DNA of 64,000 bases, taken from contig NZ_FWFP01000008.1 of assembly GCF_900172215.1 (NCBI RefSeq), positions 62,001 to 126,000 of the forward strand, given 5' to 3'. How positions within the stretch are numbered: the stretch's first letter is position 1; the number at the start of each line of letters is the position of its first letter. Made by a program: the position numbers and the translations under genes. Shown here one piece after another: positions 1-64,000 of the stretch. The notes under the pieces are model-generated. The model searched no databases, was not told where the DNA came from, and saw only the letters and a program-made list of their open reading frames with translations. The DNA comes from Ruegeria meonggei. GTDB taxonomy: Bacteria; Pseudomonadota; Alphaproteobacteria; Rhodobacterales; Rhodobacteraceae.

Positions 1-375
1 ACCAAGCCGACCATCCAGTCGATCCGCGAGCGGACGCATTGGAACATTTCCAACATGCAGCCGATCGATCCCGTTGCCTTGGGCCTGTGTAAACAGTCCG
101 AGCTGGACGCGATCGTACAAAAGGCCGCCGCCAAGAAAGCCGCTGAAGGTGGTGTGATGTCTGATGACGAACGCCGCAAACTGGTCTCGACCGAGCAGTC
201 GCTGGAAATGGACGCCGCCCCCAAGATCCCGACCGCGATTGAGGGTCTGGAGACCTTCTCGCTGTCTGATGAGCCCAGCGAAGAGAAAGAAGAGCCCATC
301 GTGGACGCCGACAGCTTCTTCAACCTGCCCAAAGGCGGAGCCGAGGATGAAGACGAAGACGAAACGCGCCCATAA
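1..375 (+). CDS. trcR: Cell cycle transcriptional regulator TrcR (DUF1013), C-terminal part
   Basis: The reading frame is open from base 1, so the gene begins left of the window and only the last 124 residues are seen. The first visible residues (TKPTIQSIRERTHWN) and the following stretch up to the Ala/Lys-rich segment match my memory of DUF1013 proteins, conserved in alphaproteobacteria and named TrcR in Sinorhizobium as a cell-cycle-linked regulator. The C-terminal third is very acidic (Glu/Asp-rich) and probably disordered. A rho-independent terminator follows directly. Family identification is fairly secure; the function in this organism is inferred from the family. Confidence 0.8.
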   Translation, partial: TKPTIQSIRERTHWNISNMQPIDPVALGLCKQSELDAIVQKAAAKKAAEGGVMSDDERRKLVSTEQSLEMDAAPKIPTAIEGLETFSLSDEPSEEKEEPIVDADSFFNLPKGGAEDEDEDETRP

Positions 376-386
376 CGCTGGCATTG

Positions 387-415
387 CCTCGGTCTGATCA
401 GGCCGGGGCCTTTTC
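387..415 (+). terminator. Rho-independent terminator after trcR
   Basis: An 8-bp stem (387-394 with 401-408, including G-U pairs in the RNA) closes on a 6-base loop and is followed by CC and a short T-run. It lies 11 bases after the trcR stop codon. Confidence 0.55.
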
Positions 416-427
416 TATGAGACACCT

Positions 428-817
428 ATGTTGAACGTTCTGTCCAAAATCTTTGGTCCGCACCGCGCCGTTTCGATCTATGCCTTTGTGAAAACCTGGG
501 GCCTGTCCGTGGTGGGCGGCGTTGGGGTGATCGTGGTTGCGGCCGCTTTGCTGCTGCTCAACGACAGTGGCGAGCACGAGCATGACTCGTTCATGACCGT
601 TGCGGTCCTGTCGTCGACCGCGATCAACGGTGACCTCAAGAACGGCGTCATCGCGTCGGTGCGGCTACCAGATGGTTCGGCCACATCGATCACTTCGACC
701 GAGGCCACCGTTTCGCAAACCGTCGGCACCAGCGCCTGTATCGAAAAACGCGTTTTTGTGGAAAGTGGCGAAGCCAGGTATCGCTTCAAACTGCCGCGCC
801 ATTGCGAAGCAAGCTAA
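428..817 (+). CDS. Hypothetical single-pass membrane protein
   Basis: This 129-residue protein has a basic N-terminus, one strong hydrophobic segment at about residues 24-44, and then a polar domain of about 80 residues that would sit in the periplasm by the positive-inside rule. The domain has two cysteines (in SACIEK and RHCEAS), which could form a disulfide. I do not recognise a family. It stands between two terminators and so appears to be its own transcription unit. No strong ribosome-binding site is visible. The ATG at 428 is the first in-frame start after the trcR terminator. Confidence 0.6.
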   Translation: MLNVLSKIFGPHRAVSIYAFVKTWGLSVVGGVGVIVVAAALLLLNDSGEHEHDSFMTVAVLSSTAINGDLKNGVIASVRLPDGSATSITSTEATVSQTVGTSACIEKRVFVESGEARYRFKLPRHCEAS

Positions 818-825
818 CAAGCAAA

Positions 826-856
826 ACCGCCCGATGGTCACACCGGGCGGTTTTTC
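826..856. terminator. Bidirectional terminator
   Basis: A perfect 8-bp stem (826-833 with 844-851) has a T-run on the right side and an A-run on the left, so it can end both the rightward gene stopping at 817 and the leftward permease gene stopping at 859. Confidence 0.8.
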
Positions 857-858
857 AT

Positions 859-1890
859 TCAGATCATTTGAAACAGGATGCCTGAAATAATGGCACCTGT
901 AATCCCCAGCCCCAGATAGGTCGCAAAGACCCGTGGTTTGACCAGCGACCAGACTGCCGCCATGGCCGGGATGGAACTGACGGCGCCAGCGATCATGAAG
1001 GACATCGCAGCCCCGGCGCTCATCCCTTGTTCGGTCAATCCAGCCAAAAGCGGTGGCGCGACGTACGAGTTCAGGTATGCAGGCATTCCAACCAGTGCAG
1101 CGATCACGATGGGCACAATACCTTCGCCTCCGACCACGCGGGCAATCAGATCAGCCGGGACATAGCTGACCAACAGCGCCTCAAGCACATAGGCCAGTGC
1201 CAGCCATTTCAGCAGAAACAGACCGTTCTGGGCGAATTCGGCCCGGAACCGTGTGCGGCGCTCCGGCTCTTGCCAGAACTTCCAAACAGGTTTGTCGTCC
1301 TGCTTAGGGCCACAGCCGCAGCAGCTGGCGGGCTTGTATTCGCGCAGCGGCTGCGCAAATGCGCCGCCGCGCATCAAGGCCCGCACGGTGAACCCGCCAA
1401 ACAGGCCCAAAGCCACGGCCGCAATCGCCTTGCCGATGGCAAAGGGCCAGCCCAACGCGCCCGCTGTGATCAGCAAGGTCGGCGGATCGATCAAAGGCGA
1501 GCTCAGCCAAAACGCCATTACTGCGGACAGTGGCGCGCCCAGCGCCAGCAATCCTGCGATGAACGGAATGACTTCGCAGGAACAGAATGGAGCCAACCCG
1601 CCAAACAGCGCCGCCAGCAGGATCATCCGCGTCTCGCGGCCCTCAAAGGCGCGGGCAACCATGACCTCGGCCCCGGTGGCCTTGAGGTAGGACAAAAGAA
1701 GAACGGCAAACAGGATGTACTGCCCGGTATGAGCCAATGCTTTGCCAGCAAAGATCACCACCTCGCCCCAGTTTCCGGGATCCAGAATGGCAACGGCGAC
1801 CAGCATAGCCACAATCACCGCCCAAGGTGTCTTGATCAGGTCAAGCGCGGCCTTGGCCGAAACTTTCGGGTTTTGCGTCAGATCAGCCAT
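859..1890 (-). CDS. UPF0718/DUF318-family permease (ArsP-like)
   Basis: This is a 343-residue polytopic protein with roughly eight hydrophobic segments in two homologous halves around a polar cytoplasmic loop. It belongs to the DUF318/UPF0718 permeases, the family of the organoarsenical efflux protein ArsP. Visible landmarks are the conserved CSC motif (C103, C105, in FCSCEVIP), the SSPLIDPPT segment, and an unusual Cys cluster in the loop (C190, C191, C193, in SCCGCGP). The ATG at 1890 overlaps the end of the upstream arsR-type gene by eight bases, so the two are translationally coupled. The substrate is unknown. TauR-like sites upstream of the operon raise the possibility of a role in sulfonate or sulfite metabolism rather than arsenic. 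Confidence 0.8.
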   Translation of the reverse strand: MADLTQNPKVSAKAALDLIKTPWAVIVAMLVAVAILDPGNWGEVVIFAGKALAHTGQYILFAVLLLSYLKATGAEVMVARAFEGRETRMILLAALFGGLAPFCSCEVIPFIAGLLALGAPLSAVMAFWLSSPLIDPPTLLITAGALGWPFAIGKAIAAVALGLFGGFTVRALMRGGAFAQPLREYKPASCCGCGPKQDDKPVWKFWQEPERRTRFRAEFAQNGLFLLKWLALAYVLEALLVSYVPADLIARVVGGEGIVPIVIAALVGMPAYLNSYVAPPLLAGLTEQGMSAGAAMSFMIAGAVSSIPAMAAVWSLVKPRVFATYLGLGITGAIISGILFQMI

Positions 1891-2191
1891 CGTTTGCCGC
1901 CTTTCCAACCTCATCCGCGCAACATTCGCTGAGGATGAACTCTGCCAGGGTCCGCAATTCGCCGTAACTGGCGCGATTGATTGTGCTGCGCCCGATTTTC
2001 TCTTGTACGACCACGCCACCTGCCGCCAGAAATCGCAGGTGATGGGCCAGGGTCGACGGGGCGATGCCCGTCCGCTCTTGGATGTCACCAACGGTCAGAC
2101 CGCCCTCACCGGCGCGGACCAGTGTCTTCAGAACCTTCAGCCGCGCCTCAGAACCCATGGCCGAGAATCCAGCTGCTGCTGTTTCCCACAT
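1883..2191 (-). CDS. ArsR-family winged-helix transcriptional regulator
   Basis: The 102-residue protein has the ArsR/SmtB layout: helix 1-2 (residues 8-30), recognition region around residues 35-58 (GDIQERTGIAPSTLAHHLRFL), and a beta wing after it. The classic ArsR metal box ELCVCDL is absent. A vicinal Cys pair (C90, C91) near the C-terminus could sense thiols or a metalloid, which is inference. It is the first gene of a leftward operon with the permease. Its probable operator is the perfect palindrome at 2228-2241. It most likely represses the operon and releases it on binding a ligand. Confidence 0.85.
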   Translation of the reverse strand: MWETAAAGFSAMGSEARLKVLKTLVRAGEGGLTVGDIQERTGIAPSTLAHHLRFLAAGGVVVQEKIGRSTINRASYGELRTLAEFILSECCADEVGKAANDG

Positions 2192-2227
2192 CTTGCTTAC
2201 TCCATTAAACTAGATTTATAGTTACTT

Positions 2228-2241
2228 AATTTTATAAAATT
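2228..2241. promoter_or_regulatory. Perfect AT palindrome, candidate ArsR operator
   Basis: AATTTTATAAAATT is a perfect 14-bp palindrome 37 bases upstream of the arsR-type start. Its position downstream of a TTGACG-like -35 (leftward strand, near 2247-2252) fits a repressor operator overlapping the promoter. Confidence 0.45.
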
Positions 2242-2280
2242 CTTCCGTCAACCGGCAGGGCGTATATTTTTGGCGAAAGT

Positions 2281-2312
2281 GTAAGTCCAGATTGCTCAAC
2301 CTATAAGTCCAC
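2281..2312 (-). promoter_or_regulatory. TauR-like direct repeats between arsR and tauR
   Basis: Read leftward, two half-sites occur: GTGGACTTAT (2312-2303) and CTGGACTTAC (2290-2281), spaced 22 bp start to start. They match 8 and 9 of 10 positions of CTGGACYTAA, the TauR half-site I recall from Rhodobacter capsulatus. They end 13 bp before the tauR start codon, suiting autorepression, and lie 121 and 99 bp upstream of the arsR-type start, suiting activation of the leftward operon. Confidence 0.6.
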
Positions 2313-2325
2313 TCTATAAGGCCCT

Positions 2326-3786
2326 ATGGGAATATCGGTCGACACCTTCTTTCTGGAACTTAACGGTCAGGGCACGCTGCAGGCACAGATCCAGCAGATG
2401 ATTGCCGAGGGCATTCTGTCCGGCAGATTCCATGTCGGGGAAAAACTGCCCTCGTCGCGCAAACTGGCCGCACATCTGGGGGTCAGTCGGATCACCGTCA
2501 CGCTGGCCTATACCGAACTGCTGGCCAATGATTACCTGACAGCAAAGGGCCGGTCCGGCTATTACGTATCGCAAAATGCGCCGGTCCCGCCGAAATACTC
2601 GCCGGTTCCGCGCGGCACAGAAACCGTGGATTGGGACAAAACACTGGCGCGCCGTTTCTCGGACGGGGACGTTCTGCCCAAACCCAGCAACTGGCGGGAC
2701 TATCGTTACCCGTTCATCTATGGCCAGGCCGACCGGACCCTGTTCGATCATGCCAATTGGCGGCTGTGCGCAGTGCGCGCGCTGGGGCACAAGGATTTCG
2801 AATCCCTGACCGCCGATTACGTGGATCAGGACGATCCCCTTCTGATCGAGTTCATCGCCCGGCATACCCTGCCCCGCCGTGGCATCGCCGCCCGCCCCGA
2901 AGAGATTCTGATCACGCTGGGGGCACAAAATGCGCTTTGGCTGGCCTCGCGCATTTTACTGACCCACAACCGCAATGCCGTGATCGAGGACCCCTGTTAC
3001 TATGCATTGCGGAGCCTTCTGGATCACTGGGACTGCACTGTAACCCCGCTCAGCGTGGATCGGGACGGTTTGCCGCCCGAAGCGCTGCCGGATCAGACCG
3101 ACGTCATTTTCACCACCCCCAGCCACCAAAGCCCGACGACCGCAACCATGCCCGTCAATCGCCGCTCCCACCTGCTGGAGCGCGCCAAAGAGTTGGACGC
3201 CATGGTGGTCGAGGATGACTATGAATTTGAAATGGCGTTTCTGGGTGCGCCATCCCCCGCGCTGAAATCCATGGACCGGGACGGGCGCGTCGTCTATGTC
3301 GGCAGCTTTTCGAAATCGCTGTTTCCCGGATTGCGCCTTGGCTACATGGTCGGGTCCGAACCCTTTATCCGCGAGGCGCGGGCGCTGCGGTCGCTGGTGC
3401 TGCGCCACCCGCCGGGGCACATTCAGCGCACCGCAGCCTATTTCCTGTCGTTGGGCCATTACGACGCGCAAATCCGGCGGATGTCCAAAACACTGGCAAA
3501 GCGCCGCGATGCGATGGACACCGCCATTGCAGAACACGGGCTGACCGTTGCGGGGCGTGGTGTACTGGGCGGTTCATCCATGTGGATGTCCGCTCCTGAC
3601 CATGTCGACATGACACGGCTTGCGCACAAACTGCAAAGTCAAAGCGTGCATATCGAACCCGGTGCTCCGTTCTTTTCTGGGCCTGAAAAACCGCAGAATT
3701 TCTATCGCCTCGGCTATTCGTCCATCGCAGCTGAGCGGATTGCGCCAGGTGTGAAGTTAATTGCGGACGCCATTCGCACCTCTTAG
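2326..3786 (+). CDS. tauR: MocR-type (GntR/aminotransferase) regulator TauR
   Basis: TauR controls taurine/sulfonate utilisation genes. The 486-residue protein has an N-terminal GntR winged helix (about residues 15-80; SSRKLAAHLGVSRITVTLAYTEL) joined to a type I aminotransferase-fold domain. The PLP-lysine is K330 in the SFSKSLFPGLRLGY motif. Length and architecture are typical of the MocR subfamily. The gene lies directly upstream of xsc in the same direction, as in Rhodobacter capsulatus and Ruegeria. The ATG at 2326 is preceded by an AAGG ribosome-binding site. TauR-like repeats lie just upstream of its start and between tauR and xsc, so autoregulation and control of xsc are both expected. 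Confidence 0.9.
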   Translation: MGISVDTFFLELNGQGTLQAQIQQMIAEGILSGRFHVGEKLPSSRKLAAHLGVSRITVTLAYTELLANDYLTAKGRSGYYVSQNAPVPPKYSPVPRGTETVDWDKTLARRFSDGDVLPKPSNWRDYRYPFIYGQADRTLFDHANWRLCAVRALGHKDFESLTADYVDQDDPLLIEFIARHTLPRRGIAARPEEILITLGAQNALWLASRILLTHNRNAVIEDPCYYALRSLLDHWDCTVTPLSVDRDGLPPEALPDQTDVIFTTPSHQSPTTATMPVNRRSHLLERAKELDAMVVEDDYEFEMAFLGAPSPALKSMDRDGRVVYVGSFSKSLFPGLRLGYMVGSEPFIREARALRSLVLRHPPGHIQRTAAYFLSLGHYDAQIRRMSKTLAKRRDAMDTAIAEHGLTVAGRGVLGGSSMWMSAPDHVDMTRLAHKLQSQSVHIEPGAPFFSGPEKPQNFYRLGYSSIAAERIAPGVKLIADAIRTS

Positions 3787-3793
3787 CGCGACA

Positions 3794-3826
3794 CTGGACC
3801 TAAACCGCCGCACGTTCTGGCCCTAA
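3794..3826 (+). promoter_or_regulatory. TauR binding site upstream of xsc
   Basis: Two direct repeats, CTGGACCTAA (3794-3803) and CTGGCCCTAA (3817-3826), are spaced 23 bp apart. The first is a full match and the second 9/10 to CTGGACYTAA. They lie 119 and 96 bp upstream of the xsc start, an activator-like position. A third partial copy, CTGGACTGA, occurs at 3865-3873. Confidence 0.75.
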
Positions 3827-3912
3827 CGCCGCCCTGCCCCATGGGTCAAAACCATATCCAAGGGCTGGACTGATTATCCGGCTGCAACCCCTTTTGCGCG
3901 GAGAATACTCAG

Positions 3913-5691
3913 ATGAAAATGACCACTGAAGAGGCCTTTGTTAAGGTTCTGCAATCGCACGGGATCGAACATGCATTCGGGATCATCGGTTCGGCGATGA
4001 TGCCGATCTCGGATATTTTTGGAAAAGCTGGCATTACTTTCTGGGATTGCGCGCATGAAGGCTCGGGCGGGATGATGGCCGACGGATACACACGCGCCAC
4101 CGGCAAAATGTCGATGATGATCGCGCAGAACGGCCCCGGGATCACCAACTTTGTCACCGCCGTCAAAACCGCCTACTGGAACCACACCCCGCTGCTGCTG
4201 GTAACTCCGCAGGCCGCAAACAAGACCATGGGTCAGGGCGGGTTCCAGGAAATGGAACAGATGCGCATGTTTGCAGACTGCGTCTGCTATCAGGAAGAAG
4301 TGCGCGACCCCTCGCGGATGGCCGAAGTTCTGAGCCGCGTTATCACCAAGGCCAAGCGCGCCTCGGCACCGGCACAGATCAACGTGCCACGTGATTTCTT
4401 CACTCAGGTTGTCGATATCGAACTGCCTGCCGTGGTTGAATTTGAACTGCCTTCCGGCGGCACATCAGCCGTTACCGAAGCCGCCGCGCTGCTGTCGGAT
4501 GCCAAGAACCCTGTCATCCTGAACGGCGCGGGCACGGTTCTGTCCGCGGGCGGCATCGAAGCCTCGAAAGCACTGGCCGAGCGTCTGGACGCCCCGGTTT
4601 GTGTTGGCTACCAGCATAACGACGCCTTCCCGGGCTCGCACCCGCTGTTTGCTGGCCCGTTGGGTTACAACGGCTCGAAAGCCGGTATGGAGCTGATCAA
4701 AGAAGCGGACGTGGTTTTGTGTCTCGGCACCCGCCTGAACCCGTTTTCGACCCTTCCTGGCTATGGCATGGAATACTGGCCAGCGAATGCAAAGATCATT
4801 CAGGTTGATATTAACCCCGATCGCATTGGCCTAACCAAGAAGGTATCTGTCGGTATCGTTGGCGACGCAGCCACTGTTGCAACCAGTATCCTGGCACAGC
4901 TGTCGGACACTGCAGGTGACGAAGGACGCGATGCACGCAAAGCGAAGATCGCGGAAACCAAGTCGCGCTGGGCGCAGGAACTGACGTCGATGGACCACGA
5001 GCAGGACGATCCGGGCACCACCTGGAATGAACGCGCCCGTTCCGCCAAACCTGATTGGATGAGCCCCCGCATGGCGTGGCGTGCGATCCAGCAGGCCCTG
5101 CCGAAAGAAGCGATCATCTCGTCTGACATTGGCAACAACTGCGCCATTGGCAACGCGTACCCGTCCTTCGAAGAAGGCCGCAAATACCTAGCCCCCGGTC
5201 TGTTCGGCCCCTGTGGTTATGGCCTGCCATCGGTGATTGGCGCCAAAATCGGTTGTCCGGATGTTCCGGTTGTCGGGTTCTCGGGTGACGGCGCCTTTGG
5301 TATTGCCGTAACCGAACTGACCGCCATCGGACGTGACGAATGGCCCGCTGTTACTCAGATCGTTTTCCGTAACTACCAGTGGGGTGCGGAAAAGCGGAAC
5401 TCGACCCTTTGGTTTGACGACAACTTCGTCGGAACCGAGCTGGACACTCAGGTATCGTACGCTGGTATCGCGCAGGCTTGTGGTTTGAAAGGTGTGGTCG
5501 CACGCACGCAAGACGAACTGACTGCAGCCCTGAATCAGGCCATTGAAGATCAGAAAAACGGTATCACCACTCTGATCGAAGCGATGATCAACCAGGAACT
5601 GGGCGAACCCTTCCGTCGCGATGCGATGAAAAAGCCGGTTGCGGTCGCTGGTATCTCGACCGACGACATGACCCCGCAGGCTGGGGCATAA
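3913..5691 (+). CDS. xsc: Sulfoacetaldehyde acetyltransferase
   Basis: Xsc (EC 2.3.3.15) is a thiamine-diphosphate enzyme that converts sulfoacetaldehyde and phosphate to acetyl phosphate and sulfite. It is the desulfonating step for taurine and several other C2 sulfonates. The 592-residue protein has the three-domain acetolactate-synthase fold: an N-terminal pyrimidine-binding domain (residues 1-165, with the HEGSGGMMADGYTRATGK segment), a central domain, and a C-terminal ThDP domain with the GDGAFG metal-binding motif. Length and N-terminus match the Xsc family rather than acetolactate synthase. A GGAGAA ribosome-binding site precedes ATG 3913. The downstream pta starts five bases after the stop, so the two are co-transcribed. 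Confidence 0.95.
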   Translation: MKMTTEEAFVKVLQSHGIEHAFGIIGSAMMPISDIFGKAGITFWDCAHEGSGGMMADGYTRATGKMSMMIAQNGPGITNFVTAVKTAYWNHTPLLLVTPQAANKTMGQGGFQEMEQMRMFADCVCYQEEVRDPSRMAEVLSRVITKAKRASAPAQINVPRDFFTQVVDIELPAVVEFELPSGGTSAVTEAAALLSDAKNPVILNGAGTVLSAGGIEASKALAERLDAPVCVGYQHNDAFPGSHPLFAGPLGYNGSKAGMELIKEADVVLCLGTRLNPFSTLPGYGMEYWPANAKIIQVDINPDRIGLTKKVSVGIVGDAATVATSILAQLSDTAGDEGRDARKAKIAETKSRWAQELTSMDHEQDDPGTTWNERARSAKPDWMSPRMAWRAIQQALPKEAIISSDIGNNCAIGNAYPSFEEGRKYLAPGLFGPCGYGLPSVIGAKIGCPDVPVVGFSGDGAFGIAVTELTAIGRDEWPAVTQIVFRNYQWGAEKRNSTLWFDDNFVGTELDTQVSYAGIAQACGLKGVVARTQDELTAALNQAIEDQKNGITTLIEAMINQELGEPFRRDAMKKPVAVAGISTDDMTPQAGA

Positions 5692-5696
5692 CCCGC

Positions 5697-6716
5697 GTGA
5701 AACCTCTGCGCGCCATTCTTGGCACGGCCTCCGCATCTGACAAAATCATCGCCCTGTCCGAGGGCGATGATCCACGTATTGTCGAAGGCGCGGTCATGGC
5801 CGTGAAAGAGGGTGTCGCGCAGATCGTTCTTGTGGGCAACTACGACAAGGTTTCGGCACTTCTTACGGCGCATTCGGGTTTCGACCCGAACCGGATTGAA
5901 ATCCACGACCCCGATTCCTCTCCTTTGCTGCCTCAGTTTGCAGCAGCCTTGCTTGAACGCCGCAAGCACAAAGGCATGACAATTGAGATGGCGCAGGAGC
6001 AAGTCAAAAACCGCCTGTTCTATGCCGCCTTGCTGGTCGAAGAAGGCATCGTCGATGGTACAGTTGGTGGCGCAGTCGAGACCACGTCGGACACGGTGCG
6101 TGCCGCGCTGCAGATCATTGGGACAGCACCAGATGCCGCAATGGTGTCCAGTTTCTTTCTGATGCTGTTTTGTCAGGATCACCACGACGTCAAAGGTGTA
6201 CGCGTCTTTGCGGATTGCGGCCTTGTGGTTGACCCGAATGCACAGGAAATGGCCGAAATCGCCCGCGCCTCTGCCGCGTCTTATACCGCGCTGACCGGAG
6301 ACACTGCGCGTGTCGCCATGCTGTCTTTCTCGACCTCGGGCAGCGCCGAGCACCCAAAGGTATCCAAGGTTGTAGAGGCCACGCAGATTGCCCGCGCGTC
6401 AGACCCAGATTTGTTGATAGATGGCGAATTGCAGTTCGACGCGGCATTTGTACCCGAGGTCGCGGCTAAAAAAGCCGTCGGTTCACCGCTTGAAGGGCAG
6501 GCGAATGTCTTTGTGTTCCCAAGCCTGAACGCCGGTAATCTGGGTTACAAAATCGCCCAACGCATCGGCGGCGTCGAAGCTATCGGGCCGGTTCTGCAGG
6601 GTTTGGCCAAACCTGCCAATGATTTGTCTCGCGGGTGTACGTCCGAAGATATCCTGCACATGATCGCCGTCACTGCAGTGCAGGCACAAACGCACGAAAC
6701 CGGAACAAAAAGCTAG
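5697..6716 (+). CDS. pta: Phosphate acetyltransferase
   Basis: Pta (EC 2.3.1.8) transfers the acetyl group of acetyl phosphate to CoA, feeding the Xsc product into central metabolism. The 339-residue protein is a stand-alone PTA_PTB domain, the short form found beside xsc in sulfonate-degrading bacteria, and lacks the N-terminal regulatory domains of the long enterobacterial enzyme. The frame begins with GTG at 5697, five bases after the xsc stop, with a GGGG stretch ten bases upstream as a weak ribosome-binding site. No TauR-like site or terminator separates it from xsc or from soeA 82 bp downstream, so the whole set may be read from the xsc promoter. Confidence 0.92.
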   Translation: MKPLRAILGTASASDKIIALSEGDDPRIVEGAVMAVKEGVAQIVLVGNYDKVSALLTAHSGFDPNRIEIHDPDSSPLLPQFAAALLERRKHKGMTIEMAQEQVKNRLFYAALLVEEGIVDGTVGGAVETTSDTVRAALQIIGTAPDAAMVSSFFLMLFCQDHHDVKGVRVFADCGLVVDPNAQEMAEIARASAASYTALTGDTARVAMLSFSTSGSAEHPKVSKVVEATQIARASDPDLLIDGELQFDAAFVPEVAAKKAVGSPLEGQANVFVFPSLNAGNLGYKIAQRIGGVEAIGPVLQGLAKPANDLSRGCTSEDILHMIAVTAVQAQTHETGTKS

Positions 6717-6798
6717 AAGAGCCAGGGTATCGCGAAAAAATGTTCCGATTTGCGCCCAGATGTGGAAATGATCGAACCAAAGGCCGACAGGGGAAAAG

Positions 6799-9612
6799 AT
6801 GAACCAGCCAAAAATTGACACGTCGCCCAAGGTCTCGGACGAAGTCCGCAAAACCACCTGTTACATGTGCGCCTGTCGCTGTGGCATCAATGTGCATATG
6901 AAGGACGGAAAGGTCGCCTATATCGAAGGCAACCGCGACCATCCGGTCAACAAGGGCGTGCTCTGCGCCAAGGGCAGCGCCGGGATCATGCAGGTTAATG
7001 CGCCGTCCCGGCTTCGCAAACCGCTGCGCCGTGTCGGCCCACGCGGATCAGGTGAATTCCGCGAGATAGAATGGGACGAAGCGATCAGCACCGCCGTCGG
7101 CTGGCTGAACGAATTGCACGAAACCGCGCCACAAAAGTTGGCCTTCTTCACCGGCCGCGATCAGAGCCAAAGCTTTACGTCGTTCTGGGCTCAGAATTTC
7201 GGTACGCCCAACTACGCCGCGCATGGCGGTTTCTGCTCCGTCAACATGGCGGCAGGCGGCATCTACACGATGGGCGGCGCGTTCTGGGAATTCGGCCAGC
7301 CCGACTGGGATCACACCAAGCTGTTCATGTTGTTCGGTGTGGCCGAGGACCATGACAGCAACCCGATCAAGATGGGGCTAGGCAAGATCAAGGCGCGCGG
7401 CGCGCGGGTGATCGGCGTCAACCCGATCCGATCCGGCTATAACGCAGTAGCCGATGACTGGGTCGGGATCACGCCCGGCACGGACGGGTTGTTCATCCTG
7501 TCGCTGATCCATGTGCTGATGAAGGCGGGCAAGATCGATCTGGATTACCTCAGCCGCTATACCAACGCGCCGGTTCTGGTGAATGCGTCAGATGGCCCAG
7601 AAAAGGGTCTGTTCCTGCGCGACGCGGATGGCAAGCCGCTGGTGATCGACCGAGTGACTGGCGAACCCACGGCCTTCGACAAGCCCGGTGTGCGCCCGGA
7701 TCTGTCGGCCACCTATGAAAAGGGCGGCGTCACCCACCGCCCGGTGTTCCACCTGATGGCCGACAAGTACCTTAACGACGAACACGCGCCCGACGCCGTG
7801 GCCGAACGCTGCGGCATCCCGGCCAAGCGCATCCGCGCCATCGCGGCGGAAATTGCCCGTGTCGCCTTTGACGAGGCAATCGAGCTGGATCAGGAATGGA
7901 CCGACTTCCGGGGTGAGACCCACTCCAAGATGATCGGTCGCCCGGTCAGTTTCCACGCCATGCGCGGGATTTCGGCCCATGCCAACGGGTTCCACACCTG
8001 CCGCGCCCTTCATGTGCTGCAAATCCTCCTCGGCACGGTCGAGGTGCCCGGTGGTTTCCGCTTCAAACCACCCTACCCCAAACCAGTCGAGGCGCATCCG
8101 ACGCCCCATGGCGACCGCCGCCCCGGCCGCCCGCTGGAAGGCCCGCATCTTGGCTTCCCGCGTGGTCCCGCAGACCTGTTGCTGGACGAAATCGGCAACG
8201 CACAGCGCATCGACAAAGCCTTCACCTGGGAAAACCCGATGTCGGCCCATGGGCTGATGCATATGGTGATCTCGAACGCCGCTGCTGGCGATCCCTACAA
8301 GATCGACACGCTGTTTATGTATATGGCGAACATGTCTTGGAATTCCTCCATGAACACCAAAGGTGTGATGGAGATGCTGACCGCCAAGACCGAAGACGGC
8401 AAATATGTCATCCCGAATATCATCTACTCGGATGCCTATTCCTCGGAAATGGTTGCCTATGCCGACCTGATCCTGCCCGATACCACCTATCTGGAACGGC
8501 ATGACTGCATCTCGTTGCTGGATCGTCCGATTTGCGAGGCGGACGCTGCCGCCGATGCGATCCGTTGGCCCGTGATTGAGCCCGACCGGGACGTACGTGG
8601 ATTCCAGTCGGTGTTGGTCGAATTGGCCAACCGCATGAGCTTGCCGGGCTTTACCAACGAAGACGGTAGCCCCAAGTGGAAAGACTACGCCGATTACATC
8701 GTCAATCACCAGCGCAAGCCGGGCATTGGCCCTCTGGCCGGGTTTCGCGGAGAAAACGGCGACAAGGAAGGCCGCGGCGAGGTCAATCCGGACCAGTTGA
8801 ACCGCTATATCGAAAATGGCGGTTTCTACGTCGCCCACATCCCCGACGGGGCCGATTACTACAAACCGTGGAATACCGCCTATCAGGACTGGGCCGTGGG
8901 GATGGGCATCTATGACAGCCCGCAGCCTTACCTGTTCCAGCTCTACTCGGAACCGATGCGCAAATTCCAGCTGGCCGCCGAAGGGCACGGAGACCGCCAG
9001 CCGCCCGAGAACCTGCGCCAGCGGATCAAAGACACGATGGACCCGCTGCCGATCTGGTACGAAACCGACCAGCAGGGCAACGAGGGCTTCACCATCAACG
9101 CCCTGACCCAGCGCCCGATGGCGATGTATCACAGCTGGGGCACCCAGAACGCCTGGCTGCGGCAACTGCATGGGCGCAATCCTCTCTATGTGCCGACCAA
9201 GCTGATGCGCAAACACGATCTGCAAGACGGCGACTGGGCTAAAGTCAGCTCGCCGCACGGCGAGATCACAGTGCCAGTGATGGAAATGGCCGCGTTGAAC
9301 GACAACACCGTCTGGACCTGGAACGCCATCGGCAAACGCAAAGGCGCATGGGCCCTGCAGAATGATGCGCCCGAGGCCACCAAAGGCTTCCTGCTGAACC
9401 ACCTGATCCACGAATTGCTTCCCCCCAAAGGGGACGGCATGCGCTGGGCCAATTCCGACCCTGTGACCGGACAAGCTGCGTGGTTCGACCTGAAAGTGAA
9501 ACTTGAAAAAGCTGCACCGCCTTCAGATGCCGAAAGCCAGCCGGAATTCAACGCGCTTGAATCACCCGTTGGCACTGGCCCGAAAGATCTGGCGTGGAAG
9601 GTCGGCAAATGA
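6799..9612 (+). CDS. soeA: Sulfite dehydrogenase molybdopterin subunit SoeA
   Basis: SoeA is the catalytic subunit of the membrane-bound, cytoplasm-facing sulfite-oxidising enzyme SoeABC, which turns sulfite into sulfate and passes electrons to quinone. This 937-residue member of the DMSO-reductase family carries an N-terminal [4Fe-4S] motif (C21, C24, C28, C56), two molybdopterin oxidoreductase regions and a C-terminal Mo-bis-MGD dinucleotide-binding domain. There is no twin-arginine signal, consistent with a cytoplasmic location. AGGGGAAAAG provides the ribosome-binding site for ATG 6799. Position directly after xsc-pta, which release sulfite, supports SoeA over a formate, tetrathionate or polysulfide function. 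Confidence 0.85.
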   Translation: MNQPKIDTSPKVSDEVRKTTCYMCACRCGINVHMKDGKVAYIEGNRDHPVNKGVLCAKGSAGIMQVNAPSRLRKPLRRVGPRGSGEFREIEWDEAISTAVGWLNELHETAPQKLAFFTGRDQSQSFTSFWAQNFGTPNYAAHGGFCSVNMAAGGIYTMGGAFWEFGQPDWDHTKLFMLFGVAEDHDSNPIKMGLGKIKARGARVIGVNPIRSGYNAVADDWVGITPGTDGLFILSLIHVLMKAGKIDLDYLSRYTNAPVLVNASDGPEKGLFLRDADGKPLVIDRVTGEPTAFDKPGVRPDLSATYEKGGVTHRPVFHLMADKYLNDEHAPDAVAERCGIPAKRIRAIAAEIARVAFDEAIELDQEWTDFRGETHSKMIGRPVSFHAMRGISAHANGFHTCRALHVLQILLGTVEVPGGFRFKPPYPKPVEAHPTPHGDRRPGRPLEGPHLGFPRGPADLLLDEIGNAQRIDKAFTWENPMSAHGLMHMVISNAAAGDPYKIDTLFMYMANMSWNSSMNTKGVMEMLTAKTEDGKYVIPNIIYSDAYSSEMVAYADLILPDTTYLERHDCISLLDRPICEADAAADAIRWPVIEPDRDVRGFQSVLVELANRMSLPGFTNEDGSPKWKDYADYIVNHQRKPGIGPLAGFRGENGDKEGRGEVNPDQLNRYIENGGFYVAHIPDGADYYKPWNTAYQDWAVGMGIYDSPQPYLFQLYSEPMRKFQLAAEGHGDRQPPENLRQRIKDTMDPLPIWYETDQQGNEGFTINALTQRPMAMYHSWGTQNAWLRQLHGRNPLYVPTKLMRKHDLQDGDWAKVSSPHGEITVPVMEMAALNDNTVWTWNAIGKRKGAWALQNDAPEATKGFLLNHLIHELLPPKGDGMRWANSDPVTGQAAWFDLKVKLEKAAPPSDAESQPEFNALESPVGTGPKDLAWKVGK

Positions 9613-9624
9613 CCCGGATTCGCT

Positions 9625-9692
9625 CTTCATCTGGCCAAAAACATCCCGGGGGTGAATTGAGCCGCAGACTCAAGAGGGGGCTGGCCCCCTCC
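9625..9692. repeat. Intergenic palindromic repeat between soeA and soeB
   Basis: The segment holds two nested hairpins: TTGAG (9657-9661) with CTCAA (9669-9673), and an 8-bp perfect stem GAGGGGGC (9674-9681) with GCCCCCTC (9684-9691). The left part (CTTCATCTGGCCAAAAA) resembles an intergenic repeat that I remember as common in Rhodobacteraceae genomes. No second copy was noticed in this window. It may act as an mRNA-stabilising or partial termination structure inside the soe operon. Confidence 0.55.
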
Positions 9693-9721
9693 ACCGCGCC
9701 CCAAAGCCGAGGTTTCCTGAA

Positions 9722-10489
9722 ATGACCCAGCTACCGCAATCCACCGAGCGTAAAATGGGCCTGGTCATCGACCTGGACACCTGTGTCGGCTGCCATGCCT
9801 GTGTGATTTCCTGCAAGGGCTGGAACACAGAAAACTACGGTGCGCCCCTGTCGGATCAGGACGCCTATGGCGCCAACCCGTCGGGCACCTTCCTGAACAG
9901 GGTCCATTCCTACGAGGTACAACCCGCGCCGACCGACGCCCACCCCGCGCCCGCCGCCCAGTTGATCCACTTCCCCAAGTCCTGCCTGCATTGCGAGGAC
10001 GCGCCCTGCGTCACCGTTTGCCCAACAGGCGCCAGCTATAAGCGGGTCGAGGATGGCATCGTTCTGGTCAATGAAAGCGACTGCATCGGTTGCGGATTAT
10101 GCGCCTGGGCCTGCCCCTACGGCGCGCGGGAACTGGACGCGGCTGAGGGCGTGATGAAAAAATGCACCCTCTGCGTCGACCGGATCTACAATGAGAACCT
10201 GCCCGAGGTGGACCGCGTCCCATCGTGCGTACGTACCTGTCCAGCAGGTGCACGGCATTTCGGCGATCTCGGCGATCCCGACAGCGATGTCAGCAAACTG
10301 GTTGCCCAGCGTGAGGGCATGGACCTGATGCCCGAAATGGGCACCAAACCCGTCAACAAATACCTGCCACCGCGGCCCAAGGATCAGATTGAAGACCAGA
10401 TCGACATTCTGGCCCCGCTTCTGGCCCCCATTGCCGAAGAACCCAAGGGTTTCCTCAGCTGGCTCGATAAGACTCTGGAGAAGCTCTGA
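9722..10489 (+). CDS. soeB: Sulfite dehydrogenase iron-sulfur subunit SoeB
   Basis: This 255-residue ferredoxin-type protein carries four cysteine clusters of the DmsB/NrfC type: DTCVGCHACVISCK, SCLHCEDAPCVTVCP, DCIGCGLCAWACP and KCTLCVDR with CVRTCP. They would hold four [4Fe-4S] centres passing electrons from SoeA to the membrane subunit. There is no signal peptide. It is separated from soeA by 109 bp containing a palindromic repeat and overlaps soeC by one base (TGATG), so B and C are translationally coupled. Gene order A-B-C is that of known soeABC clusters. Confidence 0.87.
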   Translation: MTQLPQSTERKMGLVIDLDTCVGCHACVISCKGWNTENYGAPLSDQDAYGANPSGTFLNRVHSYEVQPAPTDAHPAPAAQLIHFPKSCLHCEDAPCVTVCPTGASYKRVEDGIVLVNESDCIGCGLCAWACPYGARELDAAEGVMKKCTLCVDRIYNENLPEVDRVPSCVRTCPAGARHFGDLGDPDSDVSKLVAQREGMDLMPEMGTKPVNKYLPPRPKDQIEDQIDILAPLLAPIAEEPKGFLSWLDKTLEKL

Positions 10490-11361
10490 TGCATCCGGCC
10501 CCTTCTGTCATTCTATTCACCACCCTGTCGGGTCTGGGTTTTGGTCTGTTGTTCTTTCTGGGTCTCGGAATGCCGGACGTCAGCGGTTGGGTGGCGTTTG
10601 TGTTCTATGCCATCGCTTTTGGTCTGTCAGTAGGTGGATTGATGGCTTCGACCTTTCACCTGGGTCACCCGGAACGGGCGTTGAAGGCCTTTACCCAGTG
10701 GAAATCCAGCTGGCTTAGTCGCGAAGGCTGGTGCGCAGTCATCGCTCTGATCTTTATGGGCCTGTTTGCCATCGGCGCGGTATTCTTCGGTCAACGCTGG
10801 GGCGCGCTGGGTATCCTCGGCACACTGTTTTCACTGGCGACAGTTTTCACGACATCGATGATCTATACGCAGCTCAAGACCATCCCGCGCTGGAACATGA
10901 AACTGACACCCGCCATGTTCCTCAGCTTCAGCCTTGCCGGCGGTGCGCTGCTTGCGGGGCAGACAGGAGTTGCTGTGCCCTTGCTGGTGATCGCCGCAAT
11001 GATACAGGCGCTGTACTGGTGGCTGGGCGACAAGGCTTTTGCGCAATCCGGAACCAATATGGGCACCGCCACAGGGCTGGGCCAGCGTGGCGCGGTCACA
11101 GCCTTTGAGCCCCCACATACCGGCACCAACTACCTGCTGCGCGAATTCGTCCATGTGGTTGGGCGCAAACATGCAGAAAAACTGCGGATCATCTCGTTTC
11201 TGCTGGCCTTCTTTGTGCCCGTTATCCTGCTGTTGCTGCCGTTCAACCACTTTTTTGCCCTGCTCGCCGTTCTGTCGCACCTGGCGGGGGTCGCCGTCTC
11301 TCGCTGGTTGTTTTTTGCGCAGGCTGAACATGTGGTCGGGTTGTATTACGGCAAACGCTGA
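10489..11361 (+). CDS. soeC: Sulfite dehydrogenase membrane anchor SoeC
   Basis: This 290-residue protein is strongly hydrophobic with about eight membrane spans, of the DmsC/SoeC anchor family. It would bind quinone and hold SoeAB on the cytoplasmic side of the inner membrane. The STFHLGHPERALKAFTQWKSSWLSREGW segment after the second span is typical of DmsC-like anchors. The start codon overlaps the soeB stop. A strong terminator follows eight bases after the stop, closing the sulfonate/sulfite gene set. Confidence 0.87.
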   Translation: MHPAPSVILFTTLSGLGFGLLFFLGLGMPDVSGWVAFVFYAIAFGLSVGGLMASTFHLGHPERALKAFTQWKSSWLSREGWCAVIALIFMGLFAIGAVFFGQRWGALGILGTLFSLATVFTTSMIYTQLKTIPRWNMKLTPAMFLSFSLAGGALLAGQTGVAVPLLVIAAMIQALYWWLGDKAFAQSGTNMGTATGLGQRGAVTAFEPPHTGTNYLLREFVHVVGRKHAEKLRIISFLLAFFVPVILLLLPFNHFFALLAVLSHLAGVAVSRWLFFAQAEHVVGLYYGKR

Positions 11362-11368
11362 CTGAAAA

Positions 11369-11397
11369 AGAGCCTCAGATTCGAGGCTCTTTTTTTG
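11369..11397 (+). terminator. Rho-independent terminator after soeC
   Basis: A perfect 8-bp stem (11369-11376 with 11383-11390) with a 6-base loop is followed by a run of T (from 11391). Confidence 0.9.
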
Positions 11398-11405
11398 TAA
11401 CCCCA

Positions 11406-11432
11406 TGTCACAAACCCAGTGACTCATACGTC
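11406..11432 (+). promoter_or_regulatory. ECF41-type promoter
   Basis: TGTCACA (11406-11412), a 16-bp spacer and CGTC (11429-11432) match the -35 and -10 elements reported for ECF41 sigma factors. The element lies 35 bp upstream of the partner gene whose end overlaps the ECF41 gene, so the sigma factor probably drives its own operon. Confidence 0.8.
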
Positions 11433-11466
11433 CTGTTTTTGTTCAATCCCAAAACAGGAGAATACG

Positions 11467-11928
11467 ATGTCCCCCCGGATCAATCACTTTGCCGTCGCAC
11501 CCACTTTGCTTCAGCCCATGCTCGATATGGAGGAACGCCTGCGCGCCTCCGATCTGGAACACAGCCTGATCGAGCTGGTCAAACTCAGGGTATCGCAGAT
11601 AAATGGCTGCGCCTATTGCATTCACATGCACACGCATGACGCCCGCAACAACGGCGAAACCGAAGATCGGTTGCATTTGTTGAACGCCTGGCATGAATCG
11701 TCGCTGTATTCGGAACGCGAACGGGCAGCGCTGATCTGGGCGGAATCCCTGACCCGCATCGAAACCAGCCGCGCGCCGGACGACGTCTATAACGCCATGG
11801 CGGTACAGTTTCCGCAGCCGGACCAGGTGGCGCTGACCCTGGTGATCACCACCATCAATGCATGGAACCGCCTGGCCATTGGGTTTGCGATGCCTCACCC
11901 GGAAACCAGAAAAGCCACGGCCGCGTGA
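11467..11928 (+). CDS. Carboxymuconolactone decarboxylase family protein (AhpD-like)
   Basis: The 153-residue protein has the AhpD-type core with E36 upstream and the motif C48-x-x-C51-x-x-x-H55 (GCAYCIHMHTH), typical of alkylhydroperoxidase-like carboxymuconolactone decarboxylases that use a redox cysteine pair. The ATG at 11467 has a good CAGGAG ribosome-binding site. An upstream in-frame ATG at 11419 is rejected because it lies inside the promoter. Genes of this family are one of the three partner types (COE: decarboxylase, oxidoreductase, epimerase) next to ECF41 sigma genes. Its last codons overlap the sigma gene start. The physiological substrate is not known. Confidence 0.88.
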   Translation: MSPRINHFAVAPTLLQPMLDMEERLRASDLEHSLIELVKLRVSQINGCAYCIHMHTHDARNNGETEDRLHLLNAWHESSLYSERERAALIWAESLTRIETSRAPDDVYNAMAVQFPQPDQVALTLVITTINAWNRLAIGFAMPHPETRKATAA

Positions 11929-12806
11929 CCCTGCCCGGGGACCAGCCCAAGGACCGGGCCTTTGTCGACCTGCAACCGCGCCTGTTTGCGGTTGCATACC
12001 GCATGCTCGGATCGGTCAGCGATGCCGAGGATATTGTGCAGGATGCTTACCTGCGGTGGCAGCGCGTCGATCTCGAACAGGTGCGCGACAGGACTGGCTA
12101 TCTCATACGTGTCGTGACCAGGCTCTGCCTGGATCACCTGCGCGCCGCCCGGACCATGCGCGAGGCCTATCCCGGAGAGTGGCTGCCGGAACCTCTGATT
12201 ACCCCGGACGCGACCGAGCGATTGGACCGGGACGTATCCGTCGCGCTTTTGATGGCGCTGGAGCGGCTGTCGCCGCTGGAACGCGCTGCTTTCCTTCTGC
12301 ATGACGTGTTCGAACATTCCTATGACGAGCTATCCCAGACGCTGCAACGCAGTCAGAGCAGCTGTCGTCAGCTGGTCAGCCGCGCCCGCAAACATGTTGA
12401 GCAGGTCAAACCGCGCGTCAGTGTTGACCGCGCGCATGGCGAAGAACTGGCCAAAGCGTTTTTCAACGCCGCCAAAAGTGGGGACACGCAGCACCTGACA
12501 AACCTACTGGCGCGGGATGTTCAGCTGCATTCGGATGGCGGGGGCAAAATCATCGCAACCCTGAATCCGATCTATGGGCGGGACAAAGTCACCCGGTTCT
12601 TCACCGGGCTGGCGCGAAAACCGTCTGCCCAGCAGACTTTTACTAGGGTCATTTGCTGGCTGAACGGTTTGCCCGCGGTCATAAATCGCGAACCTGGCGG
12701 GTCCGTGCAGGCCACGTCCCTAAAGATCGAGGATGGCAGGATCGTGGCCATCTACATGGTGCGAAATCCCGACAAAACCCGGCATCTTGAGCCGCTTTTA
12801 AGCTAA
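11925..12806 (+). CDS. ECF41 (SigJ-like) RNA polymerase sigma factor with SnoaL-like C-terminus
   Basis: The protein combines sigma region 2 (YRMLGSVSDAEDIVQDAYLRW, near residues 25-50), sigma region 4 (about residues 110-160) and a roughly 120-residue C-terminal NTF2/SnoaL-like domain. ECF41 hallmarks are present: WLP in the inter-domain linker, DGGGK in the C-terminal domain, and NPDK close to the end. In this group the C-terminal domain replaces an anti-sigma factor and tunes activity. I chose GTG 11925, which overlaps the upstream stop (GTGA) and gives 293 residues. An ATG at 11862 would add 21 residues. The signal sensed is unknown. Confidence 0.88.
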   Translation: MTLPGDQPKDRAFVDLQPRLFAVAYRMLGSVSDAEDIVQDAYLRWQRVDLEQVRDRTGYLIRVVTRLCLDHLRAARTMREAYPGEWLPEPLITPDATERLDRDVSVALLMALERLSPLERAAFLLHDVFEHSYDELSQTLQRSQSSCRQLVSRARKHVEQVKPRVSVDRAHGEELAKAFFNAAKSGDTQHLTNLLARDVQLHSDGGGKIIATLNPIYGRDKVTRFFTGLARKPSAQQTFTRVICWLNGLPAVINREPGGSVQATSLKIEDGRIVAIYMVRNPDKTRHLEPLLS

Positions 12807-12808
12807 GC

Positions 12809-12833
12809 GGGCCTGCAGAACAGAGGCAGGCCC
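12809..12833. terminator. Stem-loop between convergent sigma and dapA genes
   Basis: A perfect 8-bp G+C stem (12809-12816 with 12826-12833) lies between the convergent stop codons. It has no strong T-run on either side. Confidence 0.45.
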
Positions 12834-12845
12834 AAACATCAGAGC

Positions 12846-13718
12846 TTACACCAGACCCGCATAGGCCATGGCCGCATCGATGGCCGATTTGGTACTGCTT
12901 TCCAGCGGAGTCAGCGGCGAGCGAACTTCTTCGCTGCACAGCCCCAGCTTGCTGAGCGCGTATTTTGCTCCGACCAGACCCGGCTCGATAAAGATTGCCT
13001 CATGCAGAGGCATCAGACGGTCCTGATAATCCAGCGCTTTGGCATAGTCGCCAGCCAAAGTGGCCTGCTGGAATTCGGCGCACAGTTTGGGCGCGACATT
13101 GGCAGTGACCGAAATACAGCCCACGCCACCATGAGCGTTAAAGCCCAACGCGGTCGCGTCTTCGCCCGACAACTGACAGAAGTCAGGCCCACAGGCGGCG
13201 CGCTGCTGGCTGACACGTGCCAGATCGCCCGTGGCATCCTTGACGCCAACAATGCGCGGCAACTCTGCCAGCTCAGCCATGGTATCTGGCGTCATGTCAA
13301 CGATGGACCGGCCGGGGATGTTGTAGATGATGATCGGAATACCCGCGCAATCATGCAGCGCGCGGAAATGGGCCAGCAGGCCCTTTTGCGTGGGTTTGTT
13401 ATAATACGGAGTCACAACCAGCGCTGCATCCGCACCGATATTTTGCGCGAATCGGACGAACCGCATCGCCTCGACCGTATTGTTCGACCCGGCACCTGCG
13501 ATCACTGGCACACGTCCAGCCGAAGCTTTGACAACCTCTTCGACCACGGTCTCGTGTTCTTCGTGGCTGAGCGTGGGGCTTTCACCAGTGGTGCCCACGG
13601 GCACCAGCCCGGTCGAGCCTTGCTGAATCTGCCACTCCACCAGATGTTTGAGCGTCTTCAGGTCCAACTCGCCGTTATTGAACGGGGTGACGAGGGCTGG
13701 CATTGAGCCTTTGAACAT
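12846..13718 (-). CDS. dapA: 4-hydroxy-tetrahydrodipicolinate synthase
   Basis: DapA (EC 4.3.3.7) condenses pyruvate with aspartate semialdehyde in lysine and diaminopimelate synthesis. The 290-residue protein matches the family length and shows the catalytic triad T44, Y106 and Y132, the carboxylate-binding R137, and the Schiff-base K160 in GVKDATGD. The YNIPGR motif is intact. The gene is monocistronic, facing the ECF41 operon across a stem-loop and divergent from the lytic transglycosylase gene. The related N-acetylneuraminate lyase and other DapA-like aldolases are less likely given the complete DHDPS motif set. Confidence 0.95.
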
Positions 13719-13851
13719 GACACGCTCCTTAGAGTGCAGTTTGTGTTTTTTGCGCTTTGGTCCATCACAATCTTAGCGATGTGTGTTGATCCCGGCGGCG
13801 CAAGGTTTATCCTGAATGGCTCTATCCTTGGTTGGTTGGGAAATGCAAGGC

Positions 13852-15816
13852 ATGACACGCGTTCTGGCGCTTATGATGGCGATGATTCTGGGGTCATTGG
13901 GACAGGCACGGGCCGATGCGGCGGGTGATCTGCGGGCCGGTCTTTATGAAATGCGAAAAGGCGATTGGAACGCCGCTCTGCGCGAGTCGGGCGCACGGGG
14001 GTCGGTTTCGCGCGACATCATCGTCTGGCATTGGCTGCGCGAAGGCTTTGGCGGATCAGGCGACGTGCTTGTGTTTCTGGACCGTCGCCCGGACTGGCCC
14101 GGGTTGGCGTGGCTGCGGCGCAAAAGCGAGCCTGCCTTTACCGGGGCAGATCCCGACCGGGTGTTGAAGTTCTACGCCGACAATCCCCCGCAAACCGCCG
14201 AAGGGGCGCTGAACTATGCCGTCGCACTGAAGGCCAAGGGACGCCCAGGCGAAGCCGAGGCCGATATTGTCGCTGCCTGGCGGACAATGCCCATGGGGTC
14301 TGGGTTGCAAACAGACTATCTTGAGAATTTCGGCCCCCTTCTGAAACCCCACCACGCCGCCCGTCTGGACCGGATGCTGTGGGACAATCATCTGGTCAGT
14401 GCCGGGCAGATGCTATCGCTGGTCAGCACTGATGACCGCAAGCTGGCCGAGGCGCGTATTGCCCTGCAGAAACGTCAACCGGGCGTGGATGGGAAAGTGT
14501 CTGCGGTTCCGGAATCTCTGGCCGGATCGCCGGGGCTGGCGTTTGACCGCTTTGTCTGGCGCGACAAGAAAGAGCTGGATGACAGCGCAATCGACCTGAT
14601 GCTGGCGCAATCGACCGGGCCTGACGCATTGGGTGAGCCAGATCAATGGGCCGAAGGACGCCGCCGTCTGGCCCGGCTTGAGATGCGTCAGGGTAACACA
14701 AGCCGTGCCTATGCGATTGCTGCCAACCATCACATGACCCCTGAAATGGGCTATGGTTATGCCGATCTGGAATGGCTGGCCGGGTTTCTGGCCCTGCGCA
14801 AACTGAACGACCCCGACACAGCCGTTCGGCATTTCCAGAATTTCTCGGGTGCGGTGCAATCGCCGATCTCAAAAGGGCGCGGCGGGTATTGGCTGGGCCG
14901 TGCCTATGCAGCGAAAGGTGATGCCGACAAAGCCTATGAAGCCTATTCCAAAGGTGCGGATTATCAGACCTCTTTTTATGGCCTTCTGGCCGCCGAACAG
15001 ATCGGACGACCCTTTGACAGTGAACTGGCCAATCCCCGTCGGGCCCCGCATTGGAAACAGGCCGAGTTTGCCGATTCCAGCGTGTTGGACGCTGGTCTGC
15101 TGTTGCTTGCTGCGGGCGAAGACAACCTCTCGGAACGGTTTCTGACTCATCTGGTCGAGGGGTTGGACCCGGTACAGGCCGGCCAGCTGGGTGATCTGGC
15201 GATCGAACTGAAAGAACCGCATCTGGCCGTGATGATTGCCAAACGCGCGGCCAAGACAGGGGTTGTTCTGCCTGCGGCCTATTACCCGGTGCACCCGGTG
15301 GCCGATATCGGCCTGCCCATGGCCAAGGAAATGACGCTGGCCATTGCCCGCCGCGAAAGCGAGTTTGATCCGGTGGTGGTCAGCGGCGCGGGCGCGCGTG
15401 GCCTGATGCAGGTGATGCCCGCCACAGCCAAACTGGTGGCCAAAGAGCTGGGTATTCTCGGTGGCCACAAGACAGGCAAACTTACTTCGGACTGGCAGTA
15501 CAACGCCAAGCTGGGAGCGAACTATTTGTCCGGTCTGGCTGCGGATTTCAACGGCAATGTGGTGATGATGTCCGCCGGCTATAACGCCGGACCGCGCAGA
15601 CCGATCTCGTGGATGAAACGTTATGGCGATCCCCGCGCAGGCGAGATTGAAGTGGTCGATTGGATTGAGACCATCCCCTTTAGCGAAACCCGCAACTATG
15701 TAATGCGCGTGTCGGAAAGCCTGCCGGTCTATCGTGCCCGTTTGGGCCAGCCTGCACTGCCGGTCCCGTTTTCACAGGAGCTTATCGGCTCAACTCTGGC
15801 GTCTTTCGCGCCATAG
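13852..15816 (+). CDS. Soluble lytic murein transglycosylase (Slt70-like)
   Basis: The enzyme cleaves peptidoglycan glycan strands to 1,6-anhydro products in the periplasm. From ATG 13852 the protein is 654 residues with a signal peptide (MTRVLALMMAMILGSLGQARA, cleavage before DA). A long alpha-superhelical region follows, with TPR-like repeats, and then a C-terminal SLT domain. The catalytic Glu is E502 (ARRESEFDP), with the GLMQVMPATA motif after it and the YNAGPRR motif near the end. In-frame ATGs at 13816 and 13843 are alternatives; 13852 gives the cleanest signal peptide and has GGGA ten bases upstream. The 3' end overlaps the convergent transporter gene by 27 bp. Confidence 0.9.
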   Translation: MTRVLALMMAMILGSLGQARADAAGDLRAGLYEMRKGDWNAALRESGARGSVSRDIIVWHWLREGFGGSGDVLVFLDRRPDWPGLAWLRRKSEPAFTGADPDRVLKFYADNPPQTAEGALNYAVALKAKGRPGEAEADIVAAWRTMPMGSGLQTDYLENFGPLLKPHHAARLDRMLWDNHLVSAGQMLSLVSTDDRKLAEARIALQKRQPGVDGKVSAVPESLAGSPGLAFDRFVWRDKKELDDSAIDLMLAQSTGPDALGEPDQWAEGRRRLARLEMRQGNTSRAYAIAANHHMTPEMGYGYADLEWLAGFLALRKLNDPDTAVRHFQNFSGAVQSPISKGRGGYWLGRAYAAKGDADKAYEAYSKGADYQTSFYGLLAAEQIGRPFDSELANPRRAPHWKQAEFADSSVLDAGLLLLAAGEDNLSERFLTHLVEGLDPVQAGQLGDLAIELKEPHLAVMIAKRAAKTGVVLPAAYYPVHPVADIGLPMAKEMTLAIARRESEFDPVVVSGAGARGLMQVMPATAKLVAKELGILGGHKTGKLTSDWQYNAKLGANYLSGLAADFNGNVVMMSAGYNAGPRRPISWMKRYGDPRAGEIEVVDWIETIPFSETRNYVMRVSESLPVYRARLGQPALPVPFSQELIGSTLASFAP

Positions 15817-16659
15817 GGTAAACAAGCCCGCCGAAACCACCAGAGCAGCACCAACCACTACCGCTGGCCGCAGAGACTCTCCAAAAATCGAGATGCCCAA
15901 AATCGAGGTCCAGACCAGGTGGAAATAGGCAAAAGGCTGGACGGCGCTGGCCTCGGCCATTTCATAGCATTTGATCAGCAACCAGTGGCCGAGAACACCG
16001 CAGACACTCAGCACCGCCATCCAAATCCAATCGCTGCTGGCCATCGGCTCCCAGTACCACATGCCGACCAGCGTCATCGCCACAGCACCCGACACCCCGG
16101 TCCAGAAAAAGCTGGTGGCGGCGCTGTCCTTGCGGGCAGCGTAGCGCGTCAGCAACCCGTACAGCGCAAACATCAACGCTGAGATCAGGGGCACGATGGC
16201 CCAGGGATTAAATACCCCGACGCCAGGTTGCAGGATGATCAGAACCCCAGCGCATCCAACACCGATTGCGGACCAGCGTCGCCACCCGACCGTCTCGCCC
16301 AGCACTGGCCCGCTGAGCGCGGCCACCAGCAGCGGATAGCAGATAAACACCGCCATTGTGTCGATCAGCCCAAGAACCGTGAAAGCAAAAACGGCAACAC
16401 AGATTTCAGCCGCCAACAATACGCCACGAAACACCTGCAGCCCGATCTGGCTGGTTTGTGCAGCGGCCCTTAACCCTCCGGGTGCCCGTGCGGCCAGCGC
16501 GATAACAAAGGCCGCAAAAAACCAGTAGCGGATCATCACGACCATGTAGGTGTTATAGGTTCCAGCCAGATGGCGTGAGATCCCGTCTTGCAGTGCAAAC
16601 ACCACTGTGGCCGCGATCATCAGCAGGATGCCGGCGCGGCTGTTGTTCTGTTGCGTCAT
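15790..16659 (-). CDS. EamA/DMT-superfamily transporter
   Basis: This 289-residue protein has about ten predicted membrane spans in two repeated EamA halves, the drug/metabolite transporter fold. The substrate cannot be told from sequence. It overlaps the preceding mnmD stop by four bases (ATGA-type junction), so the two genes form a leftward operon, and its own end overlaps the convergent transglycosylase gene. Confidence 0.85.
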   Translation of the reverse strand: MTQQNNSRAGILLMIAATVVFALQDGISRHLAGTYNTYMVVMIRYWFFAAFVIALAARAPGGLRAAAQTSQIGLQVFRGVLLAAEICVAVFAFTVLGLIDTMAVFICYPLLVAALSGPVLGETVGWRRWSAIGVGCAGVLIILQPGVGVFNPWAIVPLISALMFALYGLLTRYAARKDSAATSFFWTGVSGAVAMTLVGMWYWEPMASSDWIWMAVLSVCGVLGHWLLIKCYEMAEASAVQPFAYFHLVWTSILGISIFGESLRPAVVVGAALVVSAGLFTLWRERRQS

Positions 16660-17321
16660 GGTTTGACAGCGCAGGTCATGTGGCGCTTGCGACCATAGCC
16701 CGGTGTGCGGGTAACGGTGAACCCCGCATCCGCCAAACCCCGCCGCACGAACCCGGCAGCCGTATAGGTCGCCGCCGTGCCACCAATGGCGGTGTGATCG
16801 GCAACCTGTTGCATCAGGTCAGACCCCCACAATTCCGGGTTCTTGGCAGGTGAGAACCCGTCCAGAAACCACGCATCCGCGTTAGCGGTCCAGCCCGACA
16901 GGGTCTGCCGCGCATCGCCTTCGATAACCTCAAGGTGCAAGGTCCCCAGGTCGCACTGTCCCCCTTGCCACTGGTCAAGAAACCGGTCAGCCCAGGGCGC
17001 AAGCTCGGGGAAGGCCTGCAGCGCGCGGGCCATATCGCTGGGCTCCATCGGATAGGCCTCAAAACTGGTGAAGGACAGCGGTGTGGTCTGGCCGGATGCC
17101 TCCCATTCGAACCAAGCGGTCAGCATGTTCAGACCGGTGCCAAATCCTAGCTCGGCAATGTGAAACCCCGACGCAAATCGCGCGGGCAGATCATTTCCTG
17201 CCAGAAACACATAACGCGTCTCTTCCAACCCGTTTTGCAACGAGAAATAGGGATCATCGAACCGGTCCGAGACGGGAATCTGCCCGTCTCTCCACGTCAG
17301 ATTGGCATGCTGGTCTGCCAT
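16656..17321 (-). CDS. mnmD: tRNA 5-methylaminomethyl-2-thiouridine methyltransferase MnmD
   Basis: This 221-residue protein corresponds to the methyltransferase half of bifunctional MnmC. It performs the final SAM-dependent methylation to mnm5s2U34 in wobble tRNAs. It shows the LGFGTGLNMLTAW SAM-binding motif, the EGDAR segment and the DAWFLDGFSPAKNPELW motif characteristic of MnmC(m). The oxidoreductase half of MnmC is encoded divergently 55 bp away. The gene is first in an operon with the EamA transporter. Confidence 0.9.
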   Translation of the reverse strand: MADQHANLTWRDGQIPVSDRFDDPYFSLQNGLEETRYVFLAGNDLPARFASGFHIAELGFGTGLNMLTAWFEWEASGQTTPLSFTSFEAYPMEPSDMARALQAFPELAPWADRFLDQWQGGQCDLGTLHLEVIEGDARQTLSGWTANADAWFLDGFSPAKNPELWGSDLMQQVADHTAIGGTAATYTAAGFVRRGLADAGFTVTRTPGYGRKRHMTCAVKP

Positions 17322-17376
17322 CGGGGAATCCTGTAGCTAAGCGGCGCGACACTGAACAAGGATAAGGGGAATGGCA

Positions 17377-18411
17377 ATGGTCGATGTGACGGTGCGCGGC
17401 GCGGGCATCTTTGGCCTGTCCATCGCCTGGACGTGTGCCAGGCGCGGCGCAAAGGTGCAGGTTGTTGACCCTTTTGGCCCCGGTGCGGGCTCCAGCGGTG
17501 GACTTGTGGGCGCACTGGCCCCGCATGTGCCCGAGAACTGGAACGCCAAAAAGGCCTTTCAGTTCGACAGCCTGATCATGGCAAAACCGTTCTGGACACA
17601 GATTGAGGCAACCGGCGGCGTCTCGTCTGGCTATGCACGGCTGGGTCGGCTGCAACCCATTGCCGACGCCCGCACGCTGGAGCTGGCCCATGCGCGCGCG
17701 GTGAGCGCCGCCACGCTGTGGCAAGGGCAGGCCGACTGGTGCGTGGTTGAAACGGTTGAAGCCGGCGCATGGTGCCCGCCCAGCCCGACCGGATTTGTGA
17801 TCCATGACACGCTGAGCGCCCGCATGCACCCCCGCCGTGCCTGTGCCGCACTTGTGGCAGCGCTGGCGGTGATGGGGGTCGAGGTTCAGACAGACGCGCT
17901 TGATCGGGGGCAGGTCGTCCACGCCACCGGGCTGGCGGGCCTGCAAGAGCTCAACCAGGCCTTCGGCAAGACTGTGGGCAATGGCGTCAAAGGTCAGGCC
18001 GCGTTGCTGCGGTTCGATGCAGGCGACGCACCGCAGTTGTTCGCGGATGCCGTACATTTTGTACCACATGCCGACGGGACGCTGGCGATTGGGTCCACGT
18101 CCGAGCGCGACTATGACGACCCAACCAGCACCGATGCCGCGTTGGATGACGTACTGGAGCGCGCCACGCGGGCTGTGCCTGTTCTGCACGGCGCCGAGGT
18201 TATCGAGCGTTGGGCCGGTGTCCGTCCGCGCAGCAAAAGCCGTGCGCCGATGCTGGGCGCACACCCGCTGCATCAGGGCCAGTTCATCGCCAATGGCGGT
18301 TTCAAGATCGGTTTTGGCATGGCCCCGAAAGTGGCCAAGGTTATCGCTGATCTGGTGCTGGATGGTCACGACACCATACTTGAGGATTTTCGCCCCGAAG
18401 CCTCACTCTGA
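17377..18411 (+). CDS. FAD-dependent oxidoreductase, MnmC oxidase-domain homologue
   Basis: This is a DAO-family flavoprotein of about 344 residues with an N-terminal dinucleotide-binding GAGIFGLS motif, the AGSSGGLVGALAPH segment that in MnmC family proteins binds FAD near the active site, and a C-terminal GGFKIGFGMAPKVA stretch. Divergence from mnmD with a short spacer supports a role as the stand-alone MnmC(o) part that removes carboxymethyl from cmnm5U34. I prefer ATG 17377 because AAGGGGA lies six bases upstream; ATG 17371 sits too close to it. Assignment is by context and motif, so other glycine-oxidase-like roles are possible. Confidence 0.75.
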   Translation: MVDVTVRGAGIFGLSIAWTCARRGAKVQVVDPFGPGAGSSGGLVGALAPHVPENWNAKKAFQFDSLIMAKPFWTQIEATGGVSSGYARLGRLQPIADARTLELAHARAVSAATLWQGQADWCVVETVEAGAWCPPSPTGFVIHDTLSARMHPRRACAALVAALAVMGVEVQTDALDRGQVVHATGLAGLQELNQAFGKTVGNGVKGQAALLRFDAGDAPQLFADAVHFVPHADGTLAIGSTSERDYDDPTSTDAALDDVLERATRAVPVLHGAEVIERWAGVRPRSKSRAPMLGAHPLHQGQFIANGGFKIGFGMAPKVAKVIADLVLDGHDTILEDFRPEASL

Positions 18412-19203
18412 CCGCGGCACAGCCTCGGCCGTCATGCATTGCCGCCCGTCGGGGCCACGTACCCACAGGACTGACCCGTTGCGGCACAAGCTCACCGTTT
18501 CAAAATGCATCACGGGTGAAAACGCGCGGAACGAGAATTGCGCCAAAGGACCCATGGCATCTTCGGCAAGCAGCATCAAAAATTGCGCCAGCAACGGGCC
18601 ATGCACGACCAATCCGGCATAGCCTTCGACCTCACGCGCATAATCCAGATCGTAGTGAATGCGATGCCCATTAAAGGTCAGCGCTGAATAGCGAAACAGC
18701 AGGGTTGAATCAAAGCACAGCTCTCTGTGGTCGGTTTCATCGGTGCGGGCATCCGGCGGGGTAGGTTTTACCTCAGACACCGAGGGGTCCTGCCGATAGA
18801 CCAGATCCTGCCACTCTGTCAGGCATCGGACATCGCCTTGCCATATCTCATGACGCAGAGTGACAAAGCCCAGCGGTCCGCTGCGGCCTGTCTTGGCCGT
18901 CGCGCTTTTGCAGACCGAGCGCCGCTGCGCCTTAGTGCCAGCAATCAACGGTGCGTGAAACCTCAACCGTCCTCCGGCCCACATCCGGCGCGGCAGATCC
19001 ATGTCGGGGATCAAGTCGCCACCAACCTTTGGATGCCCATCCCGACCCAGCGCCTGCGGCGGCTGCGGTGACCAAAAATACAGCTGGTGAAAGAACGGGG
19101 GCAGCGCAGTCCCCGTCGCAACAGAGACCTGATGCCCCAACGCCACTTGCAGCGCAGCGGCGCGGGCCGGATCAATTGCGTCGGTCTGTGTTTGTTCGGT
19201 CAT
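18403..19203 (-). CDS. Hotdog-fold acyl dehydratase (HTD2 / mesaconyl-C4-CoA hydratase-like)
   Basis: The 266-residue protein resembles FAS1-like dehydratase/MaoC double-hotdog proteins such as mesaconyl-C4-CoA hydratase. An N-terminal hotdog with the PDMDLPRRMWAGGRL segment is followed by a linker and a C-terminal domain with the YSALTFNGHRIHYD hydratase motif (Asp/His pair) and GLVVHGPLLAQ. The family hydrates or dehydrates short acyl-CoAs. The end overlaps the convergent FAD-oxidoreductase gene by nine bases. The precise substrate is not shown by the neighbours. Confidence 0.75.
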   Translation of the reverse strand: MTEQTQTDAIDPARAAALQVALGHQVSVATGTALPPFFHQLYFWSPQPPQALGRDGHPKVGGDLIPDMDLPRRMWAGGRLRFHAPLIAGTKAQRRSVCKSATAKTGRSGPLGFVTLRHEIWQGDVRCLTEWQDLVYRQDPSVSEVKPTPPDARTDETDHRELCFDSTLLFRYSALTFNGHRIHYDLDYAREVEGYAGLVVHGPLLAQFLMLLAEDAMGPLAQFSFRAFSPVMHFETVSLCRNGSVLWVRGPDGRQCMTAEAVPRSE

Positions 19204-19252
19204 GTCGGCAGACTAGGCAGACCCCGTCTGAGGAACAAGTGTCAGGATCAGG

Positions 19253-19795
19253 CTAAAAACCGGCCTCAACCCGCAACTTCTGCATCAGGGTTTGCAGTGC
19301 ACTTTCATAACGGTCGCTGGTTAGCCTTCCCTGCGCATCAAACTCGTTTGAACTGCTTGCCAAATGAATTTCCGGACCCTGCAGAATACGCGGCTGGAAC
19401 GGCACCATATAGCCACGCAACACCATCTGTGCCCGCTCACCGCCCGCACGTCCGGCAGCCGCAGACATCACCGCAACAGGTTTGTCGGCCCAAGGGCGTC
19501 CCGCTGTTCGGCTGACCCAGTCCAGCGCGTTTTTCAGAACGCCCGATGGCCCCTTGTTGTATTCCGGCGTGGAAACGATGACCGCATGGGCCTGCGCGAT
19601 CTGATCGGCCAGCACCTGCACTGGCGCGGGAATGCCTTCACCGTCTTCTAGATCTCCATCATAAAGCGGCAAGTTCAGATCGGCCTCGATATAGGTGCCG
19701 GGCGCGAATAACCGGGCCGCCTCGCGCAGCAATTTGCGATTGGTGGCGCTTTCGCGCAATGAGCCGGACAGGCCAAGCAGGATCGGTTCGGACAT
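19253..19795 (-). CDS. NAD(P)H-dependent FMN reductase
   Basis: This 180-residue flavodoxin-like protein has the FMN phosphate-binding GLSGSLRESATNRKLLR loop near the N-terminus and the STPEYNKGPSGVLKNALDW motif typical of the NADPH-dependent FMN/azo/chromate reductase family (ChrR, SsuE-like). It would reduce FMN or quinones in the cytoplasm. It is apparently monocistronic. Confidence 0.88.
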   Translation of the reverse strand: MSEPILLGLSGSLRESATNRKLLREAARLFAPGTYIEADLNLPLYDGDLEDGEGIPAPVQVLADQIAQAHAVIVSTPEYNKGPSGVLKNALDWVSRTAGRPWADKPVAVMSAAAGRAGGERAQMVLRGYMVPFQPRILQGPEIHLASSSNEFDAQGRLTSDRYESALQTLMQKLRVEAGF

Positions 19796-19883
19796 GAGGG
19801 AACTCCATCAAGGTGTTTTCCCGTATTTAGACCGTAACGGGCCCACGCCAAATACCACATGACGCGCAGTCAATGTGCATAGA

Positions 19884-19907
19884 AGGGGCACCTTCATCGG
19901 TGCCCCT
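19884..19907 (-). terminator. Stem-loop terminator after the OmpA-family gene
   Basis: A perfect 9-bp stem (19884-19892 with 19899-19907) with a 6-base loop lies 12 bases beyond the leftward stop at 19919. The leftward T-stretch is short. Confidence 0.6.
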
Positions 19908-19918
19908 CCATTTTATGT

Positions 19919-20584
19919 TCACCCGTTGGGGATGATCTCGATATCGACCCGGCGGTTCCGGGCCTTGCCCTCAGCCGTCAGGTTCGAGGCGGCAGGGCGG
20001 TTTTCACCCAGACCGATTGTTGAAATACGGGCGCCGTTCACACCGTTGGCCTGCAGGATATCGGCAACAGATCGGGCGCGGCGTTCAGACAAGCCTTGAT
20101 TGTACGAGGCCTCGCCATCGCTGTCGGTATGGCCGATGACCTGAACGCTTGAATTGGGATACCTCACCAGGTTTTGCCCAACGCGCACCAGATCGGCCCG
20201 CAGCGGCGGACGCACGGTCGAGCTGTCGGTGTCAAAGGTGATGTCATTGGGCACGGTAACGATCAGACGGTCGCCTGCATTGACAATGGTGATACCATCA
20301 TTGGCCAACTGTTGGCGCAGCTCGGTCGCCTGACGGTCCAGCTGGTTGCCGATCAGACCACCACCCGCGGCCCCGATGGCGGCCCCAGCCAGCGCGCCCA
20401 GACCGGGGTTCGAATCATTGGCAATCGCGCCAACACCCGCCCCGACCAAACCACCCAGAAGCGCGCCTTGTTTGGCATTCTGATTGGGATCGGACGGCAG
20501 GTTCAGCGTGCCGGGGTCTGTGCAAGCCCCCAGAATCATGGCCGAGCAAAGCCCGGCGGAAAGGACAAACTTGGAAATCGTCAT
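19919..20584 (-). CDS. OmpA-family peptidoglycan-binding lipoprotein (YiaD-like)
   Basis: The 221-residue protein begins with a lipoprotein signal (lipobox LGAC at residues 18-21) followed by a glycine-zipper region (about residues 40-85, alternating Gly/Ala) and a C-terminal OmpA domain with the HTDSDGEASYNQGLSERRA peptidoglycan-binding signature. It would be anchored in the outer membrane and hold the cell wall. Length and layout match YiaD/Pal-like proteins. Confidence 0.9.
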   Translation of the reverse strand: MTISKFVLSAGLCSAMILGACTDPGTLNLPSDPNQNAKQGALLGGLVGAGVGAIANDSNPGLGALAGAAIGAAGGGLIGNQLDRQATELRQQLANDGITIVNAGDRLIVTVPNDITFDTDSSTVRPPLRADLVRVGQNLVRYPNSSVQVIGHTDSDGEASYNQGLSERRARSVADILQANGVNGARISTIGLGENRPAASNLTAEGKARNRRVDIEIIPNG

Positions 20585-20691
20585 GGAATCACCTTCTGCT
20601 CCGTGACCCGTTTACCGGGTAGTTTTTGTTTGGGGCAGTATATCACGGGGGTTGATCTAGGTCTCAAGCAACAATCCGGTGAGATCGGCAA

Positions 20692-21396
20692 TTACCTGCC
20701 ACTTATTGCGCTCTGGGCGGTGTCATCCCAGCGATTTTGCTCTTGCCAGATCGCCCGCAGGGGTTTGCCCTGCCCGCAAAAATGATCGTCAATCAGCTCG
20801 CAGGCCCAGATCCGGTCGGTCCGAAAATGCCGAAATCCGTTTCGCAGCTCGCACCAGGCAGCCAGCATGGTGCATTCGATGTGATAGATCAGCGCAACAG
20901 GACGGACGATTCTTTCGCTCTGCTGGTCCGCTGAATTGACATAGGTGATGCGAATCTTGCGCTCCTGCCGGATGGCCTCGCGATAATTCACCACGGGGAT
21001 GCAACCCTTTTCCGGGTCATCCATCGGTGCCCCCCATGGCGCCACCTGCAACCAATCCGCAGGCGCGCGCAGGGCTTCGATCTTGCGACACACCCGATCC
21101 GCCGCCTGTTGCAACGTGCTGTCGCCGGTGCGCGCCAGCATCGACAGGCCGACCCAAAGCGCCTCGACCTCTTCTGCGTCAAAGTTCAACGGTGGCAGGT
21201 CATAGCCGCGCCGCATAAGGTACCCGACCCCGGCCTCGCCTTCGATCGGGGTGCGTTGCGCCTGTAGCGCGGCGATATCCCGATAGACCGTGCGCACGGA
21301 CACTTCGAGCTTTTCTGCCAGCGCTTCAGCCGTCACAGGGGCATCAGTTGCACGCAAAATCTGAATGATTTCAAACAGGCGGGTCGAACGACGCAT
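20692..21396 (-). CDS. WYL-domain transcriptional regulator (YafY family)
   Basis: An N-terminal HTH_11/DeoR-like domain (MRRSTRLFEIIQILR, then VSVRTVYRDIAALQ) is followed by a WYL domain and a C-terminal extension; the total is 234 residues from ATG 21396. Longer in-frame starts up to 21516 would run through palindromic promoter DNA and are rejected. It is divergent from a small ORF whose promoter region contains two overlapping inverted repeats, the probable operator. WYL domains bind small ligands or nucleic acid; the ligand is unknown. Confidence 0.85.
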   Translation of the reverse strand: MRRSTRLFEIIQILRATDAPVTAEALAEKLEVSVRTVYRDIAALQAQRTPIEGEAGVGYLMRRGYDLPPLNFDAEEVEALWVGLSMLARTGDSTLQQAADRVCRKIEALRAPADWLQVAPWGAPMDDPEKGCIPVVNYREAIRQERKIRITYVNSADQQSERIVRPVALIYHIECTMLAAWCELRNGFRHFRTDRIWACELIDDHFCGQGKPLRAIWQEQNRWDDTAQSAISGR

Positions 21397-21414
21397 AAGT
21401 TTCTCCGGGTTATC

Positions 21415-21457
21415 TGCTGACACTTTAGCACACCCCCCTGACAAGGGGGTGTCAGCA
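21415..21457. promoter_or_regulatory. Nested inverted repeats between WYL regulator and divergent ORF
   Basis: TGCTGACAC (21415-21423) is the exact reverse complement of GTGTCAGCA (21449-21457). Nested inside, ACACCCCC (21430-21437) pairs with GGGGGTGT (21445-21452). The symmetry and the position between divergent starts suggest the WYL regulator's operator. Confidence 0.55.
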
Positions 21458-21499
21458 GTGATGGTTGAGACTGGGTCTATAACGCAAAAGGAGAACACC

Positions 21500-21685
21500 A
21501 TGCCTAGCCTCGACAATCACGTGATGATGACCCTGAAACTAGGCCGCTGGGCACAGGACCACAGCTTGCGCGCATTTGAGATCGAACGCGAGATCATGGC
21601 GAGCCGTCAACCCTGCGCCCCCAGGACCCGGAGGAAGCGCTTTTCATTGGGCAATCTGAAGATGTTGTGGACCAGCGCGACCTAG
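21500..21685 (+). CDS. Small hypothetical ORF, possibly frameshifted
   Basis: This 61-codon ORF has a good ribosome-binding site (AAGGAG, seven bases before ATG 21500) and a regulated-looking promoter region. The first 36 residues look like a soluble protein. The last 25 are rich in Arg/Lys and look like an out-of-frame reading: shifting by one base gives an acidic, protein-like sequence (DPEEALFIGQSEDVVDQRDL) that runs into the antisense of the next gene. It may be a decayed gene. I recognise no family. Confidence 0.4.
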   Translation: MPSLDNHVMMTLKLGRWAQDHSLRAFEIEREIMASRQPCAPRTRRKRFSLGNLKMLWTSAT

Positions 21686-21687
21686 GA

Positions 21688-22335
21688 TCAGAAATCAGGT
21701 TTGGCGCGGAACTTCATCGAAACGCCGCCTTCGGGGTTCTTCAGGCGCAGTTCCTCGGAATGCAGCATTAGGCGGGGATAGTCACGCGCCGCGCCCTTGG
21801 CATAAAACGGGTCACCCAGGATCGGGTGGCCCAGCGCCAGCATATGTACGCGCAGCTGGTGCGACCGGCCAGTTTTTGGGAACAGACGCAGGCGCGTTTC
21901 CTCGTCCCCAAGTTTTATCACCCGCCAATCTGTGACCGCGAACTTCCCCGTTTCATGGCATACCATCTGACGCGGGCGGTTAGGCCAATCAACGATCAGG
22001 GGCAAATCCACAGTTCCGGTTTTTTCCGCAACCCGCCCCAAGACCCGGGCAACGTAGGTTTTGCGGGTCTGGCGCTTTTCGAATTGTAGACCCAGATGTC
22101 GCTGTGCATGCGGCGTTTGGGCAAAGACTATGACGCCGGACGTGTCCCGATCCAGTCGGTGCACCAGCAGCGCATGCGGAAAGGCCGCCTGTACACGGCT
22201 CAGCAGGCAATCGGCCAGATGCTCTCCGCGCCCCGGCACAGACAGCAGCCCCGAGGGCTTGTTCACCACGATCAGGCTCGCATCTTCGTGCAACACGTCC
22301 AAGGGTGTTTTCGGGGGATCATAGGTCTCGCTCAT
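21688..22335 (-). CDS. RluA-family RNA pseudouridine synthase
   Basis: The 215-residue protein has the catalytic-Asp motif HRLDRDTSG and the downstream TGRSHQLRVHM and GHPILGDPFYA motifs of RluA/RsuA-type pseudouridine synthases. There is no S4 domain. The enzyme isomerises uridines in rRNA or tRNA; similarity to RluA (23S U746/tRNA U32) is closest by length. ATG 22335 is chosen as the start; a longer frame to 22404 adds a low-similarity tail. Confidence 0.88.
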   Translation of the reverse strand: MSETYDPPKTPLDVLHEDASLIVVNKPSGLLSVPGRGEHLADCLLSRVQAAFPHALLVHRLDRDTSGVIVFAQTPHAQRHLGLQFEKRQTRKTYVARVLGRVAEKTGTVDLPLIVDWPNRPRQMVCHETGKFAVTDWRVIKLGDEETRLRLFPKTGRSHQLRVHMLALGHPILGDPFYAKGAARDYPRLMLHSEELRLKNPEGGVSMKFRAKPDF

Positions 22336-22433
22336 GCGCGCCTGCCTATCGCAGCGCGCTGCCTCCCGCAACGTCGGGCTTGCCTGCGCGTATCTGGTCG
22401 GCAAAGCTCAAACCCAAAGCGGAAGGAAAGACC

Positions 22434-22844
22434 ATGCACCCCACAATCGAACGCATGCAGGAAGTTGTCGCAAAAGGCGATGAAAACCTGATCCATGACC
22501 TACTGGCGGAAGATGTTCGGTTTTCCCCGCCGACCTATTACAGCACCTGGACAGGCCGCGCCCCGGTCGCAGCTGTTCTGGGCCATGTGGGACAGGTGTT
22601 TTCCGATTTCCGCTATCGCCGCATTATGGGCGATGGCAACGATTGGGCGCTGGAGTTTCAATGCAAGATTGGCGATCTGGACGCTGTCGGGGTCGACCTG
22701 ATCACTCTGAACGACGACGGCCTGATTCAAGAGTTTGAAGTGGCCATGCGTCCGTACAAATCCATCGGCGCCCTACGCGATGCGATGATGGCACGGGTGA
22801 CAACCGACGCGCGGTTCCTCAAGTTCAGAGAAGCACTGAGCTGA
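22434..22844 (+). CDS. SnoaL/NTF2-like domain protein
   Basis: This 136-residue protein starts like NTF2-fold proteins (short helix, then AEDVRFSPPTYY) and is preceded by a GGAAGGAAAG ribosome-binding site. The NTF2/SnoaL fold serves as a small-molecule pocket for isomerases or hydrolases; the exact activity cannot be inferred. It sits two bases upstream of the SGNH hydrolase gene, so the two are co-transcribed. Confidence 0.7.
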   Translation: MHPTIERMQEVVAKGDENLIHDLLAEDVRFSPPTYYSTWTGRAPVAAVLGHVGQVFSDFRYRRIMGDGNDWALEFQCKIGDLDAVGVDLITLNDDGLIQEFEVAMRPYKSIGALRDAMMARVTTDARFLKFREALS

Positions 22845-22846
22845 CC

Positions 22847-23551
22847 ATGCCTGTTGCCACGGACCAGCTGTTGCGTGTGCCGCTGCTGCCAGTTCTGGCG
22901 GCGCAGGGCCTGTCGGTGCGCCGCAAGGCCCAGTTGCTGCCTGAACCCATTGGTCCGCGCGAAGGGCGCGCAGGGCGCGGACCCCGACTGCGTCTGCTGA
23001 TTGCCGGTGACAGTTCAGCCGCAGGCGTGGGCGCGGGTACACAGGCCCAGGCGCTCTCAGGACATCTCGTTGCCAGGCTGGCTAAGCACTACACTGTCGA
23101 ATGGCAGCTTGAGGCCACGACGGGGCACACCACGCAGGACACGATTGACCGCTTGCACGGCTTGACCGGACAGTTCGATATGGCCCTTACGGCCCTTGGC
23201 GTGAATGACGTGACCCGGGGCGTGACACATGCGCGCTTTGTCGCCCGTCAGACGCGATTGCTGGGTCTTTTAACCACGCAATTGGGCGTGCGGCGGGTTG
23301 TTGTCACCGCGGTGCCTCAAATGAACCGCTTTCCCGCTTTACCGCATCCGCTTGCTTGGGTTCTGGGGCGACAGGCCGCGCGATTGGATCAGGGGCTAAT
23401 GCAAGTCGTAGCCGGGTTCCCTCAGGCCCGACACCTGTCGCTGGACCTGCCGGACGACCCGGCACTTGCCGCACCAGACGGGTATCATCCCAGTCCAAGA
23501 ACCTATGCCATCTGGGCCGATGAAGCCGCGCGCCTTATGCGTCAGGCCTGA
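22847..23551 (+). CDS. SGNH/GDSL hydrolase
   Basis: The 234-residue protein has block I AGDSSAAG (nucleophilic Ser), block III GVND and block V DGYHPS (catalytic Asp/His), the signature of the SGNH esterase/lipase superfamily. No clear signal peptide is present, so it is probably cytoplasmic or peripheral. Its stop overlaps the convergent rarD-like gene by 10 bases. It would hydrolyse an ester or acetyl group; the substrate is unknown. Confidence 0.85.
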   Translation: MPVATDQLLRVPLLPVLAAQGLSVRRKAQLLPEPIGPREGRAGRGPRLRLLIAGDSSAAGVGAGTQAQALSGHLVARLAKHYTVEWQLEATTGHTTQDTIDRLHGLTGQFDMALTALGVNDVTRGVTHARFVARQTRLLGLLTTQLGVRRVVVTAVPQMNRFPALPHPLAWVLGRQAARLDQGLMQVVAGFPQARHLSLDLPDDPALAAPDGYHPSPRTYAIWADEAARLMRQA

Positions 23552-24447
23552 GCCCGCATCTGCCGGATCATCGGGATTGAATACACGACCAAAGCCGCCC
23601 AAATCAGCGGGAATGCAATCATGCGACCCCGGTCGATCTGCTCTCCGAATACGGCAATGGCGGTGATGAAGATCATAGTTGGGGCAATGTACTGCAGAAT
23701 ACCCATGGTCGAAAGGCGCACCAGTTTGGCACCGTTGGCATAGACCAGCAACGGTACTGCCGTCACGATGCCTGCCCCTGCCAGCAACAGGGTGTCCTCG
23801 GCAACCAGTCCAAAATGCCCTGACCCCTGCGCCCCTAGCCATGTCACATAGGCCAACGCCGGGATCAGTAGGATCAGCACCTCCAACAGAAACCCCTGGT
23901 TGGGGCCGATGGGAAGCGACCGCTTGAAAAACGCATAGAAACCCCAGCTGAGCATCAACCCAAGCGCTGCCCATGGCAGGCTTCCGGCCTGCACCACAAG
24001 AACCAGCACACCCATCGCAGCCAGCCCGACCGCAACCATCTGCGTTTTGTTCAACGGCTCGCGCAGCAGGAGTGATCCAAGCGCAATACTAAACAACGGA
24101 TTGATGTAATAGCCCAGCGCTGCATCCAAAGCATTGCCACTGGCAATCGCCCAGACATAAATCGCCCAGTTCACCGAAATCAGCGCCGCCGTCAGGCAGG
24201 CCATCCCCAACATCTTGGGATCGCGTAAAGCAGCCCTCAGGTCCCGTGTCCGCCCCAGCGCAATCAACAAAAGCCCCGCCAAAGGCACGGACCAGATGAT
24301 CCGATGCGCCACAATCTCAACCGGGCCGATATGCGCCATGGCCTTCATGTAAAGTGGCAGAAACCCCCATAGGACATAGGCGGTGACAGCCAAAGCCAAC
24401 CCCTTTGGCGTATCAGCATTCTGTGGGGGTGTTGTCACGTCTGCCAT
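23542..24447 (-). CDS. rarD: RarD-type EamA transporter
   Basis: The 301-residue protein has ten predicted membrane spans and the RarD-specific N-terminal AYVLWGFLPLYMKAM motif and WAIYVWAI and GYYINPLFSI segments. RarD proteins belong to the drug/metabolite transporter superfamily (chloramphenicol-sensitive protein family); the substrate is unsettled. ATG 24447 is chosen; upstream in-frame codons lack a ribosome-binding site. Confidence 0.87.
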   Translation of the reverse strand: MADVTTPPQNADTPKGLALAVTAYVLWGFLPLYMKAMAHIGPVEIVAHRIIWSVPLAGLLLIALGRTRDLRAALRDPKMLGMACLTAALISVNWAIYVWAIASGNALDAALGYYINPLFSIALGSLLLREPLNKTQMVAVGLAAMGVLVLVVQAGSLPWAALGLMLSWGFYAFFKRSLPIGPNQGFLLEVLILLIPALAYVTWLGAQGSGHFGLVAEDTLLLAGAGIVTAVPLLVYANGAKLVRLSTMGILQYIAPTMIFITAIAVFGEQIDRGRMIAFPLIWAALVVYSIPMIRQMRAQA

Positions 24448-24567
24448 GGCAGGCCTCCGGCTTGTTCCGTTCGTCTTTACGGCAAATCTGACCGGATTGG
24501 GAACTGCGAAAACTGTGAAGAGGGCCATCAGCAATTCTGATATGTCGCCCCAAAAACAATCGAGCCG

Positions 24568-24583
24568 GGGCGCGTCAGCGCCC
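24568..24583 (-). terminator. Stem-loop terminator after the leftward methylamine-type operon
   Basis: GGGCGC (24568-24573) pairs with GCGCCC (24578-24583) around a 4-base loop, 12 bases beyond the leftward stop at 24595. A T-rich stretch follows a little further on in the leftward direction. Confidence 0.5.
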
Positions 24584-24594
24584 TGACAATTGGA

Positions 24595-27048
24595 TTAGAC
24601 CTTCACTCGCTCTGACTTGGGGTCATACATCGGCTTCAGCGAGGCTTCGGCCTTAATCTTTACGCCACACACATCGATCTCATAGGTCGAGGCCAGCACA
24701 TCCGCTGCCTTTTCCCCCTCGCAGGGCACATAGCCCAGGCCAACGGCGCCACCCAACGTGTGACCGTAATTGCCTGAGCTCAAATAGCCGACATACTCGC
24801 CGTTCCGCACGATGGGTTCATTGTGAAACAACAGCGGTTCCGGAGTGGTCAGTTTGAACTGCACCAAGCGGTTCTTGGGTCCGCTTTCTTTGCGCGCAAT
24901 CACCGCCTCGCGTCCGATAAAGTCGCAGCCCTTATCAACCTTGACCGCAAAACCAAGCCCTGCGTCGACCACATGGTCTTCGCAAGTGATGTCGTGCCCA
25001 AAGTGACGGAAGCCTTTTTCAATCCGGCAGCTGTCCATCATGTGCATACCACACAGCTTCAGATCCATATCCTGCCCGGCCTCGTGCAGCGTTTCGAACA
25101 CATGTCCGGCCATATCCGAAGAGACATAGACCTCCCACCCAAGCTCGCCGACGTATGTGACCCGATGCACACGCGCCAGGCCCATACCGATCTCGATCTC
25201 TTGTGCTGTTCCAAACGGGTTGGAGGTGTTCGAAAAATCAGCGGGTGAGACTTTTTCCAACAATGCCCGCGCGTTCGGCCCCATGACCGCCAGAACACCT
25301 TCGCCTGCAGTGACATCCGTGATCACCACATTGAAATCGCCTGCATTGCGCATCATCCAGGTCTGATCTGCCAGACGGGTCGCCGCAGGTGTCACAACCA
25401 GATACGAGGTTTCTGCCAGGCGGGTGACCGTTACGTCTGCCTCAATCCCCCCGGTGCGGTTGAGGAATTGAGTATAGACGATTTTGCCATTGGGCACTGC
25501 GTAATCGCCGCCGCCGATGTAGTTCATGAACCTTTCGGCATCCGGCCCTTCGACGCGAATTTTTCCGAACGATGACATGTCGTACATGCCGACATTCTCA
25601 CGCACAGCGCGATGTTCGGCGGCAGAGTTTTCGAACCAGTTCTGACGTTTCCAGCTGTATTGGTACTCGCGCTCCTGCCCCTCATTCGCAAACCAGTTGG
25701 CACGTTCCCACCCTGCCAGCTCGCCCATAACCGCGCCCTGTTCTAACAGGTGGTGGTGGAACGGTGTTCGGCGCACACCGCGCGCGGTGGCCTTTTGACG
25801 ATAGGGGTAGTGATCCGCGTATAGCAGTCCCAGCGTTTCTTTTGACCGCTCGAACAAGTACTTTTTGTTGCCCTGAAACGGTTGCATCCGGCTGATATCG
25901 ACATCGCCCAGATCGAAGGGTTTCGCACCCGCATCCATCCATTCTGCCAGCGCCATGCCTGCGCCACCAGCGGACTGAATACCGATCGAGTTGAACCCAG
26001 CAGCCACCCAGACATTGTCCATCTCAGGTGCCAGGCCCAGATGGTAAGCGTCATCCGGGGTAAAGGATTCGGGACCGTTGAAGAACGTATGAATCCCCGC
26101 CTCGGCCAACATGGGCATCCGGTTACAGGCAGCCTCGAGAATGGGTTCGAAATGGTCAAAGTCTTCGGGCAGCTGGTCAAACTCAAAACTGTCCGGAATA
26201 CCCTCTGCCGCCCAGGGTTTCGCATTGGGTTCAAACGCCCCCAACAGGATTTTACCTGCGTCTTCCTTGTAATACGCACATTCATCAGGAACCCGAAGCA
26301 CTGGTAGTTGGGTCAGACCGTCGATGCCCTCGGTGACAATGTAAAAATGCTCGCACGCGTGCAAAGGCACATTTGAACCGGCCATCCGACCGACCTCATG
26401 TCCCCACATGCCAGCGCAGTTCACCACCATGTCGCATTCGATATGACCGGATGCGCTGCCATCATCGGCCACCCAGTCCACGCCGGTCACCTTGCGACCC
26501 TGCTTGACGATATCGGTGACTTTTGTCCGTTCTTTTACGATGCCGCCACGCTGTCTTGCCCCTTTGGCTAGGGCCAGGGCGATATTTGCCGGATCGCCCT
26601 GCCCGTCCAGTGGCAGATACACCGCGCCCTTGACGTCTTCGATGTTCAGATGGGGATACAGTTCCTGCACCCGTTCGTTTGAAATCTCTTCAACCTCGAC
26701 CCCAAAGGCGCGGGCCATTGCAGCCTGGCGATAGATCTCTTCTTTGCGCTCTTCGGTCAGGGCGACGGTGATCGACCCACAGCGTTTGAACCCGGTGGCA
26801 ACGCCGGTCTCAGCCTCAAGCGCTCCGTAAAGTTCCTGACTGTATTTTGCCAGTTTGGTCATGTTGGCGGTGGCCCGCAGCTGAGCGATCAAACCCGCCG
26901 CATGCCATGTCGTGCCACTGGTCAGCTGCTTACGCTCCAACAGCACAACGTCGCTCCACCCCTTTTTGGTCAGATGATACGCGACCGAACATCCGATGAC
27001 GCCGCCGCCGATGATGACCACTCGGGCCTTGCTGGGAAGATCAACCAT
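24595..27048 (-). CDS. FAD-dependent dehydrogenase fused to GcvT domain (dimethylglycine/sarcosine dehydrogenase type), copy 1
   Basis: This 817-residue protein has an N-terminal DAO-type FAD domain with the GGGVIG dinucleotide motif (residues 14-19) and the TTWHAAG motif, whose His49 corresponds to the covalent FAD attachment site of dimethylglycine and sarcosine dehydrogenases. After a FAO-type linker comes a C-terminal GcvT/aminomethyltransferase region (about residues 430-810) that binds tetrahydrofolate and captures the released C1 unit. It would oxidatively demethylate an N-methyl amino acid. It is the last gene of a leftward series that also holds a second paralogue and a homocysteine methyltransferase. 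Substrate assignment (dimethylglycine, sarcosine or another) is open. Confidence 0.85.
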   Translation of the reverse strand: MVDLPSKARVVIIGGGVIGCSVAYHLTKKGWSDVVLLERKQLTSGTTWHAAGLIAQLRATANMTKLAKYSQELYGALEAETGVATGFKRCGSITVALTEERKEEIYRQAAMARAFGVEVEEISNERVQELYPHLNIEDVKGAVYLPLDGQGDPANIALALAKGARQRGGIVKERTKVTDIVKQGRKVTGVDWVADDGSASGHIECDMVVNCAGMWGHEVGRMAGSNVPLHACEHFYIVTEGIDGLTQLPVLRVPDECAYYKEDAGKILLGAFEPNAKPWAAEGIPDSFEFDQLPEDFDHFEPILEAACNRMPMLAEAGIHTFFNGPESFTPDDAYHLGLAPEMDNVWVAAGFNSIGIQSAGGAGMALAEWMDAGAKPFDLGDVDISRMQPFQGNKKYLFERSKETLGLLYADHYPYRQKATARGVRRTPFHHHLLEQGAVMGELAGWERANWFANEGQEREYQYSWKRQNWFENSAAEHRAVRENVGMYDMSSFGKIRVEGPDAERFMNYIGGGDYAVPNGKIVYTQFLNRTGGIEADVTVTRLAETSYLVVTPAATRLADQTWMMRNAGDFNVVITDVTAGEGVLAVMGPNARALLEKVSPADFSNTSNPFGTAQEIEIGMGLARVHRVTYVGELGWEVYVSSDMAGHVFETLHEAGQDMDLKLCGMHMMDSCRIEKGFRHFGHDITCEDHVVDAGLGFAVKVDKGCDFIGREAVIARKESGPKNRLVQFKLTTPEPLLFHNEPIVRNGEYVGYLSSGNYGHTLGGAVGLGYVPCEGEKAADVLASTYEIDVCGVKIKAEASLKPMYDPKSERVKV

Positions 27049-27137
27049 CCTGAAATCTCCGCTATGTCAGGTTTGGGGCAAAATGCCATGGAAGATCGAC
27101 AATAAATGCACCAAAAACGTCAAGGCAGTGGCGATTT

Positions 27138-28115
27138 TCACCGATGTGATGCGGCCCGTTTTTCCCGCCGCAGTACAAAGGGCGTGACACCGAAAAAGCT
27201 TTTGTAAACCGACGAGAATCCGTTGGGAAATCCACAGGCCAATCCGATTTCCCGGACGCTGATCGTGGTGTTCAACAACAGGTTATTGGCCTTGGCCAGG
27301 CGCATCTCACGATAAAAGCCGTTCGGCGTGGTGCCGAAGAAAGTCTTGAACTTACGCTCAAGCGAACGGTTCGACAGGTGCAATGCTTCGACAATCTGTT
27401 GAATCGGCAGCGGATCTTCGATGTTGGCCTGCATCAGCTTGATGCACTGATCCAGCTTGGCATCCCCTGTCGCCGTCAGTTGCGCCCCCGAAAACGGCTG
27501 CATCGACGAAAAGTCGCGGATGTTTTCGTGCAGCATGATATCGGCAACCGTCATCTTGGCCGGCCCCGAGATATGGCGACCGATGATGGCCAGCGCAACA
27601 TCCGTCGTCGCCCCCATCCCGGCACAGGTCACAACAGAGCCCTGTTCGGTAGCAATCGACAGCTTGGCCTCGAAGCGGGCGCCACGTTCACGCAGGAAAG
27701 AGGCGTTTTCCCAGTGGGTTGCCATATCGGCAGTGCCGCGTTCGTCGATGTAACGGCTGGCGGCTTCGGCCAGCAAAAACACCTGCGCATCGCGGAATGT
27801 ATAATCGGAAACCACCCGCCCCAGGGACAAGTCGGGATGATCCGGATCGGTGTTGCCAACCACAAACAGGTAATCGGCCTTGGGGTGGGATGGAATCCGC
27901 TCGGTCTGGACAGTTGCATCACTGCTGCTGGCAACCGGGCCGCCCTTAAGGGACCGATATGTAAAGGTGAAGGGTGGGCTGGGGCAGACGCGATTGGCCA
28001 GTCGCAACACCTCGACCAGCGAGGCCAGCTCCAGTAGCACATAGCCCGGTGCGACCACGATATCGAAATGGGTCTGAACCATGCCCGGCAAATTTTCTTT
28101 GGGTTTCCGCATCAT
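27138..28115 (-). CDS. GATase1-like/AraC-family regulator (GbdR-type)
   Basis: The 325-residue protein fuses an N-terminal DJ-1/PfpI (GATase1-like) domain (about residues 12-180) to a C-terminal AraC double helix-turn-helix (about residues 225-320; LSNRSLERKFKTFFGTTPNGFYREMRL). This is the architecture of GbdR, CdhR and SouR, regulators of glycine betaine, carnitine and sarcosine catabolism in Pseudomonas. Context beside demethylating dehydrogenases supports a methylamine-sensing activator. ATG 28115 is chosen because GAGG lies just upstream on its strand. It is seven bases from the homocysteine methyltransferase gene, so the regulator sits inside the operon. Confidence 0.85.
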   Translation of the reverse strand: MMRKPKENLPGMVQTHFDIVVAPGYVLLELASLVEVLRLANRVCPSPPFTFTYRSLKGGPVASSSDATVQTERIPSHPKADYLFVVGNTDPDHPDLSLGRVVSDYTFRDAQVFLLAEAASRYIDERGTADMATHWENASFLRERGARFEAKLSIATEQGSVVTCAGMGATTDVALAIIGRHISGPAKMTVADIMLHENIRDFSSMQPFSGAQLTATGDAKLDQCIKLMQANIEDPLPIQQIVEALHLSNRSLERKFKTFFGTTPNGFYREMRLAKANNLLLNTTISVREIGLACGFPNGFSSVYKSFFGVTPFVLRREKRAASHR

Positions 28116-28122
28116 CCGCGCC

Positions 28123-29016
28123 TCAGACGATCCGATGCCCGGCGGCGCGCAGCCGCTGGGCCAGTGTCTGGATATGGTCGGGGCCGACCTCACAACAGCC
28201 GCCAACAATAGTAGCGCCCTGTTCCACCCATCGCATGGCGTGATCCGCATAAGCATCCGGTCCAAGATCGAGACGCTGTTGCAGTGCATCGACGGTTGGG
28301 GCCTCTTCCAGAAAGCCCTGGGTAATCCCGGTAAAGCCATTGGCATAGGCCCCAAATGGGGGGCCCATCCGTGCAATGATCTCCAATGCGGGCAGCACGG
28401 CCTCGGGTCGGGTGCAATTGATCAAAACGGCCTGGGGCGCATAACTGGCCACAACTGGTGCGATATCGGACAGGGCCTCGCCCGAGCGCAGACGTGTGCC
28501 ATCACCGTCCATCACCGAAAGCGCCAGCCAGACCGGTTTGCCCGCCTGCGCGGTGCCCTGCATGGCCCCTTCGGCCTCCTGTACCGACGACACGGTTTCG
28601 ATCAGGAACAGATCGACGTGATCCGACATCAGATCCACAAGCTCGGCGAATTTCCCGGCGGCCTCGTCCACATCCGGTTTCAGGTCGGGTCTGTACGAGG
28701 CAAGAAGCGGCCCGAGCGCCCCGGCGATGCGCCCACCTGTGGCGCTGCGAGCCTGCTCGGCCTGCGACAGTGCCGTGTTGATCAGGTTAGCAAGCTGATC
28801 TTCTATCCCCTCACGCACCAGACGTGACCGGTGGACGGCATAGGTGTTGGTGGTGGCAACCGTCGCGCCACGCTGAAAGTATGCCCTGTGAACATCGCCC
28901 ACGAGATCCGGTTGGTCGATCATCACTTGGGTCGACCACAGCGGCGTGGGACTGTCACCGCACAGTTTGACCAATTCCTGCCCGATGGAACCGTCCAGAA
29001 GAGTGATATCTGCCAT
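28123..29016 (-). CDS. Zinc-dependent homocysteine S-methyltransferase family protein
   Basis: The 297-residue TIM-barrel protein of the S-methyl_trans (BHMT/MmuM/MetH N-domain) family has its zinc ligands in place: Cys in INCT, and the C274-C275 pair in GGCCE. N-terminal LLDGSIGQEL matches the homocysteine-binding start. It would transfer a methyl group from a donor such as glycine betaine, S-methylmethionine or dimethylsulfoniopropionate to homocysteine. Flanking dimethylglycine-dehydrogenase-like genes favour betaine, whose product dimethylglycine would be their substrate. The donor remains unproven. Confidence 0.85.
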   Translation of the reverse strand: MADITLLDGSIGQELVKLCGDSPTPLWSTQVMIDQPDLVGDVHRAYFQRGATVATTNTYAVHRSRLVREGIEDQLANLINTALSQAEQARSATGGRIAGALGPLLASYRPDLKPDVDEAAGKFAELVDLMSDHVDLFLIETVSSVQEAEGAMQGTAQAGKPVWLALSVMDGDGTRLRSGEALSDIAPVVASYAPQAVLINCTRPEAVLPALEIIARMGPPFGAYANGFTGITQGFLEEAPTVDALQQRLDLGPDAYADHAMRWVEQGATIVGGCCEVGPDHIQTLAQRLRAAGHRIV

Positions 29017-29028
29017 GTTTCAGCCTCC

Positions 29029-30081
29029 TCAGGGGATCAGAACAAGTTTTCCCGGCAATGCCTTGGATTGGAAATCCTGCTGCGCAACCGAGATGTCTTT
29101 CAATGGGTAGGTTTTCGAGACCAAAGGCCTGATCCGCCCGGCATTCATCAGCTCAACCAACCGTCCGAAAACCTCAAACGCCTGATGGGTGCAGCCGTGA
29201 ATGGTAATGTCGCGCAGATATATATCGCGCAGATCGGCCTGAACCATCGGGCCAGCAATGGCACCCGAGACCGCATAGTGCCCGCCCGGTTTCAGCGCCA
29301 GGATCAGGCCAGCCCAGGCGGGTCCGCCCACAACGTCGATCACTGCATCAAACCTGTCCTCAGGCAAGGGCGCGGTCCGGTCAAAGGTGCCGACGGCACC
29401 TTGCCCGACGACAGTCTCAGCCTTGTTCGGGCTGGTCACGCCCCAAACCCTGGCCCCGCGCAACGCGGCCAGTTGGACAGCCGCCAGACCAACCCCGCCC
29501 GAGGCCCCGGTAATCAGCACGTTCTGTCCCGATGTAACGCCCGCGCGGGTCAACAGATTCTCGGCCGTGCCAAAGGCGCAAGGGATGGCGGCAATCTCAA
29601 CGTCTGACAGGGGCGACGCGGACACGTCATACAAATCTTGTGCCTCGACCAGGCAATATTGCGCAAAGGCCCCGTCCATTTCCGAGCCCAGCGCGATGAA
29701 GCCAGTTGGGTTGCCCGGTCGCGGGCGTGGCAGGTTGATTGGGCAGGTCACGCGCTGACCGGACTGAAACCCCGCCTCTGGCCCAACGCTTTCGACAATG
29801 CCACACAGGTCGCCGCCCTGAATGCGCGGGAAATGCAACGCACCGCCCCAACCTCCGGCATCAACGTTCTGATCAACCGCATCGGTTGCGCCGGTTACCT
29901 CGGACGCATACCAGCCGACCCGCGTATTGATATCGGTGTTGTTCACTCCGGCCGCCGCCACCCGGACCAACACCTGACCGGGGCCCGGAGAAGGAACCGG
30001 AATATCGTCGCGCCATTCAAGCGCCTCGGGGCCGCCGTGATGCGTCAGGTAGACGCCACACATGTGTTTGGGAGCTGCCAT
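29029..30081 (-). CDS. Zinc-type alcohol dehydrogenase / quinone oxidoreductase family protein
   Basis: This 350-residue medium-chain dehydrogenase has a GroES-like N-terminus (PGPGQVLVRVAAAGVNNTDIN) and a Rossmann fold with ITGASGGVGLAAVQLA that would bind NADP(H). The catalytic zinc ligands of true alcohol dehydrogenases are not evident, pointing to a quinone-oxidoreductase-like reductase. It lies 12 bases from each neighbour in the leftward operon, so it is co-transcribed with the C1 genes. Its substrate is unknown. Confidence 0.82.
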   Translation of the reverse strand: MAAPKHMCGVYLTHHGGPEALEWRDDIPVPSPGPGQVLVRVAAAGVNNTDINTRVGWYASEVTGATDAVDQNVDAGGWGGALHFPRIQGGDLCGIVESVGPEAGFQSGQRVTCPINLPRPRPGNPTGFIALGSEMDGAFAQYCLVEAQDLYDVSASPLSDVEIAAIPCAFGTAENLLTRAGVTSGQNVLITGASGGVGLAAVQLAALRGARVWGVTSPNKAETVVGQGAVGTFDRTAPLPEDRFDAVIDVVGGPAWAGLILALKPGGHYAVSGAIAGPMVQADLRDIYLRDITIHGCTHQAFEVFGRLVELMNAGRIRPLVSKTYPLKDISVAQQDFQSKALPGKLVLIP

Positions 30082-30093
30082 CGCAAACAGCCT

Positions 30094-30570
30094 TCAGTTT
30101 TGATCGTCTGGATGGGGTGGAATCGGCCCCATGGGTATGATGTCATAGCGGGCGTTCAGCGTGGCCATCTTTGTCTCATCCCCAAAGTCCGCCTCGGTCA
30201 TCGTCGCCATCTCGGAGAGGAACCCGTCAAACCCCGAGGGCTGAAAGATCATCAACATCCGTGCCGGGGCAGCCCCGGCCACACGACATGCATGCGGTAC
30301 TCCCGGCGGAACGTGCATGGTGGTGCCCGGCCCGCAGCGATGACAGTCGCCATCGACATAGAAATCCACCTCCCCTTCGAGGAAATAGAAAGTTTCGGCG
30401 TGGCTGTCATGACGATGAAGGCCAAGCGCAAAGCTGGCCTTCAGGTTGTCTTCCATGAGCGTGTAAGCACCATTCGTATCCTGACCGGAAACCTTGACGA
30501 AGGTGTGGTCGTTTTCCCAGTCGTAGTTGGGACCCTCACCGGGTCCCAGTTTGGAATATCGCAAGCTCAT
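30094..30570 (-). CDS. Cupin-domain protein
   Basis: This 158-residue single-domain cupin has motif 1 as HRHDSHAETFYFLEGEVDFYVDG (two His and a Glu as metal ligands) and motif 2 as GTTMHVPPGVPHACRV (the fourth ligand His). It is a small metalloprotein likely to be an isomerase, dioxygenase or sensor. It is co-transcribed between the large dehydrogenase and the quinone-oxidoreductase-like gene. Its function in the pathway is not known. Confidence 0.85.
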   Translation of the reverse strand: MSLRYSKLGPGEGPNYDWENDHTFVKVSGQDTNGAYTLMEDNLKASFALGLHRHDSHAETFYFLEGEVDFYVDGDCHRCGPGTTMHVPPGVPHACRVAGAAPARMLMIFQPSGFDGFLSEMATMTEADFGDETKMATLNARYDIIPMGPIPPHPDDQN

Positions 30571-30586
30571 GGTGTCTCCATCGCTG

Positions 30587-33034
30587 TTACGCGCGCAACC
30601 GATCGTTCGAAGGGTCCCAAAGCGGTTGGTCTTTCTCTACCACAGCGCGGCATTTCTGACCGTAGATTTCCACTTCAAGCTCGGCGCCCGGGTTGGCCAG
30701 TTCGGCCTTGATCATACCCAGCGCGATGGATTTGCCAACGCGGTAGCCCCAGGCCCCCGACGTGGTCTCGCCCACGATCTCGCCGTTTTGCCAGATGCAG
30801 GACATGTAAGGCGCGTCACAATCACCGGCATCGACGGTCAGCGTCACAAAGGCCTTCTTAGCCCCCTGCTGCTTTTCGTTCAGGATCGCAGCCTTACCCG
30901 GGAAATCCTGCGGCTTGTCCAGTTTGACGAAACGCTCCAACCCGCCTTCCAGCAACGAGTAATCGGTCGACAGATCGCCCTTCCACGCGCGGTAACCCTT
31001 TTCGATGCGCAGCGAATTTAGGGCATACATCCCAAACGGTTTGGCCCCGGCATCAAGGATCGCGTCATAGATCGCGGGCATGTCTTCATTCAGCGCATGC
31101 ACCTCCCAGCCCAGCTCACCAGCAAAGGAAACACGGATCAGGAAAGCAGGCTTGCCCGCAACCGTGGCAGACTGGTGCGTCAACCAACCGCTGGACAGAT
31201 CCGCGTCAGCCAGGCCTGACAGAATCTCGCGCGATTTGGGTCCGGTCACGATCAGGGTGTCGCGGGTGGTTGTCACGTCCTTGACCGAAACGGTCACGGG
31301 CATCGCATTGACCAGGATATCGCGATCGTGCCACTGCGCGGTGGCCGCAGTGATCATGATGAATTCCTCCTCGCCCAGACGGATGCAGGACATTTCGGTC
31401 AGGATGCGACCGCGCTGGTCCGAGATGTAGACCAGATTGATGCGACCGATCTTGGGCAACCCACCGGTGATCAGCCCGCGCAGCGTCTCGGCTGCACCGT
31501 CGCCTTTGACCATGAAACGGGAAAATCCCGGCAGATCGAGTACACCGCAATGATCGCGCACGGCCTCGCATTCTTCTTTGATGCGCTGCTCCCACGGGCC
31601 CGCGCGGCCCCAGGTATGCGTGGCCTCAAGCGACGTGTCGTCGCCCGGCTGCGCGAACCAGTTGGCGCGCTCCCATCCATTATAGACGCCCATCACACCG
31701 CCCTGTTCTTTGACCGTGTCATGGACCGGCGACAGCTTTTTGTCGCGCGCGGCAGGCCATTCATGATGGGGGTAATGCATGGCGTATTCATTGCCATACA
31801 CCTCCATGCCTTTTTGGTTGCAATAGTCCTGATCGGTATAGTCGGTGTACCGGCGTGGATCGACGGCCCACATATCCCACTCGGTGTGACCATCGACGAT
31901 CCATTCGGCCAGCACCTTGCCTGCGCCGCCCCCCTGCGCGATGCCAAAGGTAAAGCTGTGCGCCTCAAACGCGTTCTTCACACCCGGCATCGGGCCGATC
32001 AGCGGCAGACCGTCTGGTGCATAAGGGATCGGCCCGTTGATCACCCGGCCCACGCCAGAGGTGGCCATCAGCGGCACCCGATCCATCGCGTCGGTGACAA
32101 TGTCCTCGATCCGGTCCAGATCGTCATTCCACAGCTGGAATGAGAAGTCTTCGGGCATCGGGTCATCCTCGGTCATCCAGTGGCCCTTGCAGTTGGGCTC
32201 GTACGGACCAAGGTTGTAGCCATTCTTTTCCTGCCGCAGGTAGTAAGAGATGTCGACGTCGCGCAACAGCGGCAGCTTGCCACCGTGCTCTTTGGACCAG
32301 GCTTCGATTTCGGGTATTTCGTCGGTCAGCAGGTATTGATGGCTCATGACCATCGCAGGCACGGTGCGGCCGCCATAAGGCTTGAACCATTCGCCGACAC
32401 GCTGCGCATAGTACCCGGCGGCGTTTACCACATAGTCACAGGCGATGTCGCCTTGATCGGTGTGCACGGTCCATGTGCCGTCGTCATGTTGCGTCACATT
32501 GGTTGCCGGGCAAAAGCGGATGATCTTCTGGCCCATATCGCGGGCGCCTTTGGCCAGCGCCTGTGTCAGCTGTGCCGGGTCGATATCGCCATCGGTCGGA
32601 TCGTACAGCACACCCTCTAGGTCATGGGTTTCAAGGAACGGGTAGTTCTCTTTCGCTTGGTCCGGCGTCCACATTTCCATCGGAATACCCTGATAGCGAC
32701 CCATCGCCATCGCGCGTTCGAACTCCTGCATCCGTTCTTTGCTATGCGCCAAACGGAGTGAACCCGAGACATGGTAATTCATCGGATAGTCGACCTCTTC
32801 GCCCAATCGCGAATACAGCTCAGTTGAATAGCGCTGTATGTTCATGATCGCCCACGAGGTCGAAAAAGTAGGTACGTTACCCGCCGCGTGCCATGTCGAT
32901 CCGGCGGTCAGTTCGTTCTTTTCGAGCAGAACGCAATCGGTCCAGCCCTTTTTGGCCAGATGGAAAAGGGAGGAGGCCCCCACCACACCGCCGCCGATGA
33001 TGACAACGCGGGCTTTTGTCGGAAAATCACTCAT
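30587..33034 (-). CDS. FAD-dependent dehydrogenase fused to GcvT domain, copy 2
   Basis: The 815-residue paralogue of the protein at 24595-27048 has the same layout: GGGVVG at residues 14-19, STWHAAG with the FAD-linking His49, then the GcvT-type folate-binding domain (about residues 430-800). The middle part that lines the substrate pocket differs clearly from copy 1, including an insert with an Asp/Tyr-rich segment near residues 385-410. The two copies therefore probably act on different N-methylated substrates, for example successive demethylations. It is 15 bases downstream of the GFA gene and 16 bases upstream of the cupin gene, in the same operon. Confidence 0.85.
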   Translation of the reverse strand: MSDFPTKARVVIIGGGVVGASSLFHLAKKGWTDCVLLEKNELTAGSTWHAAGNVPTFSTSWAIMNIQRYSTELYSRLGEEVDYPMNYHVSGSLRLAHSKERMQEFERAMAMGRYQGIPMEMWTPDQAKENYPFLETHDLEGVLYDPTDGDIDPAQLTQALAKGARDMGQKIIRFCPATNVTQHDDGTWTVHTDQGDIACDYVVNAAGYYAQRVGEWFKPYGGRTVPAMVMSHQYLLTDEIPEIEAWSKEHGGKLPLLRDVDISYYLRQEKNGYNLGPYEPNCKGHWMTEDDPMPEDFSFQLWNDDLDRIEDIVTDAMDRVPLMATSGVGRVINGPIPYAPDGLPLIGPMPGVKNAFEAHSFTFGIAQGGGAGKVLAEWIVDGHTEWDMWAVDPRRYTDYTDQDYCNQKGMEVYGNEYAMHYPHHEWPAARDKKLSPVHDTVKEQGGVMGVYNGWERANWFAQPGDDTSLEATHTWGRAGPWEQRIKEECEAVRDHCGVLDLPGFSRFMVKGDGAAETLRGLITGGLPKIGRINLVYISDQRGRILTEMSCIRLGEEEFIMITAATAQWHDRDILVNAMPVTVSVKDVTTTRDTLIVTGPKSREILSGLADADLSSGWLTHQSATVAGKPAFLIRVSFAGELGWEVHALNEDMPAIYDAILDAGAKPFGMYALNSLRIEKGYRAWKGDLSTDYSLLEGGLERFVKLDKPQDFPGKAAILNEKQQGAKKAFVTLTVDAGDCDAPYMSCIWQNGEIVGETTSGAWGYRVGKSIALGMIKAELANPGAELEVEIYGQKCRAVVEKDQPLWDPSNDRLRA

Positions 33035-33049
33035 GTGTCTTGATCCCTA

Positions 33050-33430
33050 TTACTGTGCCTCTTGGGGCAGATCGTCTGTGATGTCATAGTAATCGCCCTT
33101 GTCGGCCACAAAGATGTGCCGGGCGAGTTTCAGGCCCGTGGGCTCGCGCAGCGCGCCCATGGAAATAGAAATCGTGTCCTCGTCATTGTGCTGCCAGAAC
33201 AGGAACGACCCGCAGGCGTTGCAGAACCCGCGCCGGGCGATGTCTGACGCGCGGAACCAGGTAAGTGTGTCACTTGCCGTAAAGCTCAGCTTGTCCTGAT
33301 GGGCCGAGGTAGAGGCCCAAACATGACCCGATTGCTTTCGGCATTGACCGCAATGGCAGGCCGAAGGCTGGGAAAGGGTGCCATCGATGGTAAATGCAAC
33401 AGCACCGCACAGGCAGGATCCGGTATGCAT
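33050..33430 (-). CDS. GFA (glutathione-dependent formaldehyde-activating) family protein
   Basis: This 126-residue zinc protein has the complete GFA cysteine set: C6 and C8 (SCLCG), C25, C27 and C30 (ACHCGQC), and C70 and C73 (FCNACG). Family members bind zinc, and Gfa of Paracoccus was linked to formaldehyde-glutathione chemistry. Here it sits in an operon whose dehydrogenases can release formaldehyde equivalents, which fits but does not prove that role. ATG 33430 is chosen; a longer frame to 33481 overlaps the upstream gene. Confidence 0.85.
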   Translation of the reverse strand: MHTGSCLCGAVAFTIDGTLSQPSACHCGQCRKQSGHVWASTSAHQDKLSFTASDTLTWFRASDIARRGFCNACGSFLFWQHNDEDTISISMGALREPTGLKLARHIFVADKGDYYDITDDLPQEAQ

Positions 33431-33434
33431 TGAT

Positions 33435-34058
33435 TTATCCTCTTGCTGAAGGTGCGGTACTGGCCCCCAGCAACACGCCATAGATCATGAAACAGGTCGC
33501 CATGACACGACGGACCCAGGTATTGAAAACAGCCCCAAGGGCGGCCTTGCCCATCACAGCACCCAGTACCGTAAACCCGGTGTAGCTGAGCGTTGTCAGG
33601 ACCAGCGCAGTGGGCATGATCACTGTCATCTGCTGCCAGATCGGCACGTCGGGCTGCACGAATTGCGAAAACGCAGCCAGATAACCCGCAACGCTTTTGG
33701 GGTTGATCGTGGCGACGGCCAGCGCGTGCAGATAGACGTGGCGCGCGGGTCGTTCTGACGCGGGCGCTGGTTTGGTTGCGTTCATCCACCCCCGCACGCC
33801 GAGCCAGATCAGAAACCCTGCGCCCACCAGCTTGGCAATAAAGAACGCCGTAGGCGAGGTCGCGATCAACGCCGTCACGCCCAGCGCCGACAGGATCAAA
33901 AAGCCACTGGCCTGTGTCAGGATTGCCAGAACGCCCAGCATGGCCTTGGGAAACGGCAGGCTCATCCCGTTTGAGATGCAATTCACCGCATTCGGCCCTG
34001 GTGTGGTCACAAACACCACCCAGAACAGCGCGAATATGGTCCAGGCCTCAAAGCTCAT
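33435..34058 (-). CDS. LysE/RhtB-family amino-acid exporter
   Basis: The 207-residue protein has six hydrophobic spans and the family's PGPNAVNCISNG motif close to the N-terminus. LysE/RhtB proteins export amino acids or their analogues. It overlaps the upstream XRE-cupin regulator by one base and is four bases from the GFA gene, so it is co-transcribed with both. It may remove an excess product such as glycine or methionine, or a toxic analogue, from the pathway (inference). Confidence 0.87.
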   Translation of the reverse strand: MSFEAWTIFALFWVVFVTTPGPNAVNCISNGMSLPFPKAMLGVLAILTQASGFLILSALGVTALIATSPTAFFIAKLVGAGFLIWLGVRGWMNATKPAPASERPARHVYLHALAVATINPKSVAGYLAAFSQFVQPDVPIWQQMTVIMPTALVLTTLSYTGFTVLGAVMGKAALGAVFNTWVRRVMATCFMIYGVLLGASTAPSARG

Positions 34059-34627
34059 CAGTACACCGGCGGAGCAATGACCCAGACGGCCACGGCAAGC
34101 TCATCATAAGGGTTGGCCCATTGATAGGGCTCATTCTTGATGCGGAACGTGTCGCCCGGCCCGACCGAGAACTTACGCGCGCCGATCGTCAGGTCAAGAC
34201 GGCCAGACACCATATAACCAACCTCCTGAGTGGGACGATCTGCAGGCGTTTGCATTTTCGAATGCGGCTTGAACGTTGAATGCACCATCTCAAAATCGTC
34301 ACTCAGATCGGGCGAAAGCAATTCTTCGATCAGCCCTTCGTCGCCTGACCCCATGGGACGGCGCGCACCCGCGCGGACGATATAGCCTTGTTCGTCTGCA
34401 GGCGCCGCCGAATGTGCAAACAGCATCGACATCGGCACCCCCAGACATTCGGCAATCTGCCGCAAGTCCGAGATCGAGGGGTCGGACATGTCCCGCTCAA
34501 CCTGACTAAGCCACCCGACCGACCGGTTCAGCCGTTCGGCGATCTCGGTCAGGGTCAGCCCACGGGCTTTGCGCAAGGCCCGGATATCGGCTCCGAGTGT
34601 TGCGCTGTGCGGGGCTTGGCTGTTCAC
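34058..34627 (-). CDS. XRE-cupin transcriptional regulator
   Basis: The 189-residue protein has an N-terminal Cro/C1-type helix-turn-helix (about residues 14-68; LTLTEIAERLNRSVGWLSQVE) and a C-terminal single cupin (GYMVSGRLDLTIGARKFSVGPGDTFRI) that would bind an effector. This architecture is that of regulators such as PuuR/SutR. GTG 34627 is the start: GGAGGA lies five bases upstream, whereas the longer frame to 34708 runs through two palindromes. It heads the leftward operon and probably represses it through those palindromes. Confidence 0.85.
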   Translation of the reverse strand: MNSQAPHSATLGADIRALRKARGLTLTEIAERLNRSVGWLSQVERDMSDPSISDLRQIAECLGVPMSMLFAHSAAPADEQGYIVRAGARRPMGSGDEGLIEELLSPDLSDDFEMVHSTFKPHSKMQTPADRPTQEVGYMVSGRLDLTIGARKFSVGPGDTFRIKNEPYQWANPYDELAVAVWVIAPPVY

Positions 34628-34644
34628 GGGGTCCTCCGGCGATG

Positions 34645-34708
34645 GTGAAATTTTTCCTTCATTTTTCACGATGGCCCGAATCGGTGAAAATTCCAAGGAT
34701 TTTTTCAC
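34645..34708. promoter_or_regulatory. Two tandem 25-bp palindromes upstream of the XRE-cupin gene
   Basis: GTGAAA (34645-34650) with TTTCAC (34664-34669) and GTGAAAA (34684-34690) with TTTTCAC (34702-34708) form two inverted repeats of identical overall length with centres 39 bp apart. They lie just upstream of the XRE-cupin start and of the divergent DUF1294 gene, where an autoregulatory operator would be expected. Confidence 0.65.
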
Positions 34709-34743
34709 TTGGAACTGTAGCCCGGTTTGACTATGCGTCTGGC

Positions 34744-35028
34744 ATGTGGATTGCGGTGATATACCTGTGGGCCGTCAACGGTCTGACATTGCTGGCCTTT
34801 GGCTGGGACAAGATGCAGGCCAGACGCCGCAAACGGCGTGTGCCCGAGCGTCGATTATTGTGGCTGGCTGCCCTGGGCGGCAGCCCCAGCGCTGTGTTGG
34901 GACGGTGGATTTTTGGCCACAAGACTCGCAAAACCCGTTTCACGGTCTGGCTGTTTGCGATCGTGCTGGTTCAGGGCACGGCCTGCTATGTCACCCTGGA
35001 CCAGATGCCCGGCCTGTGGGCGCAATAG
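34744..35028 (+). CDS. DUF1294 membrane protein
   Basis: The 94-residue protein has an N-terminal span (IAVIYLWAVNGLTLLAFG), a basic stretch (KMQARRRKRRVPERRLLWLAALGGSPSA, split here by family features) and a C-terminal span, as in DUF1294 proteins. Its function is unknown. The ATG at 34744 has no clear ribosome-binding site; it is placed where the hydrophobic segment begins. It is divergent from the XRE-cupin regulator and three bases from the convergent methionine-sulfoxide reductase gene. Confidence 0.75.
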   Translation: MWIAVIYLWAVNGLTLLAFGWDKMQARRRKRRVPERRLLWLAALGGSPSAVLGRWIFGHKTRKTRFTVWLFAIVLVQGTACYVTLDQMPGLWAQ

Positions 35029-35031
35029 TGT

Positions 35032-35484
35032 CTACCGCGCAAACACCGCATTCAAAATAGCGCCCAGTTTTTCCGCATCGCCCTGACAAAACGCGTCTGG
35101 CTGATCGCTGTCGATATCGAACACGGCAAAGATTTCTCCCTGTGCATTCCGCACCGGCAGAACCAGCTCTGACCGCGTGGATGTGGCACAGGCGATATGG
35201 CCGGGAAACGTTTCAACATCCGGGACCAGCTGTGGCTCACCTGTGCGCGCCGCCGCACCGCAGACACCGCGGGAAAACGGGATCACCAGACAACCGTGGC
35301 CGCCCTGATAGGGGCCGATTTTCAGCGTTCCGGGCGCGGTCACGCGATAGAACCCGGTCCAGTCAAAGCGGGTATCGGAATGATGCACCTCGCACGCAAC
35401 AGTCGCCATCAACGCGATCTCGTCGGTTTCACCTTCGGTCAGTGCGGCGATGGTTTTGGCAAGCGTGTTGTAATCTAGGGTCAT
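35032..35484 (-). CDS. msrC: Free methionine-(R)-sulfoxide reductase (GAF domain)
   Basis: The enzyme reduces free methionine-R-sulfoxide. The 150-residue GAF-domain protein has the three family cysteines C65, C75 and C99 with the same spacing (10 and 24 residues) as C84, C94 and C118 of the E. coli enzyme, in the GGHGC, GVCGA and HIACATSTRSE motifs. The Trp-Thr-Gly-Phe-Tyr substrate-pocket segment is present. It lies leftward, downstream of a hairpin that separates it from the thiolase gene. Confidence 0.92.
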   Translation of the reverse strand: MTLDYNTLAKTIAALTEGETDEIALMATVACEVHHSDTRFDWTGFYRVTAPGTLKIGPYQGGHGCLVIPFSRGVCGAAARTGEPQLVPDVETFPGHIACATSTRSELVLPVRNAQGEIFAVFDIDSDQPDAFCQGDAEKLGAILNAVFAR

Positions 35485-35488
35485 GAGT

Positions 35489-35532
35489 GTCTTTTCCGGC
35501 AGAGAACCCCTTTCGAGTATGCCGAAAAAGAC
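35489..35532 (-). terminator. Stem-loop between thiolase and msrC genes
   Basis: A 13-bp stem with one mismatch (35489-35501 with 35520-35532) and an 18-base loop lies seven bases beyond the thiolase stop and a few bases before the msrC start. It may end thiolase transcription or occlude the msrC leader. Confidence 0.4.
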
Positions 35533-35538
35533 AAGGCG

Positions 35539-36711
35539 TCAAACCCGTTCGATGGCGATTGCCGTGCCTTCGCCCCCGCCTATGCAGATGGCGGCGACAC
35601 CGCGTTTGAAGCCTCTCTTTTCCAGTGCATTCAGCAAAGTGACCATGATCCGCGCACCCGATGCCCCTATGGGATGGCCCAGCGCACAGGCCCCACCATT
35701 CACATTCACCTTGTCCCGCGACAGGCCCATTTCGTGCATGAAAGCCATCGGCACCACGGCAAAGGCTTCGTTGACCTCCCACAGGTCGACCTCTTCCTTC
35801 GCCCATCCGATCTGAGACAGCAGTTTTTGCGCTGCCGGGACTGGAGCCGTCGTGAACAGGCCCGGTGCCTGCGCGTGGCTGGCATGGCCCATGATCCGGG
35901 CGCGCACGGTCAGGCCCTGCGCTTCGGCCGCCTCGGCCGAGGCCAGAACCAAAGCCGCCGCCCCGTCTGAGATCGACGAGGAATTCGCCGCCGTGACAGT
36001 GCCGTCCTTGCGAAAGGCCGGTTTCAGCGTCGGAATCTTGTCCGGGCGCGCGGATTGGGGCTGTTCGTCCTCGGCAAAACGAAGCTCGCCCTTGCGGGTC
36101 CGGGTGACGACCGGCGCGATCTCATCTGCAAACGCACCGGTTTCCTGCGCGGACAGGGCATTGGACAGCGATTGCAGCGCATATTCATCCTGCGCCTCGC
36201 GCGTGAACTGATAGGCCTCGGCGCAATCCTCGGCGAAGGTGCCCATCAAGCGGCCTTTGTCATAGGCGTCCTCGAGCCCGTCCAGAAACATGTGATCGAC
36301 CACCTGACCGTGGCCAATGCGCGCGCCACCGCGCATCTTGGGCAGCAGATATGGCGCGTTGGTCATGCTCTCCATCCCACCGGCCACCATCGTATTGGCA
36401 TACCCCAAAGCGATCTGATCAAAGGCCATCATTGCCGCCTTCATGCCCGATCCGCACATCTTGTTGAGTGCGGTCGCAGGCACCTCTTCGCCCAGCCCCC
36501 CGGCAAACCCGGCCTGACGTGCCGGCGCCTGACCCTGCCCGGCAGGCAGAACGCAGCCCATCAGCACCTCATCAACAGTATCAGTTCCGGCACCGTCCAG
36601 GGCGGCGCGAATGGCGGTACCGCCCAGATCCGCCGCGGCAACACCGTCGAACATTCCCTGAAACCCACCCATGGGGGTGCGCGCTGCTCCGGCGATAATG
36701 ACCTGCTTCAT
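35539..36711 (-). CDS. Acetyl-CoA acetyltransferase (thiolase)
   Basis: The 390-residue thiolase has the nucleophile C86 in NKMCGSGMK, the GHPIGASG catalytic His and the C-terminal CIGGGEG cysteine. Length and motifs fit a biosynthetic acetoacetyl-CoA thiolase (EC 2.3.1.9), which joins two acetyl-CoA molecules in polyhydroxybutyrate or ethylmalonyl-CoA metabolism, or works in reverse. The usual phaB reductase neighbour is absent, so a specific pathway cannot be assigned. Confidence 0.88.
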   Translation of the reverse strand: MKQVIIAGAARTPMGGFQGMFDGVAAADLGGTAIRAALDGAGTDTVDEVLMGCVLPAGQGQAPARQAGFAGGLGEEVPATALNKMCGSGMKAAMMAFDQIALGYANTMVAGGMESMTNAPYLLPKMRGGARIGHGQVVDHMFLDGLEDAYDKGRLMGTFAEDCAEAYQFTREAQDEYALQSLSNALSAQETGAFADEIAPVVTRTRKGELRFAEDEQPQSARPDKIPTLKPAFRKDGTVTAANSSSISDGAAALVLASAEAAEAQGLTVRARIMGHASHAQAPGLFTTAPVPAAQKLLSQIGWAKEEVDLWEVNEAFAVVPMAFMHEMGLSRDKVNVNGGACALGHPIGASGARIMVTLLNALEKRGFKRGVAAICIGGGEGTAIAIERV

Positions 36712-36812
36712 TTGGATGCTCCTCTTCGTTTTCCGTTCGATGGATACCGAATGGTAGGAATTGCCGTCTAGCGTATTTCTACCAGTGATTTCAGATTAAA
36801 GGACCGTCGCGC

Positions 36813-37151
36813 ATGGCCCTGACCAGCACAACAACCGACGCCACCCAGATCATCAAGGTTCAAGCGGACCGGATTGATGCGTCCATGGCGATACAATTCA
36901 AGGAGGACATGCGCAACGAGGCCGAAGGTGGCGCCACGCGGGTTGTACTGGACCTGACCAGCGTCGAATTCATCGATTCCAGCGGGTTGGGTGCCATTGT
37001 CGCCTCGATGAAGCAGCTTGGAAACGATCGAAGACTGGATCTGGCGGGGCTGCATCCTTTTGTCGAAAAGGTGTTTCGTCTGACCCGCATGGACACGGTG
37101 TTCAAACTGTACCCCACGCTGGATGACGCCTTGTCGGCAACAGCAGACTGA
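36813..37151 (+). CDS. STAS-domain anti-anti-sigma factor
   Basis: This 112-residue protein is a single STAS domain with the phosphorylatable serine motif FIDSSGLGAI (S56/S57), the hallmark of SpoIIAA/RsbV partner-switching proteins. Unphosphorylated, it would bind and sequester a cognate anti-sigma kinase, here the HATPase protein 32 bp downstream. It is the first gene of a two-gene rightward operon. Confidence 0.88.
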   Translation: MALTSTTTDATQIIKVQADRIDASMAIQFKEDMRNEAEGGATRVVLDLTSVEFIDSSGLGAIVASMKQLGNDRRLDLAGLHPFVEKVFRLTRMDTVFKLYPTLDDALSATAD

Positions 37152-37183
37152 CTTTTCTGTTTCTCTGAATAGGCGCAACGCCC

Positions 37184-37624
37184 ATGTGTGACGGCAAATG
37201 TTTGGATTTGATCTTTGCAGCGACGGAATCCGAGGCCAGCGCCGGGATTGCGCAGCTTAGCAAATGCCTTGAGACGCAAGGCCTTCCGCCGCATAAGGCC
37301 AGCGATGTAAAGATTGCGCTGGCTGAAGCAATCAACAATGTGGTCGAACACGCCTATGCCGACGTCACCCCTGCAAAAGTCCAGGTACGATGCCGTCTGC
37401 ACAAAAACTGGCTGGAGATTCTGATTGCCGACACGGGCAACCCCCTACCGGGATTTCGTGTGCCAGACGGCGTTCCCGCACCTTTGGGTTCGACCATCCA
37501 AGGCTTGCCCGAAGGCGGGTTTGGCTGGTTTCTGATCCACGAACTCACCAGTGACATCCGCTATGAACACAGCGAAGGTTGCAACAGATTATCGCTGCGG
37601 TTCGACTTCCCGGAATCCCCTTAG
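37184..37624 (+). CDS. RsbW/SpoIIAB-like anti-sigma serine kinase
   Basis: The 146-residue protein is a HATPase_c_2 domain with the N-box ALAEAINNVVEHAY, the G1 box IADTGNP and a G2-like GGFGWFLI segment, the ATP-binding features of RsbW-type kinases. It would phosphorylate the STAS protein encoded upstream and bind a target, classically a sigma factor. No sigma factor or PP2C phosphatase gene is adjacent, so its target lies elsewhere. The ATG at 37184 follows directly on the STAS gene. Confidence 0.87.
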   Translation: MCDGKCLDLIFAATESEASAGIAQLSKCLETQGLPPHKASDVKIALAEAINNVVEHAYADVTPAKVQVRCRLHKNWLEILIADTGNPLPGFRVPDGVPAPLGSTIQGLPEGGFGWFLIHELTSDIRYEHSEGCNRLSLRFDFPESP

Positions 37625-37637
37625 CGGCAAGAAAAGG

Positions 37638-37775
37638 TCATAATAAGGCCCAGATCGAACCATTGTCGCGCCGCAAAGGACGGTCAAACATGTACTCGTA
37701 GCTCAGATAGCTTCCCTCGGCGCCACGTGTCACAGCCCCCACCCAGTGAACGGCGCCGAGGATTTTCCCCTTCAT
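37638..37775 (-). CDS. Possible 45-residue protein
   Basis: In the 214-bp gap between the anti-sigma and gamma-glutamyltransferase genes, a leftward frame encodes a 45-residue sequence with protein-like composition (GAVHWVGAVTRGAEGSYLSYEYMFDR), starting at ATG 37775. There is no evident ribosome-binding site, and the frame is continuous with an antisense frame of the next gene. It is listed only because nothing else explains this interval. Confidence 0.2.
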   Translation of the reverse strand: MKGKILGAVHWVGAVTRGAEGSYLSYEYMFDRPLRRDNGSIWALL

Positions 37776-37838
37776 GTGACTGGACAACCGCAAAGCACGC
37801 GATACTTTCGGCGCGTTCAATAGGGGAAGAACAGCGTC

Positions 37839-39416
37839 ATGCGGGATTTTCACACACCGGGCCGGTCCGAAGTTCTGGCGACCGAAGGCATGTGCGCCAC
37901 ATCTCATCCCTTGGCGGCCAAGGTGGCCGTGGACATTCTTGCTCAGGGCGGCAACGCAATGGATGCCGCCATCGCCGGGGCAGTTGTTTTGGGGATTTGC
38001 GAACCGCAGATGACCGGATTGGGCGGTGATTGCTTTGTTTTGTACAATCGGGCGGGCGAAGATGACATTCGCGCGCTGAACGGCTCGGGCCGCGCGCCCT
38101 CGGCGACAAACGCCGACACGCTGCGGTCGCGGGGGCTGTCGGCAGTGCCCCTGAATACGGCGGACGCGGTGACTGTGCCCGGCGCGGTCGATGCGTTCTG
38201 CCATTTGGCTGAAACCGAAGGCAAACTGGGTCTGGACGTTCTTCTGCAACCCGCCATTCACTACGCGGAAACCGGCGTTCCGGTTGCCCCAAGGGTGGCG
38301 CTTGATTGGAAGATCGCCGCGCAGACGCTGCAAGGCGCGGCGCGCAAACATTACCTGATCAGCGGCCAAGCGCCTGAAATCGGTCAGGTTTTCCGCGCGC
38401 CAGGTCAGGCCGAAGTTCTCCGCCAGATCGCCAGAAACGGCCGGGACGCGTTCTATTCCGGAGAAATTGCCGATGACATGATCGGCGCTCTCACCCAACT
38501 AGGTGGCGTACATACGGCCGGGGATTTTCTGGCCACCAAATGCTCAGAAGCCCAACCCCTCATCGGGGAATACCAGGGGTTGGATCTGGTTGAGCATCCG
38601 CCAAACGGACAGGGTGCCACAGCCATTTTATTGCTGAACATCCTGAAGAACTTCGACCTTGCCAGTATGGATCCCTTTGGGGTCGAACGTATCCATATCG
38701 AAGCTGAAGCCTCGAAACTCGCCTATGACGCGCGCAACCGGTTCATAGCTGACCCCGACCACATGACACATGCAGATCGGTTTCTTGACCAGGAACTGGC
38801 CGACAAATTGGCCGCTTTGATCGACCCAAAACGCGCGATGCCAACTGCTGCTCCGTTGACCGAGGCCATCCACAAGGACACCGTCTATATCACTGTGGTT
38901 GATAGGGATCGGATGGCGGTATCGCTGATTTACTCGATTTTTCACAGCTTCGGCTCTGGCATTGCGTCCGAGAGATATGGGCTGTTGCTACAGAACCGCG
39001 GCTCTGGGTTCACGCTGCAGGCCGGACATCCGAACGAGCTGGCGGGCGGCAAACGCCCTATGCACACAATCATTCCGGGAATGTTGAAACAAAATGGCCG
39101 CGTCCTGATGCCATTCGGCGTGATGGGCGGCGCATATCAACCCACCGGGCACACTCGGTTTGTCTCGAATATGGTCGATCACGGTCTTGGCCTACAGGCC
39201 AGCATCGATGCACCAAGGGCTTTTGCCGACAAGGGTGTTTTAAAACTGGAGCGGGAAATTTCGCGCATGACCGCTCAACAATTAGGCGATATTGGACACA
39301 AAGTAGAAATACCGGAAACACCGTTGGGTGGAGCACAGGCGATCCGAATCTGTAAAAACGGCACTTTAATGGGGGCAAGTGACCCGCGAAAAGACGGATG
39401 TGCACTTGGATACTGA
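37839..39416 (+). CDS. ggt: Gamma-glutamyltransferase family protein
   Basis: The 525-residue Ntn-hydrolase matures by self-cleavage; the expected N-terminal nucleophile of the small subunit is T348 in KDTVYITVVD. Family motifs NAMDAAIAGAVVLGICEPQMTG and the glutamate-binding NRGSGF are present. There is no signal peptide, unlike periplasmic GGT of enterobacteria, so the enzyme is probably cytoplasmic. It would hydrolyse glutathione or other gamma-glutamyl compounds. The exact substrate is unknown. Confidence 0.85.
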   Translation: MRDFHTPGRSEVLATEGMCATSHPLAAKVAVDILAQGGNAMDAAIAGAVVLGICEPQMTGLGGDCFVLYNRAGEDDIRALNGSGRAPSATNADTLRSRGLSAVPLNTADAVTVPGAVDAFCHLAETEGKLGLDVLLQPAIHYAETGVPVAPRVALDWKIAAQTLQGAARKHYLISGQAPEIGQVFRAPGQAEVLRQIARNGRDAFYSGEIADDMIGALTQLGGVHTAGDFLATKCSEAQPLIGEYQGLDLVEHPPNGQGATAILLLNILKNFDLASMDPFGVERIHIEAEASKLAYDARNRFIADPDHMTHADRFLDQELADKLAALIDPKRAMPTAAPLTEAIHKDTVYITVVDRDRMAVSLIYSIFHSFGSGIASERYGLLLQNRGSGFTLQAGHPNELAGGKRPMHTIIPGMLKQNGRVLMPFGVMGGAYQPTGHTRFVSNMVDHGLGLQASIDAPRAFADKGVLKLEREISRMTAQQLGDIGHKVEIPETPLGGAQAIRICKNGTLMGASDPRKDGCALGY

Positions 39417-39439
39417 CCTGTACCTACACACGTGCGACG

Positions 39440-39766
39440 TTAGTTCAGATGAAAATGGAGAGGATAGCCACCGTTTTCAAACGGGCCAAACATATCTGGA
39501 ATATCGGGATGCTCAACTGGTTCGCCAGATTGGTCGGCAATCAGATTTTGTTCAGAAACATAAGCAACATAGAAGGATTGATCGTTTTCTGCGAGCAGAT
39601 GATAAAACGGCTGATCCTTGATCGGGCGGCTATCTTCCGGAATCGCCTCGTACCATTCTTCGGTATTTGAAAATTCCGGGTCCACGTCAAAAATCACCCC
39701 TCGGAAGGGATGTTTTTTGTGGCGGACCACCTGGCCCAGGCGGTACTTGGCTTGTGTCTTCAGCAT
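39440..39766 (-). CDS. hspQ: Heat shock protein HspQ
   Basis: The 108-residue hemimethylated-DNA-binding/YccV-like protein starts with KYRLGQVVRHKKHPFRGVIFDVDPEF and has the WY and HLLAENDQSFYVAYVSEQNL segments characteristic of HspQ, which acts as a specificity-enhancing adaptor or substrate of Lon in Enterobacteria. Length is typical for the family. It is leftward and monocistronic. Confidence 0.92.
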   Translation of the reverse strand: MLKTQAKYRLGQVVRHKKHPFRGVIFDVDPEFSNTEEWYEAIPEDSRPIKDQPFYHLLAENDQSFYVAYVSEQNLIADQSGEPVEHPDIPDMFGPFENGGYPLHFHLN

Positions 39767-39845
39767 TTGTCGGCCCCCAATGGTCTTATTACCTCTTTCC
39801 GGGCGGAAATGCCAATCATTGATCTGAAATTAGGGGAAACAGTCT

Positions 39846-40727
39846 GTGAACCTTCTGCTGACAGTATTCGAAATCGTTGCGCCGGTTTTTTTGTTGGCAG
39901 GGATTGGTTTTACCTGGGTCAAGCTGGGATTCGAATACAGGTTGGAGTTCGTCACGCGCCTGGGTGTGACCCTGGCGGTGCCCAGCTTGATATTTGTTGC
40001 CCTGATGCAAACCGAAATTCCGGCAGGTGAACTGACCCGGTTTACCTTGGCCGCGATTGTCGGCCATATTGGACTGGCTTCGGTATTTGAGCTATTCGTG
40101 CGGCTTCGTGGGCTGGATCGCCGAACCTATTTGTCACCGCTGATTTTCGGGAATACCGGTAATTTGGGTCTGCCCCTGTGCGTATTTGCCTTTGGCCAGG
40201 CCGGGTTGGGCTATGCGGTTGTTTTTCTGGCGGTTACCGCTTTGCTGTCCTTTACCTACGGCATCTATCTGGTGGCCGGAAAAGGCGGCTTTGGAAAAGC
40301 CGCGCGCGAACCGATGGTCTGGGCCACGTTGCTAGGGGCTGTGTTTTTATGGCAGGGCTGGCAAACGCCAGTGTTCCTGACCAACACGTTGGAATTGCTG
40401 GGCCAGATGGCGATCCCGATGATGCTGATCACCGTCGGGGTCGCAATCGCCCGTCTGACAACGCGCAGTCTGGGTCAGGCGATATGGCTGTCACTGCTGA
40501 AACTCAGTGTTTGCTTTGCTCTCGGTTGGGGGTTTGGCACCATTTTCAGCCTGGAGCCGATCGCCTTTGGCGTTTTACTTTTGCAAATGTGTACGCCGGT
40601 AGCCGTGACATCTTATCTGCTGGCCGAACGGTTCGACGCGGATGCAGACGCTGTAGCGGGCATGGTCATGGTCTCAACCGTGCTGTCTGTGGGTGCTTTA
40701 CCTCTAATTCTAGCTATTGTTCTGTAA
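39846..40727 (+). CDS. AEC-family transporter
   Basis: The 293-residue protein has about ten predicted membrane spans and the FGNTGNLGLPL motif of auxin-efflux-carrier-type permeases, which export or take up organic acids. The frame begins with GTG 39846, with AGGGGA nine bases upstream. The substrate is unknown. Confidence 0.87.
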   Translation: MNLLLTVFEIVAPVFLLAGIGFTWVKLGFEYRLEFVTRLGVTLAVPSLIFVALMQTEIPAGELTRFTLAAIVGHIGLASVFELFVRLRGLDRRTYLSPLIFGNTGNLGLPLCVFAFGQAGLGYAVVFLAVTALLSFTYGIYLVAGKGGFGKAAREPMVWATLLGAVFLWQGWQTPVFLTNTLELLGQMAIPMMLITVGVAIARLTTRSLGQAIWLSLLKLSVCFALGWGFGTIFSLEPIAFGVLLLQMCTPVAVTSYLLAERFDADADAVAGMVMVSTVLSVGALPLILAIVL

Positions 40728-40787
40728 CGATTGTGATTTCCTAAAAGCTCAATCTGCGCTAGAATAAAGAAAAAAGGCACGAGGCAC

Positions 40788-41369
40788 ATGAGCAGAATTC
40801 TTTTCGTACTCTTCGGGGTGCTGCTTTTGGCATCCTGTGGTGGTGGGTCCAAACAACCCCCCTCCAAACTCAACGATGCGTGCAGCATTGCGCGAGAGCG
40901 TCCCGATTATATCAAGGCATTCAAAAGCACTGAGCGGAAATGGGGCGTCCCGGTTCACGTTCAGATGGCGACGATCTATCAGGAAAGCCGCTATAAGCAT
41001 GACGCGCGCACACCGCATAAATATGTTCTGGGCGTGATCCCGATGGGCCGACAAAGCAGCGCTTATGGGTTCAGTCAGGCGCTGGACGGCACATGGGACG
41101 AATACCAGCGCGAAACCGGCAAACGCCGTGCCAAGCGGGACAGGATTCGCGATGCGTCGGACTTTATCGGCTGGTACATGAACAAGACCAATCAGCGCAA
41201 CGGCATCAACCTGGGCGACACGCGTAATCAGTATCTGGCCTACCACGAAGGCCACACGGGCTATGCACGCGGCAGCCATTACAGCAAGACCTGGCTACTG
41301 AATGTCGCCAACGATGTGGATGCGCGCGCGCAACTGTATCAGGCGCAGCTGGCGGGTTGCCGCCATTGA
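40788..41369 (+). CDS. Lytic transglycosylase SLT-domain lipoprotein
   Basis: This 193-residue lipoprotein has lipobox LLASC at residues 13-17 and a compact SLT domain with catalytic Glu in ATIYQESRYKHDAR and the AYGFSQALDGTW motif. The length and architecture resemble a short membrane-bound transglycosylase (MltC/EmtA-like or roseobacter homologue). It would cut peptidoglycan from the periplasmic face. A strong terminator lies eight bases beyond the stop. Confidence 0.85.
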   Translation: MSRILFVLFGVLLLASCGGGSKQPPSKLNDACSIARERPDYIKAFKSTERKWGVPVHVQMATIYQESRYKHDARTPHKYVLGVIPMGRQSSAYGFSQALDGTWDEYQRETGKRRAKRDRIRDASDFIGWYMNKTNQRNGINLGDTRNQYLAYHEGHTGYARGSHYSKTWLLNVANDVDARAQLYQAQLAGCRH

Positions 41370-41376
41370 AAGAAAC

Positions 41377-41408
41377 GCGGGTCAGCGATTGGCTGACCCG
41401 CTTCTTTT
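41377..41408. terminator. Terminator shared by convergent SLT and lolA genes
   Basis: A perfect 10-bp stem (41377-41386 with 41392-41401) with a 5-base loop is followed by TTCTTTTT. It overlaps the last codons of the leftward lolA gene, which stops at 41382. Confidence 0.85.
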
Positions 41409-41978
41409 TGATTTCGAGAACAAGCTGTTATTGAAGTTGCCACCCGTACTGAGCTGACCCAGCAACACGGTTGTCTGGCTGCCAGCGTTGTCGTGAATGA
41501 CCCACTTGCGCAGCTCGACGGGATCGCCGGTGAACATCAACTCGATCCGGCCGGATTCGGGGTTTTTCGGGTCCTGCGCAGTGACAACCGTCGCCGTGCC
41601 GTCAAAGTCGTGACCCACAACCATATTGGCCTGCCCCAGGTTCACATTGCGCGCCAACACAAGTGACAGTGGCGTCCGCTTCAGCGGGTATTGTTCCGGC
41701 GGCTGGTTGGACTTGGGATCGAAGATCTGCACCGTCCCGGCACGCGCCAGAACAACCGCGCTGCTGGGCGGGTCATATTCGAACCGCATCTTTCCTGGCC
41801 GCTCAATCCACAGCTTACCGGTGCTGAGCGAGCCGTCATCGTTGACTTGCGTGAACGTGGTCTCAACGGTCTTGAGATCGTTCAGATAGTTGGAGATCTG
41901 CGACAATGGCAACTTGTCCGCGGCCCACGCGGCGGGGGCGGCCAATGTCAGGGCAAGGGCAAAAGCAATCTGTTTCAT
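41382..41978 (-). CDS. lolA: Outer-membrane lipoprotein carrier protein LolA
   Basis: LolA carries lipoproteins across the periplasm from LolCDE to the outer membrane. The 198-residue protein has a signal peptide (residues 1-19) and the LolA fold with the family's TVETTFTQ and GKLWIERPGKMRFEYDPP segments. It stands downstream of ftsK on the same strand with a 40-bp gap, as in many alphaproteobacteria, and shares its terminator with the convergent transglycosylase gene. Confidence 0.9.
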   Translation of the reverse strand: MKQIAFALALTLAAPAAWAADKLPLSQISNYLNDLKTVETTFTQVNDDGSLSTGKLWIERPGKMRFEYDPPSSAVVLARAGTVQIFDPKSNQPPEQYPLKRTPLSLVLARNVNLGQANMVVGHDFDGTATVVTAQDPKNPESGRIELMFTGDPVELRKWVIHDNAGSQTTVLLGQLSTGGNFNNSLFSKSKRSGSANR

Positions 41979-42018
41979 GAGGTATCAGATAGGCTTTTTG
42001 CCCCTGTTATTAAATATC

Positions 42019-44904
42019 CTATTGCTCGGGGACGAGGATTTCGCGCTTACCGACATGATTTGCCGATGAAACAACGCCTTCATCTTCCATTTGCTCAACA
42101 AGCCGCGCAGCTTTGTTATAGCCAATGGCAAGTTTCCGCTGAATATACGAGGTCGAGCATTTGCGATCCTTGATCACAATCGCCACCGCCTGATCGTACA
42201 GGGCGTCTTCTCCGTTGGTGTTGCCACCGGTGTTCAGGCCCAGAACAGCGTCGATATTGTCAGCTTTGTCCTCGGCCGGGCCATCCAACACGGTATTCAC
42301 GTAATCGGGCGGGCCGAACTGTTTCAGGTGGTTGACGATTTCCTCAACCTCTTCGTCCGAGACAAACGGGCCGTGGCAGCGGGTGATCTTGGCGCCACCT
42401 GCCATATACAGCATGTCGCCCTGCCCCAGCAGTTGCTCGGCCCCCATTTCACCCAGAATGGTCCGGCTGTCGACTTTCGAGGTCACCTGGAACGAAATCC
42501 GGGTTGGGAAGTTCGCCTTGATGGTGCCAGTGATCACGTCGACCGACGGGCGCTGCGTCGCCATGATCAAGTGAATACCCGAGGCTCGTGCCATCTGCGC
42601 CAGACGCTGGATGCAGGCCTCGATTTCCTTGCCCGCAACCATCATCAGGTCGGCCATCTCATCGACGATGACGACGATATAGGGCATCGCCTCAGGTGCG
42701 AATTCTTCGGTCTCGAACATCGGCTCGCCCGTTTCATCGTCGAACCCGGTCTGCACCGTGCGGCTGAACATCTCGCCCTTGGCCAGCGCGTCTTTCACCC
42801 GGCCGTTGTAACCTGCGATGTTACGCACGCCCATCTTGGACATCTTGCGATAGCGATCCTCCATCTCGCCCACGACCCATTTCAGGGCGACAACCGCCTT
42901 TTTCGGGTCGGTCACAACGGGCGACAGCAGATGCGGGATGCCATCATAGACAGACAGTTCCAGCATCTTGGGGTCGATCATGATCAGGCGACACTCATCC
43001 GGCGTCAGCTTATATAGCAGTGACAGGATCATCGTATTGATCGCCACCGATTTACCGGACCCCGTGGTCCCCGCGATCAGCAGGTGGGGCATCTTGGCCA
43101 GGTTGGCCACAACGGATTCACCACCGATATCCTTGCCCAGCGCCAGCGGCAGCGCCTGGTTGCCATCGCCAAAGTCCCGGCTGGCGAGGATTTCGCGCAG
43201 CACCACCATCTCGCGGTTCTCGTTTGGCAGTTCGATCCCGATGACCGACCGTCCGGGCAAGGTCGAAACCCGCGCCGACAGGGCTGACATCGACCGGGCA
43301 ATATCATCCGCCAGACCGATCACTCGGCTGGCTTTCAAACCCGGGGCCGGTTCCAACTCGTACATGGTGACAACAGGGCCGGGGCGGACGCTGACGATCT
43401 CGCCTTTGACGCCGTAATCATCCAACACGTTTTCCAACATGCGTGCGTTTTCCTCCAACGCCTCATCGCTGAGGTGGTGGCGTTCAATGCTGGACGGGTT
43501 CGACAGCAGGCTCAGCGGTGGTAGTTCGAAATCCGAATGCTTGTCTTCGAAAGACAGGGCGGGCTGTGCCTCGGCCTGGGCCCTGCGCGAAGGCGGTGGG
43601 GTACGGCGCACGGGCTGTGCAACCACCGGCTTGCGTGGCTCGGCCACAGGGATTTTCATCGCCGGTTGCGCCTGAGGGGCTGGTTCTGGCGCGTCCTCGA
43701 ATACGGGCTCATCCTCGAAATCCGGCTCGGCGGCATAGTCATGATGCAGCGGTTCCTGCCATTCCGGGGCGGGATCTGCCGACAGCATTGGCTCGGGCGG
43801 CAACCCAGCCGAGGTTACCGGCGGCTCAGGCGGCAGATCATCAGCGGCTCCAGAGTTCAGAATCAACGGGTCCGGCCCTCTGCCGCGCCCTTTGGTCAGT
43901 GGCAAGTCCGGATTGGGCTCGGGTGTCATTTCACCTGTTGCGACCTTGCGACTGCGGACGGCTGCCGAGATCTTTGAACGGATACGATCTTCGCCCGGCA
44001 TCTCATCGAAACCGGAAACAGGTTCGCGATCAATCAGCTCGGGTTCCGGCATCGGCTCGGGGCGGCGGATCAGGTCAGGAATACGCGACAGTAGACCGAT
44101 TTTTGCAGGCTCCGACACCGCGGGCTCGTATTCTTCGAATACTGGGTCTTCATAGGCCAGTTCGTCATCAAACATAGCATCAGCACGGGCAGTTTTACGC
44201 TCTTCCCATTGCGCATGTCGGTCGCGCGCGGCCTGCGCGGTGGCAACCGCCCCGCGGCCCAGCAGATTCATCAGCATGTCGTAGGCCATGACAAGGCCAA
44301 GCAGAAAGGCGCGAAAACCCTTGCGTACATCAGCCTTGGTAAAGCCCAGAACAAAGACGCCTAGCGCCAGCATCCCGGTTGCCATGGCCAGCGACATCAG
44401 CTTGACCATAAAATGTGAGGAAATCGGCAAAAGTGTCAGCAACGCCCCCATGACCGTGTCGCCAAACAGACCACCCAGACCAAAACTATGGGTCGAGCGC
44501 CAAGCCTCATCCGGTACCAGCGTTGCAGCATAGACCGCAACGATTGCAATCCAGATAGGCGCAAAGATCAGACGGGCCACAGCGCGCTCTTCGCCGAAAT
44601 GCCCGGCAAACCGTACGCCCCAGCCGATCAGAACAAGCGCGATGCTGAAGCTACCCCATCCAACGATCATGAACAGAGGCGCGGCAATCGAGGCCCCTAT
44701 CCGCCCCATCCAATTCTGCACAGGCGCATCAGTTGACACCATCCAGTTCGGGTCATCCGGCGTGTAGGACCAGATCATCGCGGCAGAAGCCAACCCCAAC
44801 AAGATCAGGGCAAGCCCGATCAGCTCCTTGCTGCGCCGCTCGATGGCGGCCTGCGTGGTGCTGTCCAGCAATGGATCGCGGTTGCGCGCATTATATGATG
44901 CCAT
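42019..44904 (-). CDS. ftsK: DNA translocase FtsK
   Basis: FtsK links chromosome dimer resolution and segregation to division. The roughly 961-residue protein has four N-terminal membrane spans (residues 30-200), an acidic and proline-rich linker (about 230-470), and a RecA-type motor with Walker A GTTGSGKS and Walker [12 protein letters not shown], followed by a C-terminal gamma winged helix ([26 protein letters not shown]) that reads KOPS sequences. ATG 44904 is chosen because GAGGG lies just upstream; GTG 44922 would add six residues and overlaps the upstream aminotransferase stop. It is coupled to that gene. Confidence 0.95.
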
Positions 44905-44918
44905 TTTGCCCTCGTACC

Positions 44919-46100
44919 TCACGAATAGATGCAGTCGCGGAGCTTGATCAGCCCCTGCCGCATCTCTGTTTTTGGGGCCACCATGGCGACCCTGATAAAT
45001 TGCTCGCCCGGGTTTTTCCCCGGATCACCTTGAGAAAGATATGCGCCGGGCAGCACCCGAACACCGGTTTGCTGCCACAGGTTCAATGCGGTTTCTTCAC
45101 CATTTTCGACCGGCAGCCACAGGAAAAACCCGGCCTCGGGCGGCATGTAACCCTGTAGACCCGCAAAGACCTGATCTGCAATCTCGTACTTTTCTTGATA
45201 GAGCGCGCGGTTTTCGACCACATGCGCCTCATCTGCCCAGACTTTTGCAGCAGCGGCCTGAAGGGGCGTCGGCAACGGTGCGCCCGCATAGTTGCGCAAT
45301 TGCTTGACCCGCTTGATCGTCTCTGGACCGCCTGCAATCAGACCGGACCGCAGCCCGGCCAGGTTCGACCGTTTTGACAGCGAATTGAACAGCGTGACCA
45401 GCTCAGGATCGGCGCCAAGCTCTTGTGCGACACTCAGAACACCTGTGGGGGCCTCATCGCGGTAAATCTCGGAATAGCATTCATCGGCGAAAATGCGGAA
45501 ATCGTATTTTTCAGCCAACCGGATCAGTTCGGCCCAGTACGTGCGCGATGCAACGGCCCCCTGTGGGTTGGCGGGCGAACAGATGTAGGCCACAGCAGTG
45601 CGGTTCAGTACCTCCTCGGGCAGACCAGCATAATCGGGCAGATGATCGGTGGCGGCTGTGGCGGGTACAAAAACCGGCTCGGCCGCGACCGAGATCGAGG
45701 CGACCATATAGACCTGATAAAACGGGTTCGGGCACAGAATAACCGGTCTCTCGCCGTTCTTCTGCTCTGGGCACAGCGCCATGGCAGCGTTGTACAACCC
45801 CTCGCGCGTGCCGTTCAGGGCCATGACATTGGTGTCGGGGTCCATCGCCAAGCCATAGCGGCGCTTGATCCAGTCGGTGATCGCCCCGCGCAATTCGGGC
45901 GTGCCTTCGTTTGGCGGATAGCCCAGAAACCCGGCAGCATTATCCGCAATCACGTCCGTCACCCAGGACGGAAAGTCATGCATGGGCGCGCCGATGGTCA
46001 TGTGAATGACGTCTCCACCCGGTTGGTGGTGATCCAACAGGGTGCGCAGACGCGGGAACGCATATTCCGGTAGGTTCGAAAACCGCTCGGGGAAATTCAT
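44919..46100 (-). CDS. Class I/II aminotransferase (N-succinyldiaminopimelate aminotransferase-like)
   Basis: This 393-residue fold type I aminotransferase has PLP-lysine K243 in [17 protein letters not shown], and NxxG and [10 protein letters not shown] motifs. It resembles DapC/AspC-like enzymes found upstream of ftsK in alphaproteobacteria. ATG 46100 is chosen; upstream codons to 46241 read into an unlikely Trp-rich stretch. The stop overlaps the ftsK GTG. The likely role is lysine/diaminopimelate or aromatic/aspartate transamination. Confidence 0.85.
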
Positions 46101-46209
46101 AACTACTGCCTCAATACCGGGATCATTTTCGCCCCGTTTTTTTAGCAGGTTACAGAGCCAGAGCCACTTCGTCCAGACAAAGAGGTGCCGAATCAGGGGA
46201 TTGTGGCAT

Positions 46210-47538
46210 TCAGGCCAATGCCGCTTCGGCCGCGGATCCAAGCCTTAACAGGGCCTCTTCCGAGCCCGGATAGCCCATCATCATCACCCCGCAACCCGGT
46301 GTCCCGGTGGGCAGCGTCAGCGCGGCCAGCCCCATCAGGTTACCGATGCGCGTATTGCGCAGGGCCAGCAGGTTTTCGGTGACATAGTAGTCATGATCAT
46401 TCATCAGCCGATCCAGATTCGGTGGTAGAATCGGTGCAGTAGGGGCCAAAACAGCGTCAAACCCGGCGGTTGCGGCATCCCACGCCGCCCGGCACGCCTT
46501 GAGTTTCGACCAGGCCGCGATGTAGTCGGGGCCAGAGACATCACGACCCGCCCGGAATCGTTCCAGAATTTCAGGATACATCGCCTCGGGGTTGGCTTCG
46601 ATCACATCGCGCCACAGGCCGTAGGCCTCGGTCGTGTACAAAACGCCAGACAGGCCCATCGCCTCGTTCAATTCCGGCACTTCCAATGGGACGATTTCCG
46701 CCCCGGCATCACGCAGGCGGTCCAACGCGTCATCAAAGGCCTTGCCCGGCGCAGCGCGTAGATCATCCTTGGCGACGTTTTGCAGATCGGCAAAGCGGCG
46801 GCCTTTCAGGCTGGCCCCACGCAAATCCGCAGGACTGCCGCCCTCCAGTAAGGCCAGCATATGCGCGGCATCCTCAACCGAACGCGTCAGGGGGCCAACC
46901 GTATCAAACCGCAGACACAGCGGCACAGTGCCCTCAAGGCTGACACGCCCGGCAGTGGTTTTCAGACCGACCAGGTTGTTCCAGGCCGCGGGGATACGCA
47001 CGGAACCGCCGGTATCCGACCCGATTCCGCAGGCCGCCAGGCCCCACGCGACGGAAGCCGCGGCTCCCGAGGACGAACCACCCGACACCGCGTCAACGTC
47101 GTCGACACAGGGCGGCGTCCCCGTGATTGGGTTCAGGCCCAGACCGGAAAAGGCCAACTCACTCATATGGGTTTTGCCAAGACAGACGGTGCCCATCGCG
47201 GTGGCGTTGCGCACGACCTGCGCGTCGGCTTCGGGCACGCGCCCTTTCAACAGGGCCGAGCCGGACTCGGTCGCAGTGCCGGCTGTGTCGAACAGGTCTT
47301 TCCAGCTGATCGGTACACCGTCCAGCAGGGATCGGCGCAGTCCCAGGCTGGCCCGCGCCTGCGCAGCCTGCGCCTCAGACCGGGCTCGGTCGTGGGTGAC
47401 GCGGGCATAGATTCGGTCCTGATGTGGGTGCGCGTCGATGGCGGACAGGTACGTTTCCGTCAGCTCAACCGGATCAATGCGCCCCATGCCAATGCCGCGG
47501 CCCAGATCACATGCCGTCATGCTCAGCCAGTCCTGCAT
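46210..47538 (-). CDS. Amidase (amidase-signature family)
   Basis: The 442-residue protein has the Ser-cisSer-Lys triad of the amidase-signature family: K80 (SWKDLFD), a cis-Ser in the GGSSSG motif (about S156) and nucleophile S179 in GSDTGGSVRIPAA. It would hydrolyse a simple amide, similar to aryl-acylamidase or indoleacetamide hydrolase. ATG 47538 is chosen with an AGGG-type ribosome-binding site. A short hairpin near 46205-46222 may terminate it. The substrate is unknown. Confidence 0.85.
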   Translation of the reverse strand: MQDWLSMTACDLGRGIGMGRIDPVELTETYLSAIDAHPHQDRIYARVTHDRARSEAQAAQARASLGLRRSLLDGVPISWKDLFDTAGTATESGSALLKGRVPEADAQVVRNATAMGTVCLGKTHMSELAFSGLGLNPITGTPPCVDDVDAVSGGSSSGAAASVAWGLAACGIGSDTGGSVRIPAAWNNLVGLKTTAGRVSLEGTVPLCLRFDTVGPLTRSVEDAAHMLALLEGGSPADLRGASLKGRRFADLQNVAKDDLRAAPGKAFDDALDRLRDAGAEIVPLEVPELNEAMGLSGVLYTTEAYGLWRDVIEANPEAMYPEILERFRAGRDVSGPDYIAAWSKLKACRAAWDAATAGFDAVLAPTAPILPPNLDRLMNDHDYYVTENLLALRNTRIGNLMGLAALTLPTGTPGCGVMMMGYPGSEEALLRLGSAAEAALA

Positions 47539-47637
47539 CCCTGCCCCCTTCGAAATCCTGTGGTGTATCGGACGGTAGCGACAGGACCGCACATGGACAA
47601 TCCCGAAAGGGCGCGCATATTGCGAGCCATGGAACAC

Positions 47638-48855
47638 ATGTCGGATATTCTGATCGTAGGCGGCGGCCTGAACGGCCCGGCCCTGGCTTTGGCACTGGCG
47701 CAAACGGGTCATACGGTCACCGTGATTGATGCGCTGGACGAAAAGCTGCGCAAGGACGCGGCCTTTGATGGCCGCGCCTATGCGCTGGCGCTGGCCTCTC
47801 AGCGTTTGTTGGACGCGACCGGAGTTTGGGCGAGGATTGCGGATCAGGCCCAGCCCATGCTTGAGATCAAGGTTACCGATGGGCATGCCGGCGCTGGTCC
47901 GTCGCCGTTCTTCATGCATTTCGATCATGCCGAGATTGAAGAAGGTCCAATGGGCTACATGGTCGAAGACCGCCACCTGCGTCGCGCTTTTCTGGAGGCG
48001 ATGGTCGAAGAGTCGCGCATCTCGCAGATCAGTGGCAAGACCGTCGTTGCGCAAAAGGCGGACGAGACCGGCGTCACCCTGACCCTGAACGATGGCGCCA
48101 CCCTGACCGGCAGCCTGCTGGTCGGATGCGACGGGCGCCGTAGCGGCACTGCAACTCGCGCGGGGATCAAACGCAGCGGTTGGGATTACGGCCAGACCGC
48201 TTTGGTCTGCGCCATCGAGCACGACCTGCCCCATCACGGCATCGCGCATCAGTTCTTTATGCCCCCCGGTCCGCTGGCCATCCTGCCGCTGACCGACAAT
48301 CGCAGCTCAATCGTCTGGAGCGAGCGCACCGAAATGGCCAAGCGTATCAACGCCCTGCCCGAGGATGACTATCTGCAGGTTCTGCGCCCTCGCTTTGGCG
48401 ATTTTCTGGGCGACATCCGCCTGCAGGGCGATCGATTCACCTATCCGCTGAACCTGACAATCGCCAATTCCTTCATCGGTGATCGTATGGCCCTGGTTGG
48501 CGACGCGGCCCATGGTATGCACCCGATTGCCGGACAGGGCCTGAACGCAGGGCTACGCGATGTCGGCGCGCTGGCCGAGGTGCTGACACTGGCCGGTCGG
48601 CGCGGCGAGGATATCAGCTCGGTACTGGTTCTGGAACGCTATCAAGAGTGGCGGCGGTTCGACACCGCAGCACTGGCGATGGCGACGGATGTGTTCAACA
48701 AACTGTTTTCGAACGACAATCCGCTACTACGTGCGGGTCGCGATTTTGGAATGGGGCTGATAGGCTCTCTGCCCGGGTTACGCCGCGGCTTCGTACGTGA
48801 AGCGGCCGGACTGACCGGAGACCTGCCAAAACTGCTGCAAGGGCGGGCGATTTAG
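47638..48855 (+). CDS. UbiH/UbiF/Coq6-family FAD monooxygenase
   Basis: The 405-residue class A flavin monooxygenase has the N-terminal VGGGLNGPALALALA FAD motif, the central GCDGRRSG NAD(P)H/FAD motif and the C-terminal GDAAHGMHPIAGQGLNAGLRD FAD motif. The length and gene context (no partner hydroxylase) fit a ubiquinone-biosynthesis hydroxylase of the UbiH/Coq6 kind. ATG 47638 is placed at the usual start; ATGs at 47593 and 47629 are alternatives with an AGGA site upstream of the first. Confidence 0.83.
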   Translation: MSDILIVGGGLNGPALALALAQTGHTVTVIDALDEKLRKDAAFDGRAYALALASQRLLDATGVWARIADQAQPMLEIKVTDGHAGAGPSPFFMHFDHAEIEEGPMGYMVEDRHLRRAFLEAMVEESRISQISGKTVVAQKADETGVTLTLNDGATLTGSLLVGCDGRRSGTATRAGIKRSGWDYGQTALVCAIEHDLPHHGIAHQFFMPPGPLAILPLTDNRSSIVWSERTEMAKRINALPEDDYLQVLRPRFGDFLGDIRLQGDRFTYPLNLTIANSFIGDRMALVGDAAHGMHPIAGQGLNAGLRDVGALAEVLTLAGRRGEDISSVLVLERYQEWRRFDTAALAMATDVFNKLFSNDNPLLRAGRDFGMGLIGSLPGLRRGFVREAAGLTGDLPKLLQGRAI

Positions 48856-48868
48856 GTCCCGCCCGCGT
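48841..48868 (+). terminator. Terminator after the UbiH-family gene
   Basis: GGGCGGG (48841-48847) pairs with CCCGCCC (48858-48864) and a short T-run follows. The stem includes the last codons of the gene. Confidence 0.5.
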
Positions 48869-48880
48869 TTACGGATACGG

Positions 48881-49066
48881 TCAGTCCAATTCGCGCGCTT
48901 CATCCACCAGCATCACCGGGATACCATTGCGGATGGGGAACGCCAGACCGGCAGCTTTGGACACAAGTTCTTGTTTGTCAGCGTCGTAGTGCAGGGTCGT
49001 ATGGCTTTGCGGACAGATCAGCGCCTCAAGCATATGGCGATCAAAGGCGTGTTCGTTTTCGGTCAT
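48881..49066 (-). CDS. Trm112-family protein
   Basis: The 61-residue zinc-ribbon-like protein ([41 protein letters not shown]) matches the UPF0434/Trm112 family, small activator subunits of methyltransferases. Bacterial members often keep only part of the zinc-ribbon cysteines, as here. It overlaps the start of the LON-domain gene by four bases, so the pair is co-translated. Confidence 0.85.
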
Positions 49067-49704
49067 TGTAGTTTTTCCTCGTTCGATCCGCCGCGCATTG
49101 CGAACTCAATCAGGGTAACCAGCGTTTCACGCCGGGTGCGCAGGCAGGGCGCTTCCAGCAGCGCCTGTTTTTCCTCGGGGTCGAAATCCAGCAGCATAGA
49201 CAGGGAGTTCAACAGCAATTCATCATCCGCATCCTTGAGCGTGTCCCAATCTGTGGACATCTGGCGGGACGAAAAGTACCGCTCCAGTAGTGCCAGAAAG
49301 TTGGTGCGGTCGAAATTATTGTCATGTTCGGCTTTGCCCAGATCACGATCAAACCCGTCCCACGAGACGGTGCACCGCCGATAAGGTGTAAAAGCGTCCT
49401 GTTCCGCACGGATACGAAAACGCGAAATCCCGGTCAGTGTAATCAGATACCGGCCGTCTTCGGTTTCGGAAAACTGTGTGACGCGACCGGCGCAACCAAT
49501 CAGATGCAGCTTGTCTTCGTTGCTCTGACAGGGATTGGGCTGCACCATGCCGATCAATCGTTCCTGCGTTTTGAGGGCATCGTCCAGCATTTGCAGGTAT
49601 CGCGGCTCAAAAATATGCAGCGGCAGGCGCGCGCGGGGCAGCAACAGCGCCCCGGGCAATGGAAAAACGGATACCGTTTCCGGAAGGTCAGCGGGATGCA
49701 TCAT
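49063..49704 (-). CDS. LON peptidase substrate-binding domain protein
   Basis: The 213-residue protein is a stand-alone Lon N-terminal domain ([33 protein letters not shown]) without ATPase or protease domains. Such proteins of alphaproteobacteria are of unknown function, perhaps substrate adaptors. It is co-transcribed with the Trm112-family gene downstream and follows the thioredoxin-TPR gene. Confidence 0.87.
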
Positions 49705-49731
49705 GTACCCGAGTGTAGCTCTGATCCCGAA

Positions 49732-50649
49732 TTAGGCAAATATCATCGAACTGAGCTTGCGCCGCCCGTTCAGAACAATCGGATCGTTCGGCTTGAGCGC
49801 GTCAAAAATCGTGAACAACTGCGCCTTGGCGGCCCCGTCATTCCACTCGCGGTCGCGGCGGAACAGCTCCAGCAATTGCGCCACAGCCTCTTCCACATCG
49901 CCATTGGCATGCAGCGCCTGTGCCAGATCGAACCTGGCCTGATGGTCACTGGCGTCAGCCTCGACCGCAGCGGTCAAATCGGCCAACGGACCGGCATCTG
50001 CCGCCTGTCTGGCCAGTTCCAGCTGGGCATGCGCCGCCTCGACTTCGGCCGAAGTCGAGATCTCGGCAGGCGCGCCATTAAGAATGGCCTCGGCCTGGTC
50101 CAGATCACCCGACGCGATATGCGAGCGCACCAATCCCCCATAGGCAGCGGCGTGGTTTGGGTCTTCGCCCAGAATGGCGGCAAAGGTCTGCGCGGCATCA
50201 ACGGCTGCGCCATCGGCCAACATTTCCTCGGCAGCCTGCACGGCGTCTTCCAACTGGCCGCCGGGGCTTTCGCCGCCTGCTGCTTCGATCACGCGGTCCA
50301 CAAAGGCCTTGATTTCGGACCCGGGCACCGCGCCCTGAAACCCGTCCACAGGTTGGCCTTTGAAAAAGGCATAGACGGTCGGGACAGATTGGATACGCAG
50401 TTGCGACGCGATGGCCTGCGCCTCGTCCACATTGATCTTGACCATCTTCACCGCACCTTTTGCGGCCGTCACGGCCTCTTCCAAAAGGGGTCCGAGCGTT
50501 TTACACGGGCCGCACCACGGGGCCCAGAAATCGACGATGATCGGCGTGTCCTGCGATGCCTCAATGACATCGGCCATGAACGTAGCCTCGGACCCGTCCT
50601 TGATCAGATCAGCGGCAGCAGAGCCGGCGGCGGCGTTCAAAAGATCCAT
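49732..50649 (-). CDS. Thioredoxin-TPR chaperone (CnoX/YbbN-like)
   Basis: The 305-residue protein has an N-terminal thioredoxin domain with an intact WCGPC active site, followed by a TPR-like alpha-helical C-terminal region (about residues 150-300). This is the architecture of CnoX/YbbN, a holdase and redox co-chaperone of GroEL, although E. coli CnoX has lost one of the catalytic cysteines. ATG 50649 is preferred; GTG 50658 is an alternative. It lies upstream of the LON-domain gene in the same direction. Confidence 0.85.
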   Translation of the reverse strand: MDLLNAAAGSAAADLIKDGSEATFMADVIEASQDTPIIVDFWAPWCGPCKTLGPLLEEAVTAAKGAVKMVKINVDEAQAIASQLRIQSVPTVYAFFKGQPVDGFQGAVPGSEIKAFVDRVIEAAGGESPGGQLEDAVQAAEEMLADGAAVDAAQTFAAILGEDPNHAAAYGGLVRSHIASGDLDQAEAILNGAPAEISTSAEVEAAHAQLELARQAADAGPLADLTAAVEADASDHQARFDLAQALHANGDVEEAVAQLLELFRRDREWNDGAAKAQLFTIFDALKPNDPIVLNGRRKLSSMIFA

Positions 50650-50725
50650 GGCATTCACACTTTCATTCTGGTTTGCGCCCTATATGCAACCCCAGGGGTC
50701 AGAAACCAAGGGCCGAGTTGCGCAA

Positions 50726-51514
50726 TTACAGGTCGAATGTCGCAAAAACCGGAGCGTGATCGCTGGGTTTTTCCCACCCGCGCGCGTCGCGCAGGATACG
50801 GCTGGAATGCCCCGAGTTCGAGATATCTGGCGTGGCCCAGACATGATCCAGACGCCGCCCTTTGTCTGCAGCATCCCAATCCCGCGCGCGATAGGACCAC
50901 CAGCTGTAAAGCGGTCCTTCAGGAATGTCCTGGCGGGTAATATCCACCCAGCCACCTGCACCTTGCGTTTCGGCCAGTTGATCGACCTCAACCGGTGTAT
51001 GCGAGACAACCTTGAGCAATTGCTTATGCGACCACACATCATCTTCGCGCGGAGCGATGTTCAGATCACCGACCAGAATGGATTTCTGCGGTTTATCCGC
51101 ATGGAACCAATCGCGCATTTCGGTGAGATAATCGAGCTTTTGGCCAAACTTCTCGTTCTTCTCGCGATCTGGCACATCACCACCGGCGGGGACGTAGAAA
51201 TTGTGAATGGTCACGCCATTCTCCAGCCGTCCGGCAATGTGGCGGGCGTGGCCCAGGCTGGCGAAATCCTTGTCACCAACATCCTCGATCGGCAAGCGCG
51301 ACAGAATGGCGACGCCGTTATATCCCTTTTGCCCGCGCGCAACCATGTGGGTGTAGCCCAGTTCAGCAAACCCTTCGGTCGGAATTTTCTCGACGGGTGA
51401 CTTGCACTCTTGCAGACACAGGACGTCCGGCGCCTCTTCCTGCAGCAATTTCAGCACGATGGGCTCGCGCAGGCGGACCGAGTTGATGTTCCAGGTGGCA
51501 AGGGTGAAGGACAT
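50726..51514 (-). CDS. xth: Exodeoxyribonuclease III (AP endonuclease)
   Basis: The 262-residue protein of the EEP/XthA family has the N-terminal TWNINSVRLR, LQECK (metal-binding Glu), VGDLNIAP and DHAPVFATF motifs. It cleaves abasic sites and 3' blocking groups in base-excision repair. Length is typical for the family. It is leftward with the thioredoxin-TPR gene downstream (76-bp gap). Confidence 0.92.
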   Translation of the reverse strand: MSFTLATWNINSVRLREPIVLKLLQEEAPDVLCLQECKSPVEKIPTEGFAELGYTHMVARGQKGYNGVAILSRLPIEDVGDKDFASLGHARHIAGRLENGVTIHNFYVPAGGDVPDREKNEKFGQKLDYLTEMRDWFHADKPQKSILVGDLNIAPREDDVWSHKQLLKVVSHTPVEVDQLAETQGAGGWVDITRQDIPEGPLYSWWSYRARDWDAADKGRRLDHVWATPDISNSGHSSRILRDARGWEKPSDHAPVFATFDL

Positions 51515-51713
51515 GATTGGGGATTCCTCTGTCGCGATTAGCGCAGGTTAGCGTGGTGCGAGATAGGGTGCCATGAGAAAAGGCCGCTGAGTGATATAGT
51601 TTGCTCAATGGCAGCTACGCGGACAATGCTGCCGTCCGATGCTGAACGATAAATGACCGCTCGCAGCCCTAATCGTACGTTCCCAACCAAGTTTTCTTTT
51701 GGCTCGACCAAAT
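51515..51713. other. 199-bp gene-free junction left of the accessory block
   Basis: No convincing ORF, tRNA or hairpin is seen here. The composition falls toward A+T on the right side, which fits a junction between core genome (xth) and the acquired-looking block to the right. I see no direct repeats or tRNA remnants that would mark an attachment site. Confidence 0.4.
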
Positions 51714-52724
51714 TTACTTGCTTCGGAACTTAGTCGGTGTCATTCTGGTTTGACCTCGGAAAAAGCGAGTGAAATGGGACTTGTCGGAATAGCCGAGCAT
51801 CAGACCGATCTCCGCAATTGTCATCTGGTCTTCATTGAGGTGCTCTTTGGCGACATCGACACGCAGCCGTTTGATTTCACGGGGTAGCGTTGTGCCTTGT
51901 CGCTGAAGCGCTTTCAGAAACCGTTCCGGTTGTATTCCCAGCATTCCAGCCACCATCTCAGGTCCCAAATCGGTTTCATCTAGTTTGTCGCGTAAGACAG
52001 AGCGCAAAGCTGCCACCACGGTTACTTCTTCCTCTTGTTGAGGTGAAGCTATGGGCTTGGCAGAGCCCTCAGAGACATGGTGCAAAAACAACCATCCCAC
52101 AGGAAAACTAATTTGCATTCCGGGATCAGTCCCAAGGCCAACCTCGATCCCTTTGTAGTCGATAGGCAGCCCATTGATGTATCTGCTTTCCCATCGCACA
52201 CGCGAAGAATCCCAAGAATCTCCGACGACGGTCTGCAATAGGCGTACATAGATTGCGGCACCAAAACCGGTCACCTGAATGGGTGGGACAGTTGGTTCCT
52301 GTTGCCTCTCGATACTATAAATCGCCTTGTCTGCTTCAATCACAAGTCTGTGCCGCACAGAATTGGACTCCTGCGGTACGAGCCCAACAAAGCGGGTAAA
52401 AAACTCGAATAGCGTTTTTGTAGATTGCAAGGCTTGAGCGAAGGGCGGCCATCCTTGTAGGTCAAACGCCTCCCCTACATTCAGTCCTAGGTATCGATCC
52501 CCTGATACTTCTGAGAAGGCATTCACCAAACCGTAGACCAGCTCTGAGTGAACGAACACGGTTGGGTCAGACAACAGTTCGGCTTTCAATCCGACCTGGT
52601 CCAATGCTGGTTGCGGATTGATCTTGCGTTCGGTGAGATATTGCAAAAACGGAGCGGCTAAGGAGAGGCGAATAAAGCCCTCGCTATGCTCTTTAGAGGT
52701 GGGGTTGAAAGGCAAGCTCGTCAC
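51714..52724 (-). CDS. AraC-family regulator (Arabinose_bd/OruR-type)
   Basis: The 336-residue protein has an N-terminal AraC-type effector domain (Arabinose_bd, residues 20-200) and a C-terminal AraC double helix-turn-helix (MTIAEIGLMLGYSDKSHFTRFFRGQTRMTPTKFR). It is divergent from the exported amidohydrolase operon and likely its activator, through the tandem repeats at 52772-52799. The only plausible start is GTG 52724, with a weak ribosome-binding site. The base composition is less G+C-rich than in core genes of the window. Confidence 0.85.
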   Translation of the reverse strand: MTSLPFNPTSKEHSEGFIRLSLAAPFLQYLTERKINPQPALDQVGLKAELLSDPTVFVHSELVYGLVNAFSEVSGDRYLGLNVGEAFDLQGWPPFAQALQSTKTLFEFFTRFVGLVPQESNSVRHRLVIEADKAIYSIERQQEPTVPPIQVTGFGAAIYVRLLQTVVGDSWDSSRVRWESRYINGLPIDYKGIEVGLGTDPGMQISFPVGWLFLHHVSEGSAKPIASPQQEEEVTVVAALRSVLRDKLDETDLGPEMVAGMLGIQPERFLKALQRQGTTLPREIKRLRVDVAKEHLNEDQMTIAEIGLMLGYSDKSHFTRFFRGQTRMTPTKFRSK

Positions 52725-52771
52725 CCTTGTGATGATTGGTATTTATATTCAGTGGCCATTTTTACGATCAC

Positions 52772-52799
52772 ATTCGAACATGCCAATTCGAAAGTGGCA
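52772..52799 (+). promoter_or_regulatory. Tandem 14-bp repeats in the AraC/amidohydrolase intergenic region
   Basis: ATTCGAACATGCCA (52772-52785) is followed immediately by ATTCGAAAGTGGCA (52786-52799), identical at 11 of 14 positions. AraC-family proteins bind direct repeats, so these are candidate sites of the divergent regulator. Confidence 0.5.
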
Positions 52800-52857
52800 A
52801 CCGAGGCAAAATTTTCCGGACTACAGTTGGCAAAACATGAATATGAAGGGAGTACCT

Positions 52858-54255
52858 ATGTCCGGTCTACGAATGTCGCTTTGCTCGACGGTAATTGTCG
52901 CAGCAGGTCTTTCTTTTTCAGCGTCCGCGCAGGCTCAGGGTCAAGAAGAACCCCAAACTTTGTTTACCAACGTGCACATCTTCGATGGCGTGAATGAACA
53001 GCGCATCGAGAATGCCAGCGTATTAGTCGAGGGCAACCTGATTAAGTCCGTATCAACCGATGCGATCGATGCCCCCAATGCTACAGTCATTGACGGAGAG
53101 GGGCGGACATTGACCCCCGGGTTTATTGAACTGCACGCGCATCTCATGCTGATGGGGCCGACCTTGCCTGCGATGGAGGCCAACACGACCTGGGAGGACT
53201 TTGCCATACACGGTGCGCGGATGGCCGAGATGTATTTGATGCAGGGTTTCACCACTGTCCGGGATGCTGGTGGCGCTAATGGCGGACTACGTAGGGCGAT
53301 AGACTCGGGGCAAATCGAGGGCCCTCGTTACTATCCATCTGGGGCGTTTATTGGAACACGCGGTGGTCACGCTGACTTCGCGAATTTCACAGCACCACCT
53401 GGTTCGGAGACCAACATGGGTCGGCTGAACATGGCTCAGGAGGTCAGTGGTGTTGATGACGTCTATAAATTCGCACGTAACAACTTTCGTATGGGCGCGA
53501 CGCAATTGAAATTCATGCAATCCGGTGGAGTCGTGTCGGCATTCGACCCTTGGCAATTGCTGGCCGGGTCGCCCGAAGAAATCAGAGCCGCCGTGCAGGT
53601 CGCGAATGAATATGGCAGCTATGTCATGGCGCATTCCTATCGTAAGGAAGCTATCCTGAGTGCGCTCGACGCAGGTGTTATGTCAATCGAACATGGTTTT
53701 TCTTTTGACTGCGAAATTGCCGAAGTCATGAACGAGAAGGGTGCGTACATTACAACAAACCTAACGGCATTTGACCCCGGCCTTCTCGACATTCCAGCTG
53801 TGGCGAATGTTCCGGCGAGCCTTGCCAAGGCAAAGTCTGCCTCGGCCACATTTGCAGGCTATATCGACAATATGAAAGAATGCCCGGTGAAGCGGGGTTT
53901 TCAGACAGACTGTGTTGGTTCGGTAGAGGCGTGCAATATCCAGATTGCCTACGAGAAGCACCTGAACAATGATTTTTTCGGCCCCTATACGTCCATGGTG
54001 ACACTGACATCGACGGGCGGTGAAGTTGTCGCTCTGTCAGGGGATTTTATGAACCCGTATACCGCTGGAAAACTGGGTGTGATCGAGGAAGGGGCCTATG
54101 CGGACATCCTGCTGATCGACGGAAACCCACTTGAAGACTTCTCGGTTGTTGGCACGGGTGATCAGTGGTTCGGTGCCGACCCGAGGCCTGAAAGCCCAGA
54201 TACGATCCGCCTGATCATGAAGGACGGCGTCATCTACAAAAACACACTGGATTGA
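52858..54255 (+). CDS. Exported binuclear-metal amidohydrolase
   Basis: The 465-residue protein starts at ATG 52858 with AAGGGAG six bases upstream, followed by a signal peptide (to about SASAQAQG, residue 28). The amidohydrolase-superfamily metal ligands are complete: H93-x-H95, K218 (carboxylated Lys bridging the metals), H259, H279 and D351 (GFQTD). The nearest described relatives are periplasmic imidazolonepropionase/Xaa-Pro-dipeptidase-like proteins, so the substrate may be an N-acyl amino acid, a lactone or a dipeptide. Its genes for substrate entry (a porin) and an unknown DUF3299 partner follow immediately. It is the first gene of a 3-gene exported operon. Confidence 0.83.
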   Translation: MSGLRMSLCSTVIVAAGLSFSASAQAQGQEEPQTLFTNVHIFDGVNEQRIENASVLVEGNLIKSVSTDAIDAPNATVIDGEGRTLTPGFIELHAHLMLMGPTLPAMEANTTWEDFAIHGARMAEMYLMQGFTTVRDAGGANGGLRRAIDSGQIEGPRYYPSGAFIGTRGGHADFANFTAPPGSETNMGRLNMAQEVSGVDDVYKFARNNFRMGATQLKFMQSGGVVSAFDPWQLLAGSPEEIRAAVQVANEYGSYVMAHSYRKEAILSALDAGVMSIEHGFSFDCEIAEVMNEKGAYITTNLTAFDPGLLDIPAVANVPASLAKAKSASATFAGYIDNMKECPVKRGFQTDCVGSVEACNIQIAYEKHLNNDFFGPYTSMVTLTSTGGEVVALSGDFMNPYTAGKLGVIEEGAYADILLIDGNPLEDFSVVGTGDQWFGADPRPESPDTIRLIMKDGVIYKNTLD

Positions 54256-54281
54256 CCTGTCTAAACAGCCGGAGAGTATTT

Positions 54282-55046
54282 ATGCGACATTGCTTCCGCT
54301 CCTTAGTATTCGCAGGGTTGGTTTGGTGTGGTCATCCTGTCATGGCGACGCCAGGAACCGCGTTGGACTGGTCTGACCTGCCTGACCCGTCCGCGCAGGT
54401 CTTTGAAGACCCCTATCGCGAACTTAGCGCCGAACAGTTCGACGATGTCCTTTACGTCGTACGGCTGCGCGGTAGGCTACAGCAGCATAGTAGCAGCGAA
54501 GAAGAGAGGCAGAAATGGCAGGAGCTTCTGACCGAGACTGAGGATGCCTTGGCGGTTGATGGGATTGATGTCGACTGGCTACTCGACCAGCGAGAGGTCG
54601 TGACGGAACGGCGAAGAAAGGCTGGAACAAACGGAAATCTGCAATTCGACGGTCAAACAATCACTCTCGCGGGCTTTGCCATTCCTGCTCCGAGTGATCC
54701 GGACGGTCGGCCTGTGGCGTATTTAGTGCCAGAAAGAGGGATGTGCAGTCACATGCCTCCACCTCCGCCCAACCAAATGATCCGCGTACGGCTGAATGGC
54801 GACTGGACGCCCAGCTATTTCCACGAACCCGTTCGGCTGACGGGCACGCTGACTATCGCCCCTTCTGTTCAGAGTATGATGGTTGTGGACGGCCTCATGC
54901 CTATGAATGCGACATTCCAGTTGGAGACGGAACGTGTCGAAACTCTGGAGACTGAAGCAGACAGGCTAGAATGGAAGCAGCGTGCCGCTGATCGCATCCG
55001 GGCGGCGGGAGATCGCAAGACCGGCGGGGCAAAGGCGTCTGAATGA
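54282..55046 (+). CDS. DUF3299 periplasmic protein
   Basis: The 254-residue protein has a signal peptide (MRHCFRSLVFAGLVWCG, cleavage near residue 24) and a C-terminal DUF3299 domain identifiable by GFAIPAPSDPDGRPVAYLVPERGMCSHMPPPPPNQ, the conserved Cys-x-His-Met-Pro5 motif. DUF3299 proteins are uncharacterised and elsewhere neighbour MacB-type ABC transporters and other periplasmic proteins. A GGAGAG ribosome-binding site precedes ATG 54282. It overlaps the porin start by four bases, so they are coupled. Its pairing with an amidohydrolase and a porin is unusual. Confidence 0.83.
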   Translation: MRHCFRSLVFAGLVWCGHPVMATPGTALDWSDLPDPSAQVFEDPYRELSAEQFDDVLYVVRLRGRLQQHSSSEEERQKWQELLTETEDALAVDGIDVDWLLDQREVVTERRRKAGTNGNLQFDGQTITLAGFAIPAPSDPDGRPVAYLVPERGMCSHMPPPPPNQMIRVRLNGDWTPSYFHEPVRLTGTLTIAPSVQSMMVVDGLMPMNATFQLETERVETLETEADRLEWKQRAADRIRAAGDRKTGGAKASE

Positions 55047-56221
55047 TAAGACTTCTGGTTGCCACATTGAGTATTGCCTTTGCTGGCGCAGCGTCGGCTC
55101 AGGGACTATCCGGGCCATCTTCGGTCGAAGCTGATCTAGAGCCCGGAGATGGGTTAACCGATCCGCAATACCGTTCCGATTTTCCACGCAATATCGCTCC
55201 GGGTTGGTTTCAGTGGAAAGACCGGCTGGCTGAGGGAGGGTTTCGGTTCAACATTGATTACTTGGCATTGGGCCAATCCACGAACGCTGATCTGGGAACC
55301 GGCGAAGCAGCAAGCGGAATTGCGCGTTTTTACGGTAGTTGGCAGGCAACTGAACGCGGCTCTTTGACATTCAAGATCGAAGACCGGCACAGTTACACCG
55401 ATGTTGCCCCACAGTTTCTTGGGCTGGATGGCGGAGCACTTTCGATCACTGGGACAGCCTTCAACGATAATGGTTTGCTGCTGACCAACCTGTTCTGGAC
55501 CCAAAGGGCCGAGAACGGCGCGTGGACGCTGCAAGTTGGGCAGATTGATGTAACGGACTTTGTGGATATCTATGGGTTGGTCAGCCCTTACAGTGGTTTC
55601 CAAAACCTGTCTTTTAATACCAATCCGACAATTAACGCGCCCAACCAAGGTCTTGGCATTGCCGGTGGGATAAAGTTGAGCGAAAACATCTACGCTGTTG
55701 CGAGCGTCTCAGATGCAAACGCCGACCCGTCTGATCCAAACTTTGATGTGCTTAGCGATGGCAATCTCTTCAAGTCACTCGAGCTTGGTTACACCTCCGG
55801 CTTCGATCGCATTTACTTCGACAATATCCACCTGACCCTTTGGCATGCGGATGCAGCCGACGATGGCAGGCGCCCTGAAGACTATGGGGCTGCATTTTCA
55901 GCGGCATGGTTTGTTGGCAATAAATGGATGCCATTCTTTCGGGCAGGGGTCTCTAAAGGAACAGCGGCGCTTTACGATCGGTCCATCTCTGCAGGTCTGG
56001 GATATTACGGTCACAATACTGACTTGGCCGGGCTGGGCCTGAACTGGGCCGAGGCAAGAGGCATAGACGGTGACCAGTTCACGCTCGAAGCATTCTACCG
56101 TTTTTCAATCTCGCCCGGACTGCAGATCACGCCATCCGTACAATTCATTTCCGACCCGCTTCTGAATCCCAATCAGGACCAGATTACTCTGTTCGGTCTA
56201 AGAACCCAGATCGTTTTCTAA
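55043..56221 (+). CDS. OprB-like carbohydrate-selective porin
   Basis: The 392-residue protein has a signal peptide (MIRLLVATLSIAFAGAASAQG), an extended N-terminal region and about 14-16 amphipathic beta strands ending in the C-terminal Phe (TQIVF), typical of outer-membrane barrels. It resembles the OprB carbohydrate porin family. It follows the DUF3299 gene with a 4-base overlap. In this operon it likely lets the amidohydrolase substrate pass through the outer membrane. Confidence 0.8.
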   Translation: MIRLLVATLSIAFAGAASAQGLSGPSSVEADLEPGDGLTDPQYRSDFPRNIAPGWFQWKDRLAEGGFRFNIDYLALGQSTNADLGTGEAASGIARFYGSWQATERGSLTFKIEDRHSYTDVAPQFLGLDGGALSITGTAFNDNGLLLTNLFWTQRAENGAWTLQVGQIDVTDFVDIYGLVSPYSGFQNLSFNTNPTINAPNQGLGIAGGIKLSENIYAVASVSDANADPSDPNFDVLSDGNLFKSLELGYTSGFDRIYFDNIHLTLWHADAADDGRRPEDYGAAFSAAWFVGNKWMPFFRAGVSKGTAALYDRSISAGLGYYGHNTDLAGLGLNWAEARGIDGDQFTLEAFYRFSISPGLQITPSVQFISDPLLNPNQDQITLFGLRTQIVF

Positions 56222-56515
56222 TGCGGGGTGAATGCAATAGGTAAGCGGCAGTGCCAAAGAGCGACTAAGGGAGATCAATAGGACTTTGCAAAGCCTGCTT
56301 TCTGCGCGTTGCCACCGTTAGCACGGACTGCAGCACCCGGTAACTTTGGGCTCGAAGCGGACCTAGAAATCTCACCACCCCAACAAAAAAGGCCGGGCCC
56401 TAAGGCCCGGCAGTCCAACAGGGAGGTACATGTCATTACCCGGACATGCACGGGTTGGGAGTAACTTAAAGATACGTTCAGAGTATCACTTTGATCCAAG
56501 TCAATCCACCACGGA
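56222..56515. other. 294-bp interval between the porin and cenR genes
   Basis: It contains the cenR terminator, and 56412-56515 forms the cenR 3' untranslated region. No RNA gene or convincing ORF is seen. A 53-codon rightward frame at 56430 has a GGGAGG site but runs antisense to cenR, and I do not accept it as a gene. Confidence 0.5.
56385..56411 (-). terminator. Terminator of the leftward cenR gene
   Basis: A perfect 8-bp stem (56392-56399 with 56404-56411) with a 4-base loop is followed, in the leftward direction, by a run of six T (56390-56385). It lies 105 bases beyond the cenR stop, leaving a long 3' untranslated region. Confidence 0.85.
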
Positions 56516-57202
56516 TCAAGAGACCAGGCGATATCCACCAGATTCTGTGACCAAAAGGCGTGCATTGGACGGATCAGGCTCGATCTTTTGACGCAACCGA
56601 TAGATATGCGTTTCCAGCGTATGGGTGGTCACACCGGCATTGTAACCCCAGACCTCGTGCAGCAACACGTCGCGGGCAACAACACCATCTGCGGAACGGT
56701 AGAGAAACTTGAGAATGTTGGTTTCTTTTTCGGTCAGGCGGATTTTGCGATCCTCTTCGGTGATCAGCATCTTCATCGCAGGCTTGAACGTATAGGGCCC
56801 AAGCACAAACACCGCATCCTCGGACTGTTCATGCTGGCGCAGCTGTGCGCGGATACGGGCCAGAAGAACCGGAAATTTGAACGGCTTGGACACGTAGTCA
56901 TTGGCGCCCGCATCCAGGCCCAGAATGGTATCCGCGTCGCTGTCATGGCCTGTCAGCATCAAGATCGGGCTCTTGACGCCTTGCTTGCGCATCAGGCGGC
57001 ACAGCTCTCGGCCGTCGGTATCAGGCAGGCCGACGTCCAGAATGACCAAATCGTAGATCGCTTCACGGGCTCGCTCCATCGCGGATTGACCGTCCTGCGC
57101 CTCAAACACATCGAAATCCTCGGTCATCACAAGTTGCTCACTGAGCGCCTCGCGCAGGTCTTCGTCGTCATCCACCAGCAGGATTTTCTTGAGCTGAGCC
57201 AT
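56516..57202 (-). CDS. cenR: CenR-type OmpR-family response regulator
   Basis: CenR is the essential cell-envelope response regulator of Caulobacter and Rhodobacter. The 228-residue protein has an N-terminal receiver domain with phospho-acceptor D56 (ILDVGLPD), acidic pocket D11-D13, and K106-type lysine in VSKPFKF, followed by an OmpR-type winged helix (EVWGYNAGVTTHTLETHIYRLRQKIEPDPSNARLLVTESGGYRLV). The C-terminal sequence closely follows CenR as I remember it. No histidine kinase gene is adjacent, as usual for CenR. A palindrome lies in the divergent region to ribA. Confidence 0.87.
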   Translation of the reverse strand: MAQLKKILLVDDDEDLREALSEQLVMTEDFDVFEAQDGQSAMERAREAIYDLVILDVGLPDTDGRELCRLMRKQGVKSPILMLTGHDSDADTILGLDAGANDYVSKPFKFPVLLARIRAQLRQHEQSEDAVFVLGPYTFKPAMKMLITEEDRKIRLTEKETNILKFLYRSADGVVARDVLLHEVWGYNAGVTTHTLETHIYRLRQKIEPDPSNARLLVTESGGYRLVS

Positions 57203-57299
57203 GATCGGTTCCTCCTAAGCCTTTTCCATCACTTGCGTGCAGAAGATGCAATCAACAAGGTTTACTGCAATCGTCTCACGCCCTCGTGTCTGACGCGGA

Positions 57300-57318
57300 G
57301 GAAATGTTTCACATTTCC
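57300..57318. promoter_or_regulatory. Palindrome between cenR and ribA
   Basis: GGAAATGT (57300-57307) and ACATTTCC (57311-57318) form a perfect 8-bp inverted repeat with a 3-base centre, in the divergent region between cenR and ribA. It could be a regulator site for either gene. Confidence 0.5.
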
Positions 57319-57364
57319 GTCTGATCAGGCTAGGAAAAAGCCAGAACGTTACAGGGTAACACAG

Positions 57365-58459
57365 ATGAGTCTTATCCCCGATATCACGGAATTGCTGGCC
57401 CGGGCCCGTGCGGATTTGCGCATGGGGCTGCCGGTGGCGCTGACTGATGGCAGCGGTTTCAGCGTGCTGGCCATCGCGACAGAAACGCTCAGCGCTCAGC
57501 GGCTGGCGGATCTACGTGGACTTGGCGGCGAGCCGGTGGTTGCCGTCACTGTGCGCCGGGCCGAAACGCTGAAGGCGCGGGCCTATGATGGCGACCTGGC
57601 ACGGGTCGTTGTTCCGGCAGATGCCGGGATTGACTGGGTGCAGGCCGTGGCCGATCCGTCGGATGATCTGAGCGCACCAATGAAGGGCCCTCTGATGACC
57701 GAGCGGCACGGCAGTGCCAATCTACACCGCATTGCCATTGCCCTTACGAAGTCCGCGCGCCTGTTGCCTGCGGCCGTAATTGTCGCGGTTGAGGAAGGCC
57801 GGAACTTTGCCGCCACCCATGGCCTGACCTGCATCGACCACACGCGTGCCGCACCGCATCTGGCGGATCGCAGTGCTTTGCATTCCGTTGTCGCCGCGCG
57901 GCTGCCGATGGAAGTGTCCGAGGCCGGACGGCTGCATGTCTTTCGCCCGGAAGACGGCGGGGAGGAGCATTATGCCGTGGAAATCGGGCGCCCTGACCGT
58001 GAAATACCTGTTCTGGCGCGGCTACATTCGGCCTGCTTTACCGGTGACCTGATGGGCAGCCTGAAATGTGACTGCGGCCCGCAATTGCGCGGAGCGCTGG
58101 CCCAGATGGGGTCTGAGGGCGCCGGTGTCTTGCTGTATCTCAATCAGGAAGGGCGCGGCATTGGTCTGGCCAACAAGATGCGCGCCTATTTCCTGCAGGA
58201 TCAGGGGTTTGACACGGTTGAAGCCAATCACCGGTTGGGATTCGAGGATGATGAACGTGATTTCCGCCTTGGGTCGGACATCCTCAAATCCCTGGGATTC
58301 AACTCTGTCCGGTTGCTGACAAACAACCCTGCAAAGATCGCGATGATGGAGAAAACAGGTATCGCCGTAACGGAACGCGTGCCGTTGAAAGTCGGCGAAA
58401 CTGCCCATAACCGCGGATATCTGGCGACGAAAGCGGCCAAATCAGGCCATTTGTTGTGA
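57365..58459 (+). CDS. ribA: GTP cyclohydrolase II with N-terminal extension
   Basis: RibA (EC 3.5.4.25) opens GTP in the first step of riboflavin synthesis. The C-terminal half of this 364-residue protein (about residues 160-350) carries the zinc cysteines and RibA motifs in HSACFTGDLMGSLKCDCG, and GRGIGLANKMRAY. The N-terminal 150 residues resemble a degenerate DHBP-synthase-like region; its catalytic residues are not evident, so it is probably monofunctional. ATG 57365 starts the frame. The next gene overlaps its stop by four bases (GTGA), so the two are coupled. Confidence 0.88.
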   Translation: MSLIPDITELLARARADLRMGLPVALTDGSGFSVLAIATETLSAQRLADLRGLGGEPVVAVTVRRAETLKARAYDGDLARVVVPADAGIDWVQAVADPSDDLSAPMKGPLMTERHGSANLHRIAIALTKSARLLPAAVIVAVEEGRNFAATHGLTCIDHTRAAPHLADRSALHSVVAARLPMEVSEAGRLHVFRPEDGGEEHYAVEIGRPDREIPVLARLHSACFTGDLMGSLKCDCGPQLRGALAQMGSEGAGVLLYLNQEGRGIGLANKMRAYFLQDQGFDTVEANHRLGFEDDERDFRLGSDILKSLGFNSVRLLTNNPAKIAMMEKTGIAVTERVPLKVGETAHNRGYLATKAAKSGHLL

Positions 58460-58956
58460 CCCTTGATGACCTCGTCCTGACCCCGCGTGGCGTTCGGTTT
58501 GCGGGGCGTGTATTTCCCTGCTCAATCGGTAAAGGCGGGGTGAGTGACACCAAACGCGAAGGCGATGGGGCCACACCAACCGGCGTACATCAGATCGTCG
58601 GAATGCTATACCGCCCGGACCGGATTGCAAAGCCGGTGCCGTGGGCCATTCCAATCGGTCCGCGCGACCTGTGGTCTGATGATAGTCGGGACAACCAGTA
58701 CAATCATCTGGTCAGCACGCCCTATGCGTTCAGCCACGAAAAGCTGCGCCGCGCTGATCCGTTGTATGATCTGGTGTTGGTCACCGACTGGAACTGGCCC
58801 AATTCCGTGCCCAATCGTGGATCGGCTATCTTTATTCATCAATGGCGCCGTCCCGGTTATCCGACCGAAGGCTGTATTGCCTTTCGCCGCGATCATCTGC
58901 GATGGATCGCTAACCGGGTGGACTTGGGCGCGCGGTTGATTATTCCTGCGGTTTGA
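58456..58956 (+). CDS. L,D-transpeptidase (YkuD family)
   Basis: The 166-residue protein has the YkuD catalytic motif with His in FIHQWRRPGYPTEGC and nucleophile C140. The enzyme forms 3-3 peptidoglycan cross-links or attaches lipoproteins to the wall. No signal peptide is visible at the N-terminus, so it may be a cytoplasmic variant or use a non-standard export signal, which is unusual for this family. GTG 58456 overlaps the ribA stop. The end overlaps the convergent yggS gene by 17 bp. Confidence 0.8.
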   Translation: MTLDDLVLTPRGVRFAGRVFPCSIGKGGVSDTKREGDGATPTGVHQIVGMLYRPDRIAKPVPWAIPIGPRDLWSDDSRDNQYNHLVSTPYAFSHEKLRRADPLYDLVLVTDWNWPNSVPNRGSAIFIHQWRRPGYPTEGCIAFRRDHLRWIANRVDLGARLIIPAV

Positions 58957-59599
58957 TGCGGTCCCCGAAGATGGCCGAGCCCACCCGCACATGGGTCGCC
59001 CCCAGCGCTATGGCTTGTTCAAAATCGCTGCTCATTCCCATCGACAGGCCCGCAAGCCCGTTGCGCCCGGCGATCTTGGCCAGCAGTGCAAAATGCAGCG
59101 CAGGTTCCTCATCCACCGGTGGGATGCACATCAAACCTTGGACTGGAAGATCCAGACCCCGGCATTCGGCAATGAAATCATCTGCCTCGGCCGGTAAGAC
59201 GCCCGCTTTTTGCTCTTCTTCGCCGGTATTGACCTGAAGAAACAGGTCCGGGCAAGTACCGGTCTCCTGTGCCAGACGCGCCAGCGTCTTTGCCAATTTC
59301 GGCCGGTCTACGGAATGGATGGAACTGAACAGCTCCATCGCCTGCCGGGCCTTGTTGGTCTGTAACGGGCCGATCAGATGCAGATCGACCTCAGGGAACT
59401 GCTCCAGGAAGCCCGGCCATTTGCCCAGCGCCTCTTGTACCCGGTTTTCACCAAAACACCTGTGACCGTCCTGCAGAACGGCCTGAACACGGTCATTGGG
59501 CTGCACTTTGGACACCGCAATCAGCTTAACGGACCCTGCGGGTCGTCCAGCGGCGGTTTCGGTTTGGGTGATACGGGCGGTGATTTCCTGCAGCGACAT
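58940..59599 (-). CDS. YggS-family PLP-binding homeostasis protein
   Basis: The 219-residue protein is a single TIM-barrel alanine-racemase-like domain with PLP-lysine K31 in LIAVSKVQPND and the GLSMGMSSDFEQAIALGATHVRVGSAIFG signature. It maintains PLP homeostasis rather than racemising. ATG 59599 has GAGGAA upstream; TTG 59614 is an alternative. It is followed by a terminator with the porin gene downstream on the same strand. Confidence 0.92.
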   Translation of the reverse strand: MSLQEITARITQTETAAGRPAGSVKLIAVSKVQPNDRVQAVLQDGHRCFGENRVQEALGKWPGFLEQFPEVDLHLIGPLQTNKARQAMELFSSIHSVDRPKLAKTLARLAQETGTCPDLFLQVNTGEEEQKAGVLPAEADDFIAECRGLDLPVQGLMCIPPVDEEPALHFALLAKIAGRNGLAGLSMGMSSDFEQAIALGATHVRVGSAIFGDRIKPQE

Positions 59600-59653
59600 C
59601 GGGTTCCTCAACAAGCTTTACGGGCAGAGAAACACCATGTTGGCGCAAAAGAA

Positions 59654-59679
59654 AAGGGCAGGCCCGAAGACCTGCCCTT
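59654..59679 (-). terminator. Terminator of the porin gene
   Basis: A perfect 9-bp stem (59654-59662 with 59671-59679) with an 8-base loop is followed in the leftward direction by TTTTCTTTT. It lies 23 bases beyond the porin stop at 59702. Confidence 0.8.
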
Positions 59680-59701
59680 AAACCTTACGGTTCAGATCAA
59701 C

Positions 59702-60712
59702 TTAGAAGTTGAACTGGGCACCGAAGTCAGCAACCATAGTGGAGTCGCTGCAAACGTCACAATCGTTTACACCAAGACCACCGCGCAGCGATGCGCCGCC
59801 GCCCAGGTCGTAGATGGCACCAATAGCAACCTGCTGCAGGTCGGCATCAGCATTACCGTCACCATAGGTGAACAGCAGTGTGGTTGCGGCACCCAGGTTG
59901 TAGGAAGCCGACAGACCCCATGCAGTACCGTCAGTTGCGGTAACTTCAGTCGCATCGTCTGCAACAAACAGAGTACCGCCGAAGTCGCCCCATTCACCGC
60001 CCAAGGTCAGAACGGTCAGGCTTGGGTCGCTACCAGAGCCAATGGCGTCAGTTTGACCGTACGCAACAGCAGCAGTGATGTTGTTGAACGTATAGGTCGC
60101 GCTTACGTCCCAACGGTCTGCATCGGTTGTGTTGCCACCGCCGGTGAAGATTGTCGCCTGGTCATACGATGCACCGAAAGCGAAATCACCAACTGCGTAC
60201 TGGAAGAACACAGCGTTCGCGCCCGAACCTGTCGACGAATAAGCCAGGAAGTTGTAGTTCACGCCAGAGTACTGACCAGCGAACAGTTCCAGACCAACTT
60301 CGTTACCGTAGTAGTTTGCCAAGTTGTCGAAGGCACCTGCAACGTTGCCCGCGTCAACACGCAGACCGCCGTAGATGACCGAGAAGCGTGCGCCGTTCAG
60401 GCCAGCCGAGTTGGCTTCGCCGGTTCCGGAGTCTTCGTCAGCCTGCAGACGAACACGACCAGAGAACTCTACGCCGCCGTCGGTTTCTACGTTTGCGTCA
60501 ATGTTCAGACGGAAACGCGAGACCAGGATGGCATCGTCGGTTTCAGGGTTGTTTACGTTGATTGCACCACTTGTGGTAGTGGTAGTGGTGATGATCGAAC
60601 GATCTTCCACGTAACCAATACCAAAACGGCCGTAACCGCTAAAGCTTACTTCGGCCGCTGCAACACTACCGGTTGCGATCAGTGCGGTCGATGCGAAGAG
60701 AACTTTTTTCAT
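59702..60712 (-). CDS. Rhodobacter-type outer-membrane porin
   Basis: The 336-residue protein has a signal peptide (MKKVLFASTALIATGSVAAA, cleavage before AE), a first strand SFSGYGRFGIGY and a beta-barrel rich in alternating residues, ending in Phe (GAQFNF), like the porins of Rhodobacter and Ruegeria. A run of six threonines in a predicted surface loop (residues 41-46) is unusual. ATG 60712 has GAGGG nine bases upstream. Tandem 12-bp repeats lie further upstream and a terminator follows. Confidence 0.87.
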   Translation of the reverse strand: MKKVLFASTALIATGSVAAAEVSFSGYGRFGIGYVEDRSIITTTTTTSGAINVNNPETDDAILVSRFRLNIDANVETDGGVEFSGRVRLQADEDSGTGEANSAGLNGARFSVIYGGLRVDAGNVAGAFDNLANYYGNEVGLELFAGQYSGVNYNFLAYSSTGSGANAVFFQYAVGDFAFGASYDQATIFTGGGNTTDADRWDVSATYTFNNITAAVAYGQTDAIGSGSDPSLTVLTLGGEWGDFGGTLFVADDATEVTATDGTAWGLSASYNLGAATTLLFTYGDGNADADLQQVAIGAIYDLGGGASLRGGLGVNDCDVCSDSTMVADFGAQFNF

Positions 60713-60748
60713 CTTGTTTCCCTCGGTTTCAAAAGTTTTTCTACTCGA

Positions 60749-60772
60749 CACATGCCTCAGCACATGTCTCAG
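60749..60772 (-). promoter_or_regulatory. Tandem 12-bp repeats upstream of the porin gene
   Basis: CACATGCCTCAG (60749-60760) and CACATGTCTCAG (60761-60772) differ at one base and lie in the leader/promoter region of the leftward porin gene. Direct repeats of about this period are typical sites of OmpR-family regulators; CenR, encoded about 3.5 kb away, is one candidate. Confidence 0.4.
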
Positions 60773-60996
60773 CACGGGAACCGTTTCGCTCTTTTTGCCC
60801 CCATTACGCAAGCTTGGCATAAACGCATGGTCCGCATTCGACCTAAATTGGTGCAAGGATGTCACAGTCGTTTTTTCGCCTTTGGGACAGCATCCGCCCT
60901 ACCTATTAGTGACAAGAATGGGGTTGTTGCTGAACGGGACCTTGTCTAGGAGTATCAGGGAACACCATATGCCCAATGAAACAGGACCTGTCGACG

Positions 60997-61482
60997 ATGC
61001 GCCTGATAAAGATTTTCGGTTTGATTTCACTGGCCGCCGCGCTTGCTGCCTGCTCCAACAACCGAAGCACCCCGACCACTTACAACCAGAATCTTGTCGG
61101 CGGCAATTCTGAAGAGCGTGAATTGAACGATCCGAATCGTTCAACGATCTGGGACGTGTTCGACACTGGAAAAAACGAACAAGTCACTAACGTGAACCGG
61201 TATTTGTGGTCTGCGTCTTTGGATGTGCTGAATTTCCTGCCCGTGCAAGAAGTTGATCCGTTTACAGGCGTGATCGTAACAGGTTACGGCAAACCACCTG
61301 GTGGTGGCCGGTCTTATCGCGCCACCGTGCACATCAGCGACCCGGCGCTGGCGGCGCGGTCCTTGTCAGTTTCACTGCTCACCAGCGGCGGCGCGCCGGT
61401 CAGTGCCGCAACCACGCGCGCAGTCGAGGATGCGATCCTGTCCCGCGCCCGTCAGTTGCGCATTGCGGACAACAAGCTCTAG
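60997..61482 (+). CDS. DUF3576 lipoprotein
   Basis: The 161-residue protein has a lipobox at LAAC (residues 16-19 from ATG 60997) and a DUF3576 domain. The family is present upstream of leuS in many Rhodobacteraceae, which supports the identification. It is probably an outer-membrane lipoprotein; its function is unknown. ATG 60976 is an alternative start that would add seven residues and weaken the signal peptide. Confidence 0.8.
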   Translation: MRLIKIFGLISLAAALAACSNNRSTPTTYNQNLVGGNSEERELNDPNRSTIWDVFDTGKNEQVTNVNRYLWSASLDVLNFLPVQEVDPFTGVIVTGYGKPPGGGRSYRATVHISDPALAARSLSVSLLTSGGAPVSAATTRAVEDAILSRARQLRIADNKL

Positions 61483-61510
61483 CCACCCGCCGAAAATCAC
61501 AATATTACCA

Positions 61511-61535
61511 CGCCGGGTTCTTACCCGGCGTTTTC
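61511..61535 (+). terminator. Terminator between the DUF3576 and leuS genes
   Basis: A perfect 8-bp stem (61511-61518 with 61523-61530) with a 4-base loop is followed by TTTTC. It lies 28 bases beyond the DUF3576 stop and 20 before leuS, so it may act as a partial terminator or attenuator. Confidence 0.8.
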
Positions 61536-61554
61536 ATTCACGAAGGACCGCACG

Positions 61555-64000
61555 ATGTCGCGCTATTCGGCCACCGAAATCGAAGCAAAATGGCAAGAGG
61601 CCTGGGACAAAGCCGGGATATTCACCGCCAACCACAAGGCGGACAAGCCGAAATACTATGTGCTTGAGATGTTCCCCTACCCCTCGGGTCGCATTCATAT
61701 GGGGCATGTGCGCAACTATACGATGGGTGACGTGATTGCGCGTCACAAGCTGGCGACCGGGCATAACGTACTGCACCCGATGGGCTGGGATGCCTTTGGT
61801 ATGCCTGCGGAAAACGCGGCGATGGCCATCGGCGGCCACCCCAAGGATTGGACTTACGGCAATATCGCTGACATGCGCGGCCAGATGAAGCCGCTGGGCC
61901 TGTCCATCGACTGGTCCCGTGAATTTGCCACCTGCGACCCTGAATATTACGGCCAGCAGCAGGCGTTGTTTCTGGATATGCTCGGTGCTGGGTTGGTTTA
62001 CCGCAAGAACGCTGTGGTGAACTGGGACCCGGTCGACATGACGGTTCTGGCAAATGAGCAGGTTGAAGGCGGGCGCGGCTGGCGCTCGGGCGCTTTGGTC
62101 GAGCGGCGCGAGTTGACCCAGTGGTTCTTCAAAATCTCGGACTATTCCGAGGAGCTGCTGGACGCACTGGATACGCTTGAGAACTGGCCCGCCAAGGTGC
62201 GCCTGATGCAGGAGAACTGGATCGGCAAGTCGCGCGGCCTGCAATTTGCGTTCGACCGCACCGATGATGGTGAGCCGATCACTGTATATACAACCCGCCC
62301 CGACACGCTGCTGGGCGCAAGCTTTGTCGGCATCTCGCCCGATCATCCGATTGCGCGGAAGCTTGAGGCGGAAAACCCAGAGGTCGCTGAATTTGTTGCC
62401 GAATGCCGCAAGGGGGGCACCACGGAAGAGGCCATCGAGACGGCGGAAAAGCTGGGCTATGACACCGGTATCCGCGTCAAACACCCGCTGGATCCGAATT
62501 GGGAACTGCCGGTCTGGATCGCCAATTTCATCCTGATGGACTACGGCACCGGCGCGATTTTTGCCTGCCCGGCCCATGACCAGCGTGACCTGGATTTCTG
62601 CCGTAAATATGGCCTGCCGGTGATCAACACCTTCTATGCGCTGGATGACGACACCCCAGTCGACAAGATCGCCTTTGTTCCACCGAAAACCGAAAAGGTG
62701 CGTTGGGTGGATCATTTCGCTGGCCTGACCGAGGCTACCGGCGACGAGGCCATCAACGCCACCGTCGATTTCGCCGAAAAGGCAGGTTGGGGCGAAGGTG
62801 TCACCAAATACCGTCTGCGCGATTGGGGACTGTCGCGTCAGCGCTATTGGGGGTGCCCAATTCCCGTTGTGCATTGCGACAGCTGCGGCGTGGTGCCGGA
62901 GAAAAAGGAAAACCTGCCGATCCGCCTGCCCGACGATGTCACCTTTGACAAACCGGGCAATCCACTGGACCGCCACCCGACCTGGCGCGATTGTGCCTGC
63001 CCATCCTGTGGCGCGCCCGCCAGGCGCGAAACCGACACGATGGACACGTTTGTCGATTCGTCGTGGTATTTCGCCCGCTTCACCGCGCCCAACGCGGAAT
63101 CACCCACCGATCTGGCCGAAGCTGAATACTGGATGAATGTCGACCAGTACATCGGCGGCGTCGAGCATGCGATCCTGCACCTTCTCTATTCTCGCTTTTT
63201 CGCGCGGGCGATGCAGATCACCGGCCACCTTCCGGAAAAGGCGATCGAGCCCTTCGATGCGCTGTTCACCCAAGGTATGGTGACCCACGAGATCTATCAG
63301 ACCCGCGGTGCCAATGGCCGCCCGGTCTATCACCTGCCAGAGGATGTAACCGACGGCAAACTGGCCGACGGTACCGAGGTCGAGATCATCCCCTCGGCCA
63401 AGATGTCCAAATCCAAGAAGAACGTGGTCGATCCGGTCAGCATCATTTCGGCCTTCGGTGCCGATACCGCGCGCTGGTTCGTCCTGTCCGATTCGCCGCC
63501 CGAGCGGGACGTTGAATGGACCGCCGCCGGGGCCGAAGCGGCCTTTAAGCACCTGAACCGGGTCTGGAACCTGTGCGACAAGATCGGTGCCATGAATCCC
63601 GGTGCGTCAGGCGATGGCGATCAGGATCTGCTGCGCGAGATGCACAAATCCATCCGCGACGTGACACTTGGTGTTGAAAGCTTTGGCTTCAACGCGGCGA
63701 TTGCAAAGCTCTATGCGTTCACCAATACGCTGGCCAAATCCAAAGCCGGTGCCGCAGCTCAAAAGCAGGCGATCAAAACACTGGCACAGCTGATGTCACC
63801 GATGACACCGCACCTGGCCGAAGATATCTGGGCCCATCAGGGCGGCGAAGGTCTGGTTGCCACCGCTCCTTGGCCGGTCGCAGATGAGGCGATGCTGGTC
63901 GATGACACCGTCACTCTGCCGATACAGATCAACGGCAAACGCCGGGCCGAAATCAGCGTGGCCAAAGAATTGGACAAAGCCGAGGTTGAAAAAATCGCGC
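61555..64000 (+). CDS. leuS: Leucine--tRNA ligase, N-terminal part
   Basis: Leucyl-tRNA synthetase charges tRNA-Leu. The frame runs from ATG 61555 off the right edge, so 815 codons are visible and the C-terminus is missing. The class I signature H48-M-G-H51 ([12 protein letters not shown]) and the KMSKS loop K616-M-S-K-S are in place, with the CP1 editing domain between them. A zinc-binding CxxC pair in the ACPSCG segment is visible. In Rhodobacteraceae leuS is usually followed by holA and lptE-like genes, which would lie beyond the window. Confidence 0.97.

Follow-up and report, generated by a model that had tools for sequence, protein, structure and literature searches.

The question raised by this locus is whether the arsR-permease operon that is transcribed divergently from tauR belongs to the TauR regulon, since repeats resembling TauR sites lie in the gap between the two genes as well as before xsc. 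In the window (the whole stretch of 64,000 nucleotides analysed here) direct reading and pattern matching give two half-sites in the gap, CTGGACTTAC at 2281-2290 (minus strand, one mismatch to CTGGACYTAA) and GTGGACTTAT at 2303-2312 (minus strand, two mismatches), and two before xsc, CTGGACCTAA at 3794-3803 (plus strand, no mismatch) and CTGGCCCTAA at 3817-3826 (plus strand, one mismatch). The ATG starts are at 2191 for arsR (minus), 2326 for tauR (plus) and 3913 for xsc (plus); the gap half-sites thus stand 121 and 99 bp before the arsR ATG with a spacing of 22 bp, and the other two 119 and 96 bp before the xsc ATG with a spacing of 23 bp. All these positions, strands and distances agree with the sequence-only reading, which had argued from the mirrored geometry that TauR activates the leftward operon as it does xsc. 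We hold with good confidence a different reading, namely that the gap repeats are the operator of tauR itself, that TauR represses tauR and activates xsc and tpa, and that the arsR-permease operon is separately promoted and probably run by ArsR.

A match to a single half-site is weak evidence: with up to two mismatches there are 75 in the window against 49.7 expected, and no exact 10-mer pair with a gap of 8-16 bases occurs in the window. When pairs of the core TGGMCYTA are searched with zero mismatches through the 4.54-Mb genome, the sole place at spacing 23 is the xsc pair (3794..3826, plus strand, gene-near core TGGCCCTA) and the sole place at spacing 22 is the gap pair (2281..2312, minus strand, cores TGGACTTA at 2304-2311 and 2282-2289). 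The exact pattern TGGACYTA-N10-16-TGGACYTA likewise matches the genome once, at the gap pair, but the backwards control also gives one match; the rarity of the gap pair is therefore not a strong argument, and the case was rested on conservation. Other places in the genome with up to two mismatches (12 at spacing 23 and 8 at spacing 22, against 36 and 51 in the backwards control) are likely to be mostly noise.

We compared 169 tauR loci, 117 of them drawn from 198 genomes sampled across the family (seven, L183-L189, being more distant matches, and five partial matches having been left out) and 52 further ones found by searching 54 genomes of the genus. Among the 117 family loci a single 38-bp zone before tauR, read on the minus strand with up to two mismatches, contains the start of the pair in 65. 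The controls on this zone gave one locus for the plus strand, none for the reversed consensus and none for a zone placed 200 bp further up, and 100 shuffled consensuses gave a mean of 0.52 with a largest value of 37, reached by one shuffle that probably came out close to the consensus itself. Judged by this conservation, the gap repeats between arsR and tauR are a real TauR-type site, to which TauR probably binds; in this respect the sequence-only reading was right, whereas its extension of the TauR regulon to the arsR-permease operon is not supported by the sequence comparisons that follow.

A divergent arsR followed by the permease lies left of tauR at 60 of the 169 loci, including 54 of 54 genus genomes; left neighbours were taken as the longest open reading frames, a noisy choice, and were relied on only if the gene was borne out by a family match. 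At all 60 loci the start of the pair is 44-46 bp upstream of the tauR ATG (no mismatch in 49, one in 8 and two in 3), and its distance to the arsR ATG ranges from 101 to 1155 bp. Among the 109 tauR loci without arsR-permease the pair (up to two mismatches) is present in the tauR zone in 57, and the remaining 52 comprise 21 with three mismatches and 31 with more. The pair is thus commoner with arsR-permease (60/60) than without it (57/109), partly because 54 of the 60 loci belong to one genus; the six family loci with arsR-permease from outside the genus all have the pair at tauR. In a named set of 80 loci, partly from the same species, it is found at tauR in 51 of 53 loci with arsR-permease and in 23 of 27 without. 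At three loci a co-oriented gene precedes tauR: a phosphoglycolate phosphatase gene ending 43 bp before it (L047, pair at -45), a YggS gene ending 44 bp before it (L090, pair at -46), both above the cut-off of their models, and a class-III aminotransferase gene (L100, pair at -46). The pair at tauR needs no divergent partner. A motif scan of other genomes, which had been proposed as a check, does find the repeats where the gene order is the same, but they are not limited to that order.

The converse comparison, in which arsR is separated from tauR, leads to the same side. In 22 loci with more than 175 bp between arsR and tauR (eight with an open reading frame of more than 200 aa in between, and some species represented twice) no pair with up to two mismatches stands at a distance of 300 bp or less from arsR. 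Two of these loci, L025 and L251, have a second pair with three mismatches and a spacing of 24 that faces arsR, and the other wide-gap loci have five to seven mismatches. Among the best 30 loci of a permease search, 20 have no tauR beside arsR (L197 and L202-L220; L206 has a partial TauR match elsewhere in its flank, and in the genome of L197 a tauR lies about 2 kb away), and the 400 bp before arsR in these 20 contain no pair with up to two mismatches, one locus having three mismatches and the others five or six. A site of up to two mismatches that travels with the arsR-permease operon away from tauR was found at none of these 20 loci and near arsR at none of the 22 wide-gap loci. The position of the gap pair follows tauR, not arsR-permease, and the equal distance to the ATG at arsR and xsc looks like a coincidence.

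The leftward operon appears to have a promoter of its own. The predicted -35 element of arsR is TTGACG (2246..2251, minus strand) and the predicted -10 element TAAGTA (2223..2228, minus strand), and a palindrome, AACTATAAATCTAGTT (2208..2223, minus strand), which differs by one mismatch from the genus form AACTAGAAATCTAGTT, is the probable operator to which ArsR would bind. Read toward arsR, the aligned gaps contain the pair, a stretch that varies in length, and TTGAC, followed after about 17 bp by a -10-like TAAATA and then by the palindrome AACTAGaaatCTAGTT. TTGA is found before arsR at 56 of 60 loci; in 53 of these the palindrome follows at 28 or 29 bp. From the end of the pair to this TTGA there are 12-44 bp at 54 of the 56 loci, two standing apart with 108 and 1068 bp, so that no fixed distance between site and promoter exists at arsR over the 56 loci. 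Of the 56, 25 fall at 30 or 31 bp and 38 at 29-34 bp, and this clustering, which comes mostly from close relatives, is the best remaining argument for a link between the pair and arsR. A conserved AAAACC-like element follows the gene-near half-site of xsc at 22 bp in 45 of 46 genus loci and at 21 bp in the remaining one. How far a site is from the ATG tells little, because the xsc half-site is fixed relative to the next element while the distance from the pair to the arsR -35 element varies. Among the arsR-permease loci without an adjoining tauR, eight closer orthologues (L197, L202-L208) have palindromes resembling AACTA/TAGTT before arsR, as judged by eye, and the more distant ones have other sequences there.

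The products of the operon suggest metal(loid) efflux. The ArsR-type regulator (1883..2191, minus strand) has 102 aa with a CC pair at residues 90-91, the permease (859..1890, minus strand) is a PF03773 ArsP_1 protein with a CxC motif at residues 103/105, and both cysteine motifs are kept in 17 of 17 aligned homologues. An ArsP_1 permease thus stands together with an ArsR-type HTH protein that carries thiol ligands. In Pfam the permease matches PF03773 only and not the TauE/DUF81 domain of the TauE sulfite exporter, and against the NCBIfam SO_0444 Cu/Zn and SaoE models it remains below the cut-off. For the permease, export of a metal(loid) under the control of ArsR is more probable than export of sulfite, and a thiol-binding metal(loid) would be a likelier substrate than sulfite. 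The export of sulfite or another sulfonate product, as suggested by the sequence-only reading, is without family support for this ArsP_1 protein, and the xsc cluster itself continues with pta-soeABC-like genes. As an argument for a shared function, adjacency to tauR was also set aside, 54 of the 60 loci coming from one genus. Most likely we are dealing with a metal(loid) efflux unit that is next to tauR by inherited gene order. The vicinal-cysteine ArsR-type regulator beside a PF03773 permease resembles known ArsR-ArsP efflux systems, of which the ArsP of Campylobacter is described in PMC6205960 as an exporter of trivalent organoarsenicals; compared with such systems, the permease here falls below the cut-off of the two NCBIfam models named above. 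At a Jhaorihella locus a protein encoded between arsR and tauR (L280:2494-3777) matches a sulfide quinone reductase model below its cut-off (111 against 525 bits), a hint that in some genomes the arsR-permease unit may come into contact with sulfur species.

The tauR gene (2326..3786, plus strand) encodes a MocR-type regulator with GntR and aminotransferase domains (PF00392 and PF00155, both above cut-off), whose closest named relatives are from Ruegeria. It adjoins xsc, CTGGACYTAA-like direct repeats precede the taurine genes, and its name is taken from this context and from the annotation of SPO3562 in Ruegeria pomeroyi. The best 25 NCBIfam matches of the product include no TauR model, and it scores 351.8 against the PdxR model, above the cut-off of 320; automatic annotation may name it PdxR. 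Because the name rests on context, the product is to be understood as TauR-like by function.

From the sequence and from the profile of 39 family loci that we call class I, the -35 element of tauR is predicted to be TTGCTC (2292..2297, plus strand), between the two half-sites, and the -10 element TATAAG (2315..2320, plus strand), 17 bp from it. As this -10 element is only five bases before the ATG, the tauR mRNA would be leaderless. The class I loci have in common TAAGtCCAGATTGc...TA.GtCCAg.cTA..ctg..c.cATG before tauR, which may be read as a -35 element TTGC, 17 bp, a -10 element and a start at the ATG; in them the half-sites bracket the predicted -35 element. In class II (17 loci) there are 2-6 bp between the end of the pair and the assigned tauR start, which at two of these loci is no start codon. 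Both layouts would obstruct the transcription of tauR from its predicted promoters. In the window one half-site abuts the predicted -35 element and the other sits in the spacer between -35 and -10, and TauR bound there would stand in the way of RNA polymerase at the tauR promoter. The gap pair is most likely the site of TauR autorepression, and the overlap with the tauR start region, already pointed out as consistent with autorepression, is by position and conservation the best-supported part of the earlier proposal. Autorepression of tauR is thereby predicted in many roseobacters. According to the text of PMC5320631, MocR regulators are often auto-repressors; as with the auto-repressing GabR of Bacillus subtilis described there, the site here overlaps the predicted promoter of the regulator, but unlike in GabR-type systems the divergent gene does not appear to be an activated target.

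The sites before the taurine genes form a second class. A pair with up to two mismatches to the relaxed core TGGMCYTA precedes xsc in 79 of the 79 family loci where the xsc start was found, the shuffled-consensus control having covered the tauR zone only. In the genus the spacing is 22 in 54 of 54 tauR pairs and 23 in 46 of 46 xsc pairs, the gene-near half at xsc is TGGCCCTA in 45 of 46, and the gap half nearer arsR is TGGACTTA in 49 of 54. The split is softer in the family sample: at tauR the spacing is 22 in 69 of 82 sites and 23 in 10 (117 loci, relaxed core), at xsc it is 23 in 71 of 79 and 22 in 8, and TGGCCCTA is found in 61 of 79 pairs at xsc against 5 of 82 at tauR. By its spacing of 22 and its core, the gap pair belongs to the tauR class and not to the class of xsc and tpa. 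The latter is represented in the same genome by a TauR-type pair with one mismatch and spacing 23 (C29:43308-43338, L003), far from tauR; at a distance of 133 bp it is followed by a gene for a class-III aminotransferase like those that stand beside tauR elsewhere, which we read as a putative tpa, the NCBIfam models listed for it all being below cut-off. Of 54 tpa-like loci in the genus 30 were analysed, and in all 29 of these where the gene was located it is preceded by a pair with up to two mismatches; the 14 listed pairs all have spacing 23, carry TGGCCCTA at their end and begin 129-134 bp upstream of the ATG. From these pairs spaced by 23 bp TauR would activate xsc and tpa.

It is conceivable, though we regard it as doubtful, that the spacing works as a code, in which pairs of 22 bp at TauR's own promoter repress and pairs of 23 bp with a gene-near TGGCCCTA (xsc, tpa) activate, the tauR mRNA being leaderless and its promoter lying between the half-sites. 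If so, the arsR-permease operon lies beside a repression-type site. In any case the site at tauR and the target sites differ, by 22 against 23 bp, in a way that can be tested. A further pair with one mismatch stands 234 bp before thiD in the same genome (C32:153771-153801, L004), and a pair is found 233-234 bp before thiD in at least 3 of 30 genus loci (L301, L311 and L319, among 13 listed). Since thiamine diphosphate is required by Xsc, control of thiD by TauR would make sense, but the case for it is weak.

One would argue that TauR bound at the gap pair nevertheless activates arsR-permease in the manner of xsc, with the permease exporting sulfite or a sulfonate product, or that a single site serves for repression of tauR and for activation of the divergent operon. 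According to the text of PMC5320631, genes of MocR regulators often form divergons with the genes that these activate; one site could then serve both sides. The orientation and ATG distance of the gap pair do match those at xsc, and the 129-134 bp between the 14 listed tpa pairs and their ATG also speak for this view, but it is tauR that the pair accompanies, not arsR, and it has the tauR-type spacing. The clustering at 29-34 bp from the arsR -35 element is what a functional link would also give; against it stand the full range of 12 to 44 bp with the two outlying loci, and the TTGAC element that arsR has of its own. The second pairs facing arsR at L025 and L251, and the 52 loci without arsR-permease that lack a pair of up to two mismatches at tauR, count against the autorepression reading. 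The constant company of arsR-permease and tauR in the genus would suit the alternative, which still has to accommodate a permease that matches ArsP_1 only. On balance we consider this alternative unlikely.

The fixed position relative to tauR would also be expected if TauR activated its own gene from the gap pair. Half-sites that flank the predicted -35 element and fill the spacer in class I, and a pair that ends just before the assigned start in class II, are awkward for activation, and the spacing is unlike that at xsc and tpa; positive autoregulation therefore appears rather improbable. Least credible of all, to the point that we give it hardly any weight, is the view that the repeats are chance matches or are bound by another factor. 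Single half-sites are common and the exact gapped pattern is no rarer than its backwards control, but conservation at one place and on one strand in 65 of 117 loci, against none or one in three controls, the presence of the same motif before xsc (79/79) and tpa (29/29), and the consensus reported for Rhodobacter capsulatus TauR (PMC5320631) all oppose it. With the autorepression reading, a connection of taurine catabolism to an ArsP_1 permease, attractive as it is, loses its basis. That a site is equally far from two start codons says little about co-regulation, and a better test is which gene keeps the site.

For R. capsulatus TauR the text of PMC5320631 reports consensus direct repeats near CTGGACYTAA, and the system here is alike in its MocR architecture, in such repeats and in the sites before xsc and a tpa-like gene; it is unlike it in having a pair at tauR itself, with spacing 22 as against 23 at xsc. 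In the same text, as far as consulted, neither arsR nor an ArsP_1 permease is listed among the TauR targets. Literature searches gave no paper that brings together arsR, a permease and DUF318, or arsR and tauR transcripts with taurine in Ruegeria pomeroyi. When R. pomeroyi is with Micromonas, its xsc is 27.2-fold and its pta 19.3-fold enriched according to PMC9870897; SPO3562, SPO3563 and SPO3564 are absent from the main text of that paper, which says little because its table is a selection.

The genes that follow tauR make up the xsc cluster: xsc, sulfoacetaldehyde acetyltransferase (3913..5691, plus strand, TIGR03457 above cut-off), pta, phosphate acetyltransferase (5697..6716, plus strand), and genes for a molybdopterin subunit (6799-9612), an iron-sulfur subunit (9722-10489) and a DmsC-like anchor (10489-11361), all on the plus strand. 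The last three are putative soe genes by their gene order with R. pomeroyi, where the order pta-soeABC (sulfite dehydrogenase) is annotated (PMC4334477). Reconstructed TauR regulons of some Rhodobacterales contain bisC, dmsC, hybA and a COG2128 protein, as given in the text of PMC5320631, and the genes after pta here match these members by family type. After the soe-like genes lies a gene for an AhpD-domain, carboxymuconolactone decarboxylase-like protein (11419-11928), which may be the counterpart of the COG2128 protein of those regulons.
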